Shown one piece after another: positions 1 through 64,000 of a stretch of 64,000 nt of DNA (positions are counted from its first letter, which is position 1; each line of letters starts with the position of its first letter). A model generated the notes under the pieces. The model saw only the letters and a program-made list of their open reading frames with translations, was not told where the DNA came from and made no database searches. Source of the DNA: Kineosporia mesophila (GTDB lineage: Bacteria; Actinomycetota; Actinomycetes; Actinomycetales; Kineosporiaceae); the NCBI RefSeq assembly GCF_021129235.1, contig NZ_JAJOMA010000022.1:1-64000 (forward strand), read 5' to 3'. The position numbers were made by a program, and so were the translations under genes.

Positions 1-80
1 TTGTGGCCTTGCGCGCATGACCCGACGGCTTTGTGGCCTTGCGCGCATGACCCGACGGCTTTGCGGCCTTGCGCGCAGGG
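1..80. repeat. 30-bp tandem repeat, two exact copies plus a partial third
   Basis: Bases 1-30 and 31-60 are identical, and 61-77 begins a third copy that differs at one base before the match ends at about 77. The array runs off the window's left edge, so the copy number is unknown. It lies upstream of the sensor kinase gene. Open frames across it are low-complexity and not convincing as protein. The stretch to 262 holds no other supported feature. Confidence 0.85.
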
Positions 81-262
81 GTCGCCGGATCTTCGGGAGA
101 ACCACTACCGGGCCGCCATCAAGGGGGGCTGTCAGGGCCGGGGCTGTCCTCGCTCCGCTGCCGGTCGTCCTGGTTGTCCTCACCACTCCGGTTGCGTGAG
201 GCAGCTCGCACCGCCGTGGTGCGCGTCCTTCATCGGGTTCGTGGGGGCCGGCGTCACCGGCC

Positions 263-1465
263 GTGAAAAACGCCTGGTTCGAGCGTCTATGCTCGCTGGT
301 CGTGCGTAACCTCCCTGAGGGCCTTGAGCGGGTGCGGGCGTTCCGTGACGTGCTCCTGGCGTTGCTGCTGGTCTTTTTCGCGTTCACGACCGGTGACACG
401 TTCGCAGTGGTGCTGGGAACGCTGGAGCGGGACCGGCCGGCTGATGTGCTGTCGGTCATTCTGGTTCTGGCGCAGTGTCTTCCGATGATCGTGCGGCGTA
501 CCCACCCGGGTCTGGCACTGGTGGTGATCAGTGTTGCGTGGGGGCTGCACCAGGTCGTGGGGTATCAGGGGAGCTCGGCCGGGCTGGCGCTCTACATCGC
601 CCTGTACAGCGCCGGAGCGCACCTGACCCGGCGTCGGGGGTTGGCCGTGGCGGGGCTGGTCGCCGGGTATCTGGCGCTGGCCGTGGCCATGAATCGCACC
701 AATCACGGTGAGAAGCCGATCGACTACCTGACCTTCGTGCCCGTGCTGGTGCTGTTCTGGCTGATCGGCGAGGGCGTGCGCGCGCGGACCCGGGCCGAGG
801 CGGCACGTCGCGCGGCGCAGAAGCGCGAGGCGGTGGCGCAGGAACGGGCCCACATCGCGCGGGAACTGCACGACGTGGTCACGCATCACGTCACGGCGAT
901 GGTGGTGCAGGCCGAGGCCCTGCCCTACCTGCTGCCGGGCAACCCCGACAAGGTCCGCGACGGTCTGGGAACCATCAGCACCACCGGACGTTCGGCCATG
1001 ACCGACCTGCGTGAGCTGCTCGACGTGCTGCACGACCCGGGCACCCCCACCGACCAGGAGCGCTCCCCGGCCCATGAGCCCCTCGAGGTCCTGGTGGAGC
1101 GCGCCCGCGCCGCCGGGCAGGACGTCACGTTCGCCGAGCACGGCGCCGCTGCCCCGCTCCCCACCGGCCTGAGCCTGGCCCTGCAGCGCGTGGTGCAGGA
1201 ATCCCTGACGAACGCCCTGAAACACGCCCCGGACCGCACCACCACGGTGACCCTGACCCACAGCGAGGACGAACTCGACGTCGCCGTGGTCACGTCCGGC
1301 GGCTCCACCACCCCGAGCCCCCGCCGCCCCTGGGCTCGATCCGGCCGCGGCATCAACGGTATGCGCGACCGGGTAGCCGCTTTCGGCGGCGAACTGACGG
1401 CGGGACAGGAGCCCGACGGCAGTTTCGCCGTGCGGGCGAAGCTGCCGCGCCGCCCGGCCGCCTGA
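263..1465 (+). CDS. Sensor histidine kinase, NarL/DesK-type (HisKA_3)
   Basis: This 400-residue membrane sensor kinase should autophosphorylate on histidine and pass the phosphate to a NarL-type response regulator. Residues about 25-175 hold several hydrophobic segments. A short charged helix then leads into a HisKA_3 dimerisation region with the motif ARELHDVVTHHV, phospho-acceptor His near residue 203. A HATPase_c domain follows, with the N-box around ESLTNALKHAP and a late glycine box GRGINGMRDRV. The start is a GTG. The next gene is on the opposite strand and is not a response regulator, so the partner is either left of the window or elsewhere. The signal sensed cannot be told from the sequence. 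The family call is firm. Confidence 0.9.
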   Translation: MKNAWFERLCSLVVRNLPEGLERVRAFRDVLLALLLVFFAFTTGDTFAVVLGTLERDRPADVLSVILVLAQCLPMIVRRTHPGLALVVISVAWGLHQVVGYQGSSAGLALYIALYSAGAHLTRRRGLAVAGLVAGYLALAVAMNRTNHGEKPIDYLTFVPVLVLFWLIGEGVRARTRAEAARRAAQKREAVAQERAHIARELHDVVTHHVTAMVVQAEALPYLLPGNPDKVRDGLGTISTTGRSAMTDLRELLDVLHDPGTPTDQERSPAHEPLEVLVERARAAGQDVTFAEHGAAAPLPTGLSLALQRVVQESLTNALKHAPDRTTTVTLTHSEDELDVAVVTSGGSTTPSPRRPWARSGRGINGMRDRVAAFGGELTAGQEPDGSFAVRAKLPRRPAA

Positions 1466-1481
1466 GCCACCGGGAACCTGG

Positions 1482-2261
1482 TCACGGCGCGGCCGGGGGC
1501 TCCATCAGCCAGAGGCGGTTGCCGTCGGGGTCCTTGATCGCGGCCATCCGGCCGAACGGGCTCCCGAAGTCGCGGCGGGTGATCGCGCCGCCGGTGCTCT
1601 CGACGAACTCCAGGGCCGCGGTGATGCTGCGGACCTGGAAGTACGTGAGCCAGTAGGGAGATGCGTCGTCCTCGCCCATCATCGGGCCGATGCCGCCCAG
1701 GGGCCATTCCTCGTCCGGGTGTGAGTAGGTCTGGTAAGTGTCGCCCGCACCCATCTCCGGCGGCAGCGGGGCGTTGTCGAAACCGAAGAGCCGGCGGTAG
1801 AACTCGCGGGCGGTGGTCGGGTCGGACGAGCGCAGGTCGTCCCAGGCGAAGGCGCCGGCGTCGCGCACGTGGGCGCTGCCGATCGCGTCGCCCGCCTGCC
1901 AGAGCCCGAACGGGGCCCCGGCCGGGTCGCACGCCACCGCCCGCTGCCCCCGGGTGCCCGCGCTGCGGGGCGGCAGCAGGATCTGCCCGTCGTGCCTCAC
2001 CACGGCCTCGGCCGTCGCCCCCAGGTCGTCCGTGGCGAAGTGCACCAGCCAGCCGGTGGGCGCGTTCTCGTGGATCTGCGTGATCCCGGCCGCCGCGACA
2101 CCGTCCACCGTCGCGATCACCAGGGAGTGCTCCGAGGGCGACCGCTCGAACGACCACCCCAGCAACGGGCCGTAGAACGCCCGGGCGTCGTCGACGTCCA
2201 CCGCCGAGAGCTCGGTCCAGCAGGGTGTTCCCGCGCGCCAGCGGTCGGTCCGGATTGCCAC
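1482..2261 (-). CDS. Two-domain VOC (glyoxalase-fold) protein, CFP30B-like
   Basis: About 259 residues made of two tandem vicinal-oxygen-chelate modules. The first begins near CWTELSAVDVDDARAFYG and the second near FAWDDLRSSDPTTAREFYR; each ends in a beta-strand such as DPDGNRLWLME. The length and layout match the actinobacterial family that includes mycobacterial CFP30B/CFP32. Enzymatic activity is usually unknown in that family. The open frame extends far upstream, but a GTG at 2261 with GGGGA just before it gives the conserved N-terminus and is preferred. It ends 16 bp from the stop of the convergent sensor kinase and is divergent from the MetE-like gene. No substrate is proposed. Confidence 0.82.
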   Translation of the reverse strand: MAIRTDRWRAGTPCWTELSAVDVDDARAFYGPLLGWSFERSPSEHSLVIATVDGVAAAGITQIHENAPTGWLVHFATDDLGATAEAVVRHDGQILLPPRSAGTRGQRAVACDPAGAPFGLWQAGDAIGSAHVRDAGAFAWDDLRSSDPTTAREFYRRLFGFDNAPLPPEMGAGDTYQTYSHPDEEWPLGGIGPMMGEDDASPYWLTYFQVRSITAALEFVESTGGAITRRDFGSPFGRMAAIKDPDGNRLWLMEPPAAP

Positions 2262-2402
2262 GTGCGTCCCCAGTTCCGTCGTGTGCGGCGCTCGGGTGAG
2301 GAGCGCCGGCCGTCTACAGGATCTCGCGGACAGTAGCCGCTCGCTCACCGTACTGCGCGGCGCCCCGGATCCGGGGCTGACGGGGTGGGCCGTTCGGCGC
2401 CG

Positions 2403-2408
2403 TAGGCT
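2403..2408 (+). promoter_or_regulatory. Possible -10 box of the MetE-like gene
   Basis: TAGGCT lies 6 bases before the GTG start at 2415, a spacing typical of leaderless actinobacterial transcripts. No good -35 match is obvious, so this is only a candidate. Confidence 0.3.
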
Positions 2409-2414
2409 CGCAGG

Positions 2415-3494
2415 GTGTCGACCCCCACTGACAACCTTCATCTTCCCGACCCGGCCGATGCCTCCGGCTCCTCCGGTGAGGACGCGGTCGTGATCGGCCC
2501 CGGCGCGGCCACCGGTATCGGTTCGTGGCCGGGGACGGACGTCCTGGACACCATGCGGGTGGTCTTCGGTGAGCTCGGCGATCCGCCGGCGATCCCGCAC
2601 CTGCCCGAACTACCCGGGCGGGGGCCGGGCGCGGACATGATCGGGCGGGGCGCCGGGCTGCTCGTCGACATGCCCGTCGACCTTCAGCCGTCCGGTTGGC
2701 GGCTGGTCGACCACCCCGGGCGCGACCACAGCCGCACCCGGTCGTGGCTGCGGCAGGACCTGGACGTGCTGGCCGAGGTCGCCGACGGGTATGAGGGTCT
2801 GCTGAAGGTGCAGGTCACCGGCCCGTGGACACTCGCGGCGAACCTTTGGCTGCCGCGCCTGGAGCGAGTGGTGGTGGACAAGGGGGCCTGCCGCGACGTG
2901 ATCGCGTCCCTGGCCGAGGGCGTCACGCAGCATCTCCAGGAGGTGCAGCGGCTGGTGCCCAAGGCCCGGCTGGTGCTCCAGGTGGACGAGCCCTCGGTGC
3001 AGTCCGTGCTGGACGGTTCACTGCCCACGGCCAGCGGGTTCGGGCGGTTGCGGGCGGTCGACGGGCCGGTCGTGATCGAGGGGCTGCGGGCGGTGCTGGA
3101 GGCGGCGACCGCGGCCGGCGCGGTGCGGACCGTCCTGCACTGCTGTGCCTCGAAACCGCCGGTGGACGTGCTGATCCGGTCGGGCGCGTCGGCGCTCTCG
3201 CTGGATCTGTCGCAGCTGGGCACGCAGCGCTGGGAGCAGGTGGCCGAGGCTACCGAGAATGGTCTGGGGCTATGGGCGGGAGCGGTGCCGACGGCCTCCG
3301 GCCTGAAGCCGGCGGCCGTCGCCGACGCGGTCTGGAACCCGTGGCGACGGCTCGGGCTGGATCCGAGATCAATTGCGGACGTCGTGGTCACCCCCTCCTG
3401 TGGGCTCGCCGGATCGTCTCCCCAGCAGGCCCGCTCGGCGCTGAAGGTGGCGCGTGAGGCGGCCCGCATCCTGAGTGAGAAGGCGTACGAGTAG
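2415..3494 (+). CDS. MetE-like (cobalamin-independent methionine synthase catalytic domain) protein
   Basis: This 359-residue protein resembles the C-terminal catalytic half of cobalamin-independent methionine synthase. Visible marks are an early GIGSWPGTD segment, LLKVQVTGPWTLA, LVLQVDEPSV in the middle, and VLHCCASKPP, which supplies the zinc-ligand-like Cys pair region. True MetE is about 750 residues, so this is the short stand-alone form that actinobacteria commonly carry directly upstream of ligA. Whether it makes methionine or acts on another thiol or methyl donor is not known. The start is a GTG shortly after a TAGGCT box. It is followed by ligA on the same strand after a gap of about 108 bp, so cotranscription is possible. 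Confidence 0.82.
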   Translation: MSTPTDNLHLPDPADASGSSGEDAVVIGPGAATGIGSWPGTDVLDTMRVVFGELGDPPAIPHLPELPGRGPGADMIGRGAGLLVDMPVDLQPSGWRLVDHPGRDHSRTRSWLRQDLDVLAEVADGYEGLLKVQVTGPWTLAANLWLPRLERVVVDKGACRDVIASLAEGVTQHLQEVQRLVPKARLVLQVDEPSVQSVLDGSLPTASGFGRLRAVDGPVVIEGLRAVLEAATAAGAVRTVLHCCASKPPVDVLIRSGASALSLDLSQLGTQRWEQVAEATENGLGLWAGAVPTASGLKPAAVADAVWNPWRRLGLDPRSIADVVVTPSCGLAGSSPQQARSALKVAREAARILSEKAYE

Positions 3495-3506
3495 GTGAGC
3501 TCTTGA

Positions 3507-5939
<2,433 letters not shown>

Positions 5940-6085
5940 CGACACGGTGCGGTTCAGCGCGCCCTGGTGAGGGGTTGGTGCGGTGTCGGTGGTGTCGGTG
6001 CGGCCCGACGCGCTGCGTCCCGGTCCGCCTCCGCACATCGTGTGCATTCTTTGCGCTCCGGCCGCAACGACTGCGCACAATGATT

Positions 6086-6841
6086 TCAGACCCAGCTGGT
6101 GACCGCCGACAAGACCTGGCGCACGGTGGTGGTGACCGGCCGGATCAGGGTCTCGTTGATCTGGCGGGCTTCTGCGGCGATTCCCCGGCCGATCGAGCGG
6201 GCCAGGCCGGCGATCGCCCGGCCGACGGGGGCAGCGATGTTCTGCCAGATCCAGCGGGCCGCCAGGCCGAGGGGGCGCAGCGTGTAGCGGTAGGTGAGGT
6301 GCAGCAGCCATCCGGCGCCACGCCAGCCGGGACCCAGGAAGTAGACGTAAACACCTCTTAGCATCCAGGTTACGGGTTGCACTACGAGCAGGTGAAGGAC
6401 CCGGCCGATCGCGACGAGGATGGGGGTCAGGACCTCGGCCAGCCGGGCCAGTATCCGCCGGAGCCAGAGCGCCGGCGGCACGATCAGATAGTTCCAGGCG
6501 AAGCTCAACACCGGGACGACGATCACGTGCCAGAGGAAGCGGCCCGGCACGACGACCAGGTACCGGATGAGGAAGAGCACCGGGACGACCAGGAGGTAGC
6601 GCCCGAGGAAGCGCCCCGGGACGACCACGACATAGCGCCAGAGGAAGAGCAGCGGCACCAGGACCACCTTGTCGAACAGCCAGGCGGCGGGCCGGAGCAC
6701 GTAGTCGGCGAACAGCCGGCCCACGACCCGGAGCAGTTCCCAGGCCAGGCGGAACGGCAGCACGACGATGACGGCCAGCACCCGCACTGGCCGCGGCACG
6801 ATGGGGTCGGGGGAGGGGGCGCGGTATACAGGCTCGCTCAC
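6086..6841 (-). CDS. Uncharacterised membrane-associated protein with periodic aromatic/Arg/Val repeats
   Basis: I do not recognise a named family. The 251-residue protein is almost wholly hydrophobic but carries an Arg every 6-8 residues. Its middle repeats a unit of about 14 residues, as in VVVVPGRFLGRY, LVVPVLFLIRY and LVVVPGRFLWH; the DNA shows a matching 42-bp periodicity. The C-terminal third (GWLLHLTYRYTLRPLGLAARW) is amphipathic rather than a classic transmembrane helix. The frame is open to 6976, but that start would sit 2 bp from the divergent gene. GTG 6841 gives a plausible N-terminus; the start is uncertain. Codon bias suggests a real gene. It could be a membrane-surface scaffold; this is a guess. 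Confidence 0.6.
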   Translation of the reverse strand: MSEPVYRAPSPDPIVPRPVRVLAVIVVLPFRLAWELLRVVGRLFADYVLRPAAWLFDKVVLVPLLFLWRYVVVVPGRFLGRYLLVVPVLFLIRYLVVVPGRFLWHVIVVPVLSFAWNYLIVPPALWLRRILARLAEVLTPILVAIGRVLHLLVVQPVTWMLRGVYVYFLGPGWRGAGWLLHLTYRYTLRPLGLAARWIWQNIAAPVGRAIAGLARSIGRGIAAEARQINETLIRPVTTTVRQVLSAVTSWV

Positions 6842-6978
6842 GGCCCAGGGACGAAGCCGGTGCCCAGCTTGTTGCACCGGCCCCCACCCCCATGGAGGAA
6901 GAGAGCTACCCGAGGGACTGGGGGTCAGTGCGGTGAATGGCACTGGGCGGATCGGGCTCGGCGTGGTGGGATTCACGG

Positions 6979-8631
6979 ATGGACGCTGACGTCATCGTGG
7001 TGGGTGCTGGTCTGGCCGGGCTGGTTGCGACGGCCGAGCTGGTGGACGCGGGGCGGCGGGTGATCCTCGTCGACCAGGAGAGCGACCAGAACGTGGGGGG
7101 TCAGGCGCACTGGTCGTTCGGCGGGCTGTTCCTCGTGGACTCGCCGGAGCAGCGCCGCATGAAGATCAGGGACTCGCACGAGCTGGCCTGGCAGGACTGG
7201 CAGGACACCGCCGGGTTCGACCGCGACGAGGACCACTGGCCGCGGCGCTGGGCGGAGGCCTACGTCGACTTCGCCGCGGGGGAGAAACGGTCGTGGCTGA
7301 GTCAGCGGGGCCTGACGTGGTTCCCGCTGGTGGGCTGGCCCGAGCGCGGTGAGGGCCGGCCCGGCGGCATCGGTAACACGGTGCCGCGGTTCCACATCAC
7401 CTGGGGCACGGGCCCGGGCGTGGTGGAGCCGTTCGAGCGCCGCGTGCGGGAGGCCGTGGCCCTGGGCCAGGTGACGCTGGCGTTGCGGCACCGGGTGGAC
7501 GATCTGGTCGTCCGCGACGGTGCGGTCACCGGGGTCACGGGGCAGCGGCTGGAGGCGGACCGGCGTCCCCGGGGTGTGAGTGGGAACCACCGGGAGGCGG
7601 GGGAATTCAGCTTCAGTGCGGAGGCGGTGATCGTGACCTCCGGTGGTATCGGCGGCAGCCACGACCGGGTGCGGGAGGTGTGGCCGCAGCGACTGGGGAC
7701 CGCCCCGTCCACCATGGTCGCCGGTGTTCCCGCGCATGTGGACGGCCGGATGATCCCGATCACGCAGCGCGCGGGCGGCTCCGTGATCAACCCGGACCGG
7801 ATGTGGCACTACACCGAGGGCCTGCACAACTGGGACGAGATCTGGCCGGGCCACGGTATCCGCATCCTGCCCGGCCCGTCGTCGTTGTGGCTGGACGCGA
7901 CCGGCCACCGGCTGCCGGCCCACCTGTACCCGGGCGCCGACACTCTGGGCACGCTGGAGTACCTGCGCACCACGGGCCACGACCACAGCTGGTTCGTGCT
8001 GAACCAGAAGATCGTGGAGAAGGAGTTCACGCTCAGCGGTTCCGAGCAGAACCCCGATCTCACCGGGAAGTCGCTGCGTCAGCTGCTGGGACGGGTGAAG
8101 CCGGGCCCGACCCGGCCGGTGCAGGACTTCCTCGACAACGGCAAGGACTTCGTCATCGCCGACAACCTGCCCGACCTGGTGCGGGCGATGAACGAGACCA
8201 CCGCGCAGCCGCTGCTCGACCTGGCCGACGTGGAGGCCGCGGTGCTGGAGCGCGACCGGCAGATCGTCGACCCCTCGTCCACCGACGACCAGATCCTCGC
8301 CATCCGTGACCTGCGCAGTTACTTCGGCTACCGGCTGATCCGGACAGCGGGGGAGCGGCGTCTGCTCGATCCGAAGGCGGGCCCGCTGATCGCGGTGCGC
8401 TTGAGTGTGCTGACCCGCAAGACCCTGGGCGGCCTGCAGACCGACCTCGACTCCCGGGTGCTGACCGAGGCCGGTGACCCGGTGCCCGGCCTGTACGCGG
8501 CGGGCGAGTGCGCCGGTTTCGGCGGCGGCGGGATGCATGGATACCGCGCCCTGGAAGGAACTTTCCTGGGCGGCTGCATCTTCAGTGGACGTACGGCGGG
8601 CCGGTCGGCAGCCGAGGCCACCCGCGCCTGA
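6979..8631 (+). CDS. FAD-binding dehydrogenase (KsdD/fumarate-reductase-like flavoprotein)
   Basis: This 550-residue flavoprotein has an N-terminal dinucleotide-binding motif (VIVVGAGLAGLVATAEL), then NVGGQAHWSFGGLF, and a C-terminal FAD-contact segment (PGLYAAGECAGFGGGG). The length and motifs match the predicted FAD-dependent dehydrogenase family of COG3573, related to 3-ketosteroid dehydrogenases and fumarate reductase flavoproteins. The true substrate is not known; family members are often annotated simply as FAD-binding dehydrogenase. The ATG at 6979 is chosen because the Rossmann motif begins immediately after it; a start at 6937 is also open. The final TGA belongs to a TGATCA palindrome that opens a degenerate copy of the dispersed repeat. 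Confidence 0.88.
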   Translation: MDADVIVVGAGLAGLVATAELVDAGRRVILVDQESDQNVGGQAHWSFGGLFLVDSPEQRRMKIRDSHELAWQDWQDTAGFDRDEDHWPRRWAEAYVDFAAGEKRSWLSQRGLTWFPLVGWPERGEGRPGGIGNTVPRFHITWGTGPGVVEPFERRVREAVALGQVTLALRHRVDDLVVRDGAVTGVTGQRLEADRRPRGVSGNHREAGEFSFSAEAVIVTSGGIGGSHDRVREVWPQRLGTAPSTMVAGVPAHVDGRMIPITQRAGGSVINPDRMWHYTEGLHNWDEIWPGHGIRILPGPSSLWLDATGHRLPAHLYPGADTLGTLEYLRTTGHDHSWFVLNQKIVEKEFTLSGSEQNPDLTGKSLRQLLGRVKPGPTRPVQDFLDNGKDFVIADNLPDLVRAMNETTAQPLLDLADVEAAVLERDRQIVDPSSTDDQILAIRDLRSYFGYRLIRTAGERRLLDPKAGPLIAVRLSVLTRKTLGGLQTDLDSRVLTEAGDPVPGLYAAGECAGFGGGGMHGYRALEGTFLGGCIFSGRTAGRSAAEATRA

Positions 8632-8672
8632 TCAGGCAAAGTCCCATCCGGGGAAGGTTTGCACGATCACGG
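8628..8672. repeat. Degenerate copy of the dispersed TGATCA palindrome
   Basis: The right half (8650-8672, GGGGAAGGTTTGCACGATCA and following) matches the right arm of the copies at 26.7 and 59.7 kb with a few changes. The left half (CTGATCAGGCAAAGTCCC) is a weaker match to the left arm. The central TTCTAGAA section is missing. GATC, GCAAA and TCCC can still pair with their complements across the loop. Confidence 0.6.
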
Positions 8673-8706
8673 AGGGGGTTGAGGGGTTGACCGCGTCGTA
8701 TCGCGG

Positions 8707-9063
8707 TTGATGCAGGATGTGGGCATGGCCGTCAGCCTGCTCGTCGGCAACGGGGTCGGCATCACCCGGTTCGCGATCGCCGCTCTGCGCAGCGGCGTGG
8801 GCGTGCTGCCCGGCGGGGTGCGTTACAGCCACCTGTTCCGCGCCGCGCCGCCGGCCGGGATCGGGTTCACCATCTCGCTGTTCATCACCGACCTGGCCTT
8901 CACCGACCAGCTCCTGCGCGACGAGGCGAAGATCGGCATCCTGGTCGGCTCGCTGGTCTCCGCCGTGGCCGGGGCCTGGGTGCTGCGGGTCATGGGCGAG
9001 CGCATGCCGCTGTGCTCACCCGCCGGCGACACCGCACCGCCGCAACTGCCGCCGCTGCCCTGA
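8707..9063 (+). pseudogene. nhaA: C-terminal remnant of Na+/H+ antiporter NhaA
   Basis: About 118 codons correspond only to the end of NhaA. The segments GVRYSHLFRAAPPAGIGFT, ISLFITDLAF and DEAKIGILVGSLVSAVAG match the family's last transmembrane helices, where intact homologues read AGIGFTVSLFIAGLAF and QAKIGVL. Full NhaA is roughly 400 residues with 12 helices, so about three quarters are missing, including the ion-binding aspartates. No other part of nhaA lies to the left, where the FAD dehydrogenase ends only 75 bp away. Any product would not transport sodium. The palindrome and an opposite-strand thioredoxin-like remnant follow directly. Confidence 0.72.
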
Positions 9064-9107
9064 ACCGCCCCCGGCCTCGCGGCGCCCTCCCCGAGGTGAC
9101 CACAGAC

Positions 9108-9153
9108 CACCATGGTGGACGCCCGCCCGCGCGGGTGGGCGTCCACCATGGTG
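9108..9153. repeat. 46-bp near-perfect palindrome
   Basis: Two 23-bp arms (9108-9130 and 9131-9153) meet with no spacer and have a single mismatch. Each arm itself starts or ends with the self-complementary CACCATGGTG. It separates the nhaA remnant (+) from a thioredoxin-like remnant (-). It could act as a bidirectional terminator or be a mobile or recombination scar. Confidence 0.85.
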
Positions 9154-9169
9154 ATCGCCCCAGACCGAA

Positions 9170-9398
9170 CCGGCGCCGCCGCGCCGGACCGGCGCCACCA
9201 TCCAGCGCCGCGCGCCGCAGCGACGGCACGTCGACCACCCCCTGACAAGGCGCACCGTCGATGAACAGCAACGACCCCGCTCGCGATGCCCGCCGCGTAG
9301 TCGGCCCGCACCAGCGGGGCGAACTCCTGGGCCTTCTCGTCCGCCGCCCGGTCCGGATCGCGATCCACGTCCTGGGACACGGGACGACCCCCGGACAC
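9170..9398 (-). pseudogene. Thioredoxin/DsbA-like C-terminal remnant, frameshifted
   Basis: Reading the minus strand, one frame gives RAADEKAQEFAPLVRADYAA then GIASGV. A second frame then gives LFIDGAPCQGVVDVPSLRR. Together these resemble the end of a DsbA-family thioredoxin fold, where the usual order is SGV-x-GTPTLFIDG. The expected GTPT cis-proline loop is missing and the frame changes there, which fits a small deletion in a dead gene. Actinobacterial NhaA is often fused to such a domain, so this may be the displaced partner of the nhaA fragment, but it lies on the opposite strand. The match is by eye only and short, so confidence is modest. Confidence 0.4.
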
Positions 9399-9605
9399 AG
9401 GGCGGGTGGGAACTGGCTGACCTGGCCGGTCCCGGGGCTACCAGATTACGTAGATGAAACAGGCGCCGCAGGCGAGCGGCGCATGGCCTGGGTGATCGTG
9501 ACCGTAGGATGTTCACCGGTGTAGGGGACCAGGAGAACCCTGGTCATCTGCACCCGAATTCTTGAAGTAGTCGCACTGTCACCAACCGCAAGGGAGATGC
9601 TCCTC
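9399..9605. other. Upstream region of gatC
   Basis: No gene is supported here. It should contain the gatCAB promoter. TAGGAT near 9506 is a possible -10 box, but no good -35 is visible. AAGGGAG at 9590-9596 is the ribosome site used to place the gatC start. Confidence 0.4.
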
Positions 9606-9902
9606 ATGCCCGCCATCTCGCGCGATGAGGTGGCCCACCTCGCCGGACTGGCCCGGATCGAGATGAGTCCCGACGAGCTGGACCGGATGGCCGGTCAGCT
9701 CGACGTGATCCTCGGTGCTGTCGCCCAGGTCCGTGAGGTGGCCGGGGACGACGTGCCCGCCACGTCGCACCCCATGCCACTCGTCAACGTGACCCGCCCG
9801 GACGTGCCGCGCCCCGGCCTGTCCGCGGAGCAGGCACTCGCGGGAGCCCCGGCACAGCAGGAGCAGCGCTTCCGTGTGCCCCGCATTCTTGAGGAGGACT
9901 GA
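9606..9902 (+). CDS. gatC: Asp-tRNA(Asn)/Glu-tRNA(Gln) amidotransferase subunit C
   Basis: GatC is the small subunit (98 residues) that stabilises GatA on GatB in the enzyme converting mischarged Glu-tRNA(Gln), and in some species Asp-tRNA(Asn), to the correct amide form. The N-terminus [18 protein letters not shown] and the C-terminal [15 protein letters not shown] segment are standard. ATG 9606 is preferred over ATG 9597 because the AAGGGAG ribosome site abuts the latter. The stop overlaps the gatA start by one base. The tRNA-Gln gene at 45 kb encodes one of its expected substrates. Confidence 0.96.
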
Positions 9903-11443
9903 TGAGCGAGCTCACCCGCCGCACCGCCGCCGACCTGGCGCAGCTGCTGTCCTCCGGTGAGGTCTCCGCCGTCGAGGTGACCCAGGCGCACCTCGACCGG
10001 ATCACCGAGGTGGACGCCGGCGTCCACTCGTTCCTGCACGTCGCCACCGAGTCGGCGCTCGCCGATGCGGCCGCCGTCGATGCCGCCCGCGCCGCCGGTG
10101 AAGACCTCGGCCCGCTGGCCGGTGTGCCCATCGCGGTCAAAGACGTGATGACCACGCAGGGTCTGCCCACCACGGCCGGCTCGAAGATGCTCGAGGGCTG
10201 GGTGCCGCCGTACGACGCGACCGTCGTGCGCAAGCTGCGCGAGGGCCGTCTGGTCATGCTCGGCAAGACCAACATGGACGAGTTCGCGATGGGCTCCTCC
10301 ACCGAGCACTCGGCCTACGGCCCGACTCGTAACCCGTGGGACCTGAACCGGATCCCGGGTGGTTCCGGGGGTGGCTCGGCCGCCGCGCTGGCCGCCTTCG
10401 AGGCGCCGCTGGCGACCGGTACCGACACCGGCGGCTCCATCCGCCAGCCCGCCAGCGTCACCGGTACGGTCGGTGTGAAGCCGACCTACGGCGCGGTCTC
10501 GCGTTACGGCCTGATCGCCATGGCCTCCAGCCTCGACCAGGGTGGCCCGTGCGCCCGCACCGTGCTCGACGCGGCGCTGCTGCACGAGGTGATGGCCGGG
10601 CCCGACCCGCTCGACTCGACCAGCCTCACCGGCGGTTACCCGGATGTCGTGGCCGCCGCCCGGGCCGGTGCGAAAGACGGCATCGCCGGGCTGAAGATCG
10701 GCGTCATCCGCGAACTGCACGGCGGCGAGGGCGGTTACCAGGCCGGTGTGCTGGCCCGCTTCGACGAGTCGCTGGCGCTGCTGACCAAGGCCGGCGCGGA
10801 GATCGTCGAGGTCTCCTGCCCGAGCTTCACCGCCGCGCTGCCCGCGTACTACCTGATCATGCCGAGCGAGGCCAGCAGCAACCTGGCCAAGTTCGACGCC
10901 ATGCGGTACGGCCTGCGGGTCGGGCCGCAGGGGGTGGAGGGGCCGAGCGCCGAGCAGGTGATGGCCGCCACCCGCGCCGCCGGGTTCGGTGACGAGGTGA
11001 AGCGCCGCATCATCCTCGGTACCTACGCGCTCTCGTCCGGCTACTACGACGCCTACTACGGCTCGGCGCAGAAGGTGCGCACACTGATCCAGCGTGACTT
11101 CGCCGCCGCGTTCGCCCAGGCCGACGTGCTGGTCAGCCCGACCGCGCCGACCACGGCGTTCCCGCTAGGCGCCAAGCTCGACGACCCGCTGTCGATGTAC
11201 CTGCAAGACGTGGCCACCATCCCGGCCAACCTGGCCGGTATCCCCGGCATGTCGCTGCCCTCCGGCCTGGCCGACGAGGACGGTCTGCCCGCCGGTATCC
11301 AGCTCCTGGCCCCGGCCCAGGCCGACGACCGGCTCTACCGGGTCGGCGCGGCGCTGGAGTCCCTGCTGGTCGAGAGCTGGGGCGGTCAGATCCTGGACAA
11401 GGCCCCCGTGCTCGACGCCAAGACCCTGGAGGCGATCCGATGA
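9902..11443 (+). CDS. gatA: Asp-tRNA(Asn)/Glu-tRNA(Gln) amidotransferase subunit A
   Basis: GatA (513 residues) is the amidase that frees ammonia from glutamine for the amidotransferase. It carries the amidase-signature triad: the lysine in IAVKDVMTT, the glycine-serine stretch [12 protein letters not shown], and the nucleophile region [12 protein letters not shown]. Length is normal. It starts on the A of the gatC stop and ends with a four-base ATGA overlap with gatB, so translation is probably coupled across gatCAB. Confidence 0.98.
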
Positions 11444-12981
11444 CCTCGCTCAGCCAGTTCGCCGAGGTGCTCGACTACGACGAGGCCCTGGCGAAGTTCG
11501 ACCCGGTGCTCGGTCTCGAGGTGCACGTCGAGCTGAACACGAACACGAAGATGTTCTGCGGTTGCCCGACCGAGTTCGGTGCCGAGCCGAACACCCAGGT
11601 GTGCCCGGTCTGTCTGGGCCTGCCCGGCGCGCTGCCGGTGCTCAACCAGATCGGCCTGGAGTCGGCGATCCGGATCGGCCTGGCGCTGAACTGCTCGATC
11701 GCGCAGTGGTGCCGCTTCGCCCGGAAGAACTACTTCTACCCGGACATGCCGAAGAACTTCCAGACCTCGCAGTACGACGAGCCGATCGCGTTCGAGGGCT
11801 ACCTCGACGTCGAGCTGGAAGACGGTGAGACCTTCCGGGTGCAGATCGAGCGCGCCCACATGGAGGAGGACACCGGTAAGTCGCTGCACATCGGTGGTGC
11901 CACCGGCCGGATCCAGGGCGCGGAGTACTCGCTGGTCGACTACAACCGGGCCGGTATCCCGCTGATCGAGATCGTCACCAAGCCGATCACCGGTGCCGGT
12001 GAGCGTGCGCCCGAGGTGGCGAAGGCCTACGTCAGCGCACTGCGGGAGCTGCTGCGGGCGCTCGGGGTGAGCGACGTGAAGATGGAGCAGGGCTCGATGC
12101 GCTGCGACGTCAACGCCTCGCTGCGTCCCCGCGCCGAAGACCAGGACTCCGTGCCGCTGGGCACCCGCACCGAGACCAAGAACGTCAACTCGCTGCGCAG
12201 CGTCGAGCGCGCGGTGAAGTACGAGATCTCCCGGCACGCGGCCGTTCTCACCGGTGGTGGGAAGATCCTGCAGGAGACCCGGCACTGGCACGAAGACACC
12301 GGCATCACCACCTCCGGCCGGGAGAAGTCCGACGCCGAGGACTACCGCTACTTCCCCGAGCCCGACCTGGTGCCGATCGCACCGGACGCGGCCTGGGTGG
12401 AAGAGCTGCGCGGCACCCTGCCCGAGCCCCCGGCCCGGCGCCGGCGCCGGTTGCAGGGGGAGTGGAACTTCTCCGACAAGGAGATGCGCGACCTCTACAA
12501 CTCCGGTGCGGTCGAGCTGGTCGAGGCCACGGTCGCGGCCGGGGCCTCGCCCCTGGCGGCGCGTAAGTGGTGGACGGGTGAGCTGTCCCGGCTGGCCAAT
12601 CTCGAGGAGAAGCAGCTCTCCGAGATGCCGGTGACGCCGGCGCAGATCGCGCAGCTGCAGGCGCTGGTCGAGTCGGGCAAGCTGACCGACACCCTGGCCC
12701 GGCAGGCGCTCGAGGGCGTGCTGGCCGGCGAGGGCGACCCGGAGCAGGTCGTCGAGAAGCGCGGTCTGGTCCTGGTCTCCGACGACGGCGCGCTGGGCGA
12801 GGCCGTCGACCGGGCGATCGCGGCCAACCCGGGTGTCGCCGACAAGATCCGTGCGGGCAAGGTGCAGGCCGCGGGCGCGCTGATCGGTTCGGTCATGAAA
12901 GAGATGCGGGGGAAGGCTGACGCGGCCCGGGTGCGCGAGCTCGTTCTGGAGCGGCTGCCCGTGGACGCCCCGGATGCCTGA
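11440..12981 (+). CDS. gatB: Asp-tRNA(Asn)/Glu-tRNA(Gln) amidotransferase subunit B
   Basis: GatB (513 residues) binds the misacylated tRNA, activates the carboxylate with ATP and performs the transamidation. Clear marks are [38 protein letters not shown], the [14 protein letters not shown] segment and a C-terminal YqeY-like tail domain. It overlaps gatA by four bases and is the last gene of the operon. The next gene, a GGDEF-EAL protein, begins 9 bp after the stop, so readthrough is possible, although the functions are unrelated. Confidence 0.98.
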
Positions 12982-12990
12982 TCCATATCG

Positions 12991-15390
12991 GTGCTGTGGG
13001 GCGCGGTGACAACCAACCCCTCCACCACGGTCAGGGACGTCGCGTTCGGGGCGGTGGCCTTCGTGGCCGTCGCCTGTGCGGCGGCCCTGACCGTGGCCGG
13101 CATCACCCAGGGCATCGGCGCCCGGCCGCTGGCGACCGGGCTGACCGGCATGGTCGCGTTGCTCTGCGGTTCGCTGCTGGCCTGGAACGGAACGAGGCCG
13201 GGCCCACCGGACGGTGAACCCGTCCGGTACCGGCAGATCCTCGGTGCCGCCCTGATGCTCTGGGGCACCGGTCAGATCGTGAATGCCCTGTCCGGCCAGG
13301 GTTTCCCGACCATCGGCGACTCCGTGGCGTTCGTCGCCGCGCCGCTGGGCGTGTGGGGACTGCTGTCGGTGCCCCGGGCCGTGCCCGGCCGGCACCCGGC
13401 CTGGCGCCTGGGCCTGGACTCAGTGCTGCTCGGCGTCACGGTGGCGCTGCCCGCCTGGCACTTCGCCTTCGCGCAGGTGTTCACCGGCCGGCCGTTCGAC
13501 GCCGATGCCGTGATGGCGGCGCTGGTGCTGATCGCGGATCTCACCGTGATCTGCTTCGCCACCCTCGCCTACGTGCGGGACCTCGACCGCAACCTGCTCG
13601 TCGCCGCGATCGGCGCCGGGCTCTACACGGTCGGTGACCTGGTGACGATGCGCGCCGGTCTGGCCGGAACCGATCCCTGGCCCTGGTGGGCGTCGCTGCT
13701 CTGGTGCCTGGCCTGGCCCGTGATCGTCTACGGGCTGCTGCGGTACGAGCCCCGCCCGCCCGACGAACTGCGCGCCCCGGTCGATCCCGACGCCCGCGGG
13801 GTCATCATCACGACCACCGTCAGCCTGGTGCTGCTGGTCGTCTCGCTGGCCGCGCTGCTGGTGGACGACCACACCGACCGGATCGCCCTGGTCCTGGTGA
13901 TGATCGCGGTGGTCGTGTTCGGTGGCCGCGAGATGCTGAACACCCGCATCCGCTCGGCCCTGCTGCGCCGGCTGAACGAGGAGGCCACGGCCGACCCGCT
14001 GACCGGCCTGGCGAACCGCCGCGTGCTCCAGGCCCAGATGGCGCGCCTGCAGCAGGGCGAGCCGTGGTGCCTGCTGACCGTCGACCTGGACGGCTTCAAA
14101 GACGTCAACGACCTACTCGGTCACGCCACCGGCGACAAGCTGCTGGTCGCCGTGGCCCATCGCCTGGCCGCCGCGGTACCACCCAAAGCCCTGGTCAGCC
14201 GCATCGGTGGCGACGAGTTCGCTGTGCTCCTGCCCGGCAGCATCCAGGTCGGTACCCAGGTCGGCCAGACCATCGTCACGGCCGTGCGGCAGTCGGCCGC
14301 CGACGTCGAGGGTGTCACCCGGGTCGAGGTCTCGGCCAGCATCGGGGTCGCGGCCGTCGACGCGAAGGCCCTGATCGAGGGTGCGGTGCCTCTCGGGGAT
14401 CACCAGGACCAGGCCCTGAGCCCGGCCGACCCTGATGAATCCGACGGTCCTGACGACTCCGAGGACGCCGGTGAGCAGACCGATCCGTCGGTGCAGACCG
14501 TCGTCGACCCGCTCGGCGCGCTCTCGGCCTCGGGGGCGGCGCTGCGCGTGGCCAAGGCCACGGGCCGCAACCGGGTCGAGGTCTACAACTCCACGGTCGC
14601 CCGCATCCGGCAGCGTCGTCTGCGGGTGGAGGAACGGCTGCGCACCGCCGTCGAGACCCGCGCGATCACGGTGCAGTTCCAGCCCATCGTCGACCTGCGC
14701 CGCGGGGTGGTCACCAGCGCCGAGGCCCTGGCCCGCTGGACCGACCCGCAGCTCGGCCGGGTCGGGCCGGACGAGTTCATCACCGTGGCCGAGCAGACCG
14801 GGCTGGTCGTCGACATCGGCGAGCAGATCATGGAGGCCACGCTCAGCAGCGCCGTGAAGGAAGGCCTGTTCGACCGCGGCCTGCGCATCAACTGCAACGT
14901 CTCGCCGGTGCAGCTGCGGGTGCCCGGTTTCCACCAGGTGGTGCAGGAGGCCCTCACCGCCCACGGCGCGCCCCGCGAGCAGTTCGTCATCGAGGTCACC
15001 GAGCAGGTGCTCGTGGAGGAGGGCCAGGCCGCGCAGACCCTGCATCGCCTCGCCGCCCTCGGTTTCACCATCGCGATCGACGATTTCGGCACCGGCTACT
15101 CGGCCCTGGGCTACCTGCAGCGTCTGCCCGCCGACATCCTGAAGATCGACCGGGCCCTGACCAGCAGCCTGGTCTCCGAACCGCGGTCGCGCGCCATCAC
15201 CCGCGCCGTGCTCGACCTGAGTCGCACCGTCGGTGTGAGCGTCGTGGTCGAGGGGGTCGAGACCAGCCAGGTCGACGACCTGGTGCGCCGCATGGGGGTC
15301 GGCTTCGGCCAGGGACTTCACTACGGACACGCCATGAGCGCCAGCGATCTGGCTGCCATGACCGATCGTCTGGGCCGCTCCGGGCCCTAA
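12991..15390 (+). CDS. Membrane GGDEF-EAL protein (c-di-GMP turnover)
   Basis: The 799-residue protein has about 300 N-terminal residues with eight or so hydrophobic helices, then a GGDEF domain with intact GGDEF near residue 406 and an EAL domain whose SAEALARW motif falls near residue 578. GGDEF domains make and EAL domains break cyclic di-GMP; which activity dominates cannot be read from sequence. Between the domains lies an acidic low-complexity insert (DPDESDGPDDSEDAGEQ) not typical of the family. IDDFGTGYSALGYLQRLPAD later in EAL is conserved. Start is GTG 12991 or GTG 13006. It follows gatB by 9 bp. One of four such genes in the window. Confidence 0.9.
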   Translation: MLWGAVTTNPSTTVRDVAFGAVAFVAVACAAALTVAGITQGIGARPLATGLTGMVALLCGSLLAWNGTRPGPPDGEPVRYRQILGAALMLWGTGQIVNALSGQGFPTIGDSVAFVAAPLGVWGLLSVPRAVPGRHPAWRLGLDSVLLGVTVALPAWHFAFAQVFTGRPFDADAVMAALVLIADLTVICFATLAYVRDLDRNLLVAAIGAGLYTVGDLVTMRAGLAGTDPWPWWASLLWCLAWPVIVYGLLRYEPRPPDELRAPVDPDARGVIITTTVSLVLLVVSLAALLVDDHTDRIALVLVMIAVVVFGGREMLNTRIRSALLRRLNEEATADPLTGLANRRVLQAQMARLQQGEPWCLLTVDLDGFKDVNDLLGHATGDKLLVAVAHRLAAAVPPKALVSRIGGDEFAVLLPGSIQVGTQVGQTIVTAVRQSAADVEGVTRVEVSASIGVAAVDAKALIEGAVPLGDHQDQALSPADPDESDGPDDSEDAGEQTDPSVQTVVDPLGALSASGAALRVAKATGRNRVEVYNSTVARIRQRRLRVEERLRTAVETRAITVQFQPIVDLRRGVVTSAEALARWTDPQLGRVGPDEFITVAEQTGLVVDIGEQIMEATLSSAVKEGLFDRGLRINCNVSPVQLRVPGFHQVVQEALTAHGAPREQFVIEVTEQVLVEEGQAAQTLHRLAALGFTIAIDDFGTGYSALGYLQRLPADILKIDRALTSSLVSEPRSRAITRAVLDLSRTVGVSVVVEGVETSQVDDLVRRMGVGFGQGLHYGHAMSASDLAAMTDRLGRSGP

Positions 15391-15523
15391 ACCTGCCGAT
15401 CTTCTCGATTCGGTAAAGATGCCCCCTTGATGGCCGGGAGCAACGGATACACCGATACCGTCGGCGAGGCCTTGCCGGGACGGCTGGGAAGGCCGTACTC
15501 GACGGAAGGCGAGGAGCCATCGG

Positions 15524-18500
15524 ATGGCCGACCTGCACGAGCCGCGGCCTGCCCTCTCCCGCCGCGGTGCCGGACGGCACTCGTCCCCGCAGGCCGCTTC
15601 GCCGCAAGACCCGCAGGAGCCTGAACAACCGGTGGAGTTCGGTGCCTCCGAGCCCCTTCCCGAACGTCCGGGCCGTCCCCGCCCGGCCGGCCGCCGGGCC
15701 GCGGCGATCACCACGCCCAACGGTATGCCGGTGCTCGACGTGCTGCTCTCGAACTGGGAGCGCAGCGGTGAGATCTACCTCCAGGACAAGGTTTCCCCCG
15801 ACGCGGTCGGCCACCGCCCGCTGAGCACCTACCTGCCCGAGTTCAATCAGGACGACACCCAGCCACCGCAGCCCGGAATCCGTTCTGAGCGGCCCGCATC
15901 CGCACCGGTGGCCCCGCCCGCGCCGCAACCTCGCCCGGAAACCGGGCCCGGACCGGCGGCCCAGCCGTACATGTCCCGCGCCGAGCGCCGCCGGGCCGAG
16001 GCCCGCCACGGTGCCCAGGACACCCCGCCCGCCGATGCCTGGTGGCAGGGCGCGGAGCCAGAAGGACGACGTCCGTCCCGGTCACCGGCCCGCGAGGTGG
16101 ATCCGGGGGGCGAGGGCTTCGGCGCCCGGTCGCCGAACGCGGATGTCGGGTCACCACTGGTGGCAAGCGGTTACAGCGATCAAGCAACGGACGAGGTTGC
16201 CGGCGCCCCAGGGTCCCTCACCTCAGGAGCCCCCGGGGACAACCAGCTGGGATCCGGCCACCGAGGACACGCGGAACTCGACGTCAGGTCGCTGGGCGGC
16301 CCGACCCCGGAGCGCTCACACAGTGGACGAAGGGGGTCACGCTCCGGCGCGGAACCCTTCGGTGCGCCGGTCGCCGACGACCCCGGTTCACCGGGGCGGC
16401 GTCCGGGGGCCGCTGGGTCCGACCAGTGGACGCCCGGCGCGGGCTTCGGGGAACCCCGGGAAAACGGTTCACACAGGCGGGGTTCCGGACCAGGTGCCAG
16501 TGAGTTCTGGCCGGGTGCCGGTGAATCGGGTGTGCGGGCGCGTGATGCGGGCGGGGGTGAGCCGGGCGTCGCCGGGAGTGGTCTGGAGCGGCGGGATCCA
16601 GGGTTTGACCGGCCGGGTGCCGGTGAATCCGGTCCGCGGACGAGGGACGCACGGTCTGGTCGCTCGGGTCTGAGTGGTTCCGAGGTGCGGGTGCTGGGTG
16701 CGGACGTCGCGGATCCGGGTGCCGGTGGACGACGCGGGGCGCCGGCTCCGGGGTTAGCGGCCACGGGCGCCCTGGGGTTCGTGTCCCGCATGCCCGACGC
16801 CGATTTCGGTCTGCCGAACGCCGGTGACCTGGGCTCACGGATGCTGGGGGCAGGTCCGCGAGCGCTCGGCGCGGGCCCCGGCTCCCGGACGCCGGGCGAG
16901 AGTCCGGACGAGCCGGAGACCTGGTCCGGTCCCGGACCTTCCGATGCAGGACAACAGTTCTCGGGAAGATCCCGATCGCTCGTGGATACCCCCGCCGGCG
17001 AGCCGGGGGACCAGGAGGAATTCTGGTCGCCGGACGACGCCCGCGGGAATGGCCCGGACCTGTCCTCGGGTCGGCGGTCACGGCCTGAGGACGACCGGGG
17101 CGCCGGTCGTGGTCGGCGGCGGTCACGGGCGTCCGGCGCCAGCTCAGGCGCCAGCTCAGGCTCCAGCTCAGGCTCCAGCTCAGGCTCCGGCTCAGGCTCC
17201 GGCTCTGGCTCCAGCTCCAGCTCCGGGTCCGGCTCCGGGTCCGGCTCCGGGTCCGGCTCCAGCTCCGGGTCCGGCTCCAGCTCCGGCTCCAGCTCCGGGT
17301 CCGGCTCCAGCTCCGGGTCCGGCGAGGATGTTGGATACGGGGGTTCGTCTGGTCACGAGGGTTCAGCCGGTTTCAGGGGCTCAGCCGGTTTAGAGGTGCC
17401 TGACGGTCCCGAGGCGCTCGTCGGCGCCGACGATGCCGCGGCCGGTCCGGAGCAGGGGGCGCTCCAGGCGTTCTGGACCGAAGACGCGCCGATTTCGCAG
17501 CGAGGTCACGCGGGTTCGCGTGGCGGCGACCGTCAGGGGCAGGCTCCCGGGTCTCCCGCGACCCCGCCCGGTTTCCAGAACGTTCAGGGAAGCGTCGGTA
17601 CGGGGGATCCCCAGGCGTTCTGGACCCAGGACCTGCCGATCTCCGGCCGCCGCAACAGTTCTCCCGAACGGGGCGACAACAAGAGCCAGAGCGATAACAG
17701 GCTCTTTGCCGACCACGGGGACGAGGACGGCTTCGGGAACCGGGCCGACCATGCGTACCACCCCAATCACGAGAGCCCGGCTGGCTACGGAGGCCAGGCG
17801 GGTTACGGCTACGACGCCGATGACGAGAACCCAGCCGATGAGGATGACCGGGCCGGTGACCGAGACCGGGCCGGCTACGACGACCGGGCCGGCTACGACG
17901 ACCGGGCTGGTTACGACGACCGGGCTGGTTACGACGACCGGGCTGGTTACGACGACCGGGCTGGTTACGACGACCGGGCTGGTTACGACGACCGGGCCGG
18001 CTACAACGACCAGGCCGGCTACAACGACCAGGCCGACTACAACGACCAGGCCGACTACGACGACTACGAGCCTTCCGACGAGGACGGGCAGGGGCGCGTA
18101 GCCAATGACGGCCCCGGTCGGCGCGATGCCCGGGACAGTCAGCAGTACGACGATCCCGGTCAACCCGGCCGCGGGGCGGCTCGTTCGCGGCCGGCGGCCC
18201 TTGGCGCGGGAGGTCCGTCCGGCGGCGACCATGACGCAGCCGCTGACCTGTCACCGGATCGGCACGGCCAGATGCCTGGCGAGTTCCAGGATGCGTCGCG
18301 GTCATCCGGGGGACAGAACCGCTCCCGCCGGCCGGGGCCCGGTCGCGGTCAGAAGGGCCACGGCCGTCAGCAGCGTGACGAGCGGGCCCACGACGAAGAG
18401 GTCCGCGACGCATCCGACGCCATCTGGCTGAAAGACCTGGCGCGCCCGGCCACCCCGGCAAACCTCTTCCAGCCCCGGCAGCCCGGCCCGCCCCGGTCCC

Positions 18501-19999
18501 CGAACGCCTACTCCCCGAACACCTATGCCCCGAACCAGGGCTCCCCGAACCAGGGCTCCCCGAACCAGGGCTCCCCGAACCAGGGCTCGCCGAACCGGGG
18601 TGCGCTCAACCAGGGCCCGTCGAACCGGGGTGCGCTCAACCAGGGCTCGCCGAACCGGGGCGCGCTCAACCAAGGCTCGCCGAACCCGCGCTCACTCAAC
18701 CAGGGCTTCCCGAATCAAGGCCCTCCGAATCAAGGCCCTCCGAATCAAGGCCCTCCGAACCCGGGCTCGCCGAATCAAGGTTCACTGAACCGGAGCGCAC
18801 CGTACGGCAACCGGGCGGGGCAACCAGGACGTCCACCATTGGCCGGATCCCGACCCGGGCCGTACGCACCGGGCGGGAACAACCAGCCGGGAGGACAGCC
18901 GGGTCTGGCCTGGGTCGACTCGGGGCGCGGCCTGGCCATCGTGCTGGTCGTGTTCCTGCACGCGGCCGGGTGGGTGCAGCAGTCGGCGAGCACGATGCCG
19001 CTGCTCAATGACCTCAACCAGATCGTCAGCACCGTGTGGACACCGCTGTTCTTCATGAGCGCGGGGCTCCTCGCGACCCGTTGGCTGTACGCGTCCTGGT
19101 CGGAACTGTTGTCGCAGAAAGTCTTGTCGCTGGTCTGGGTGTATCTGCTGTGGCAGGTCGTGAGCACCGCGCAGTCGGTGGTCGCCTCGACGTTCACGGG
19201 TGCCTCGCTGGGCCCGGCGAGCCTGCTGACGTCGCTGGCCCTGTCCCCGGCCCGACCGGCGTTCGAGCTCTGGTTCGTCTGGGCGCTGGCCATCTTCTTC
19301 GTGGTGGCCCGCCTGTGCTCTCGCTTCCCGCTGGCACCGCAGCTGGCGGTGGGCGCGCTGATGGGGGCGCTGACGTTCTCCGACCTTATCCCCGCGATCA
19401 ACCTGGGCTGGAGCGGTACGCCGAGCTACTACCTGTTCTTCCTGATCGGCTGCTACTACCGCCAGTTGCTGCAGATGCTGGCGGATCGCTTCACCCCGAA
19501 GATCGCCCTGGGCGCGGTCGGGGGCTGGCTGCTGATCTCCACGCTGGTCCACGTCACCGGTCTGGACACACTGCCGGTGGTCGGGGTGATCGTGCGCCTG
19601 CTCGGACTGGTGGCGGGTGTCGGCGCGGCCGTGCTGCTGCAGAACGTGCAGCTGCTCAGCTATCTCGGCGCCCGCACGATCCCGATCTATCTGGCCCACA
19701 CCCCGGTGATCGTGCTGCTGGTGGCGGTGCTCCACCCGATCGTGGGCTCGGTGCCGGCCCTGTCCTGGATCCTGCCGTTCGCCCTGACGGTGCCGGCGAT
19801 CTGGCTGGCGCTGAAACTGTACGACACGGTGATGCGGACCCCGCTGCGGTTCATCTACGAACCGCCCGAGAACCTCACCGACCTGATCCGCAGCACCGTG
19901 GGACAGCGTCGCGGCGGGGCCGAGAGGCTGCCTCCCGCGCTGGTTCCGGGGCTGGTGCGCCAGCCGTTCGACCGTCAGATCGAGAGCGTTCTGATGTAG
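15524..19999 (+). CDS. Giant acyltransferase-3 family membrane protein with long repetitive N-terminal region
   Basis: This 1,491-residue protein ends in a multi-pass membrane domain, residues about 1127-1450, that begins [20 protein letters not shown] and includes [10 protein letters not shown] and [20 protein letters not shown]. This fits the acyltransferase-3 family (OafA/WecH-like), which moves acyl groups onto surface sugars. Ordinary members are about 350-400 residues. Here about 1,100 hydrophilic, probably disordered residues precede it, with a Gly/Ser tract (about 536-600), a RAGYDD array (782-847) and an N-[QRP]-G array (1004-1093). A repeated motif QAFWTxDxPIS also appears twice. 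ATG 15524 has GAGGAG upstream. No signal peptide is seen, so the long region is probably cytoplasmic. The frame is unbroken. Confidence 0.85.
17131..17323 (+). repeat. Gly/Ser-coding low-complexity tract
   Basis: About 64 codons are nearly all Gly or Ser, built from short GGCTCC/AGCTCA/GGGTCC units. It forms a flexible spacer inside the acyltransferase gene and is a likely site of length change. Confidence 0.9.
17867..18064 (+). repeat. 18-bp coding array, 11 units (RAGYDD type)
   Basis: Eleven in-frame 18-bp units encode [RQ]-A-[GD]-Y-[DN]-D. Units 3-7 are identical at DNA level, while the outer units differ, a pattern expected of recent expansion from the middle. Confidence 0.95.
18533..18802 (+). 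repeat. 15-bp coding array, 18 units (NQGSP type)
   Basis: Eighteen in-frame pentapeptide units of the form N-[QRP]-[GRS]-x-[PLS]. [10 protein letters not shown] and NQGPP variants are grouped, which suggests higher-order duplication. It ends about 30 residues before the membrane domain. Confidence 0.93.
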
Positions 20000-20002
20000 G
20001 GC

Positions 20003-21178
20003 TCAGCCCAGGTCGATCCGCAGTACCCGGTCGTCGGTCTTCCCCGGCTCGCCGCGCCCGTCGGTGTTCGACGTGGTGATCCACAGGTGGTCTCCGTCGG
20101 GGGTCGCGGCGACGTTGCGGATCCGGCCGAAACGCTGGTGGAAGAGGCTCTTCGGCGTGCCCGCGGTCTTGTTCCGCAGGGGCACCGCCCACAGCCGCTC
20201 ACCTCGCAGCGCCCCCAGGTAAGCCACGTCGTCTACAATCGCGAGCCCACTGGGAGAGGCATTCTCGGTGTGCCACTGCACCTTGGGTGCGACGTAGCCC
20301 TCGCGCTTCTTCTTGCCCTCGACCACCGGCCAGCCGTAGTTCTTGCCGGGCAGGATGCGGTTCAGCTCGTCCCAGGTGTCCTGCCCGAACTCGGCGGCCC
20401 AGGGGCGCTTCTTCGAGTCGAAGGCGATGCCCTGCACGTTGCGGTGGCCCAGCGAGTAGACCGGGGAATTCTTGAACGGATTGTCTTTCGGCACCGAGCC
20501 GTCGCTGTTGATGCGGAGAATCTTGCCGCCCAGGCTCTTCTTGTTCTGCGCGTTGCTGGTCTTCGCACCGTCGCCGGTACCGATCCAGAGCTCTCCGTCC
20601 GGCCCGAAGGTGATCTCACCACCGTTGTGGATACTGGACGCGGGAATCCCGGTGAGCACGGCCTTCGGCTTACCCAGCGAGCTGCCGTCGTAGCTCATCC
20701 GCACCACCCGGTTGTCGCCCTCGGTGCTGTGCACGTAGGCCCAGAGGTTCACCGGCTTGGCCTTCGTCGGCTTCCCACCCGGCTTCAGGGCCAGCCCGAG
20801 CAGCCCACCCTCACCGTCGTCGCTCACCCCGGGCACCGTGCCGACCGCTGACTTCTTGCCCTTCGGGGTGATCCGCACGATGTCGCCGCCGGGTCGTTCC
20901 GACACCAGCGCCGAGCCGTCGGCCAGAAAGGTCACGCCCCAGGGCACGTCGAGCCTGGTCGCGAGCGTCTTGCCCAGGGTCACCTTGGGTACCTTGCTGG
21001 TGGACGTCGTTGCGCCTGCGTCGCTCGGCTCACCACCCGGGGTGGCCGGGGTGGTCTGCTCGTCGCTCGCCTCGACGCTCACCGGACCCGAGCCCTCCGG
21101 GTCGTCGGAGGCCGACGAGCAACCGGACAGAGTCATGACGACGAGTGATCCGGCGGCGATCGCGTGTGACGTCTTCAC
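20003..21178 (-). CDS. PQQ-dependent sugar dehydrogenase-like lipoprotein (soluble aldose dehydrogenase family)
   Basis: A 391-residue exported protein. The N-terminus has a lysine, a hydrophobic stretch and the lipobox LSGC at about residues 18-21, so it is probably anchored outside the membrane. The body is a six-bladed beta-propeller of the GSDH/YliI family, shown by LDVPWGVTFLADGSALVSER, HNGGEITFGPDGELWIGTGD, YSLGHRNVQGIAFD and GKNYGWPVVEG. Relatives oxidise sugars with bound PQQ and calcium; no PQQ synthesis genes are in the window. A Ser/Thr/Glu-rich linker follows the lipobox. It lies 40 bp downstream of the chelatase gene on the same strand and is tail-to-tail with the acyltransferase gene, 3 bp away. 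Confidence 0.85.
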   Translation of the reverse strand: MKTSHAIAAGSLVVMTLSGCSSASDDPEGSGPVSVEASDEQTTPATPGGEPSDAGATTSTSKVPKVTLGKTLATRLDVPWGVTFLADGSALVSERPGGDIVRITPKGKKSAVGTVPGVSDDGEGGLLGLALKPGGKPTKAKPVNLWAYVHSTEGDNRVVRMSYDGSSLGKPKAVLTGIPASSIHNGGEITFGPDGELWIGTGDGAKTSNAQNKKSLGGKILRINSDGSVPKDNPFKNSPVYSLGHRNVQGIAFDSKKRPWAAEFGQDTWDELNRILPGKNYGWPVVEGKKKREGYVAPKVQWHTENASPSGLAIVDDVAYLGALRGERLWAVPLRNKTAGTPKSLFHQRFGRIRNVAATPDGDHLWITTSNTDGRGEPGKTDDRVLRIDLG

Positions 21179-21218
21179 CCGTCCGATACTGCTGGAAAAA
21201 CCGGGGGAGTGCGAGCCG

Positions 21219-21926
21219 TCACACCCCGCGCAGCCCGGCAGCCGCCGCGTCGTACCTGCTCAGAGCCAGTTCGGCCAGTACCGGATGGGGTGCCATCGGG
21301 GCGGTGACCCGGTCGGCGCCGGCGGTTTCGATCTTGCTGACGAACTGCCCGGGAGCCAGCAGGTACCCGGCGATCGTGACGGGCGTTCCGGGATGCTCCT
21401 CGCGCAGCCGGGCGACCGCGTCGGCCACGGTGGGGGAGCCGGCGGCGGCGTAGGCCGGCACGACCAGGGCGCCCTCCCGCGAGCGCGACAGCGCGGCGGC
21501 CGTCTCCTCCACGGCCCTCAGGGCGGCCGGGTCGCTGGAACCGGCCGCGGCCAGCACGATCGCATCGCCGGGGGCGGCCCCGGCCTCGGCCAGCCGGTCG
21601 TGCAGCACCTCCAGCAGCCGGGGATCGGGCCCGAGCGGAGCCGCGGCCCGGGCCAGGCCCGGCGCGGAGGCCACGGCGTTGCCGATGTCCGTCTTCACGT
21701 GAAAACCGGTGGAGAGCAGCAACGGCACTACGACCAGGGGCACATCCTCGGCCTTCAGCCGGTCCACGACATCGGCGACGAACGGTTCCTGCACGTCCAC
21801 GTGCGCCGCCTCGACGCGCAGCCCGGGACGGGCCCGGGCCAGGTCGGCGCGGAACTGCTCGATCACCTCCCGCCCGGCCGGGGAGCGGGTGCCGTGGGAG
21901 CAGGCGACGAGCACGGGCGCGGACAT
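21219..21926 (-). CDS. Sirohydrochlorin chelatase (CbiX/SirB family)
   Basis: About 235 residues with two halves of the class II chelatase fold. The first carries LVACSHGTRSPAGREVIEQF with the metal-binding His, and GFHVKTDI carries the second. The family inserts iron or cobalt into sirohydrochlorin, for siroheme (sulfite and nitrite reductases) or cobalamin. No other siroheme or B12 genes are nearby. The frame is open to 22076, but ATG 21926 gives the standard N-terminus; no clear ribosome site is seen, so the start is likely rather than certain. It is divergent from ilvD. Confidence 0.85.
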   Translation of the reverse strand: MSAPVLVACSHGTRSPAGREVIEQFRADLARARPGLRVEAAHVDVQEPFVADVVDRLKAEDVPLVVVPLLLSTGFHVKTDIGNAVASAPGLARAAAPLGPDPRLLEVLHDRLAEAGAAPGDAIVLAAAGSSDPAALRAVEETAAALSRSREGALVVPAYAAAGSPTVADAVARLREEHPGTPVTIAGYLLAPGQFVSKIETAGADRVTAPMAPHPVLAELALSRYDAAAAGLRGV

Positions 21927-22150
21927 GACCGGGAAGTCTGGCACGACCGGGCGGAACCCGGAGGTGTTCCCCGTCACTCGTCCCGAAGAGAAAACCGGCC
22001 GAAGCGGGAGACCTGCGGGCTGGCTACCGGCGTCCTGGTTGCTGTCCGCGTCGTTCGTCCGGTGGGGGGAGTCCACGTGATCGCCTTGCTACCGGCTCTG
22101 CGCTTCTGGCGCCTGCCGGCCGCTTTCGGGCAGCGATTTCGCGGACACGA

Positions 22151-22187
22151 GTGCGGGTGGGCTCCGGAGGGGGGAGCCCACCCGCAC
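22151..22187. promoter_or_regulatory. 15-bp perfect hairpin upstream of ilvD
   Basis: Arms 22151-22165 and 22173-22187 pair perfectly around a 7-base loop. It lies 7 bases before a TAGAGT box and 20 bases before the ilvD start. There is no U-tract. It may end transcription from the left or bind a regulator. Confidence 0.55.
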
Positions 22188-22193
22188 GGCGCG

Positions 22194-22199
22194 TAGAGT
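22194..22199 (+). promoter_or_regulatory. Possible -10 box of ilvD
   Basis: TAGAGT ends 8 bases before the ilvD GTG, suggesting a leaderless transcript. The -35 position falls inside the hairpin and is not a good match. Confidence 0.35.
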
Positions 22200-22207
22200 C
22201 ACCCGAC

Positions 22208-23920
22208 GTGACCCAGGACACGCAGGCCGATGAGCACGACATCAAGCCGCGCAGCCGGCAGGTGACCGACGGGATCGAGGCCACGGCCTCACGCGGGATG
22301 CTCCGCGCGGTCGGCCTGGGCGACGGCGACTTCGCGAAACCGCAGATCGGGGTGGCGAGTTCGTGGAACGAGATCACGCCGTGCAACCTCAGCCTGGACC
22401 GGCTGGCGAAAGCGGTGAAAGACGGTGTGCACGCCGGCGGGGGGTACCCGCTGGAGTTCGGCACCATCAGCGTCAGTGACGGCATCTCGATGGGGCACGA
22501 GGGGATGCACTTCTCGCTGGTCTCGCGGGAGGTGATCGCCGACAGCGTCGAGACCGTCATGCAGGCCGAGCGTCTCGACGCCAGCGTGCTGCTGGCGGGT
22601 TGCGACAAGTCGCTGCCGGGCATGCTGATGGCCGCGGCCCGGCTCGACCTGGCGTCGGTGTTCCTCTACGCCGGGTCGATCCTGCCGGGCAGGGCGACGT
22701 TCACCGACGGCACCGAGAAGGACGTCACGCTGATCGACGCCTTCGAGGGGGTCGGCGCCTGTGCGCGGGGCCTGATGAGCCGCGAGGACCTGGACATCCT
22801 GGAACGCGCCATCTGCCCGGGTGAGGGTGCCTGCGGCGGCATGTACACGGCCAACACGATGGCGAGCGCGGCCGAGGCGCTGGGCATGTCCCTGCCCGGC
22901 TCGGCCGCGCCCCCGGCCACCGACCGGCGCCGCGACGGGTTCGCCCGGCGCTCCGGCGAGGCCGTGATCAACCTGCTGCGCCGCGGCATCACGGCGCGCG
23001 ACATCCTGACCAAGGAGGCGTTCGAGAACGCGATCGCCGTGGTGATGGCGTTCGGCGGCTCGACGAACGCCGTACTGCACCTGCTCGCGATCGCGCACGA
23101 GGCCGAGGTGGAGCTCACGCTGGACGATTTCGCCCGGGTCGGGGCGCGGGTGCCGCACCTGGCCGATGTGAAGCCCTTCGGGCGGTACGTGATGTTCGAC
23201 GTCGACCGGGTGGGCGGTGTGCCGGTCGTGATGAAGGCCCTGCTCGACGCCGGGCTGATGCACGGCGACGTGATGACCGTGACCGGCGCGACGATGGCCG
23301 AGAACCTGGCCGGCATCGATCCGCCCGATCTGGACGGGAAGGTGGTGCGGGCGCTGTCCGAGCCGATCCACCGCACCGGAGGCATCACCGTGCTGCACGG
23401 CTCCCTGGCGCCCGAGGGCGCGGTGGTGAAGAGCGCGGGGTTCGACAGCGACGTGTTCGAGGGCGCCGCACGGGTGTTCGAGCGGGAGCGGGCGGCCCTG
23501 GACGCGCTGGAGAACGGGACGATCACGGCGGGCGACGTGGTGGTGATCCGTTTCGAGGGGCCCAAGGGCGGGCCCGGGATGCGCGAGATGCTGGCCGTCA
23601 CCGGTGCGATCAAGGGCGCCGGTCTGGGTAAAGACGTGCTGCTCCTGACCGACGGCCGGTTCTCGGGCGGCACCACCGGGCTGTGCGTCGGGCACGTGAC
23701 CCCGGAGGCCGTGGACCGTGGGCCGATCGCGGCGGTGCGGGACGGCGACCGGATCCGGCTGAACGTCGCCGAGAGCACCCTCGACCTGCTCGTGTCGCCC
23801 GGGGAGATCGCCTCCCGGATGCAGGATTTCGTCCCGGTGGCGCACCATTTCACCCGGGGGGTCCTGGCGAAGTACGTCAAGCTGGTCGGTTCCGCCTCGC
23901 AGGGTGCCGTGCTGGGCTGA
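22208..23920 (+). CDS. ilvD: Dihydroxy-acid dehydratase
   Basis: IlvD (570 residues) dehydrates the dihydroxy acids to the 2-keto acids of valine and isoleucine. Iron-sulfur cysteines are visible in [11 protein letters not shown] and the [14 protein letters not shown] segment, and [18 protein letters not shown] and [22 protein letters not shown] are conserved. The frame is open to 22151, but that part crosses the hairpin; GTG 22208 gives the usual N-terminus and follows a TAGAGT box. It stands alone about 5.9 kb from ilvBNC, separated by two GGDEF-EAL genes. No leader peptide is visible in front of it, unlike ilvB and cimA. Confidence 0.97.
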
Positions 23921-24023
23921 GGGCAGCGGCGGTCCTGACCGCTCAACCGTCACCCTCCTGCCGCCGATGGGGTGAGAGCGACCTGACCAGGGTCGACGGT
24001 GAAAGCGGTTCACAGGTGGACTC

Positions 24024-26600
24024 ATGCTGATTGCCCTAATCGCGACGGGAGCTACGGCCGTGGCGGCCGCGGGTGTGGCCTTCGCGGCCGCTGCGCGCGA
24101 GCCGGCCTACCGGCGGGGCACCGTGCTGTCGGGAGTGGGTTTCCTGGTCTGGGGCGGCGCCTCGATCGCCGTTCTCCAGGGCCTGCCGGACGTCTGGTTC
24201 TGGTGCCTACTGCGGCCGCTGGTCCTGGTCCTGTTCCTGTTCGGCACGGTCAACAACCCGGCCTCCCACCTGACCGGGCGTGACTACGCCGCGATGCTGG
24301 CCGACGGCTGGCTGGTGATCGCCAACCTGGTCGGGGTGGTCTGGATCGCCGCCCGCTACCAGAACGTCATCGGGGTGCGTGAGCACGTCGTCCCCACTTT
24401 GTTCTGGATCTTCCCGCTGATGCTGCTGGTGGGCCTGGCCACCGGCGTGGCCATGCGCACCCTGCCCACCGACCGCCGCGGATCGCTGGTGGCCATCGGC
24501 TCGGGAGCCGTGTCCCTGACGGGCGACCTGGTCGGCCTGGCCACCCGGACCGAGCTGGCCGTGCCGTTCTGGGGAGCGGCCTGGGTGCTGCTGGCCCTCA
24601 CCACCCGGATGGATGACGGCCGCGTCTACAGCCGTCTCGCCCTCGACCCGCGCCCGCGCACGCTGCGCCTGTGGCAGCTGCCGGTCCCGCTGGCCGTGAT
24701 CCTGATCTTCGTCCCGGTCGGCACCGACCCGGTCGTCGGGGTGGTGCTGGCCGGTACCTCGGTGGCCGCCTGCGCCGCCCTGGTCAACCAGTCCCGGCGC
24801 ACCGAGGAGCTCTGGCAGGACCTGACCGCGCGCAGCCAGCTCTACGAGGAACTGCTGGAGAACACCCAGGACGTGATTCTCCAGGTCGACGACTTCGGCG
24901 TGATCGAGTTCGCCAACCCCGCCTCCGACCGGGTGCTGGGCATGCGCCCGGAGCTGCTCGTCGGCACCACACTGCTGGACTACCTGCACCAGGACGACCA
25001 GAAGATGTCCCGCGTCGTGGCCGGCGCCCCGCAGTGGCGCCGGGGCGAGCAGCGCGTGGAGACCCGTTTCCTGCCGGTCGTTCCGGGGATGCCGCCGGAG
25101 CCCGCGACCCGGACCGAGCCCCGCACGGCGGGCCTGGTCGGCAACATGTGGGCGGCGGACGAGTCGCGGTGGCGGGTGATCGAATGGGCCATCACGCCCC
25201 GCGAGGACGGTGGCGCGGTGCTGGTCGGGCGGGATGTCTCCGATCGGGTACGGATGCAGACCGAACTGGTGGACGCCGCGCAGACCGACGCTCTCACCGG
25301 CCTTCTCAACCGCACGGCTTTCCTCGAGGCGGTCAACGCCCGGCTCGCCTCGGGTCAGCACGCCGCCGTCATGTTCATCGACCTCGACAACTTCAAGGAG
25401 GTCAACGACACCATGGGCCACGCCGAGGGCGACCGGCTGCTGCACCGCGCGGCCGAGTGCCTGCGGCAGGCGGCCGGCCCGGGTGACTCGGTGGCCCGGC
25501 TGGGCGGTGACGAGTTCGCGGTGATGCCCGCCTCCGTCGACCCGGACGAGGCCAAGGCCGCCGCCGACGCGGTGATCACGGCCTTCAACGGGTTCGACGA
25601 GACGGCGCACGGGCGGCCCTCGGTGTCGGCGAGTCTCGGCCTGGTGGTGGCCGACCCGGTGGTGACGCACACCGCGCGCGAGGTACTGCGAGACGCCGAC
25701 CTGGCGATGTACCGGGCCAAGCAGCGCGGGGGCGCCGGCGTGGTGGATTTCGAGCCGTGGATGTCCGAGCGCGTGATGGAGCACCACCGGCTGCGCGGCG
25801 ACCTGGAGACGGCCGTGCGCGACGAGAGCCTGGCGATCTACCTGCAACCGGTCGTCGATCTGCACACCCGCCAGTGGGAGGGCTTCGAGGCCCTGGTGCG
25901 CTGGCCGGTCGGTGCCGAGACCTGGTCGCCCGCGCAGTTCCTGCCGGTCGCCGAGGAGAGCGGCCTGATTGTGCCGATGGGGGCCTGGGTGCTGCGGGAG
26001 TCGCTGCGCCAGCTGTCCGGCTGGCGCGACCCGAAGCTCGGCATGGCGGTGAACGTCGCGGCCGCCCAGCTGGTCGGCACCGACTTCTACGACGTCACCA
26101 TGCAGGCGCTCGCCGACAGCGGTGTCGCCCCCGGCCGGCTGACCCTGGAGATCACCGAGCAGGCCGCGATCCAGGACCTGGGCCGCACCGCCTCGCGCCT
26201 GGACATGCTGCGCTCCGAGGGCGTGCACGTGGCGATCGACGACTTCGGCACCGGCTTCTCGTCGTTGCAGTACCTTTCCCGGCTGCCCGTCGACATCCTC
26301 AAGATCGACCGCAAGTTCGTCTGGGGCCTGGGCCAGCAGGCCGAGGACGACGTGCTGGTGCGTTCCATGCTCGGCCTGGCCGCGGAACTCGGCCTCGAGG
26401 TGATCGCCGAGGGCGTCGAGACCCGGCGTCAGGCCGAGCTCCTGCTGGAGTACGGATGCCGTCTGGCCCAGGGCTTCCTGTTCTCCCCGCCCCGCCCGAT
26501 CGAGGAGCTGCGGGCCAGCGACCCCTTCGTCAGCCCCGCCCCGCCCATGCTCTCGGTCCCGCAACCCCGCCGGGCCAGCACCGAGCGAGTCACGGGCTGA
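24024..26600 (+). CDS. Membrane PAS-GGDEF-EAL protein
   Basis: This 858-residue protein starts with about 250 residues of hydrophobic helices, then a PAS domain (LLENTQDVILQVDDFGVIEF, about 275-400), a GGDEF domain with intact GGDEF at about 494 and an EAL domain with FEALVRW at about 622. TDALTGLLNR opens the GGDEF part and IDDFGTGFSSLQYLSRLPVD lies in EAL. It should make or break cyclic di-GMP in response to a membrane or PAS signal. ATG 24024 has AGGTGG upstream. It follows ilvD and precedes a similar gene of different N-terminal sequence; the dispersed palindrome lies between them. Confidence 0.92.
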   Translation: MLIALIATGATAVAAAGVAFAAAAREPAYRRGTVLSGVGFLVWGGASIAVLQGLPDVWFWCLLRPLVLVLFLFGTVNNPASHLTGRDYAAMLADGWLVIANLVGVVWIAARYQNVIGVREHVVPTLFWIFPLMLLVGLATGVAMRTLPTDRRGSLVAIGSGAVSLTGDLVGLATRTELAVPFWGAAWVLLALTTRMDDGRVYSRLALDPRPRTLRLWQLPVPLAVILIFVPVGTDPVVGVVLAGTSVAACAALVNQSRRTEELWQDLTARSQLYEELLENTQDVILQVDDFGVIEFANPASDRVLGMRPELLVGTTLLDYLHQDDQKMSRVVAGAPQWRRGEQRVETRFLPVVPGMPPEPATRTEPRTAGLVGNMWAADESRWRVIEWAITPREDGGAVLVGRDVSDRVRMQTELVDAAQTDALTGLLNRTAFLEAVNARLASGQHAAVMFIDLDNFKEVNDTMGHAEGDRLLHRAAECLRQAAGPGDSVARLGGDEFAVMPASVDPDEAKAAADAVITAFNGFDETAHGRPSVSASLGLVVADPVVTHTAREVLRDADLAMYRAKQRGGAGVVDFEPWMSERVMEHHRLRGDLETAVRDESLAIYLQPVVDLHTRQWEGFEALVRWPVGAETWSPAQFLPVAEESGLIVPMGAWVLRESLRQLSGWRDPKLGMAVNVAAAQLVGTDFYDVTMQALADSGVAPGRLTLEITEQAAIQDLGRTASRLDMLRSEGVHVAIDDFGTGFSSLQYLSRLPVDILKIDRKFVWGLGQQAEDDVLVRSMLGLAAELGLEVIAEGVETRRQAELLLEYGCRLAQGFLFSPPRPIEELRASDPFVSPAPPMLSVPQPRRASTERVTG

Positions 26601-26635
26601 AGCCCGCCTCTCCCGGAGCGACCCTGCCCAAAACC

Positions 26636-26724
26636 TTCCGTGATCATGCAAAACCTCCCCGGCGTTCTAGAACTCCAAGCGAGAGAGTTCTAGAACTCTG
26701 GGGAGGTTTTGCATGATCACGGAA
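26636..26724. repeat. Dispersed 89-bp palindromic element, copy 1
   Basis: Outer arms 26636-26660 and 26700-26724 pair over 25 bp without mismatch. Inner arms 26664-26675 and 26685-26696 pair over 12 bp and contain TTCTAGAA. A 3-base internal bulge separates the two stems, and the apical loop is 9 bases. A nearly identical element lies at 59690-59774. It sits 36 bp after the stop of the preceding gene. The remaining gap to 26879 also holds a short TGATCAC/GTGATCA inverted repeat near 26775-26800. Confidence 0.95.
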
Positions 26725-26879
26725 AGGGGGTTCTGGCGGATGCTCGCGGGCGCTGTCCGGCCGCCCCTCATCCGTCCCTGATCACCCGGAAAAACCGCGT
26801 GATCACTGACAGTTGAGACTCCCCGCGTTCGTGGCATTTCGGCGCTTACGGTGCCGGGCGCCCGGATACTGTCGTCACC

Positions 26880-29603
26880 GTGGTGCCGGCGATGCTGATG
26901 GCGGCCGCGGCCGTGGTGGCCGGGGCCGCCTGGACGTATGCCTTCGTGCGGACGCTGCGTCGTCGTCCCGGCCTGCTCACCCCCACGATCGCGATCGGGG
27001 GCCTGTGCTGGGCGCTCGCTTCCGGGGCCGCGCGGCTGCTCGACCCCTCGGACTCCCTGGCGGCCGGGCAGACCACCGATTTCCTCATGGTCATCGCGGC
27101 CGGCGGGCTGCTCACCGCGACCGCCGGCACCGCCGACCGGATCGTGCCGGTGCGCCGGCCCGGTATCGGTGTCGCCGAGGCCGCGGTGCTGGCGTTCAGC
27201 ACCGCGACGCTGGTCTGGCTGGCCGTCGACGCACCGCTGTGGCTCCCGTCCAGCACCGCGTTCGCCCTGCTGCCCGCCGTGCTCGACCTGATGGCGCTGC
27301 TGGCGATCCTGCGGCTGCCGACCCGCACCTCCTCGCGCACGTCGCGGGCCGGGCTGATCGGCTACGTCGGGCCGGAGGGCAACCGCACCCCCGGCCGGTC
27401 GTGGGGCCTGCTGGTCACCGCCCTGACCGGGGTGCTCGCCGCCGACCTGCTGCGCGGCACCCGCATCACCGGAGCCGGCATCCCGCAGTGGCCGCACGTG
27501 TCCGACGCCGGGCTGGTGCCGGTCGTGCTGACCTCGTGCGGGCTGCTGGTGCTCTACAGCGTGCGGCTGGCCCGGTTCCGCGGCCCGGCCACCCCGGCCC
27601 GGCACGAGAAGTCCGCCGACGACGTCCATTTCCTGCCCCGCCGCCGCGGCCGGGTGGTGCCGTACAGCGTCGCCCTGGCCGCCACGTCGGGGGTCGTGAT
27701 CCAGGCCGCCACCAGCGGCACCGGTCCGATCCCGCTGTTCGGCCTGGGCTGCCTGGGCGTGGCCTTCGCGGTCTGGCAGACGTTCCTGCTGCTGGAGCAG
27801 GACGATCTGCTGAGGGGTCAGGTGGAGGCCCGCCGGCAGCTGGGCGCCCTGGTCGAGAACACCAGCGACCTGCTGCTGCGGCTGGACACCCACGGCCGCA
27901 TCGTCGCCGTGAACGCCGCCGCCACCCGCCTGCTGCACCGGCCACCCGCGTCCATTGCGCATCGCCCCTTCGAGGAACTCGCCCGCACCGAGGACCAGCG
28001 CCGGGTGCGCGAGGCGGTGCTGGAGGTGACGCGGGGACACCGCGACTCCGCGCAGATCGAGGTGCGCCTGGCCGCGCCCGCCACCGGCACCGCTCAGCTG
28101 CGGCTGCGGGCCGTGGACGGCGGCGCGGTGGCGAACCTCAATGACGTCACCGACTCGGTGGAGCTGCGGCAGCGGCTGGAACGCCTGGCCCGGTTCGACC
28201 AGATGACCGGCCTGGCCAACCGCAGTCATCTGCTGGACGAGGTGAGCACCTGGCTGGACGCCTCCGACGAGGGCGAGATCGCCGTGCTCTACGCCGATCT
28301 GGACGGGTTCAAGGCGGTGAACGACCGGTTCGGTCACGCCGCCGGCGACCGGGTGCTCGTCGACGTCGCCGCCCGGCTGGACGCGGTCGCCGGGGGAGTG
28401 GACGCCCGGCGGCGGATCATCTCCCGGGTCGGGGGCGACGAGTTCATCCTGGCGCTGGAGGGCCTCGGGCCGGACACGGCCGCCACCGCCGCACAACGTC
28501 TGGTCGAGGCCGTGGCCCCGCCGTTCCGGGTGGTCGGCCGCACCGTGCAGCTCGGGCTCAGCGTGGGCGTGGCGCACTGCGACGGCCGTCACGACGTCTC
28601 CGCCTCGACCCTGGTGCACCGGGCCGACCTGGCGATGTACGCGGCCAAGTCGGACGGCCGGGCCCGCTACGAACTCTGGCAGCCCGAGCTGGACGCCCGG
28701 GTGCGCCGCCGGGTCGACCTGGCGCTCGGTCTGCGCGAGGCCCTGGAACGGGGCCGTCTCGCCGTGGCCTACCAGCCGATCGTGCGGCTGTCGGACGGCC
28801 GGGTGCAGGGGGTCGAGGCCCTGCTGCGTCTACCCACCGGCGTGGAGCACAGCCTGGCCGGCCTGGTCAGCCCGGCCGAGCTGGTCGAGGTGGCCGAGGA
28901 CACCGGCGCCATCACCGAGCTCGGCGAGTGGGTGCTGCGACAGGCGGTCACCCAGGCCGCGGGCTGGGCCCGGCGCGGCTACGGGATCTCGGTCAGCGTC
29001 AACATGTCCGTGGCCCAGCTGGTCTCGCCGGCCTTCGTGGAACTGGTCACCGGGATGCTCGAGGCCACCGGGCTGCCCCCGTCCCAGCTAGTGCTCGAGA
29101 TCACCGAGAGCCAGCTGGTCGAGCACTCCGGCCCGGCGCCCCAGGCCCTGCAGGCGCTGCGCGACGCCGGTATCCGCCTGGCCATCGACGACTTCGGCAC
29201 CGGCTACTCCTCACTGTCGTACCTGCGCCGGATGCCGGTCAGCACGGTCAAGATCGACCGTTCGCTGCTGGCCGGGCTGGGCACCGACCCGCGCGCGGCC
29301 GCCCTGCTGGGGGCCGTCGTCGCGATGGCCCGCGGGCTCGACCTGGCCGTGGTGGCCGAGGGCATGGAAGACCTGGCCACGGCCCGGGCCCTGCGTGATC
29401 TCGGGGTGCAGGCCGGGCAGGGGTTCGCCCTGTCCAAGGCCCTGCCGGCCTCGGAACTGCGCCGCCTGCTGCAGTCCGGGCCGATCGACCTGGAAGACCC
29501 GCCCGCACCGGAAAACGGACCCAGGTCAGGAACGATGGATCTGCCCGTTTCCGCCGCACCCGTGCCGTTGCCCGAGGGGCGGGCAGACCGTCTCAGCCAG
29601 TGA
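26880..29603 (+). CDS. Membrane PAS-GGDEF-EAL protein
   Basis: A 907-residue protein with about 300 N-terminal residues of hydrophobic helices, a short PAS-like domain (LVENTSDLLLRLDTHGRIVA, about 320-430), GGDEF intact at about 518 (SRVGGDEFILAL) and EAL at about 646 (GVEALLRLPTG). It belongs with the preceding gene in domain order, but the N-terminal part is distinct. FDQMTGLANRSHLL and IDDFGTGYSSLSYLRRMPV are family motifs. The start is GTG 26880; ATG 26892 and 26898 are alternatives. It is followed by the ilvB leader region. The net enzymatic direction and signal are unknown. Confidence 0.9.
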   Translation: MVPAMLMAAAAVVAGAAWTYAFVRTLRRRPGLLTPTIAIGGLCWALASGAARLLDPSDSLAAGQTTDFLMVIAAGGLLTATAGTADRIVPVRRPGIGVAEAAVLAFSTATLVWLAVDAPLWLPSSTAFALLPAVLDLMALLAILRLPTRTSSRTSRAGLIGYVGPEGNRTPGRSWGLLVTALTGVLAADLLRGTRITGAGIPQWPHVSDAGLVPVVLTSCGLLVLYSVRLARFRGPATPARHEKSADDVHFLPRRRGRVVPYSVALAATSGVVIQAATSGTGPIPLFGLGCLGVAFAVWQTFLLLEQDDLLRGQVEARRQLGALVENTSDLLLRLDTHGRIVAVNAAATRLLHRPPASIAHRPFEELARTEDQRRVREAVLEVTRGHRDSAQIEVRLAAPATGTAQLRLRAVDGGAVANLNDVTDSVELRQRLERLARFDQMTGLANRSHLLDEVSTWLDASDEGEIAVLYADLDGFKAVNDRFGHAAGDRVLVDVAARLDAVAGGVDARRRIISRVGGDEFILALEGLGPDTAATAAQRLVEAVAPPFRVVGRTVQLGLSVGVAHCDGRHDVSASTLVHRADLAMYAAKSDGRARYELWQPELDARVRRRVDLALGLREALERGRLAVAYQPIVRLSDGRVQGVEALLRLPTGVEHSLAGLVSPAELVEVAEDTGAITELGEWVLRQAVTQAAGWARRGYGISVSVNMSVAQLVSPAFVELVTGMLEATGLPPSQLVLEITESQLVEHSGPAPQALQALRDAGIRLAIDDFGTGYSSLSYLRRMPVSTVKIDRSLLAGLGTDPRAAALLGAVVAMARGLDLAVVAEGMEDLATARALRDLGVQAGQGFALSKALPASELRRLLQSGPIDLEDPPAPENGPRSGTMDLPVSAAPVPLPEGRADRLSQ

Positions 29604-29649
29604 GACCAATCGCGTCCCGATTGACATCCCCGTCATCCGGAGGCAACGT

Positions 29650-29694
29650 GTGAATGTGCGTAAGACTCTCGTACTTGGACGGCGCGCCCGCTGA
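29650..29694 (+). CDS. ilvB leader peptide (attenuation)
   Basis: A 14-residue frame reads (M)NVRKTLVLGRRAR, starting with GTG and preceded by GGAGG five to ten bases upstream. It is rich in valine and leucine codons in the centre. The same kind of short leader with a TLVLG core is known upstream of ilvB in actinobacteria. Stalling of ribosomes when branched-chain aminoacyl-tRNA is scarce should prevent the downstream terminator from folding. Confidence 0.8.
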   Translation: MNVRKTLVLGRRAR

Positions 29695-29718
29695 GGTCAT
29701 GAAGACCCGCGAGCGCGC

Positions 29719-29752
29719 GACCCCTTGTGCCCATTGGGCCGAGGGGTCTTTT
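29719..29752 (+). terminator. Attenuator hairpin of ilvBNC
   Basis: GACCCCT at 29719-29725 pairs with AGGGGTC at 29742-29748, with an inner GCCC/GGGC stem, and is followed by TTTT. It lies 25 bases after the leader peptide stop and 90 before ilvB. Confidence 0.8.
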
Positions 29753-29841
29753 CGTCCCTGCCGACAGTTGCACGCAGTTCACCTGCCGGCATCGACCAGT
29801 CCGATGCACGACAGTGATCCGACGAGCGAAGGAACCCCCTG

Positions 29842-31653
29842 ATGCCCGGCCAGTCCCGCACCGAGCCCTCCGGCGCACCCCGCGCCACCGCCACCCCGGT
29901 CGTCGCCGAGCCGATGACCGGGGCCCAGAGCCTCGTCCGCTCGCTGGAGTCGGTCGGCGTAGAGACGGTTTTCGGGCTTCCGGGCGGGGCGATCCTTCCG
30001 CTCTACGACCCCTTGATGGACTCCACCAAGATCCGCCACATCCTGGTGCGCCACGAGCAGGGAGCCGGGCACGCGGCGGAGGGCTACGCGCAGGCCACCG
30101 GCAAGGTCGGGGTCTGCATGGCCACCTCCGGGCCGGGTGCGACCAACCTGGTCACGGCGATCGCGGACGCCTACATGGACTCGGTCCCGATGGTGGCCAT
30201 CACCGGTCAGGTCAACAGCAAGCTGATCGGGACCGACGGGTTCCAGGAGGCGGACATCGTCGGCATCACCATGCCGATCACGAAGCACAACATGCTGATC
30301 GCCGACGCCGCGGACATCCCGCGCGCGATCGCCGAGGCGTTCCACATCGCGGGCACCGGCCGGCCCGGCCCGGTGCTGGTGGACGTGCCGAAAGACATCC
30401 TCCAGGCGCAGACCACCTTCTCCTGGCCGCCGAAGCTCGACCTGCCCGGCTACCGGGCCGTCACCCGGCCCCACAACAAGCAGATCCGGGAAGCCGCCCG
30501 GCTGCTCACCTCCTCGACCCGCCCGGTGCTCTACGTCGGTGGCGGTGTGCTCAAGGCGCACGCCAGCGAGGAACTGCGCCGGCTGACCGAGGAGACCGGC
30601 GCCCCCGTCGTCACCACCCTGATGGCGCTGGGCGCGCTGCCCGACTCGCACCAGCAGAACCTGGGCATGCCGGGCATGCACGGCACCGTCGCCGCCGTCA
30701 CCGCGTTGCAGAAGGCCGACCTGATCGTCAGCCTGGGCGCGCGGTTCGACGACCGGGTCACCGGCAACCTGGACTCGTTCGCGCCGCACGCCAAGGTCGT
30801 GCACGCGGACATCGACCCGGCCGAGATCGGTAAGAACCGGCTGGCCGACGTGCCCATCGTGGGTGACGCCAGGGAGGTCATCGCCGAGCTGACCGTGGCC
30901 GTCGCGGCGGAGCACCAGGCCGGCCGCCGCGCCGACCTGACCACCTGGTGGGCGCAGCTGGACGGCTGGCGCGAGGCCTTCCCGCTGGGCCACGCCCCGG
31001 CGCCGGAGGGTGAGGTCTCACCCCAGCACGTGATCGCCCGGATCGGCGAGATCTCCGGCCCGGAATCGATCTACGTGGCCGGTGTCGGCCAGCACCAGAT
31101 GTGGGCCTCGCAGTTCATCAAGTACGAGAACCCGCACACCTGGATCAACTCCGGCGGTGCGGGCACGATGGGCTTCGCCGTGCCCGCGGCGATGGGGGCC
31201 AAGGCCGGCCTCCCGGACACCGTGGTCTGGGCCATCGACGGCGACGGCTGCTTCCAGATGACCAATCAGGAACTGGCCACCTGCGTGATCAACCAGATCC
31301 CGATCAAGGTCGCCGTCATCAACAACTCCAGCCTGGGCATGGTCCGGCAGTGGCAGAACCTGTTCTACGACGGGCGCTACTCCAACACCGACCTGCACAC
31401 CTCGGTCGGCAGCCGGATCCCCGACTTCGTCAAGCTGGCGGAGGCCTACGGCTGCGTCGGCCTGCGCTGCGAGACGCCGGAAGACGTCGACGCGACGATC
31501 GAGAAGGCGATGGAGATCAACGACGTCCCGGTCATCATCGACTTCGTCGTGCACCGGGACGCGATGGTCTGGCCGATGGTCCCGTCCGGGGTCAGCAACG
31601 ACCTGATCCAGATCGCCCGGGACACCCGCCCGGAATTCGACAGCGAAGCCTGA
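29842..31653 (+). CDS. ilvB: Acetolactate synthase large subunit
   Basis: IlvB (603 residues) joins two pyruvates, or pyruvate and 2-oxobutyrate, in the first common step to valine and isoleucine. It needs thiamine diphosphate, FAD and magnesium. Visible parts are [14 protein letters not shown] with the TPP-activating Glu in the [13 protein letters not shown] stretch, and the TPP-binding motif from [12 protein letters not shown] to NN. ATG 29842 has GAAGGAAC upstream. Transcription should be controlled by the leader peptide and attenuator. ilvN starts 11 bp after the stop. Confidence 0.97.
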
Positions 31654-31664
31654 GGACGACAACA

Positions 31665-33261
<1,597 letters not shown>

Positions 33262-33274
33262 CTCCGGTAGCACC

Positions 33275-33317
33275 CCCGAAAGCCCCCGGCCGCTGAGAAG
33301 CACCGGGGGCTTTCGGG
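33275..33317 (+). terminator. Terminator after ilvC
   Basis: A perfect 15-bp stem (33275-33289 with 33303-33317) encloses a 13-base loop. No long U-tract follows, as is common in GC-rich actinobacteria. It lies between ilvC and the convergent VOC gene and may serve both. Confidence 0.8.
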
Positions 33318-33388
33318 TGCCCGGAGGCCGCCCCGGCCTTCCGGACCCGGAAATGGGGGACGCTCGTCCTCACCGGACGCTCACCGGC

Positions 33389-33772
33389 TCAGGTCAGGGG
33401 GGCGTAGAGGTCGATGTGGGTTCCGTCCGGGTCCTGCACCGTGGCCACCCGCCGGCCCCAGGGGGCGTCGAGGGGTTCGCGGAAGCCGAAACCGTCCTCG
33501 TCCAGCCAGGTGTAGAGCTCGTCCAGGTCGGTGGTGGAGTCGCAGCCCACGGCCAGGGTGACGCCGGTGCGCGGGGCGTCCGGGTCGATGTCCCAGTTCA
33601 GCTCGCGGAACAGGGCCTCGGTGTAGAGCAGCAGCTTGAAGCCGCCGAGGTCGGCGAGCACGGTCCCCTCGTGGCCGCCGGGCCCGAAAGAGGCGCCCAG
33701 GCGCTGGTAGAAGGCGGTCGACTTCTGGATGTCGGCGACGACCACACCGACGGCGTCCATCCTGAATCCCAT
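33389..33772 (-). CDS. Single-domain VOC (glyoxalase/bleomycin-resistance-fold) protein
   Basis: A 127-residue single VOC module. It opens with [20 protein letters not shown] and closes with [17 protein letters not shown], the beta-alpha-beta-beta-beta pattern of the superfamily. The substrate cannot be assigned. ATG 33772 is chosen because AAGGTG lies about seven bases upstream; the frame is open to 33892. It is convergent with ilvC and divergent from leuB, and so is an accessory gene set inside the branched-chain block. Confidence 0.8.
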
Positions 33773-33919
33773 GGTGATCACCTTATTGAGGTGGGCTCCG
33801 CGGGCCAGGCGAAACTCGCCCGGAGCCAGCCACCTCGTCCTCTGCGCGGCCCGAGAAATTCTGTCCACATACCGAGACTCAATGACCGCCATCCGGACTC
33901 AAGGAGTACGATCGGCCGC

Positions 33920-34984
33920 ATGAGCACCTCGACCGCACCCACATCCGTCCGGCTGGCCGTCATCCCTGGTGACGGAATCGGCCCGGAGGTGGTGAGCGAG
34001 GGACTGAAGGTCCTGAACGCCGCGGTCGGTTCCGAGGTGTCCTTCGAGACCACCGAGTACGACCTCGGTGCTCGCCGTTGGCACAAGAACGGCGAGACAC
34101 TGCCCGACTCCGTGCTGGCCGAGATCCGGCAGCACGATGTCATCCTGCTCGGCGCGATCGGCGACCCCGCCGTGCCGAGCGGTGTTCTGGAGCGGGGCCT
34201 CCTGCTGCGCCTGCGGTTCGCGCTCGACCACTACGTGAACCTGCGGCCGGCGCGGCTGTACCCGGGCGTCACCTCGCCCCTGGCCCCCCACGTCCTCGAG
34301 AACGGGCTCGACTTCGTCGTGGTCCGCGAGGGCACCGAGGGTCCGTACGTCGGTAACGGCGGCGCGGTGCGCACGGGTACGCCGCACGAGATCGCCACCG
34401 AGGTCAGCATCAACACCGCGTTCGGCATCGAGCGGGTGGTACGTGACGCGTTCACCCGCGCCGCCGCCCGTCCGCGGGGGCACCTCACCCTGGTGCACAA
34501 GCACAACGTGCTCACCCACGCCGGTCACCTCTGGCGTCGCACGGTGGAAGCGGTCAACGCCGAGTTCCCCGAGGTCACCACCGACTACCTGCACGTCGAC
34601 GCCGCCACCATCTTCATGGTGCAGAACCCGGGCCGCTTCGACGTGATCGTCACCGACAACCTCTTCGGCGACATCATCACCGACATCGCGGGCGCCATCG
34701 CCGGAGGCATCGGCCTGGCCGCGTCGGGCAACATCAACCCCGACCGCAGCGCGGCGCCCAGCATGTTCGAGCCCGTCCACGGCTCCGCCCCCGACATCGC
34801 CGGTCAGCAGAAGGCCGACCCCACCGCCACCGTGCTGTCCGTGGCGATGCTGCTGGAGCACCTCGGTCTGGACAAGGCCGCCCAGAAGGTCGAGTCGGCC
34901 GTGGCCGAAGACCTCGTCGAGCGCGGCGACCGAGTACGCACCACGTCGGAGATCGGCGAGGCCATCGCCTCGCGTCTCGCCTGA
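33920..34984 (+). CDS. leuB: 3-isopropylmalate dehydrogenase
   Basis: LeuB (354 residues) oxidatively decarboxylates 3-isopropylmalate with NAD in leucine synthesis. Visible marks are [34 protein letters not shown], the [10 protein letters not shown] segment, and the metal and NAD region from [19 protein letters not shown] to [14 protein letters not shown]. It is the compact actinobacterial form. ATG 33920 gives the normal N-terminus; the upstream open frame overlaps the VOC gene. TACGAT at 33907-33912 may be its -10 box, implying a very short leader. leuC and leuD lie about 12 kb away; leuA is not in the window. Confidence 0.95.
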
Positions 34985-34997
34985 CCCATCACGCCAC

Positions 34998-35029
34998 ACG
35001 GCCGGTCGGGTGAATCCCCGACCGGCCGT
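34998..35029 (+). terminator. Terminator after leuB
   Basis: A perfect 13-bp stem, ACGGCCGGTCGGG with its complement, encloses a 6-base loop. It begins 14 bases after the leuB stop. The region on to 35171 holds no gene and should carry the ilvE promoter. Confidence 0.75.
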
Positions 35030-35171
35030 CCGCGTTCTCACGTCCGGACGGTTGCCGCAAGAAAGCCGGCACCTCCGACGGGCACCCCGTCCCGTGCTTT
35101 CTCCGCTGCTACCGTCGTCAACAGATTCTTTCCGGCCCATTCGCCGGGCCGGTCTGCGAGGGAGCATCGCG

Positions 35172-36266
35172 ATGAACGACACCACCGACCTCAAGTTCAG
35201 CACCACGCTGAACCCCACGCCCGCCACCCCCGAACGGCGCGCGCAGATCCACGCTCAGCCGGGCTTCGGTAAGTTCTTCACCGACCACATGGTGTCCATC
35301 GACTGGACGCACGGCGAGGGCTGGCACGACGCCGGCCTGATCCCCTACGGCCCGATCCAGATGGACCCGGCCGCGGCTGTTTTGCACTACGCGCAGGAGA
35401 TCTTCGAAGGGCTCAAGGCCTACCGTCACGCCGACGGCTCGGTCTGGTCGTTCCGCCCGGAGGCCAACGCGGCCCGGCTGGCGAGGTCGGCCCGCCGGCT
35501 GGCTCTGCCCGAGTTGCCGGAAGAAGACTTCCTGGCGAGCATCGACCTGCTGGTCAAGACCGACCAGGCCTGGGTGCCCGACCACGCCAGCGGTGAGAGC
35601 AGCCTGTACCTGCGGCCGTTCATGTACGCGTCGGAGAGCTTCCTGGGCGTGCGGCCGAGCAAGACGGTGCGCTACCTGCTCATCGCCTCGCCGGTCGGCC
35701 CGTACTTCTCCGGCGGGGTCAAGCCGGTGAGCATCTGGCTCTCGAGCACCTACACCCGCGCCGCGCTCGGTGGCACGGGTGCGGCCAAGTGCGGCGGCAA
35801 CTACGCGGCCGGTCTGGCGGCGCAGCTCGAGGCCGAGGCCCACGGCTGCGAGCAGGTCTGCTTCCTCGACGCGGCCGAGCACCGGTGGGTCGAGGAACTC
35901 GGCGGCATGAACATCTACTTCGTGACGAAAGACGGAACGCTGGTCACGCCGACCGTCTCCGGCACGATCCTCGAGGGCATCACCCGCTCGTCCATCCTCA
36001 CCCTGGCCGGCGAGCTCGGCCTCAAGGTCGAGGAGCGCCCGATCAGCATCGACGAGTGGCGTGCGGGTGTGGCCTCGGGCGAGATCACCGAGGTCTTCGC
36101 CTGTGGCACCGCCGCGGTCATCACCCCGCTGGGCGCTCTGGCCTGGGAGGGTGGCGAACTCGAGATCCCGACCGGCGAGGTCGCGATGAAGATCCGCCAG
36201 TCCCTGCTCGACATCCAGTACGGCCGGGCCGAGGACACCCACGGCTGGATGCGGCAGCTGGCCTGA
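35172..36266 (+). CDS. ilvE: Branched-chain amino acid aminotransferase
   Basis: IlvE (364 residues) is a fold-type IV PLP aminotransferase that makes valine, leucine and isoleucine from their keto acids with glutamate. The length and the [10 protein letters not shown] opening match the long, eukaryote-like form typical of actinobacteria. The PLP lysine lies in [26 protein letters not shown] and [12 protein letters not shown] are conserved. ATG 35172 has GAGGGAG seven bases upstream; the frame upstream to 35010 crosses the leuB terminator. A long framed hairpin follows the stop. Confidence 0.97.
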
Positions 36267-36275
36267 CTTTTCGGG

Positions 36276-36322
36276 AATTGAAGACGAGGCGGGCACCCGA
36301 GGTGCCCACCTCGTCCTCAATT
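36276..36322. terminator. ATTGARGAC-framed hairpin after ilvE
   Basis: Two 22-base arms (36276-36297, 36301-36322) pair with two G-U type differences around a 3-base gap, ending in AATT and a TT run. Its outer edge ATTGAAGAC/GTCCTCAAT is shared with the hairpins at 38.1 and 41.1 kb, while the inner stem is different. It separates ilvE from the cimA leader. Confidence 0.85.
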
Positions 36323-36374
36323 TTGAGAGGTTCCCGGACCGTTCACCGCCGGGTGTGGCAGAATCGGCGTCACC

Positions 36375-36422
36375 ATGTACAGCACCAGCGTGATTATTCG
36401 CAGGCGCGTCGACATCGCCTAG
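36375..36422 (+). CDS. cimA leader peptide, Ile-rich
   Basis: A 15-residue frame, MYSTSVIIRRRVDIA, precedes a terminator and cimA. It contains three isoleucine codons (ATT, ATT, ATC) and two valine codons. ATT is a rare codon here, and the tandem pair fits a sensor of charged tRNA-Ile. CAGAAT 12 bases upstream may be a -10 box. The frame is too short for normal gene callers. Confidence 0.75.
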   Translation: MYSTSVIIRRRVDIA

Positions 36423-36476
36423 GGCCCAGGGCACCGTCGACGCGCAGACCTCTCGCATCCGCGAGGGGTCTTTTTT
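36404..36476 (+). promoter_or_regulatory. Attenuator of cimA: pause hairpin and terminator
   Basis: A perfect 10-bp stem (36404-36413 with 36436-36445) covers the end of the leader peptide frame. A second hairpin at 36447-36470 (GACCTCTCG with CGAGGGGTC) is followed by TTTTTT. The two are adjacent, so movement of ribosomes over the leader should change which structures form. It ends about 50 bases before cimA. Confidence 0.78.
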
Positions 36477-36524
36477 CATGCGGCTTTCATGAAATCCAGC
36501 ACCCACGACCAGAGGCGATCAACG

Positions 36525-38114
36525 ATGGACACCACGTTCCAGGTGTACGACACCACTCTGCGCGACGGCGCCCAGCAGGAGGGGCTCAGCCTCTCGGTGC
36601 AGGACAAGCTGGCGATCGCCGGGCATCTGGACGAACTGGGTGTCGGATTCATCGAAGGTGGCTGGCCGGGGGCGATTCCGAAGGACACCGAGTTCTTCCG
36701 CCGGGCCGCGACCGAGCTGAACCTCAAGCAGGCGGTTCTCACGGCCTTCGGCGCCACCCGTAAGGCGGGCGTGGCCGTGCACGACGACCCGCAGGTGCAG
36801 GCCCTGATCGACTCGCTCGCCCCGGCGATCACGCTGGTGGCCAAGAGCGACATCCGGCACGTGGAGCGGGCTCTGCGCACCACCGCCGAGGAGAACCTGG
36901 CCATGGTCACCGAGACCGTGCACCACCTGCGCGAACAGGGGCGCCGCGTGTTCCTCGATGCCGAGCACTTCTTCGACGGGTACGCCTTCGACCGGGGTTA
37001 CGCGCTGGAGGTCGTGCGGGCCGCGGCGCAGGCCGGCGCCGAGGCGATCGTGCTGTGCGACACCAACGGCGGCATGCTGCCGCCCCAGATCGCCGACATC
37101 GTGCACGACGTGCGCACGGAATCGGGTGCCGCACTGGGCATCCACTGCCACAACGACACCGGTTGTGCGGTCGCGAACTCGCTGGCCGCCGTCGACGCCG
37201 GGGTGATCCAGGTGCAGGGCACGCTGAACGGGTACGGCGAGCGCACCGGGAACGCCGACCTCGTCACCGTTCTCGCCGACCTGGAGCTGAAACTCGGCCG
37301 CCGGGTGCTGCCCGAGGGCCGCATCCAGGACATCACTCGGATCGCGCACGCGGTCAACGAGATCGCCAACGTGTCGCCGTACCAGCGCCAGCCCTACGTG
37401 GGGGCCTCGGCGTTCGCGCACAAGGCGGGTCTGCACGCCAGCGCGATCAAGGTCGACCCCGACCTCTACCAGCACATCGACCCCGCGGCCGTGGGCAACG
37501 ACATGCGCATGCTGGTCTCGGACATGGCCGGGCGGGCGTCGATCGAGCTGAAGGGCAAGGAGCTGGGTTTCGACCTGTCCAGCGACCGGGAACTGCTGGG
37601 CGAGGTGACCGGGCGGGTGAAGCACCTGGAGGCCCGGGGTTACACGTTCGAGGCCGCCGACGCGTCGTTCTCGCTGCTGCTGACCGAGGCGGTGCACGGG
37701 GCCCGGCCGGTGTTCTGCGAGGTCGAGAGCTGGCGCGTGATCACCGAATTCCGCGGTGCCACCGGTGAGGCGGTGTGTGAGGCGACGGTGAAACTGACCG
37801 CGGGCGGGAACCGCGTGGTCGCCACGGCGGAGGGGAACGGCCCGGTCAGCGCCCTCGACCGGGTGCTGCGCCAGGCGCTGCTGCCGGTCTATCCGGAGCT
37901 GGACCGGATGAAGCTGACCGACTTCAAGGTCCGCATCCTCGACGGGCAATCGGCCACGGACGCGGTCACCCGGGTGCTGGTGGAGACCACCGGCGCCGGG
38001 TCGGTCTGGCAGACCGTGGGGGTCGGGCCGAACATGATCGAGGCCAGCTGGCAGGCCCTGCTGGAGAGTTTCGTGTACGGGCTGTCGTCGATGGGTGTGG
38101 CGTCGCGGGTGTAG
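36525..38114 (+). CDS. cimA: (R)-citramalate synthase (CimA)
   Basis: CimA condenses pyruvate and acetyl-CoA to citramalate, giving a threonine-independent path to 2-oxobutyrate and isoleucine. The 529-residue protein has an HMGL-like TIM barrel (FQVYDTTLRDGAQQEGLSL, then GIHCHNDTGCAVANSLAAVD) and a C-terminal LeuA dimer/allosteric domain (about 410-520). Length and GWPGAIPKDTEFF distinguish it from homocitrate synthase; 2-isopropylmalate synthase is the main alternative, but the Ile-rich leader supports CimA. ATG 36525 follows AGAGG; the ATG at 36489 lies too near the attenuator. LeuCD and LeuB in this window could carry out the later steps. Confidence 0.88.
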   Translation: MDTTFQVYDTTLRDGAQQEGLSLSVQDKLAIAGHLDELGVGFIEGGWPGAIPKDTEFFRRAATELNLKQAVLTAFGATRKAGVAVHDDPQVQALIDSLAPAITLVAKSDIRHVERALRTTAEENLAMVTETVHHLREQGRRVFLDAEHFFDGYAFDRGYALEVVRAAAQAGAEAIVLCDTNGGMLPPQIADIVHDVRTESGAALGIHCHNDTGCAVANSLAAVDAGVIQVQGTLNGYGERTGNADLVTVLADLELKLGRRVLPEGRIQDITRIAHAVNEIANVSPYQRQPYVGASAFAHKAGLHASAIKVDPDLYQHIDPAAVGNDMRMLVSDMAGRASIELKGKELGFDLSSDRELLGEVTGRVKHLEARGYTFEAADASFSLLLTEAVHGARPVFCEVESWRVITEFRGATGEAVCEATVKLTAGGNRVVATAEGNGPVSALDRVLRQALLPVYPELDRMKLTDFKVRILDGQSATDAVTRVLVETTGAGSVWQTVGVGPNMIEASWQALLESFVYGLSSMGVASRV

Positions 38115-38118
38115 AGCG

Positions 38119-38165
38119 AAAATTGAGGACGTGGTTGCCAGGTGGGCAACCACGTCCTCAATTTT
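38119..38165. terminator. ATTGARGAC-framed hairpin between cimA and a convergent gene
   Basis: Perfect 21-bp arms (38119-38139, 38145-38165) with a 5-base loop. The sequence begins AAAATTGAGGAC and ends in TTTT, so it has an A-tract and U-tract on both strands and should end transcription from both convergent genes. Confidence 0.92.
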
Positions 38166-38177
38166 GGTTTCAGTGGT

Positions 38178-39218
38178 CTACAGCGGCGCGATACCGCTCA
38201 TCACCTTCTTGCCCAGCGGCACGACCTGATAGCTCGCCGTCGCCGGATCGGCCACGCCGAAGCGGGCGTTCACGGCCCATAGGGTGTGGTTGACGAAGGT
38301 CGCCGTGCTCGGCACGTCGAGCTGCGGCGAGGTCAGCGTCTTGCGCCAGGTGGCGCGCCAGCCGTTGCGGTTGTGGTGCAGCTTCAGGGCCTCGACCGCG
38401 TTGCTGCTGTTGCCGCGGACCACGAACAGGGTGTGGCCCTTACGCTCCAGGCCGTCGCCACCGGTGATCCCCGGACCGCGCTTGACCAGGATGTTCTTCG
38501 TCTCGCCGGTGTGCGGGTCGACGGTGTAGATGCCGCCGTGCGTGCTGTTGTTCAGCAGCAGCGTGCCGTCCCACAGGGTGTCGATGCCGTTCGCGCCGTT
38601 ACCCGTGGTGGTCGCCGGCCAGGCACCCTTCAGCGTGATGAAGTTCGTCTGGCCGGTGGGGTGCCCGGTTGCGGGCCGCAGATCGATGCGGGTCAGCCGG
38701 TCCACGCGGGAATCGGTGACCCACACCGCGTTCGGCTCGATCACCAGGTCGTTCAGGAACACCGACCCGGGCACCTCGATCCGGTGCTCCACCGCCCCGG
38801 AGGTGGCGTCGACAGCCAGCACGATGCCCTGGGAGCCGTCCTGCCCCGCGGCCCAGAGCAGGTGGGAGCGCTGGTCCCACTGCAGACCCCGCAGCGACCG
38901 CCCGGACACCCCGGCCGTGAGCTGCTGCCCGGCCCCGGTCTTCAGGCTGCCGGTCCAGATGCGGCCGTCGGCCACGGATCCGGCGAAGAAGGTGCGTCGG
39001 GGGCCGGACGTGATGCCCTCGGGCCGGAAGCCGGTGGGCAGGCCGACGGTCGACAGCGCCTTCCTGGCCGAGGCCGCCTTCACCGGCGCGGGGGTCGACG
39101 TCGTCGCGGCGGAGAGTCCCCCGGCGAGTGCGGGGGAAGCGAGCAGGGCCGTGCCGATCACCGCAGCGCCGGCGGCAGTGCGGACGCGACCGAGATACGT
39201 GAGCCTTCTCGTATTCAT
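38178..39218 (-). CDS. Secreted SMP-30/NHL-like beta-propeller protein
   Basis: A 346-residue exported protein of unknown substrate. ATG 39218 opens a signal peptide with arginines, a hydrophobic core and an ALAGG cleavage region near residue 32. The mature part repeats short blade motifs such as LPTGFRPEGITSGPRRTFFA, LRGLQWDQRSHLLWAAG, VFLNDLVIEPNAVWVTDSRV and NGIDTLWDGTLLLNNSTHGG, typical of SMP-30/gluconolactonase-type propellers. No catalytic assignment is made. It shares a bidirectional hairpin with cimA. The frame is open to 39293, but that region lacks signal-peptide character. Confidence 0.78.
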   Translation of the reverse strand: MNTRRLTYLGRVRTAAGAAVIGTALLASPALAGGLSAATTSTPAPVKAASARKALSTVGLPTGFRPEGITSGPRRTFFAGSVADGRIWTGSLKTGAGQQLTAGVSGRSLRGLQWDQRSHLLWAAGQDGSQGIVLAVDATSGAVEHRIEVPGSVFLNDLVIEPNAVWVTDSRVDRLTRIDLRPATGHPTGQTNFITLKGAWPATTTGNGANGIDTLWDGTLLLNNSTHGGIYTVDPHTGETKNILVKRGPGITGGDGLERKGHTLFVVRGNSSNAVEALKLHHNRNGWRATWRKTLTSPQLDVPSTATFVNHTLWAVNARFGVADPATASYQVVPLGKKVMSGIAPL

Positions 39219-39290
39219 ACGTCCCAGGGTCGAGGACGCAGGCCCGTCGCCGTCCGCGGAACACACGGCACGTTCGGCGTACTCGCTGGT

Positions 39291-39306
39291 CAACCGGTTG
39301 GTTAAC
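39291..39306. promoter_or_regulatory. Possible operator upstream of the secreted propeller gene
   Basis: CAACCGGTTG (39291-39300) and GTTAAC (39301-39306) are adjacent perfect palindromes about 75 bases upstream of the propeller gene. They look like a TetR- or MerR-type operator, but no regulator gene is adjacent. Confidence 0.3.
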
Positions 39307-39330
39307 TAGGTGACTCCAACCCCACCGGCC

Positions 39331-40218
39331 TCAGGCGAAGCTGATCAGGCCGTCCAGGACGACGATCAGCCGGGCCCGGAGCGCCTGGGAACGTTCGGCG
39401 AATTCGCGTTGCCGGGCGACGTACTCGGCCTTCCCCTCGGGGGTCTCGATCTTCACTGCGGACTCTCCGTACGGGGTGAGGTCGTAGGGGGAGGCCTTCA
39501 TGTCGAGCAGCCGGATGTCGAGTGCCAGCTGGAAGCAGTCCAGGGCCAGGCCTCCGGGCACGGCCGGGCCGAGCTTCATGGCCCACTTGTGCCCGTCCAT
39601 CGAGGCGTGCAGGCAGCCCGGCTGATCCAGCTCGACCTGGGTCTCACGGGTGGGCTGGAGCCGGTTCAGGCCCACGGCCTCGGGGGTGAAGAAGCGGAAC
39701 GCGTCGAAGTGGGAGCAGCGGATCGGGTGCGCCTCGACCACTTCGTCGGTGCCGGCCTGGCCCAGCCGCAGGGGGAGCGGATGCCGATGTTCGCCCTGCC
39801 GGTAGACCATCGCCCACTCGTGCAGGCCGAAACAGCCGGTGAAGGTGGGCCGGCCGCTGATGTTCGTGAGCAGCCGGTGGATGAACCGCACCGAGTCGCC
39901 GCGCTCGTCCATGAACCGGGCCGCATCGAATCCGACCGTGCCCGCCTCGGCCTTCGTGTACCAGCGCCACTTCTCGTGCGGGGTCTCGCCCTGGAGACGG
40001 ATTCCGACGCCCGGGTGCCAGCGCCGCAAGGTCGAGGGACGCGTGGAGTAGTACTCGTAGAGGAAGTCCTCGATGGCGTGCTTGGTGTGCGTGGCCCGGC
40101 GCTCGCGGCGGCCCTGGGTGAGGGCGTCGGCACGCTCCTCGTGCTGCTGCGCCAGAGGCTGCCACTCGGCCTCGGCCAGAACCTGGCTGCTGATCGTCGT
40201 CCCACCCGCCCTCGTCAC
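39331..40218 (-). CDS. Actinobacterial 3-methyladenine DNA glycosylase-like protein
   Basis: A 295-residue cytoplasmic protein of an actinobacterial family usually annotated as 3-methyladenine DNA glycosylase. The mark is HAIEDFLYEYYSTRPSTLRR followed by WHPG. It does not show the helix-hairpin-helix motif of AlkA/Tag by eye, so the name rests on family convention and activity should be treated as unproven. The start is a GTG at 40218; the predicted protein is full length for the family. It is divergent from the FAH-family gene by 44 bp, so the two promoters overlap. Conserved aromatic and His residues (CFGLHEWAMVY, CSHFDAFRFF) suggest an enzyme. Confidence 0.7.
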   Translation of the reverse strand: MTRAGGTTISSQVLAEAEWQPLAQQHEERADALTQGRRERRATHTKHAIEDFLYEYYSTRPSTLRRWHPGVGIRLQGETPHEKWRWYTKAEAGTVGFDAARFMDERGDSVRFIHRLLTNISGRPTFTGCFGLHEWAMVYRQGEHRHPLPLRLGQAGTDEVVEAHPIRCSHFDAFRFFTPEAVGLNRLQPTRETQVELDQPGCLHASMDGHKWAMKLGPAVPGGLALDCFQLALDIRLLDMKASPYDLTPYGESAVKIETPEGKAEYVARQREFAERSQALRARLIVVLDGLISFA

Positions 40219-40262
40219 GCCGTCCAGTATCTCCCCTTCGGTAATGACATAAGGTCAGGGGC

Positions 40263-41057
40263 GTGCTCATCGCGAGATTCACCACCGGCGAAGACCCCAG
40301 GTACGCGATCGTGGAGGGCGGGCAGGGCAACGGCTTCCTGCACGTCATCAGTGGCGATCCGCTCTACCAGACGGTCCAGATGACCGGGGAGAAGGTCAGG
40401 TTCGACGACGCGGTGCGGTTGCTCGCACCGGTCATCCCGCGCAGCAAGGTGGTCGCGGTCGGCAAGAACTACGCCGACCACGTGGCCGAGATGGCCGCCA
40501 CCCCGGGCGAGGCCCCGCCGGAAGAGCCGCTGCTGTTCTTCAAGCCGAACACCTCGGTGATCGGCCCGGGCGACCCGATCGTGCTGCCGCGTCAGTCGAC
40601 GAACGTGCACTACGAAGGCGAGCTGGCCATCGTCATCGGCAAGCTCTGCAAGGAGGTGCCGGTCGAGCGCGTCAACGAGGTCATCCTCGGCTACACGATC
40701 GCGAACGACGTCACCGCCCGCGACCTGCAGAAGTCCGACAAGCAGTGGGCGCGCGCCAAGGGCTTCGACACGTTCTGCCCGATCGGCCCCTACCTGGTGC
40801 TCGACACCGACGCCACCGACCTGAGGCTCACCACCCGGGTGAACGGTGAGGTCAAGCAGGACGGCAGCACCTCGCAGCTGATCCACAAGATCCCTGAGAT
40901 CGTCGCCTACGTCTCGGCCGCGTTCACGCTGCTGCCCGGCGACATCATCCTCACCGGCACCCCGGCCGGGGTCGGCCCGATCGTGGCCGGTGACCGGGTC
41001 GAAATCGAGATCGAGGGCATGGGTGTGCTGAGCAATCCCGTGGTCTCGCGCGACTGA
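40263..41057 (+). CDS. Fumarylacetoacetate hydrolase (FAH) family protein
   Basis: A 264-residue enzyme of the FAH superfamily, which hydrolyses or decarboxylates beta-diketo acids such as fumarylpyruvate using a divalent metal. The metal ligands lie in HYEGELAIVIGK and the downstream YTIANDVTARDLQKSDKQW region; LTGTPAGVGPIVAGD closes the fold. Actinobacteria usually carry this gene just upstream of gltX; gltX is not seen here, although tRNA-Glu is 4 kb away. The true substrate is unknown. The start is GTG 40263. Confidence 0.88.
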   Translation: MLIARFTTGEDPRYAIVEGGQGNGFLHVISGDPLYQTVQMTGEKVRFDDAVRLLAPVIPRSKVVAVGKNYADHVAEMAATPGEAPPEEPLLFFKPNTSVIGPGDPIVLPRQSTNVHYEGELAIVIGKLCKEVPVERVNEVILGYTIANDVTARDLQKSDKQWARAKGFDTFCPIGPYLVLDTDATDLRLTTRVNGEVKQDGSTSQLIHKIPEIVAYVSAAFTLLPGDIILTGTPAGVGPIVAGDRVEIEIEGMGVLSNPVVSRD

Positions 41058-41078
41058 GGTTCTTTCGTTCGGTTCACC

Positions 41079-41126
41079 ATTGAAGACGCGTACGGGCACC
41101 CAAGGGGGCCCGTACGCGTCTTCAAT
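41079..41126. terminator. ATTGARGAC-framed hairpin between convergent genes
   Basis: Perfect 19-bp arms (41079-41097, 41108-41126) with a 10-base loop. The outer ATTGAAGAC edge matches the hairpins at 36.3 and 38.1 kb. It serves as a terminator for the FAH gene and the convergent GGDEF-EAL gene. Confidence 0.9.
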
Positions 41127-41143
41127 TCTGTTGGCCGGTCAGG

Positions 41144-43750
41144 TCAGCGTGCCTCGGCGAGATGCCCTTCGCGCGCCGCGAGCCAGTCCATGAAGCCGGC
41201 CAGGGGCATCGGGGCGGCCAGGTAGAAGCCCTGCATGTTCGTGCAGCCCATGCGCTGTAGCTCGGCCCGGGTGGCGGCGTCTTCCACGCCCTCGGCCACC
41301 ACCGCCAGGTCGAGGTTGGTACCGAGATCGACGATGGAGCGCACGATCGCGGCGTCATTCGGCTCGGCCAGCATGTTCATCACGAAGCTCTTGTCGATCT
41401 TCACCTCCTGCACCGGGAGCTGGCGCAGGTAGGACAGCGACGAGTAGCCGGTGCCGAAATCGTCGATGGACAGACCCACTCCGAGCGCGTGCAGCTGATC
41501 GAGCACGATCCGGGTGCGGGCCGGGTCACGGATCACCGAGCTCTCGGTGATCTCCAGCGTCAGCGCTTTCGCCGGGACCCCGTGCCGGTTCAGCAGTTGC
41601 TGCACGTTCTCGATCAGCTTCTCGTTGAGATTGCTGCGGGCGGAGAGGTTCACGCTCACGGTGAGCCGGTGACCCGCTCGCCGCCAGCGCCCGCACGCGG
41701 CCACGGCCTGCTCCAGCACAGCGTCGGTGAGTTGCGGGATCAGGCCGTTGCGTTCGGCCAGGGGGATGAAGGTGTCGGGGAAGAGCAGCCCGTGCCGGGG
41801 GTGACGCCAGCGCACCAGGGCCTCCACCCCGAGCACCATCCCGGTGCGCAGGCTGGCCTGCGGCTGCACGTAGACCTCGAGCTGCCCGGCCGAGATGCCC
41901 TGCCGGAGCTCGGCGGTCAGGGCCAGGCGCTCGGGGGTCTCGTTGGCGTCGAGCCCTTTGTCGTACACGTGCAGACCCGAGCCGGAGTTCTTGGCGTAGT
42001 ACATCGCCGCGTCGGCCCGTTTCAGTAGCGTGTGCCCGTCGGCCCCGTGCAGCGGCGCGACGGCGATCCCGATCGAGACACCGACCTCGACGTCCACCCC
42101 CTGGATACTGACCGGTTTCTCCAGCCCGCAGCGCAACTGGGCGGCGATCTCGAGGGACGCGGCCACCGAGTCGACCGCCGGCAGCAGCACGGTGAACTCG
42201 TCGCCGCCGGTGCGGGCCAGCACACCGCGCCCGGCCAGCCGGTCGTGCAGCCGCCGGCCCACCTGCTGGAGCAGCAGATCGCCGAGGGCCAGCCCGAAGG
42301 TGTCGTTGACCTGCTTGAAGTTGACCAGGTCGAGGTTGAGCACGGCCAGGCCGGGGGAGCGGTCCTCGCGCATCTCCTGGATGGCCTGCAGCATCTCTTC
42401 CTGCAGCAGGTTGCGGTTCGGCAGGCCGGTGAGCTTGTCGTGCAGGGCGTCGTGCTTGAGCCGGTCGACCAGCTGGCCGTTCTGCAGAGCCATGCTGGCG
42501 TGGTTGGCCACGGTCATCAGCAACTGCACGTCGTCGGTGTCGAACGAGCGCACATCGCTGATCCGGTCGCCGACCAGGATCGTGCCGACGATGCCCGCCT
42601 CACCCCGCAGCGGCACCAGCACGGCGTCGCGCAGGTCGCGGTCGGCGAGCAGGTTGCGGTGGCTGCGGTCGCCGCGGGGGATGAGCAGGGGGCCGCCGCT
42701 GCCGAAGACCCCGGCCCAGCTCGGGTCGTTCGCGGCCTCGTCGCTCAGCCGCACGCGGCGCAGCTTGCCGTTGGAGCCCCGGCTGTCGATGCGCAGCGGC
42801 TGGTGCCCGGCCTCGGAGGAGACGAAGACGATCTCGGCGTAGTCGGCCCGCAGCACCTCGCGGGCGTGCTGGAGCACCCCGGTGAGGATCTCGTTCACCT
42901 CGGGAGTGCTGCTCACCGCGTGGCTGAACCGGTAGAGCCGCTCCAGGCTCAGGTGCCGCTCGGACAGGCTGCAGTAGCTGCGGTAGGCGATGAGCAGCAG
43001 CACCATCGAGACCGCCAGGGGCACGGCGGCCCGGCTGTCGGCGTCGAGCGCGTGCACCGCGACCAGGGCGATGCAGGTGACCCAGGCCGAGGTGGTGGCG
43101 CCCCGGCCGGCCTCGAGCAGGAAGTCACGGCGTTTGGTCTCGCCGTCGACCACCGCGATCACCACGGTCACCGCGACCGCCGAGAGCAGCCCGCCGCAGA
43201 TGGTCGCGACCAGCGCGGCGGCCCAGGCCCGGGGGTCGATGTGGACGTCCGAGCCACGGATCAGGTTGAACAGCAGCAGCGCCAGCATCGACTCGGCGAA
43301 CAGCATCGAGCCGTTGAAGAACACCTTGACCGGGCCCTGCCGGCGCCACAGCACCAGAGCCACGAGCACCCCGAGGAGCCGGCCGGTGACGAAGCCGCCC
43401 GGGGTGGCGAAGAACAGGCCCAGCACGGTGGCGATCTCGTTCATCGAGATGGCGCGGACCTGCCGATGACCATTGACCTGCACCATCTGCACCACGATCT
43501 CGCAGGCGGCGGCCAGGGCGGCCACCGTCCACCAGTCCAGACGCAGCAGGCGCCCCCGGGCGCCCATCTCCTGGGTGACGGGGCACAGCCACAGCAGCGC
43601 GCCGAAGGCCACCAGCAGCAGACTGACGGCGATGATCCGCAGCGACGTGGCCCGGGGGGCCTTCGGTCGGGTACGCGTGTCGGTGTGCCCGGGGCTCGGA
43701 AGGAGAGCCAGCGGGGACAGTTCGAAGAGCCGGATGCCCGAGACCGCCAT
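41144..43750 (-). CDS. Membrane GAF-GGDEF-EAL protein
   Basis: An 868-residue c-di-GMP protein. About 270 N-terminal residues hold several membrane helices (MASE-like), followed by a GAF domain (VNEILTGVLQHAREVLRADY, about 290-450), GGDEF at about 515 (RTGGDEFTVLLPA) and EAL at about 643 (GVEALVRWRHP). Both catalytic signatures appear intact. Unlike the other three, it uses GAF rather than PAS, so it should sense a different signal. Start ATG 43750. A long gene-poor region follows on its upstream side and should hold the promoter; a readable -10/-35 pair was not found. Confidence 0.92.
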   Translation of the reverse strand: MAVSGIRLFELSPLALLPSPGHTDTRTRPKAPRATSLRIIAVSLLLVAFGALLWLCPVTQEMGARGRLLRLDWWTVAALAAACEIVVQMVQVNGHRQVRAISMNEIATVLGLFFATPGGFVTGRLLGVLVALVLWRRQGPVKVFFNGSMLFAESMLALLLFNLIRGSDVHIDPRAWAAALVATICGGLLSAVAVTVVIAVVDGETKRRDFLLEAGRGATTSAWVTCIALVAVHALDADSRAAVPLAVSMVLLLIAYRSYCSLSERHLSLERLYRFSHAVSSTPEVNEILTGVLQHAREVLRADYAEIVFVSSEAGHQPLRIDSRGSNGKLRRVRLSDEAANDPSWAGVFGSGGPLLIPRGDRSHRNLLADRDLRDAVLVPLRGEAGIVGTILVGDRISDVRSFDTDDVQLLMTVANHASMALQNGQLVDRLKHDALHDKLTGLPNRNLLQEEMLQAIQEMREDRSPGLAVLNLDLVNFKQVNDTFGLALGDLLLQQVGRRLHDRLAGRGVLARTGGDEFTVLLPAVDSVAASLEIAAQLRCGLEKPVSIQGVDVEVGVSIGIAVAPLHGADGHTLLKRADAAMYYAKNSGSGLHVYDKGLDANETPERLALTAELRQGISAGQLEVYVQPQASLRTGMVLGVEALVRWRHPRHGLLFPDTFIPLAERNGLIPQLTDAVLEQAVAACGRWRRAGHRLTVSVNLSARSNLNEKLIENVQQLLNRHGVPAKALTLEITESSVIRDPARTRIVLDQLHALGVGLSIDDFGTGYSSLSYLRQLPVQEVKIDKSFVMNMLAEPNDAAIVRSIVDLGTNLDLAVVAEGVEDAATRAELQRMGCTNMQGFYLAAPMPLAGFMDWLAAREGHLAEAR

Positions 43751-44957
43751 TCGTCACCCCCTGCAACCGGGGTCGTGCGGGCACGCGCGACCACGAGCCG
43801 GCGTGAGGACTGCCCCGACGGCATCGCGTGAGGTCATGGGCGCGCGCGTCATCAGGTCGTCTCCAGCTTTCCGCCACACCTGAAATGCAGTGCTTGAACT
43901 GTGAACATCCCCGTCCCCCGGTGATCACGCCCCCTGAACTGGAGCGTAGCTGAATCGCCGATACGCCAAGAGCGGAAGTCCGGACGAAATCTGTAGTCGA
44001 CACCTTACCCATAGTCATTTCGCCGTCTGGAGATGTCGGACACATTCCGTCGCCCCGGCGATGCACGAAGGCCTTGGTCCGTGCGGCGCGGAGTTCCAAG
44101 GGATGACCCAAAGTAGTGGAAAGTTCTGTGGCTGGGGGTGACCTACGTCCCGTTCGGGTAGGTGTCCGCGTGCTCAGGAGTGCTTCGGCTCCTGACGGTT
44201 CGACCGCTCGCCGACCCGGAAGTGTGACGTGCGACCGATGCGTCACGGATTCATCTCGAATCCGGACGCCCGCCCGGCCTTCCGGAGGGTGATGGCGGGT
44301 TTGGCCAGTGTGGCGCTGGTCGCATTTGGGACGGTGGGGAGTGGGTTGGCGGGGTGGCCCTAGGGGCCGGGGCGGGTGCTCGTGGGCTTTTGGATGTGGC
44401 GCTGGTCGCATCACGAAGGGGGAGGCGGCAGGGGACGACGGGGAGGGGACGACGGGGATCGCAGGGTCGCGGACGAGGTGGCGGCATCGAGGTGGCGGGT
44501 ACGACACGGCGACCGATCAGGGGGACGGCGGAGACAGGGGGCCGGGCGGAATGTGGCAAGCGGGGACGAGGGCAAGGCTCGTTGCGGTGGGCCGCCGGCT
44601 TCGTCACTGGCGGAGGCCGGGCTTTGGAGATGCTGACGATCTGCTCTGGTCGCCGGTCCCACCACGCTCTGGTCCGCTCCGGTCCTCGGTCCCACCGCAG
44701 GGCGCCGACCACGCGAGCCGTCAGGACGTCGTCCGCCAGGGCGCGCAGCTTCTGGTTCTCCGGCGGCGCCTGCCGGGGTGGGGCGGTGCTTCCGGAGCGT
44801 TCGACCGCTCCGGAAGGGGGCGGGTGTCACCCTGCTGGGTGCATCGCCGGGGCGATTCCGAAGGCCGGGAAATCAAGATTCGGTTTCTGGGCGCGTGTTT
44901 TCGGGAGGGGGTGAGGGTCTGGGGGTCGGGTCGCGCGCGACGTTCGGGAATCCGGAT
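43751..44957. other. Gene-poor region with short direct repeats
   Basis: No convincing gene is seen. Open frames here are Gly/Arg- or Pro/Arg-rich and lack conserved motifs. The first 450 bases are less GC-rich and should hold the promoter of the GGDEF-EAL gene to the left. A 17-base direct repeat, TGTGGCGCTGGTCGCAT, occurs at 44310-44326 and 44396-44412. A 14-bp tandem duplication lies at 44431-44458. On the minus strand near 44700-44770 a short stretch reads NQKLRALADDVLTARVVGAL, which looks protein-like but is too short to assign. Confidence 0.5.
44431..44458. repeat. 14-bp tandem duplication
   Basis: AGGGGACGACGGGG occurs twice in direct succession in the gene-poor region. Confidence 0.85.
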
Positions 44958-44986
44958 TTGGGCCATCGCCCGCGGACCGCTAATGT
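44958..44986 (+). promoter_or_regulatory. Candidate promoter of tRNA-Gln
   Basis: TTGGGC and TAATGT are separated by 17 bases, a good sigma-70-type spacing. It ends 75 bases before the tRNA gene. Confidence 0.5.
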
Positions 44987-45061
44987 TCTCGGTGGGTGCT
45001 CGACCACCGGAAAGATCTGAAGCGCAAGACGATGATCTTCCCGTCGGGTGAATACCTACCA

Positions 45062-45133
45062 TGGGGTATGGTGTAATTGGCAGCACGACTGTTTCTGGTA
45101 CAGTTAGTCTAGGTTCGAGTCCTGGTACCCCAG
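45062..45133 (+). tRNA. tRNA-Gln (anticodon CTG)
   Basis: A 72-base cloverleaf: the acceptor TGGGGTA pairs with TACCCCA, the anticodon loop TTCTGGT carries CTG, and the T-loop is GGTTCGAGTCC. The discriminator is G. The 3' CCA is not encoded. Confidence 0.95.
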
Positions 45134-45245
45134 CGCGGTGAGATCGCCGAAAAGTCGGACTAAAAACCACTTTTAGGGCTGGTCAGACCGATTCGGTGAA
45201 CAGCCAAGCAGTCGGCTAGAATCGAATAGCTGACCTGGTCAGCAT

Positions 45246-45318
45246 GGCCCCGTTGTGTAGTGGCCTAGCACGTCGCCCTCTCAAGGCGGTAGCGCGGGTT
45301 CGAATCCCGTCGGGGCTA
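45246..45318 (+). tRNA. tRNA-Glu (anticodon CTC)
   Basis: A 73-base cloverleaf with acceptor GGCCCCG against CGGGGCT, anticodon loop CCTCTCA carrying CTC, and T-arm GCGGGTTCGAATCCCGT. The 3' CCA is not fully encoded. TAGAAT at 45217-45222 is a possible -10 box. It lies 112 bases after tRNA-Gln. Confidence 0.95.
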
Positions 45319-45459
45319 CATGAGAGATGGCCCTCGACCTCTTCTGGTCGAGGGCCAGTCTTCATGTCCGGTAATCTCTCGCCGACCTGCGAGAACCCAA
45401 GGATGCTCGGGGGTGGAGCGTCGCCGCGGCGGCGCCACCGATCGATGGAGGTAAAGCTC

Positions 45460-45909
45460 ATGACGGCCCAGATCGGCCAAACGGTTCGGGAGCTGCTGGT
45501 GGGCGATCTGAACGCCTACTTCGAGCAGACCAAGTCCCTGGACGAGCACGGCTGGAACGCTTTCGGCGAGGTTGTCGGCGCGGCCTTCTACAACGCTGTC
45601 GAACGCAGCCTGTCCGGCCCGCAGGCCGACGTGCCGGCTTTCGTCGCGGCCGCCGCCGTGCCCTACGCCCAGACCCCCGTCGCGATCGACGAGAACGCCG
45701 CGCAGGCCCTGGTGCGCTCGGTGCTCGGCGACGACGCGTCGGTCGCCGAGGTGCTCGAGCAGCTCGACGAGCCCGACCTGGCTCGCATCGAGCTGGTGCT
45801 GCTGCGTCGCCTGATCGACGACAGCAACGGCGACATCACGGTCGACGCGCTGATCACGTCCGCGCAGGACGAGGCGGCCGAGTTCAGCGGCGAGGCCGGG
45901 GCTTCCTGA
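45460..45909 (+). CDS. Conserved-looking small protein of unknown function
   Basis: I do not recognise the family. The 149-residue product is acidic, soluble and mostly helical in appearance, with no signal peptide, membrane segment or cysteine motif. It reads as an N-terminal helix pair (TVRELLVGDLNAYFEQTKSL) and a C-terminal series of acidic helices (VAEVLEQLDEPDLARIELVL). Codon use is normal. ATG 45460 has GGAGGT seven bases upstream and is preferred to ATG 45445, which overlaps that site. It lies after the two tRNA genes and ends in a strong terminator shared with the convergent IclR gene. Confidence 0.7.
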   Translation: MTAQIGQTVRELLVGDLNAYFEQTKSLDEHGWNAFGEVVGAAFYNAVERSLSGPQADVPAFVAAAAVPYAQTPVAIDENAAQALVRSVLGDDASVAEVLEQLDEPDLARIELVLLRRLIDDSNGDITVDALITSAQDEAAEFSGEAGAS

Positions 45910-45931
45910 CCCACGCCCCACCCGAACGCCG

Positions 45932-45968
45932 ACGAGCCCGTCACCCCGATCCGGGGTGACGGGCTCGT
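45932..45968. terminator. Terminator between convergent genes
   Basis: A perfect 16-bp stem (45932-45947 with 45953-45968) has a 5-base loop and a T-rich flank. It lies between the small unknown gene and the IclR regulator. Confidence 0.88.
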
Positions 45969-45993
45969 TCCGTTTGCTTCAAAGGCTTTTCGG

Positions 45994-46719
45994 CTAGGCC
46001 TGGATCTGCCCGCGGCGCAGCACCTCGGTCAGCCGCCCGGCCGCGGCCACCACGGCGGTGGCGTGCTGCCGCCCCGGCTGACGGGTGAAACGCTCGATGG
46101 GGCCCGAGATCGAGACCGCGGCCACCACCCGGCCGGACGGGCCCCGCACCGGTGCGGAGACCGACGCGACCCCCGGCTCCCGCTCGGCGATGCTCTGGGC
46201 CCACCCGCGACGGCGCACGGCCGACAGGGTGCTGGCGGTGAACTTGGCGCCGTTCAGCCCACGGTGCAGGCGATCCGGCTCCTCCCAGGCGAGCAGTGTC
46301 TGCGCGGCCGATCCGGCGTGCATCGAGAGTGCCGATCCGACCGGGATGGAATCACGCAGACCGACCGGCCTTTCGGCGGCGGCCACACAGATGCGCTGAT
46401 CCCCCTGCCGGCGGAACAGCTGGGCGCTCTCGCCGGTGTGGTCGCGCAGCGCCGAGAGAACCGGCCCGGCGGCGGCCAGCAGCCTGTCTTCCCCGGCCGC
46501 GGCGGCGAGTTCACCCAGACGTGGCCCGAGCACGAAACGCCCCTGCAGGTCACGGCCAACGAGCCGGTGATGCTCCAGTGCGACGGCCAGGCGGTGCGCG
46601 GTCGGCCGGGCGAGCCCGGTCGCGGTCACCAGCTGGGCCAGTGTCGCCGGCCCCGCCTCCAGGGCGTCGAGCAGCACGGCTGCCTTGTCCAGGACGCCGA
46701 CTCCGCTACTCTTGTCCAT
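45994..46719 (-). CDS. IclR-family regulator (NdgR/LtbR type)
   Basis: A 241-residue IclR regulator: an N-terminal winged helix ([21 protein letters not shown] and [19 protein letters not shown]) and a C-terminal effector domain. It is divergent from leuC, the conserved place of actinobacterial NdgR/LtbR, which controls leuCD and other amino acid genes. ATG 46719 gives the usual N-terminus; the open frame extends to 46881 and would overlap leuC. A palindrome lies just upstream of the start. The orthology is strongly suggested by position; the effector is not known from sequence. Confidence 0.88.
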
Positions 46720-46731
46720 GGAGCGATACTG

Positions 46732-46752
46732 GCGTCTCACGAAGCGAGACGC
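46732..46752. promoter_or_regulatory. Candidate IclR/NdgR operator
   Basis: GCGTCTC and GAGACGC form a perfect 7-bp inverted repeat with a 7-base spacer, centred in the intergenic region between the IclR gene and leuC. Autoregulation plus leuCD control is the simplest reading. Confidence 0.5.
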
Positions 46753-46870
46753 AAGTCCGGTGTCCGCGCGGGGGCCGCGGAGACCGGGAATCGCTGGGAA
46801 CCGCCGGGTGCCGACAACGGTGCCCGTGAAACAGCCGAACGGGTTCTGTCCCGGATGGAGGATGATCAGC

Positions 46871-48340
46871 GTGGGCCGCACTCTGGCGGAGAAGGTCTGG
46901 GAAGCGCACGTGGTGCGCGCCGGCGAGAACGGCGAACCCGACCTGCTCTACATCGATCTCCACCTGCTGCACGAGGTCACCAGCCCGCAGGCGTTCGACG
47001 GTCTGCGTCTGGCGGGCCGGCCGATCCGCCGCCTCGATCTCACCATCGCCACCGAGGATCACAACACCCCGACCCTCAACATCGACCAGCCGATCGCCGA
47101 CCCGGTCAGCCGCACCCAGATCGAGACGCTGCGCAAGAACTGCGCCGAGTTCGGTGTCCGGCTGCACCCGCTGGGGGATATCGACCAGGGCATCGTGCAC
47201 GTGGTCGGCCCGCAGCTGGGGCTCACCCAGCCGGGTATGACCGTGGTCTGCGGAGATTCGCACACCTCCACCCACGGCGCCTTCGGGGCTCTGGCTTTCG
47301 GTATCGGCACCAGCGAGGTGGAGCACGTCATGGCCACCCAGACGCTGCCGCTGAAGCCGTTCAGGACGATGGCGATCAACGTGGACGGCGATCTGCCGTC
47401 CGGAACCAGTGCCAAGGACATCATTCTCGCGGTGATCGCGAAGATCGGTACCGGCGGTGGCCAGGGCTACGTGCTGGAGTACCGGGGTTCGGCCATCCGG
47501 GCGCTGTCGATGGAAGCCCGGATGACGATCTGCAACATGTCGATCGAGGCGGGCGCCCGGGCGGGCATGATCGCCCCCGACGACATCACGTTCGACTATG
47601 TGAAGGGCCGCCGGCACGCGGCCGAGGGCGAGGACTGGGACGCCGCGGTCGAGTACTGGCGCACCCTGCGCACCGACGACGACGCCACCTTCGACACCGA
47701 GGTTCACCTCTCCGCCCCCGACCTGGAACCGTTCGTCACCTGGGGTACGAATCCCGGTCAGGGCTCTCCGCTCTCGGCCTCGGTCCCGGACCCGGCGGCC
47801 ATCGCCGACCCGGACGCCCGCCAGGCCGCCGAGCGCGCGCTCACCTACATGGACCTCACCGCGGGCACCCCGCTGCGTGAGATCGCGGTCGACACGGTGT
47901 TCATCGGCTCCTGCACCAACGGCCGCATCGAGGACCTGCGCACCGCCGCCGCGGTCGTGAACGGTCGGCAGAAGGCGGACTCGGTGCGGGTTCTGGTCGT
48001 GCCCGGTTCGGCGCGGGTGCGGTTGCAGGCCGAGTCCGAGGGGCTGGACCAGGTGTTCACGGCGTTCGGCGCGGAATGGCGTCAGGCCGGCTGCTCGATG
48101 TGCCTGGGCATGAATCCCGACCAGCTGGCGCCCGGTGAGCGCAGCGCCTCCACCTCCAACCGGAACTTCGAGGGACGGCAGGGAAAGGGCGGCCGCACGC
48201 ACCTGGTCTCGCCGGCCGTGGCCGCGGCCACCGCGGTGCGCGGAACCCTCTCCTCACCGTCCGACCTGGAGCCCGCCACCGGCCCGGGCGGACCCGGCCT
48301 CGAGGTCTCGTCGCAGCAGGGCGCTTCCACCGGCCGCTGA
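46871..48340 (+). CDS. leuC: 3-isopropylmalate dehydratase large subunit
   Basis: LeuC (489 residues) with LeuD isomerises 2- to 3-isopropylmalate; in the CimA route the same pair can act on citramalate. The 4Fe-4S cysteines lie in [14 protein letters not shown] and [31 protein letters not shown] is also conserved. GTG 46871 is chosen because GGAGG lies nine bases upstream and the product begins [15 protein letters not shown] as in relatives; ATG 46862 is too near the ribosome site. leuD follows after 62 bases on the same strand. Confidence 0.97.
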
Positions 48341-48402
48341 AAGTAGTTTCGGCGGTTCACGCGGTCCACTCAAGACTTCACATCGAAGGAACAGCGAAAA
48401 CC

Positions 48403-48999
48403 ATGGAGAAATTCAGCACCCACACCGGGGTCGGCGTCCCGCTGCGCCGCTCGAACGTCGACACCGACCAGATCATCCCGGCGGTGTACCTCAAGCGGGT
48501 GACGCGCACGGGTTTCGAGGACGGGCTGTTCGCCGCCTGGCGCCAGGACCCCGCGTTCGTCCTGAACCAGGAGGCCTACAAGGCCGGTTCGGTGCTCGTC
48601 GCGGGCCCCGACTTCGGCACCGGATCCTCCCGGGAACACGCCGTCTGGGCTCTCAACGACTACGGCTTCCGGGTAGTTCTCTCCTCCCGCTTCGCCGACA
48701 TCTTCCGGGGGAACTCGGGAAAGGCGGGACTGCTCGCGGGGATCGTCGAGCAGGCCGACATCGAGAAGCTCTGGACGGCGCTGGAAAGCCGCCCGGGCAC
48801 TGAGGTGACGGTCGATCTGACCGCCCGCACCGCCGTCTGCGGTGACCTGACGGTGGGGTTCGAGGTCGACGACTACACCCGCTGGCGGCTCCTGGAGGGG
48901 CTCGACGACATCGGGCTGACCCTCCGGCACGTCGATGCGGTGACTGCTTTCGAGTCGAATCGGCCACACTTTCTGCCGACCACTCTTCCGGCCCGCTGA
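48403..48999 (+). CDS. leuD: 3-isopropylmalate dehydratase small subunit
   Basis: LeuD (198 residues) supplies the swivelling aconitase domain 4. It begins [20 protein letters not shown] and contains [18 protein letters not shown] and [18 protein letters not shown], which are family landmarks around the substrate site. ATG 48403 follows AAGGA. It is the second gene of leuCD and is followed by an AT-rich inverted repeat. Confidence 0.97.
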
Positions 49000-49027
49000 G
49001 CCCCCTCCGGCAGTCAAGCGGAATCAC

Positions 49028-49063
49028 AATTCATTACTGGAAAACCTTCTGAGGTAATGAATT
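49028..49063. promoter_or_regulatory. AT-rich inverted repeat after leuD
   Basis: AATTCATTAC and GTAATGAATT are perfect 10-bp arms with a 16-base spacer. AT-rich arms are unusual in this GC-rich DNA. It lies between leuD and hup and may be an operator for hup or the leuD terminator. The rest of the gap to 49256 shows no gene. Confidence 0.5.
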
Positions 49064-49256
49064 TCGTTAAACTCGGCGGTTCTTGCACGGTTCCGGAAGG
49101 GGCCGTACGGGGGCCGCCGAGGGCCGTTTGCGGGCCGGTTTTGCCTTGAGACACAACGACAAAACCTCACTCTGTATTGGATTTATAGGCCGGAGTGCGT
49201 TTACCTTCATCTTCCATCGGGCTGTCCGCTCGATCCCAAGTACCGGAGGATTGAAA

Positions 49257-50012
49257 GTGAACAAGGCAGATATCGTTGAGATTCTCCAGGAGCGCCTCGG
49301 TGGCCGTCAGTCCGCCGCCGACGCCCTGGACGCCGTGATCGACACCATCACCCGCGCCGTCGTCCGTGGCGAGAAGGTGACCATCAGCGGTTTCGGCTCC
49401 TTCGAGAAGGCCGTCCGCAACGCTCGTACCGGCCGTAACCCGCGTACCGGCGAGAAGGTCCGCATCAAGAAGACCTCGGTCCCGCGTTTCCGCGCCGGCA
49501 CCTCGTTCAAGGCGTACGTCGCCGAGCCGCGCACCCTGCCGAAGCCGGTTGCCGGTTCGACCCGCGCCGCCACCACGCGTGGCGTGGCCGCTGCCGCCAA
49601 GGCCGCCACCCCCACCCGCGCCACGAAGACCACGGCCGCGAAGAAGACCACGGCCACCAAGGCTGCTCCGGCGAAGACCACGGCCGCGAAGACCACCGCC
49701 GCCAAGACGACGGCCGCGAAGACCACGGCCGCCAAGAAGACCACGGCCACCAAGGCCGCTCCGGCGAAGACCACCGTGGCCGCGAAGAAGACCGCGACCA
49801 AGGCTCCCGTCGCCAAGAAGGCCCCGGCCACGAAGGCTGCCCCGGCCAAGACCACGGCGGCGAAGACCACCGCGGCCAAGACCACCACGGCCCGCAAGAC
49901 CGCCGCGAAGAAGACCGCCACCACGGCTTCCCGCAGCACCGCGGCCGCCAAGACCCCGGCCCCGACCGCCGCGAAGCGCACCACCACGCGTCGTCGCAGC
50001 ACCACCGCCTGA
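49257..50012 (+). CDS. hup: HU-family nucleoid protein with Lys/Ala-rich tail
   Basis: A 251-residue DNA-binding protein. Residues 1-90 are a standard HU fold (NKADIVEILQERL, ISGFGSFEKAVRNARTGRNP, VPRFRAGTSFKAYV). The remaining 160 residues are lysine, alanine and threonine repeats such as AAKTTAAKTTAAK and ATKAAPAKTT, like the histone-H1-like tail of mycobacterial HupB and streptomycete HupS. Such tails compact DNA and are modified in some species. GTG 49257 follows GGAGG. Small DNA repeats in the tail make its length variable. It sits between leuCD and murA. Confidence 0.95.
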   Translation: MNKADIVEILQERLGGRQSAADALDAVIDTITRAVVRGEKVTISGFGSFEKAVRNARTGRNPRTGEKVRIKKTSVPRFRAGTSFKAYVAEPRTLPKPVAGSTRAATTRGVAAAAKAATPTRATKTTAAKKTTATKAAPAKTTAAKTTAAKTTAAKTTAAKKTTATKAAPAKTTVAAKKTATKAPVAKKAPATKAAPAKTTAAKTTAAKTTTARKTAAKKTATTASRSTAAAKTPAPTAAKRTTTRRRSTTA

Positions 50013-50066
50013 GCTCGCTCGCGCGGTACCCGCACCGAACAGCACCACAGCAGCACCACCCCTCCA

Positions 50067-50111
50067 CACGTGGCGGGTGCTCCGGCTGAACGCCGGGACG
50101 CCCGCCACGTG
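50067..50111 (+). terminator. Terminator after hup
   Basis: CACGTGGCGGG pairs with CCCGCCACGTG, and an inner CCGGC/GCCGG stem folds within the loop. It is followed by CTGTTTTG. Confidence 0.8.
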
Positions 50112-50236
50112 GCTGTTTTGACGGCTGGGACGACTCGGTGGGTCTCCGGACTTCAGTCCCGGCCGGCCTGGGCCGACGCTACGCACATGAGGTCTTGTCG
50201 GGGCTGGAATTGGTACCTGGCCCGACGTGGTCCACG

Positions 50237-51562
50237 ATGTCCTTCATGAACGACGTACTCACCGTGCACGGCGGCACCCCGCTGGTCGGCAGCATCCAGG
50301 TCAGGGGCGCCAAGAACCTGGTTTCCAAGGCCATGGTGGCCGCACTCCTCGGTGACGAGCCGAGCGTGCTGCGTAACGTTCCGCAGATCCGCGACGTCGG
50401 GGTCGTCAGCGGGCTTCTGGAACTCCACGGAGTTCATGTCGAGGAGATTCCCGGCCCCGAGGGCGAACTCCGTCTCGACCCGAGCAATGTCATTCAGGCG
50501 CACGTCGCCGACATCGACGCGCACGCGGGTTCCAGCCGTATCCCCATTCTTTTCTGCGGTCCTCTGCTTCACCGGCTGGGAGAGGCATTCATTCCCGATC
50601 TCGGTGGGTGCCGGATCGGTGACCGTCCGATCAATTACCACATGGATGTGCTGCGGCAATTCGGTGCGGTGGTCGAGAAGGAGCCGAACGGAATCGCCAT
50701 CCGCGCCCCGCGGCGGCTCCAGGGCACGAAACTCAAGCTGGAGTACCCGAGCGTCGGCACCACCGAGCAGGTGCTGCTGACGAGCGTGCTCGCCGAGGGC
50801 GTCACCGAGCTCACCAACGCGGCCATCGAGCCCGAGATCATGGACCTGATCGCGGTGCTGCAGAAGATGGGCGCCATCATCAGCGTCGACACCGACCGGG
50901 CGATCCGGATCGAAGGCGTCGACCGGCTCGGCGGTTTCACCCACCGGGCGATGCCCGACCGGATCGAGGCCGCGTCCTGGGCCAGCGCCGCGCTGGCGAC
51001 CAAGGGCGACATCACCGTGCTGGGCGCCCGCCAGCAGGAGATGATGACGTTCCTGAACGTGTTCCGGAAGGTCGGTGGCCTGCTCGACATCGGCGACGAC
51101 GGCATCCGGTTCAGCCACCCCGGCGGTGAGCTGAACTCGCTGGTGCTCGAGACCGACGTGCACCCGGGCTTCGCGACCGACTGGCAGCAGCCCCTGGTCG
51201 TGGCCCTGACCCAGGCCAGCGGCCTGAGCATCGTGCACGAGACGGTCTACGAGAACCGGCTGGGCTTCACCCACGCGCTCAGCCAGATGGGCGCCCAGAT
51301 CCAGCTCTACCGGGAGTGCCTGGGTGGCCGGCCGTGCCGCTTCGGCCGCCGGAACTTCATGCACTCAGCGGTCATCTCGGGTCCGGCCAAGCTGCACGGC
51401 GCCGACATCACGGTCCCTGACCTGCGCGGCGGGTTCAGCCACCTGATCGCGGCCCTGGCCGCCGAGGGCACCTCGCGGGTCCGCGGGATCGGCCTGATCG
51501 ACCGTGGTTACGAGCACTTCGAGCAGAAGCTGCAGATGCTCGGCGCGAACTACGAGCGCTAA
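50237..51562 (+). CDS. murA: UDP-N-acetylglucosamine 1-carboxyvinyltransferase
   Basis: MurA transfers enolpyruvate from PEP to UDP-GlcNAc, the first committed peptidoglycan step. About 441 residues with the two-domain EPT fold: VRGAKNLVSKAMVAALLGDE, the active-site loop LGGCRIGDRP with the fosfomycin-target Cys, and ADITVPDLRGGFSHLIAALA. The start is ATG 50237 or ATG 50246; both keep the conserved NDVLTVHGGTPL. The frame is open to 50138 but the extension has no family match. It is followed by a strong terminator. Confidence 0.95.
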   Translation: MSFMNDVLTVHGGTPLVGSIQVRGAKNLVSKAMVAALLGDEPSVLRNVPQIRDVGVVSGLLELHGVHVEEIPGPEGELRLDPSNVIQAHVADIDAHAGSSRIPILFCGPLLHRLGEAFIPDLGGCRIGDRPINYHMDVLRQFGAVVEKEPNGIAIRAPRRLQGTKLKLEYPSVGTTEQVLLTSVLAEGVTELTNAAIEPEIMDLIAVLQKMGAIISVDTDRAIRIEGVDRLGGFTHRAMPDRIEAASWASAALATKGDITVLGARQQEMMTFLNVFRKVGGLLDIGDDGIRFSHPGGELNSLVLETDVHPGFATDWQQPLVVALTQASGLSIVHETVYENRLGFTHALSQMGAQIQLYRECLGGRPCRFGRRNFMHSAVISGPAKLHGADITVPDLRGGFSHLIAALAAEGTSRVRGIGLIDRGYEHFEQKLQMLGANYER

Positions 51563-51577
51563 TATCTCCAGATCCGA

Positions 51578-51613
51578 ACGTCCCCGCCGGGCCGGTCGGC
51601 CCGGCGGGGATGT
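51578..51613 (+). terminator. Terminator after murA
   Basis: 17-base arms (51578-51594 and 51597-51613) pair with one G-U difference and are followed by TTTGTT. It starts 15 bases after the murA stop. Confidence 0.9.
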
Positions 51614-51639
51614 TTTGTTCACGGGCTTGAGGACGCGGC

Positions 51640-51858
51640 TCAGCTCGCGTCCGGGTGGTCGGCCGAACCGATCGTGCCCAGCCTCAGGCTGACGATCTCG
51701 TCGCCCTCGCGGACGGCGGAAAGCCGCTGACCAGGGCGCAGATGCCGCAGCCCGCTGGGCTCCAGCGCCCGGGCGGTGAAGGGCAGCACGTCGCCGGAGT
51801 CAGTGAGGACGGATCCGGAGCCGGTCTCGGCGTCGTAGCGGTACACGGTGGCCTGCAC
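51640..51858 (-). CDS. Small cold-shock-domain-like protein
   Basis: A 72-residue protein with the pattern of a short OB/CSD fold: QATVYRYDAETGSGSVLTDS, then DVLPFTARALEPSGLRHLRP and GQRLSAVREGDEIVSLRLGT. The RNP motifs of true cold-shock proteins are weak, so RNA binding is likely but not certain. Such genes are common in actinobacteria near murA and cofC. It has a GTG start and lies convergent with murA and upstream of cofC on the same strand. Confidence 0.72.
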   Translation of the reverse strand: MQATVYRYDAETGSGSVLTDSGDVLPFTARALEPSGLRHLRPGQRLSAVREGDEIVSLRLGTIGSADHPDAS

Positions 51859-51904
51859 CGGATCAGCGTAGTCAATGCGGGACGAGCAAAGAGTTCGCCG
51901 AGTT

Positions 51905-52582
51905 TCAGTTCGGGTCGAGCGCTGCCCTCGTCCGCCGGCCGAGGCCGAGCTGCCGGGCCACCGCCAGGTCGGCCTGGGTGTCCACGTCGCGACGCAGGGC
52001 CGGGAGGTCCAGATCCAGCCGCCGGGCGCCGGACTCGGCGTGCCGGCGGGCCGACTCCGGACCGAACGAGGGACGCAGCGCCGAGGGGTCGGTGGCGGCC
52101 AGGAGGACCGTGCCGATGTCGTCCGCGTCCGGGACGAAGACCATGCCGGAACGATCGCTTGTCGTTGCCAGCGCCTCCCAGGCCCCCTGGAGCGCCTGGT
52201 CGAGGTCCGCTGGCTTCAGGGCCGGGAGGTCGCCCAGCAGGACCGCACAGGGCCCCTGGAGCCCGTCCAGGCCGTCGGTGATGGCCGCGAGCAGCCCCGC
52301 CCCGGGCCGGGACTCGTTCCGCACGGTCGCGCCGGCGGCCGAGGCAGACTGTGCCAGAGAGGAATCCGCGGTGACCACGACGACCTGCGCGACCCGCTGC
52401 GCGGCCAGTACCGCGTCCAGGCAGTCCAGGGCGATCGCGCCGGCCAGACCGGGGGGCGCGGCCAGCCGCGACTTGGCGTTCGGGCCGCCCTTGAACGGCA
52501 GCACCAGGGTCCAGGCCCGCCCGGGCCGCCCCGAAACCCCGGTGACCTCAGGACGGGTGGTGCGGGCGTCGTCCTCAATCAT
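51905..52582 (-). CDS. cofC: 2-phospho-L-lactate/phosphoenolpyruvate guanylyltransferase
   Basis: CofC/FbiD activates 2-phospholactate or PEP with GTP in coenzyme F420 synthesis. The 225-residue product has the GT-A nucleotidyltransferase opening WTLVLPFKGGPNAKSRLA, a VVVVTADSSLAQSA strand and LLGDLPALKPADLDQAL with catalytic acid. It tells us the host makes F420, an actinobacterial trait. ATG 52582 has GGGGAG ten bases upstream; upstream frame is not conserved. It is divergent from plsC by 126 bp. Confidence 0.88.
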   Translation of the reverse strand: MIEDDARTTRPEVTGVSGRPGRAWTLVLPFKGGPNAKSRLAAPPGLAGAIALDCLDAVLAAQRVAQVVVVTADSSLAQSASAAGATVRNESRPGAGLLAAITDGLDGLQGPCAVLLGDLPALKPADLDQALQGAWEALATTSDRSGMVFVPDADDIGTVLLAATDPSALRPSFGPESARRHAESGARRLDLDLPALRRDVDTQADLAVARQLGLGRRTRAALDPN

Positions 52583-52708
52583 GATGTCCGCGCTCCCCGG
52601 CGGTCGGCGGGAGGGCGTGGGGACGGCAAGATGGTCTGATGGCGTCGCGTCGATGCATGCGCTGATGTCCCGGATGCAGAGGTCTCGGAATCGGAAGGTG
52701 GCACTCTG

Positions 52709-53482
52709 GTGAGTCGGCGGAGGATCGGCGGCTGGTACCGGCTGGCCGTGATCGTGCTGAAACCGGCCCTCCTGCTGACGACGAAGAGGAACTGGCAGGG
52801 GGCCGGGAATCTTCCGGTCACCGGCGGGGTGATCACGGTGACCAACCACATCTCCTACGTCGATCCGTTCACCTTCGGGCACTTCGTCTACGAGCGCGGC
52901 CGGCTGCCGCGCTTCCTGGCGAAGGAGAGCGTGTTCCGGCTGCCGCTGCTCGGGCGGCTCGTGCGCGGCGCCGGGCAGATCCCGGTCTACCGCGAGACGA
53001 ACGACGCCGGCGCAGCCTACTCGGCGGCGGTGGTCGCGGTCCGGGCCGGCGAGTGCGTCTCGTTCTACCCGGAGGGCACGCTGACGCGGGACCCGGGCCA
53101 GTGGCCGATGCGCGGCCGGACCGGCGCGGTCCGGGTGGCCCTGGAGACGGGCGCGCCCCTGGTCCCGATCGCGCAATGGGGTGCCCAGGAGATCCTCCCG
53201 GCCTACTCCAAGCGCTTTCACCTGGTGCCCCGGCACACCGTGTGGGTGAGTGCCGGGCCTCCCGTGGACCTCAGCCGGTTCGCCGGGCAGCCGGTCACCG
53301 TGGCCGTGCTGGACGAGGCGACCGGGCAGATGATGAACGAGCTGACGGCGCTGCTGGAGGAGATCCGGGGCGAGACGGCGCCCCCACAGCGGTACGACCC
53401 GCGTGCCGGCGGGACCACCTGGTACGGCAATCCCAACCCGAAACAACCGAAACAGCAGAAGCGGAAGAGGTCAGGACGATGA
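52709..53482 (+). CDS. plsC: 1-acyl-sn-glycerol-3-phosphate acyltransferase
   Basis: A membrane-associated acyltransferase (257 residues) that converts lysophosphatidic acid to phosphatidic acid. The catalytic HX4D lies in TNHISYVDP, and the substrate-binding [16 protein letters not shown] block follows. The C-terminal tail is Lys/Gln-rich. The start is GTG 52709. Its stop overlaps the gpsA start by four bases, so the two genes are translationally coupled; GpsA supplies the glycerol-3-phosphate that leads to this enzyme's substrate, which is a sensible pairing. Confidence 0.92.
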
Positions 53483-54480
53483 GTCGCGTCGCGGTGATGG
53501 GCACCGGATCCTGGGGGACCACGTTCGCCGTGGTGCTCGCGGATGCCGGCTCCAAGGTGACGATGTGGGGCCGCCGCCCACAGGTGTGCGAGGCGATCGC
53601 CGGACGGCACGAGAACCCCGACTACCTGCCGGGGCTGGAGTTGCCGCACACGGTCACGGCCGACCCCGACCCGGCGGTCGCGCTGGACGGTGCCGACATC
53701 GTGGTGCTGGCGGTGCCGGCGCAGACCCTGCGCACCAACCTGGCCGTCTGGAAGCCCCTGATCGGGCCCTCGGCCGTCACGGTCAGCCTGATGAAGGGCG
53801 TCGAAAAAGGCACCCTGAAGCGGATGAGCGAGGTCATCGGCGAGGTCCTGGAGATCGGCCCGGAACGAAATGCCGTGGTGTCCGGCCCGAACCTGGCCGC
53901 CGAGATCGCCGCCCGCCAGCCCACCGCCACCGTGGTCGCCTGCACCGACCACGACACCGCCGAGCAGGTCGCGGCGGCCTGCTCCGCCCCCTACTTCCGG
54001 CCTTACACCAACCACGACGTGATCGGCGTGGAACTGTCCGGCGCCGTGAAGAACGTGATCGCGCTGGCCGTGGGCATGGTCGAGGGCATGGGCCTGGGCG
54101 ACAACTCGAAGGCCTCGATCATCACCCGGGGCCTGGCCGAGATCACCCGCCTGGGGGTCGCTCTCGGTGCCGAGCCGGCCACGTTCGCGGGTCTGGCCGG
54201 GATGGGCGACCTGGTCGCGACCTGCGCCTCGCCGCTGTCCCGCAACCGCACCTTCGGCGTGCACCTGGGGCAGGGCATGACCGTCGACGAGGTCGTGGCC
54301 ATCACCAACCGCACCGCCGAGGGGGTGAAGAGCACCGGCGCGATCCTGGGTCTGGCCCGCGAACACGGTGTCGACATGCCGATCGCCGAGGCGGTGACCG
54401 GTGTGGTGAACGGCGAGGTCCCGCTGTCCGAGCTGGCCGGGAGCCTGCTCTCCCGGGCCCGGAAGTCGGAACTGGCCTAA
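53479..54480 (+). CDS. gpsA: Glycerol-3-phosphate dehydrogenase [NAD(P)+]
   Basis: GpsA (333 residues) reduces dihydroxyacetone phosphate to glycerol-3-phosphate for phospholipids. [20 protein letters not shown] is the dinucleotide motif, [11 protein letters not shown] and the catalytic-lysine segment [20 protein letters not shown] follow. ATG 53479 overlaps the plsC stop. It ends 3 bases from the convergent PLP enzyme gene, so no terminator fits between. Confidence 0.97.
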
Positions 54481-54483
54481 GGG

Positions 54484-55632
54484 CTAGACCGCGGCGTCGA
54501 GGGCCTGTGACAGGTCGGCCCAGAGGTCCTCGACGTCCTCGATCCCCGCCGACAGGCGGATCAGCGATTCGGGCACCAGCTTTGATTCGCCCCCGTGCCG
54601 GCGCCGGCGCTCCAGGCTGGACTCCACCCCGCCGAGGCTGGTCGTGTGGATCCACAGTCGCGTGGCGGCACAGACCTTCTCGGCCTGCTCCGCGGAGCCG
54701 TTCAGCTCGATCGAGAGCATCGCCCCGAAACCCCGCATCTGGGTGCGCGCCAGCTCGTGCCCCGGGTGGCCGGGCCGGCCTGGGTACCGCACCGTCGCGA
54801 CGGCCGGGTGATCGCCCAGCCGGCGGGCCAGTTCGGCGGCGTTCGCGCTCGCCCGCTCCACCCGCAGGGCCAGGGTGCGCAGGCCGCGCAGGGCCAGCCA
54901 CGCCTCCATCGGGCCGGGGACGGCTCCGTTGATCGTGCGGTGGCCGTGCAGCCGCTGCTCGAGCTCGGGTGACTCCTGCGCCGTGACAACGATTCCCAGG
55001 AGCACATCGCTGTGCCCGCTGAGGTACTTCGTGGCGGAGTGCACCACCATGTGTGCACCGAGTGACAGCGGTTGCTGCAGGAGGGGCGTGGCGAACGTGT
55101 TGTCCACCGCCGTCAGGACGTTGCGGGCGCGGGCGGCGGCGATGATCGTGGCCAGGTCGGCGACGTCCATCAGGGGGTTCGTCGGGCTCTCCAGGATCAC
55201 CAGGTCGGCCCCGTCCAGGGCGCTCACCACGACATCGGTGTCAGCCATCGGTACCGGGCGCACGGTGAGCCGGCCGGCGGCGGCGAGTTCACCGGCGAGC
55301 TGGGCGGTTCCGGAATAGGGCGCGTCGGGTACCACCACCGTGCCGCCGAGGGGCACCAGGTTGAGCACCGCCGAGACGGCCGCCATGCCGGAGCCGAAAG
55401 CCAGTGCCGGGCCGCCCTCCAGCGCCCCGACCGCGTCCTCCAGGGCGGTCCAGGTCGGGTTGCCCCACCGCCCGTACCCCAGATCACCCGGCTGAGGCGA
55501 GAAGTCGGAGGCGGTGTAGGTGGACGTGAGCACCACCGGCACGTTCATCGGCTGGTTCGGCGTGCCCGCGGGCCGGCCGGCCGTGACCACGACGGTGGCG
55601 GAAGCCAGCTTGGCCTGGGAGGAGTCACTCAT
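54484..55632 (-). CDS. Cys/Met metabolism PLP-dependent enzyme (cystathionine gamma-synthase/lyase type)
   Basis: A 382-residue fold-type I enzyme of the trans-sulfuration family. The PLP lysine lies in VVHSATKYLSGHSDVLLG; TAVDNTFATPLLQQPLSLGA and the YGRWGNPTWTALEDAVGALE segment are typical. CGS, CGL, methionine gamma-lyase and related enzymes share these; the exact reaction cannot be set. The open frame extends to 55848, but ATG 55632 gives the family N-terminus. The neighbouring gpsA and ddl are unrelated. Confidence 0.88.
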   Translation of the reverse strand: MSDSSQAKLASATVVVTAGRPAGTPNQPMNVPVVLTSTYTASDFSPQPGDLGYGRWGNPTWTALEDAVGALEGGPALAFGSGMAAVSAVLNLVPLGGTVVVPDAPYSGTAQLAGELAAAGRLTVRPVPMADTDVVVSALDGADLVILESPTNPLMDVADLATIIAAARARNVLTAVDNTFATPLLQQPLSLGAHMVVHSATKYLSGHSDVLLGIVVTAQESPELEQRLHGHRTINGAVPGPMEAWLALRGLRTLALRVERASANAAELARRLGDHPAVATVRYPGRPGHPGHELARTQMRGFGAMLSIELNGSAEQAEKVCAATRLWIHTTSLGGVESSLERRRRHGGESKLVPESLIRLSAGIEDVEDLWADLSQALDAAV

Positions 55633-55732
55633 GCGCACAGAGTAGAAGGTGGCTGGTGTCACCCGTGCAGGCCCCACGGTGCGGGGGTGCGCCCGGGATA
55701 CGCACCGCCAATCCCCGGTACTCTCCCCGGTC

Positions 55733-56884
55733 ATGGACGCTATCCAGCCCGTGAGTTCCACGGATCCGGGAACCACGGCCCCCCGCAAGCCCCGGGTGGC
55801 CGTGCTCTTCGGCGGGCGCTCGAGCGAGCACGCGGTCAGTTGTGCCACCGCCTCGTCGGTGCTGCGCGCGATCGATCACGACGCGTACGACGTGATCCCG
55901 ATCGGTGTGACCAGCACCGGCCGCTGGGTGCTCGCGGCCGACGACCCCGACCGCTGGGCGATCTCGGCCGGGGTGCTGCCCCAGGTGAAGGACGGCGACG
56001 GCCCGGGCGTCATCGCCCCGCTGCAGACCACCGACAGCAACCTCCAGGTGCTCGAGCCCGGCCAGGTGCCCCGCGAGCTCGGCCAGGTCGATGTCGTGTT
56101 TCCGCTGCTGCACGGTCCGTTCGGTGAGGACGGCACGTTGCAGGGCCTGCTCGAGCTGACCGACATCCGCTACGTCGGGGCCGGGGTGCTGGCCTCCGCG
56201 GCCAGCATGGACAAGGCCGTGATGAAGGTCATGCTGAAGGGCGCGGGCCTGCCGATCGGCGAGTACGTCGTGGTGCGGCCGGGCGCCTGGGATCGCGACC
56301 CGGACGCCGTGCGCGACGACGTCGAGGAGCTCGGCTGGCCGGTGTTCGTGAAGCCGGCCCGGGCCGGTTCCAGCGTCGGCATCAGCAAGGTGGACGGTCC
56401 CGAAGGGCTCGACGCCGCGATCGTCGAGGCGCTGAAGCACGACCGCAAGCTGGTGATCGAGGCGGCCGTGGTCGGGCGCGAGATCGAGTGCGCGGTGCTC
56501 CAGGCGGCCGACGGCAGCGTCGCGACCAGCCTGCCCGGAGAGATCGAGTTCGTCGGCGAGCACACCTTCTACGACTTCGAGGCCAAGTACCTCGACAACG
56601 CCACGAAGCTGAGCTGCCCGGCCGACCTCCCGCAGGACGTGCTCGCCCGGGTGCGTGACCTGTCGGTGCGCACGTTCGAGGCGATGAACTGCGAGGGCCT
56701 GGCCCGGGTCGACTTCTTCGTGCAGGCCGACGGCAGCGTGGTGGTCAACGAGATCAACACGATGCCCGGCTTCACCAGCTCGTCGATGTACCCGCGGATG
56801 TGGGCGGCGACCGGCCTGGAGTACCCGGAGCTGATCGACCGGCTGATCCGCACGGCCCTGGCCCGCCCGACCGGCCTGCGCTGA
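55733..56884 (+). CDS. ddl: D-alanine--D-alanine ligase
   Basis: Ddl (383 residues) joins two D-alanines for the peptidoglycan stem, using ATP. It is an ATP-grasp enzyme: VAVLFGGRSSEHAVSCATAS at the N-terminus, FPLLHGPFGEDGTLQGLLEL, FVKPARAGSSVGISKVDGPE and the metal-binding EINTMPGFTSSSMYP. ATG 55733 is chosen; the upstream frame from 55649 lacks conservation. It is divergent from the PLP enzyme and ends in a strong terminator before the DUF3515 gene. Confidence 0.97.
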   Translation: MDAIQPVSSTDPGTTAPRKPRVAVLFGGRSSEHAVSCATASSVLRAIDHDAYDVIPIGVTSTGRWVLAADDPDRWAISAGVLPQVKDGDGPGVIAPLQTTDSNLQVLEPGQVPRELGQVDVVFPLLHGPFGEDGTLQGLLELTDIRYVGAGVLASAASMDKAVMKVMLKGAGLPIGEYVVVRPGAWDRDPDAVRDDVEELGWPVFVKPARAGSSVGISKVDGPEGLDAAIVEALKHDRKLVIEAAVVGREIECAVLQAADGSVATSLPGEIEFVGEHTFYDFEAKYLDNATKLSCPADLPQDVLARVRDLSVRTFEAMNCEGLARVDFFVQADGSVVVNEINTMPGFTSSSMYPRMWAATGLEYPELIDRLIRTALARPTGLR

Positions 56885-56891
56885 AACGCTC

Positions 56892-56924
56892 GATGCCGGG
56901 TCCCTCCACGAGGGGCCCGGCATC
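56892..56924 (+). terminator. Terminator after ddl
   Basis: GATGCCGGGTCCCT and AGGGGCCCGGCATC form a 14-bp stem with a 5-base loop, followed by TGTGTT. It lies between convergent genes and may work for both. Confidence 0.85.
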
Positions 56925-56934
56925 TGTGTTCTGC

Positions 56935-57501
56935 TCAGCCCGGGCTGGTGCTCGGGGCTGAGTCCGCCAGGTCGGAACACTGGCGCTCGGTCGTCCTCAG
57001 CGGCTTCACGGCCTTCTCGAGATCCACGAGGGCGCTGGTGGCCGAGCTGCGTTCTACGGAGGCCGGGACCCACACCTGCACGGCCGGATCGCGGCCGTAG
57101 GTGAGGAACGTGTAGCCGGCGGAACTCTCGCTGAACACCCAGTTCACATCGTTGATGTCGATGCATTCGTCGGTGGAGGGGCCGGTCGGTGTGGCCCCGC
57201 AGGTCAGCGAGATCGCGGGATTGCCCCAGGTGGCGATGCCGGTGGGCTCCTGGGCAGAGTTACGGGCCAGGGAGAGCACTGTCCCCGGCAGGCGGTCCAT
57301 CAGTTCGGTGCAGGCCGCGACGGCGGCGTCCGGACCCGGTGTCAGCGCGGGAACGTCGGCGTTCCCCGATGACGACCCGGAACCACAGGCAGTCATTGCC
57401 ATCAGTGTCGCGGTCGCCCCGAGAGCCACCGGAACAGCGATCAGGGCCCGGCGCCGAGGCCGGACCCTGTTCTGGCCGATGTCACGCAGGACCTGGCGCA
57501 T
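56935..57501 (-). CDS. DUF3515-family lipoprotein
   Basis: A 188-residue exported protein of unknown role. A basic N-terminus (RVRPRRRALIAV), a hydrophobic stretch and the lipobox MTAC near residue 39 indicate a lipoprotein. The DUF3515 domain follows, with conserved cysteines at SLTCG, ECIDIN and QCSDLAD and the block GNPAISLTCGATP. It is the usual actinobacterial neighbour of ddl and thiL. Start ATG 57501, four bases after the Lrp-type gene stop, so the two form an operon. Confidence 0.85.
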   Translation of the reverse strand: MRQVLRDIGQNRVRPRRRALIAVPVALGATATLMAMTACGSGSSSGNADVPALTPGPDAAVAACTELMDRLPGTVLSLARNSAQEPTGIATWGNPAISLTCGATPTGPSTDECIDINDVNWVFSESSAGYTFLTYGRDPAVQVWVPASVERSSATSALVDLEKAVKPLRTTERQCSDLADSAPSTSPG

Positions 57502-57505
57502 CAGC

Positions 57506-57742
57506 TCACATCTTCACAACAGTGCAGGTGAGCGTGCGGGTGATTCCCTTCACGTCCTGAATCTTCGCGATCACGCCGGAGCCGAGCTCGTCGACGGAGG
57601 GGGCCTCGATCCGGGCGATCACGTCATAGGGGCCCGTGACGTCCTCGGCCAAGGTCACGCCCGGGATCTGAGCGATCTCGGTGACGATCGACGTCGAGCG
57701 CCCGACCTCGGTCTGGATCAAGATGTAAGCCTGCACCACCAC
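57506..57742 (-). CDS. Lrp/AsnC ligand-binding (RAM) domain protein
   Basis: A 78-residue stand-alone RAM domain: VVQAYILIQTEVGRSTSIVT, then EIAQIPGVTLAEDVTGPYDV and a closing GITRTLTCTVV strand. It lacks the DNA-binding helix-turn-helix of full Lrp, so it should bind a small molecule, often an amino acid, and act through a partner. GTG 57742 is chosen because AGGAG lies six bases upstream. It is the first gene of an operon with the DUF3515 lipoprotein and is divergent from thiL. Confidence 0.9.
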   Translation of the reverse strand: MVVQAYILIQTEVGRSTSIVTEIAQIPGVTLAEDVTGPYDVIARIEAPSVDELGSGVIAKIQDVKGITRTLTCTVVKM

Positions 57743-57875
57743 GTGTTTCTCCTGTCCGAACTGCCTGAGGGTCTGCAGAGGCTCCACGGTGCGGGCCGGT
57801 CTCAGACATTGGGCGGTCACGCTACCGTGTCGATCCGCAGCCGCAGCAGAGGGTTGACCACATCGAGGCCGAAGG

Positions 57876-58907
57876 TTGGGGATCAGTTTGGGTACGGCCC
57901 GGGACGAACCAGACCGGAACGACCCTTCCATCGGTACTCTGGGTGAGGATTCCCTGGTTGCCGGTGTACTCGATCGTTATCCCTCAGCGCCCTGGCTGAC
58001 CGTGGGCCCGGGGGACGACGCAGCAGTTCTCGACCTGACCGGTCCGCTCGCCGGGCCGGTCGTGGCGTGCACCGACACCCTGGTCGAGGGCCAGGACTTC
58101 CGCCGCGACTGGTCGACAGCCCGTGACATCGGGATCAAGGTCGCGGCACAGAATTTCGCCGACGTCGCCGCGATGGGTGGCAGGCCTCACACACTTCTCG
58201 TGAGTCTGACCACTCCCGCAGATGTCCCGGCGTCGTGGGCCAACGAGATGGCGGACGGTCTGGTCGCCGAGTGCGCCCGCGCCGGTGCGGTGGTGGCCGG
58301 GGGAGATGTCTCGGCCGGGTCCGAGATCGTGGTGACCGGTACCGCACTCGGCACTCTGGCGGGTCCGCGGGCGGTGCTGCGGTCACAGGCCCGGGCCGGC
58401 GACGTGGTGGCCGTCACCGAGGGTAGTGGGCGTTCGGCGGCGGGCTGGGCCCTGTTGCGGGCCTTCGGTGGTGTCGCGGTCGGCGACCTGGAGCCGGCGC
58501 TGTCGGCCCTGGTGCGTGAGCATCGCGCCCCGGTGCCGCCCTACGAGGCCGGTGTGGAGGCTGCGCTGGCCGGGGCGAACGCGATGATCGACACCAGCGA
58601 CGGGCTGGTGCGCGACGCGGCCCGGATCGCCCACGCGTCCGGTGTCGTGCTCGATCTCGACCCCACCGCCCTGGCGCCCACCCCCGATCTGCTGAGCGCC
58701 GCGTCGGCGCTGGGGATTTCCGCGCAGGAGGCACAGGACTGGGTGCTCACCGGCGGTGAGGATCACGCCCTGCTGGCCTGCTTCCCGCCCTCGGCCCCGG
58801 TGCCGCCCTCCTTCCGGGCCATCGGTGTGGTGCGTGACGGCGAGCCGGGTGTGTGGGTGGACGGCAGGCCCTTCAGTGGCGAGGGCGGCTGGCGGCACTG
58901 GAGCTGA
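57876..58907 (+). CDS. thiL: Thiamine-monophosphate kinase
   Basis: ThiL (343 residues) phosphorylates thiamine phosphate to the active diphosphate. It belongs to the PurM/ThiL/SelD/HypE ATPase family: LTVGPGDDAAVLD, CTDTLVEGQDFRRD, NFADVAAMGGRPHTLLVSL and VVAGGDVSAGSEIVVTGTAL, then MIDTSDGLVRDAARIA. Length is normal. The start is uncertain: TTG 57876 follows GAGG, and TTG 57888 gives MGTARDEP. Acetolactate synthase in this window needs the product. The MepB-like gene follows on the same strand. Confidence 0.93.
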   Translation: MGISLGTARDEPDRNDPSIGTLGEDSLVAGVLDRYPSAPWLTVGPGDDAAVLDLTGPLAGPVVACTDTLVEGQDFRRDWSTARDIGIKVAAQNFADVAAMGGRPHTLLVSLTTPADVPASWANEMADGLVAECARAGAVVAGGDVSAGSEIVVTGTALGTLAGPRAVLRSQARAGDVVAVTEGSGRSAAGWALLRAFGGVAVGDLEPALSALVREHRAPVPPYEAGVEAALAGANAMIDTSDGLVRDAARIAHASGVVLDLDPTALAPTPDLLSAASALGISAQEAQDWVLTGGEDHALLACFPPSAPVPPSFRAIGVVRDGEPGVWVDGRPFSGEGGWRHWS

Positions 58908-59074
58908 GTTCTTCTCCGACGACGGTGGCCGGACCGGATCCCGGTCCCGCCCCTCGTGCGATGTGTACACATGGCACACCTGGTACCAGGCGTACAGGTT
59001 CCGAGCGCTCCCGTGCTCCGGCCCGGTCGCGGTCGGGCCGGGAATTTCAGATCTTCGAGGACGGAACCCCAGCC

Positions 59075-59695
59075 ATGAGCGCGCAGGATCAGACCGAGCA
59101 CGACACCGAACCGGCGCAGGCCGTCAGGCCGGGCGCCGTATCCGCGGAGTGGTCCGCGCCGACGCCGCCGGATCTGATAGCGCTGAAGGAGCAGGTCTTC
59201 GACCCGCTGGGCATCGTCTGCACCGGCCTCACACCCGAGGCTGCCGCCGAGAGCGCTGAGTACGCCGCGCACAAGGTCCGCCTCGACGGGGCCCCGGTGC
59301 GACTGCGGTCGGCCCGTAAGACCCCGGAGAAGAACGGCCTGTTCGTCACCCTCTGGCTGCGCCGTCCGACCGGGACGATCCGGCCGTTCGCGGTCGGGGA
59401 CAAGGTGCGCCTCTTCGTCGTCACCGCCCGCGAGGACGATCACTTCGGGCACTTCGTCTTCCCGGCGCAGACCCTGGCCCGCCAGCGGATCCTCTCTTCC
59501 CCGGAGGCGGAGGGGAAGCGGGCGTTCCGGGTCTATCCGCCGTGGTCGGCGCCGCACAATGCGCAGGCCGCCCGCACCCGCAGCTGGCAGCGGGAGTTCT
59601 TCCTGCCCCTGGACTCGGCCACCGGGGTGGACCTGGACCGGGCCCGGCAGCTCTACGCCCCCGCCGGCCCGCCAGCAACCCCCAACCTTCCGTGA
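59075..59695 (+). CDS. MepB-family protein
   Basis: A 206-residue protein of the MepB family, named from Staphylococcus aureus mepRAB but without known function. It shows the motifs GLFVTLWLRRPTGTIRPF, then DHFGHFVFPAQTLARQRIL and GKRAFRVYPPW. There is no signal peptide or membrane segment. The N-terminal 40 residues are an acidic extension. Start ATG 59075; the frame is open upstream, but with no conservation. The stop TGA at 59693-59695 lies inside TGATCA of the dispersed palindrome, so the element sets the C-terminus. Confidence 0.8.
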   Translation: MSAQDQTEHDTEPAQAVRPGAVSAEWSAPTPPDLIALKEQVFDPLGIVCTGLTPEAAAESAEYAAHKVRLDGAPVRLRSARKTPEKNGLFVTLWLRRPTGTIRPFAVGDKVRLFVVTAREDDHFGHFVFPAQTLARQRILSSPEAEGKRAFRVYPPWSAPHNAQAARTRSWQREFFLPLDSATGVDLDRARQLYAPAGPPATPNLP

Positions 59696-59774
59696 TCATG
59701 CAAAACCTCCCCGGCGTTCTAGAACTCACACGGCAAGAGTTCTAGAAGTCCGGGGAGGTTTTGCATGATCACGG
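59690..59774. repeat. Dispersed palindromic element, copy 2
   Basis: Outer arms 59690-59712 and 59752-59774 pair perfectly over 23 bp, with an inner TTCTAGAA stem (59716-59727 with 59737-59747). The outer arms and the left half are the same as copy 1 at 26636-26724, including the left-hand GGC bulge; the apical loop and the last bases of the inner right arm differ. It overlaps the end of the MepB-like gene and is convergent-side to rpmB. Confidence 0.95.
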
Positions 59775-59796
59775 GGAATGGTGGGGGCACAAACGA

Positions 59797-59832
59797 GAAC
59801 CGCCGGGCTCCCCAGAGGGTGCCCGGCGGTTC
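59797..59832 (-). terminator. Terminator after rpmB
   Basis: GAACCGCCGGGC and its complement form a 12-bp stem with a 12-base loop 14 bases beyond the rpmB stop. On the minus strand TCGTTTGTG follows. Confidence 0.8.
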
Positions 59833-59845
59833 CTGGAGCTGGGTA

Positions 59846-60031
59846 TCAGCGGCTGACCTTGCCGGCCTTCAGGCAGGAGGTGCAGACGTTGACGCGCTGC
59901 GGCGTGCCACCGATGGTGGTGCGGACGCGCTGGATGTTCGGGTTCCAGCGACGCTTCGTCCGGCGGTGCGAGTGAGAGACGCTGAAGCCGAAGCCCGGCC
60001 CCTTCTTGCAAACGTCGCAGTTGGCGGCCAC
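59846..60031 (-). CDS. rpmB: 50S ribosomal protein L28 (zinc-ribbon C+ form)
   Basis: L28 (61 residues) is part of the large ribosomal subunit. Two CxxC pairs, CDVC and CTSC, mark the zinc-binding C+ form; many actinobacteria also carry a zinc-free paralogue used under zinc limitation. [18 protein letters not shown] is the RNA-binding core. The GTG at 60031 is chosen because AGGAG lies six bases upstream; it abuts the ATG at 60037. It is divergent from the DAK2 gene, as usual in actinobacteria. Confidence 0.95.
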
Positions 60032-60340
60032 GTTCATCTCCTGAGGTATCGAACTGATGCTTGGTGCGGGCGGTCATGTCGCTATTGCCCGGCGGCACTT
60101 GGGCCGCCGCGGGCAGGGCAGACCTACCACGCTCCCGAGCAGAGTAGCCGAAGCGCAGGCCCGGGCCCAAACCGGCGTCAGCGACGGCACCGGGGCCGAG
60201 ATCGGCCTCCAGGTGACAGGTCCGGGCAATCGGTGTCCAATTCCGATGAACGGTGCATGAATGGCAGGTGAGCCCGGCGGGCGGATACATTCCGGCTGAA
60301 GCGGAATCTCGATCGGTGCCGACCAGTGGGAGGAGTGCGG
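60032..60340. other. Intergenic region between rpmB and the DAK2 gene
   Basis: No gene is supported. It should hold divergent promoters. TACATT at 60286-60291 is a possible -10 box for the DAK2 operon, and ATTCCG/CGGAAT at 60289-60307 forms a small dyad with a 7-base loop just downstream. Confidence 0.4.
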
Positions 60341-62296
60341 GTGCTGGACGTTCTCGACCCTCCGGCCGCGCGCCGCTGGGCGCTCACTGCGCTGGGTGCG
60401 CTCGCCGACGCGCGTGAGGAGATCGACGCCCTCAACGTCTTCCCGGTGCCGGACGGCGACACCGGCACCAACATGTACCTGACCCTCGAGGCCGCCGTCG
60501 CCGCCGTGCAGGCGCTGCCGCCGCACGCCTCGGTCGCCACCGTGGCCGACGCCTTCGCCCGCGGCGCGCTGCTGGGGGCCCGGGGCAACTCCGGCGTGAT
60601 CGGTGCGCAGCTGCTGCGGGGCTGGGCCCAGGTCCTGGCCGAGCACAGCGAGCTCACCGCGCAGACCGCCGTCGAGTGCTTCCGCCGGGCCGACGAGCAG
60701 GCCTGGAAGGCCGTGCACCATCCGCTCGAGGGCACGATCCTCTCGGTCAGCCGGGCCGCCGCCGAGGCCGCGCGCATCGCGGCCGGGTCCGACCTCGGTG
60801 CCGACCTGGAGACCGTGGTGAGTGCCGCCGCCGAGGCCGCCCAGCTGGCCCTGGCCCGCACCCCCGGGCAGCTGCCCGCACTGGCTGCCGCCGGGGTGGT
60901 CGACGCCGGGGGCCGCGGCCTGGTCGTCCTGCTCGACGCCCTGGCCGAAGTCGTGATGGCCGACCACACCCACCGTCAGAAGCACCGTCAGTACCGCCGC
61001 CGGCGTCGTCCGGCCAACCTGCCCGCTCTCGACTTCAGCACCTGTCACGGGCGGACGCCGGTCGCCCCGGCGACCCCGGCGATCGGAATCCCGGCCCGGG
61101 TCGGCCCCGGGGCGGTCGCCCACGAGCACGGCCGCGCCCGGGGTCACGGTCCCTCCGGCGACGGCACCCGGCGGCTGGTCGACATCCGGAACGTGCACGA
61201 CCACGAGCCCGAGTGGGGTGACGGGGCCGAACTGCACGAGCTGCACGAGGTGGTCCGGCAGGGGATCGGCCCGCGGGGGACGGTCCGGTGCGCGACGGTT
61301 CCGGACGCCGCGAGCGAGTGGGGCACCGACGTCCCGGGGCCGGGCCGTAGGGCGGGCGGTGAGCTGTACGAGGTGATGTTCCTGCTCGACACCGATCCCG
61401 AGCACGGTGACGAGCGGGTGGACGACCTGCGCGGCGACCTGGGCCGGCTCGGTGACTCCCTGGTGATCGTGGGAGGCCCGGACCTCTGGCAGGTGCACGT
61501 GCACACAGCGGACGCGGGCGCGGCGGTGGAACGCGCGATCGTCGCCGGGCACCCGCACCAGATCCGGATCAGTCATCTCGGGGCGCCGGGGCGGGCGGAA
61601 CAGCCTGCCCCACCTGGTCCGGAACGGCGTTCCCGCACCACCGGCCTGGTCGCCTGCGCCGCCGGTCCGGGCCTGGCCGAGCTCTTCGCGAGCACCGGGG
61701 CGGTCGTGGTGGCGGGCGGGCCGGGGCGGCGTCCGTCGACGGCCGCGATCCTGGCCGCCATTCACCGCACGCACAGCACCGAGGTGGCCGTGCTGCCCAA
61801 CGACGCGGACACCCTCAGCGTCGCCCGCATCGCCGCGGCCTCGGCCCGGGCCGAGGGCGTGCGGGTGACGGTCGTGCCGACCCGGGCCCAGGTGCAGGGG
61901 CTGGCCGCGGCCGCCGTGCACGACGGGCACCGGCGGTTCGACGACGACGTGGTGGCGATGTCCGCGTCGGCCGGCGGGGCCCGCGACGGTGCGGTGACCG
62001 TGGCCGTGCGGAATGGACTCACCAGCGCGGGGGAGTGCAGGATCGGGGACGCGCTCGGGGTGGTCGACGGGGACTTCTCGGTGGTCGGCGCGGACCTTCC
62101 CACGGTCGCGACCGAGGTCCTGGACCGGCTGCTGGCCTCCGGCGGGGAACTGGTCACCATCGTTGTCGGTGCCGGAGGGCATGATGCCCTTGCCCGCTCG
62201 GTGGCGGCGCACGCCCGCGGTCTCGGCCGGGGCCTGGAGGTGAACGTCGTCAACGGCGGTCAGCCCAGGTACCCGCTCCTGATCGGGGTGGAGTAG
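60341..62296 (+). CDS. DAK2-domain protein (FakA-like fatty acid kinase / DhaL-type)
   Basis: A 651-residue protein. The N-terminus is a DhaL/DAK2 nucleotide-binding domain with ALNVFPVPDGDTGTNMYLTL, GARGNSGVIGAQLLRGWAQ and AGGRGLVVLLDALAE. The C-terminal half has the YloV/FakA layout with HTADAGAAVERAI and late GAGGHDALARSVAAHARG. FakA phosphorylates fatty acids held by FakB; no fakB is seen here. GTG 60341 has GGAGG seven bases upstream. A Pro/Arg-rich insert at about 215-250 is longer than usual. It precedes recG with a 29-base gap, a common actinobacterial order. Confidence 0.87.
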   Translation: MLDVLDPPAARRWALTALGALADAREEIDALNVFPVPDGDTGTNMYLTLEAAVAAVQALPPHASVATVADAFARGALLGARGNSGVIGAQLLRGWAQVLAEHSELTAQTAVECFRRADEQAWKAVHHPLEGTILSVSRAAAEAARIAAGSDLGADLETVVSAAAEAAQLALARTPGQLPALAAAGVVDAGGRGLVVLLDALAEVVMADHTHRQKHRQYRRRRRPANLPALDFSTCHGRTPVAPATPAIGIPARVGPGAVAHEHGRARGHGPSGDGTRRLVDIRNVHDHEPEWGDGAELHELHEVVRQGIGPRGTVRCATVPDAASEWGTDVPGPGRRAGGELYEVMFLLDTDPEHGDERVDDLRGDLGRLGDSLVIVGGPDLWQVHVHTADAGAAVERAIVAGHPHQIRISHLGAPGRAEQPAPPGPERRSRTTGLVACAAGPGLAELFASTGAVVVAGGPGRRPSTAAILAAIHRTHSTEVAVLPNDADTLSVARIAAASARAEGVRVTVVPTRAQVQGLAAAAVHDGHRRFDDDVVAMSASAGGARDGAVTVAVRNGLTSAGECRIGDALGVVDGDFSVVGADLPTVATEVLDRLLASGGELVTIVVGAGGHDALARSVAAHARGLGRGLEVNVVNGGQPRYPLLIGVE

Positions 62297-62325
62297 ACAC
62301 AGCTTCGGACAGGGGTGAGCGCTCG

Positions 62326-64000
62326 GTGGCGACAGCGGGGCCGACGGAATCGATGCCGGAACGTCTCCGGGAACCCCTGACCAAGGTCCTCGGCAGCCGC
62401 ACGGCGAACATGCTGAAGCGTGAGCTGGGCCTGGACACGGTGGGCGACCTGCTGCGGCACTACCCGCGCCGCTACATGGAGCTGGGCGAGCTCACCCCGA
62501 TGGACTCGCTGCCCGAGGACGAGCCGATCAGCCTGGTCGCCGAGGTGCGCAAGGTCAGCGTGCGGGAGATGAAGACCCGCCGCAGCCGGATCATGAACGT
62601 CGAGGTCACCGACGGCCACGCCTCGCTCGACCTGACGTTCTTCAACAACGTGCACAAGCCGCAGAAAGAGCTGACCGTCGGGCGGCGGGCGCTGTTCAGC
62701 GGCAAGGTCTCGCGCTACAACAACCGCAAGCAGCTGGCCCAGCCGATGTACGAGCTGCTCGACGACGACGAGGACGGCGCGAGCGAGGAGAAGCTCCAGG
62801 AGCGGCTGAACATGCCGCTGCCGATCTACCCGGCCACCGGCAAGGCCGGTTCCAACCTGATCCGGAACTCGATCCGCCCGGTGCTCGACACCCTGCCGCC
62901 CGACCTGCCCGACGCGGTGCCGGCGAAGATCCGGATCAAGCTCGGCCTGATCGACCTGAGCTCGGCGCTGCGGCAGATCCACCGGCCCGGCGACCGCGCC
63001 CAGCTGGCGGCGGCGCAGCGGCGGCTGAAGTTCGAGGAGGCCTTCATCCTGCAGACGCTGCTGGTCTGGCGGAAGGCGACCGACCGGCAGCAGCAGGCCA
63101 CCCCGCGTCCGTATGTCCCCGGTGGTTTTCTCGATGCCCTCGACGAGCGGCTCCCGTTCCGGCTCACCGAGGGCCAGACCCAGGTCGGCGAGGAGATCGC
63201 GGCCGACCTGGCCCAGGAACACCCGATGCACCGGCTGCTCCAGGGGGAGGTGGGCTCGGGCAAGACCCTGGTGGCGCTGCGGGCGATGGCCCGGGTCGTC
63301 GACTCCGGCGGGCAGGCCGCACTGCTGGCCCCCACCGAGGTCCTGGCCACGCAGCACCACCGCTCGATCTCGGCGATGCTCGGCGACCTGGCCGCGGGCG
63401 GCATGCTCGGCGGCGACGAACGGGGCACGAAGGTCGCGCTGCTGACCGGTTCGATGAACACCGCCACCCGGCGCAAGGCGCTGCTGGAGGCGGCCTCGGG
63501 CGACGCGGGCATCGTGATCGGTACGCACGCCCTGATCCAGGACACGGTCCAGTTCGCCGACCTCGGCCTGGTGGTGGTGGACGAGCAGCACCGGTTCGGG
63601 GTGGAGCAGCGCGACGCGCTCCGGCAGAAGGGCGAGAACACGCCCCACCTGCTGGTCATGACCGCCACGCCGATCCCGCGCACGGTCGCGATGACGGTGT
63701 TCGGCGACCTCGAGACCTCGGTGCTCGACCAGCTCCCGGCCGGGCGCAGCGAGATCGTCACGCATGTGGTGCCGGCCCGCGACCCGCGCTGGATGAGCCG
63801 CACCTGGCAGCGGGTGGCGGAGGAGTGCCGGGCCGGGCACCAGGCCTACGTGGTCTGCGCGCGCATCGGTTCCGACGAGCCGACGCAAGACCTGCACGAC
63901 CTGGAAGACCTGATCGACGAGGGCCAGCTGCACCTGGTCACCGACGCCGAGGCGGCGAAGTTCGACCAGAAGCTCAGCGAGGACAAGCGCCCGGCCGCCG
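62326..64000 (+). CDS. recG: ATP-dependent DNA helicase RecG, 5' part (truncated by window)
   Basis: RecG remodels stalled replication forks and branched DNA. The first 558 codons are present: the N-terminal helical and OB wedge domain (LGLDTVGDLLRHYPRRYMEL), then helicase motif I LLQGEVGSGKTLVALRAMA, the DExH-like motif VVVDEQHRFGVEQRD, and motif III LLVMTATPIPRTVAMTVFGD. The window ends within the second helicase domain, so the C-terminal part is missing for that reason, not by mutation. Start GTG 62326 follows AGGGGTG nine bases away; ATG 62353 is an alternative. It probably shares a transcript with the DAK2 gene. Confidence 0.95.
   Translation, partial: MATAGPTESMPERLREPLTKVLGSRTANMLKRELGLDTVGDLLRHYPRRYMELGELTPMDSLPEDEPISLVAEVRKVSVREMKTRRSRIMNVEVTDGHASLDLTFFNNVHKPQKELTVGRRALFSGKVSRYNNRKQLAQPMYELLDDDEDGASEEKLQERLNMPLPIYPATGKAGSNLIRNSIRPVLDTLPPDLPDAVPAKIRIKLGLIDLSSALRQIHRPGDRAQLAAAQRRLKFEEAFILQTLLVWRKATDRQQQATPRPYVPGGFLDALDERLPFRLTEGQTQVGEEIAADLAQEHPMHRLLQGEVGSGKTLVALRAMARVVDSGGQAALLAPTEVLATQHHRSISAMLGDLAAGGMLGGDERGTKVALLTGSMNTATRRKALLEAASGDAGIVIGTHALIQDTVQFADLGLVVVDEQHRFGVEQRDALRQKGENTPHLLVMTATPIPRTVAMTVFGDLETSVLDQLPAGRSEIVTHVVPARDPRWMSRTWQRVAEECRAGHQAYVVCARIGSDEPTQDLHDLEDLIDEGQLHLVTDAEAAKFDQKLSEDKRPAA

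Follow-up and report, generated by a model that had tools for sequence, protein, structure and literature searches.

Among described repeats, the palindromes analysed here come closest to REPINs (REP-BIMEs), which occur together with RAYT (TnpA-REP), for example in Pseudomonas fluorescens SBW25, and which are described in the available accounts as inverted conserved sequences that enclose a diverse spacer and form a hairpin (PMC3116915, PMC8049555, PMC8266576). Our palindromes share with them two conserved inverted sequences, a short and highly diverse spacer, the hairpin, compensatory changes, many extragenic copies and lone arms. They differ in that there is no GTAG here; the 10-nt sequence GTGATCAWGC lies at the base of both arms, bordered by C-rich and G-rich flanks, and no Y1/RAYT gene was found in the two genomes that carry them. 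The family probably works like REPINs but lacks two features that define these, the GTAG tag and RAYT.

A second group, the CGTC-tagged REPs, resembles our family in its short palindromes with a conserved terminal tag, in its varying stems and in the fact that no dedicated transposase is known. In the available text these REPs carry CGTC at one end only and have stems of 8-9 bp, whereas here both ends read CGTGATCA and the outer stem comprises at least 22 bp; Proteobacteria, Chlorobi, Bacteroidetes, Spirochaetes and Thermotogae are listed there, and the word 'actinobacteria' does not occur in that text (PMC3733652). Finally, Term-seq has documented terminators with few U's in Streptomyces, with stem covariation reported. 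Like these I-shaped or intrinsic terminators of GC-rich actinobacteria, our palindromes are very stable hairpins behind genes with a weak or missing U-tract and, in the 44-nt class, covarying stems. Unlike them, for which the available text describes no arm sequence common to genes, they reuse one arm genome-wide, in divergent spacers too (PMC8269248, PMC12207403).

The window, a stretch of 64,000 nucleotides, is part of contig C15 of the host genome (G000; 7.78 Mb, 61 contigs). An earlier note had pointed to two related palindromes in it, and both are present, with 83-nt cores at 26639-26721 and 59691-59773 and 90% identity over 96 nt. The two-level stem proposed for them is borne out by the predicted folds, in which a long outer stem leads through a small internal loop to an inner stem around TTCTAGAA. 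In copy 1, the arms lie at 26639-26660 and 26700-26721, the internal loop at 26661-26663 and 26697-26699, the inner stem at 26664-26674 and 26686-26696, and the loop at 26675-26685; copy 2 has the same anatomy, and no strand is assigned to either. For both strands of the two copies, RNA folding predicts -69 to -72 kcal/mol, with z between about -14 and -15.5 relative to dinucleotide shuffles, and DNA folding predicts z of -13.9 and -15.4. The 16-mer core of the arm has four exact places in the window and one with three mismatches, compared to 0.07 in shuffles, and another copy of the palindrome lies just beyond the window, at position 65391 of C15.

Copy 1 is bordered on the plus strand by a C-rich, G-poor left flank (26624-26638) and a G-rich, C-poor right flank (26722-26736), the composition found throughout its class. 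It is located 38 nt behind the end of a gene for a GGDEF-EAL protein (24060-26600, plus strand) and 158 nt before the start of another (26880-29603, plus strand), both assigned by Pfam. In copy 2, a TGA within the left arm (59693-59695, plus strand) is the stop codon of a MepB-like gene (59075-59695). The gene for ribosomal protein L28 (rpmB, 59846-60037; Pfam), which our home-made gene caller had overlooked, lies on the minus strand, so the spacer holding copy 2 is convergent. Compared against a plasmid collection only, L28 is most similar to sequences of Nocardia, Nonomuraea and Tsukamurella, at 73-74%, which makes an actinobacterial host probable. A Pfam scan confined to the six genes near the two copies (two EAL/GGDEF, one AIR-synthase-like, the MepB-like gene, L28 and a FakA-like gene) identified no transposase; to the extent of these six genes, the earlier statement that none is nearby stands. 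In an Rfam search of the window, only two tRNAs exceeded the gathering threshold, and lowering the threshold added 18 rows of miRNA families and one sRNA row, all below gathering.

The two copies belong to a dispersed family. We searched the whole genome and its relatives for the outer arm, as had been suggested, and found a family of well over a hundred hairpins. The window copies are thus not the only two in the genome, a case in which the idea of a family would have failed: the 23-mer arm has 155 + 161 = 316 matches in the host genome at up to three mismatches, and the reversed pattern has 0. Counting the palindromes that have both ends gave 60 (inner gap 15-45) and 110 (45-75), about 170, in the host genome and 86 and 80 in its sister genome G005, where a gap of exactly 45 would enter both classes. 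Twenty-three paired elements were located in the tiled 800 kb of contig C1 and 124 in the whole 2.05-Mb sample. The latter comprise 77 elements of 83 nt, 21 of 44 nt, six of 43 nt, seven of 60-62 nt and 13 of other lengths. By reading, the 44-nt class has the form arm-CCCCGGGG-arm, the 60-62-nt class contains one inner TTCTAGAA unit, and the 83-nt class contains two together with a free loop. Lone arms account for 66 of the 322 arms found at up to five mismatches, a count that includes inside-out pairs.

Near-identical arms in this family enclose divergent loops. Over 77 full copies the arms agree with their consensus at 98.7%, a figure biased upward because 59 of the 61 sampled host stretches were picked for a listed arm or palindrome; in C1, which was tiled without choice, 218 of 220 mid-arm letters agree in 10 copies. 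The loops match their consensus at 59.6% (chance 56.1, sd 1.7), and loop cores match between copies at 3.02 of 7 letters (2.98 expected, sd 0.10). The earlier note had the impression that pairing is kept more than loop sequence; in the 83-nt class the arm sequence is itself nearly invariant, and not the pairing alone. Flanks and loop have a weak polarity in common (log-likelihood -3088 vs -3121, sd 15), and the most alike pairs agree at 31 of 41 variable letters; both observations argue for some descent of whole units, and on these grounds we softened the view that the loops lack any common ancestry.

The flanks of the host copies also have a characteristic composition, with C at 0.50 and G at 0.10 over about 15 nt on the 5' side and the mirror image on the 3' side, compared to C at 0.35 and G at 0.32 in 1418 control stretches behind other stop codons. 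A specific stem between the two flanks was considered and rejected, since a flank pairs no better with its own partner than with shuffled partners. Complementarity at the edges (flank positions -1, -4 and -6, the internal loop and the first loop letters) is below that of random pairing of the same letters.

Two further arrangements were observed. Inside-out hairpins, in which the arms face outward 10-31 nt apart, occur 10 times in 2.27 Mb, all in G000 (for example L172 9707-9776, L173 4662-4719 and L179 17186-17239), with pairing largely kept by eye. Hairpins of the CCCCCAGCCTTCGGCCGGGAGG type are nested inside arms at G000 C1 24776, 205791 and 282274, and of the ten places of this type in the 2.05-Mb sample, nine have a GTGATCAKGC end no more than 80 nt away.

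We interpret the palindromes, with a probability of roughly one half, as a REPIN-like population of non-autonomous mobile hairpins without RAYT that is kept mainly in the form of gene-end hairpins. Since GTAG is missing and a search for PF01797 found nothing in either carrier, we liken them to a REPIN population with another mover. The unit would measure about 115-130 bp. From a C-rich, G-poor flank it would run through an arm starting with CGTGATCATGC, a stem particular to the lineage and a free loop to the complementary arm, with a G-rich flank at the far end. A putative enzyme other than a Y1/RAYT transposase would recognise the basal tag of the hairpin and copy or move the unit. Copies landing behind genes would be kept, perhaps because transcripts arriving from one side or both are ended or protected by the hairpin, and copies elsewhere would mostly be lost. 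The constancy of the arms may mean that copying is confined to units with good arms, or that arms are homogenised, with loops and flanks drifting. The weak point of this interpretation is that the loops are almost unrelated despite the apparent youth of the family, which seems to postdate the split from G003; simple copying of whole units from one master predicts otherwise. The unrelated loops could be due either to copying from many old sources or to rewriting of the arms apart from the loops.

Of the alternatives, the one that survives best, unlikely as we consider it, is that the palindromes represent ordinary hairpins at gene ends, either bidirectional or I-shaped terminators, and that ectopic gene conversion or template switching at quasipalindromes has homogenised their arms among loci, without transposition and with loops and flanks untouched. 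Identical arms around almost unrelated loops are in keeping with this, and so is the placement of the elements at 3' ends. Of the 124 sampled elements, codirectional spacers hold 59, convergent ones 47 and divergent ones 13, with four more inside a called ORF and one at an edge, whereas spacer length predicts about 64, 19 and 36 for the three kinds of spacer (chi-square p about 8e-13); the genes were called by the home-made caller, trained on G000, and because it overlooked rpmB these counts carry some error. Most elements lie just behind stop codons: where a gene end faces the element, as in 106 cases, the stop is at most 50 nt away in 91 (median 16), and in codirectional spacers 50 of the 59 elements are closer to the stop than to the start. 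In 13 of the 124 elements, window copy 2 among them, the gene's own stop codon is supplied by the TGA of CGTGATCA. The 13 copies in divergent spacers, all of the 82-86-nt class, are by contrast difficult to reconcile with gene-end hairpins, and a search for overlooked small ORFs beside them found none.

These positions also fit the terminator role that the earlier note had considered possible, although a U-tract scan, which allows loops of 3-8 only, calls neither window copy a terminator. Compared to bidirectional intrinsic terminators, the stable hairpin shortly behind the stops is present, but a U-tract directly behind the stem is not; the T run sits within the stem and is missing from many 44-nt copies. 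In Neisseria and the Pasteurellaceae, some terminators are inverted DNA uptake sequences, which also occur singly, in large numbers, inside genes. Our palindromes likewise reuse a short motif, typical of a species or family, as inverted pairs behind genes, but unlike uptake sequences most of their exact ends in C1 (42 of 58) form inward pairs.

We then compared orthologous sites between the host genome and G005, which differ at 14-15% of fourfold sites (G000 and G003 at 32%). In C1 1-235k, eight of the ten elements of G000 have a partner in G005, and eight of the ten elements of G005 have one in G000. Five orthologous 83/83-nt pairs, a count that omits sites of differing length or arms (19769, 532239 and others), have changed letters at 1/220 arm, 0/110 inner-stem, 2/30 internal-loop and 11/55 loop positions. 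Window copy 1 is absent from G003, and its orthologous copy in G005 differs from it in one of 44 arm letters and in two of the 11 letters of the loop; of window copy 2, just a degenerate half is present at the G005 site. In two pairs, C1 1365 and 205791, the asymmetric centre is inverted (by reading), and 1365 aligns inverted.

Three observations at the level of arms and stems favour homogenised terminators. At C1 62217, 19769, 526729 and 532239 both arms differ together between the two genomes, and pairing is largely kept. In addition, the check for stem covariation that the earlier note had proposed gave an excess of double changes in the 44-nt class, where 96% of cells pair over 21 copies and 41 two-sided changes were counted (shuffle mean 11.8, maximum 21), but none in the 83-nt class, where the arm sequence is nearly fixed (10 vs 12.5). 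Finally, two G005 arms 1.1 kb apart have one insert in common that neither arm has in G000. These two arms belong to a site, G000 C1 144962-146086 (L054 4962-6086), at which two half palindromes face each other around a gene for a 319-aa AbiEi_4 protein, which also matches MTES_1575 below the cut-off; in G005 this 1.1-kb segment has the inverted orientation, and the corresponding site of G003 does not contain it.

Against homogenised terminators, the arms measure 22-36 nt, which is short for conversion of the RecA type, and a gain site in G005 contains a whole new palindrome with its flanks and not a rewritten hairpin. There, at C1:1559782 (160782 in the joined stretch), the palindrome lies between two convergent stops separated by 124 nt. 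In G000 these stops overlap, and in G003 the distance between them is 4 nt; by parsimony the element was therefore gained in G005. This is the one clean gain, the other cases of presence and absence showing remnants or unclear junctions; losses or degenerate remnants in G005 were found at C1 154645 and 521926.

The arm family is restricted to two sister genomes among those searched. With up to two mismatches in 58 genomes, the arm 20-mer has 298 matches in G000, 237 in G005 and one in their nearest relative, G003, and none in three other congeners or in 52 genomes outside the genus, so that two of the six genomes of the genus carry the family. Rooted on paralogues, a tree of a single locus has the topology ((G001,G004),(G002,(G003,(G000,G005)))), and together with the carriers it places the gain of the arm family most simply on the stem of G000 and G005. 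Plasmid, phage and viral-contig collections contained no match to the repeat. In a genome collection that may omit the host and its near relatives, the exact 19-mer had eight single matches in unrelated bacteria, which we take as chance. Among the papers listed in literature searches by sequence string and by topic, none was seen to describe this repeat.

The tag at the base of the arms is more widely distributed. GTGATCAWGC with an inverted partner at a gap of 8-38 was found in 16 of 297 genomes of the order, from nine genera and seven families, and the reversed control gave 0 in all of them. Congeners without the arm family have three (G003), four (G002), one (G001) and no (G004) such palindromes, and G007, from another genus of the same family, has 65. 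A stricter form, searched in 396 genomes of the phylum, is present in G000 and G013 only. Among the matches listed, the stems on the tag vary from lineage to lineage, and two species belonging to a single genus have different ones. The 40 flanks of 20 of the 22 tag loci examined outside the genus (two overlapping loci omitted) have C at 0.60 and G at 0.14, similar to G000, whereas 14 such loci taken whole have C and G at 0.37 each; single loci such as L235 do not show the flank bias. The loci outside the genus lie mostly, not always, behind genes. Nested or extra arms were observed in other families, at L090 (G086), L089 (G034) and L095 (G013), for instance in the form of GTGATCAAGCACT twice per side or of a palindrome with a further arm behind a G-rich spacer.

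A tag kept across seven families while the stems change could also mean that the arms are putative sites of a sequence-specific DNA protein (a nucleoid, segregation or termination factor) that reads GTGATCATGC, with the palindrome as a dimer site under ordinary purifying selection. The nearly invariant arm sequence of the 83-nt class and the ten inside-out arrangements of the same arm are consistent with such a site. We nonetheless regard it as improbable, since in the 83-nt class the lineage-specific arm beyond the tag is nearly as invariant as the tag itself, and since an occurrence in 16 of 297 genomes, with the arm family absent from most congeners, would be odd for an important site.

Returning to a REPIN-like population without RAYT, we propose tentatively that GTGATCAWGC, like GTAG and CGTC, may mark a large class of palindromic repeats, the third of this tagged kind. 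Such a class would be spread over the order and carry its own stem in each lineage on the same tag and flanks, and the enzyme copying it would belong neither to the RAYTs nor to the known DDE transposases; the arms would spread or be rewritten largely independently of loops and flanks, and the units could flip or hold a gene enclosed by their arms.

Regarding the mover, the RAYT-type transposase that the earlier note had suggested looking for did not turn up: a search for Y1_Tnp/RAYT (PF01797) gave 0 matches in both G000 (97.2% complete) and G005 (99%), one in G004, which has no arm family, and was positive in 5 of 14 control genomes. Reading by eye the translations between facing arms in 2.27 Mb of the two genomes revealed no transposase, and no parent element sharing these ends was found in those 2.27 Mb. 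As for a GTAG tag beside the palindrome, the pooled flanks of 78 full copies have G at 0.00 at position -4 and at 0.01 at -1, the commonest last three flank letters being CTC, TTC and GTT. Direct repeats above the level of shuffled flanks, as expected of target-site duplications, were not detected around 78 full and 27 short copies. The AbiEi-like cargo protein was considered as mover and rejected: one close copy each is present in G000 and G005, with remote homologues alone elsewhere, and it is not a transposase.

A classical MITE, which would have arisen by fusion of the terminal inverted repeats of a DDE-type insertion sequence, itself either lost or not sampled, is very improbable: the long inverted repeats, the length of about 83 nt, the dispersed and lineage-specific occurrence and the cargo gene between two facing arms would suit it, but the missing target-site duplications, the nature of the cargo protein and the lack of a transposase between facing arms in 2.27 Mb speak against it. 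Of the REP- or MITE-type family put forward earlier, the dispersed family remains, and from what was found here neither a strict REP nor a classical MITE describes it.

If our preferred reading of a mobile, RAYT-free population is right, a group of GC-rich bacteria obtains gene ends from a REPIN-like replicator, and the route from selfish repeat to gene-end hairpin is open to test. The two sister genomes, with their gains, centre inversions and arm swaps, would then make the multiplication of short palindromes without a visible transposase directly testable. The common tag makes the search for an enzyme or a binding protein concrete.

Apart from the palindromes, the window contains tandem repeats of 12-18 nt at 49571-49987, 18470-18829, 17095-17352 and 5709-5873, perhaps parts of low-complexity proteins. 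At the start of the contig, positions 1-90 of the window consist of 30-bp tandem copies, two of them identical and the third at 77%.
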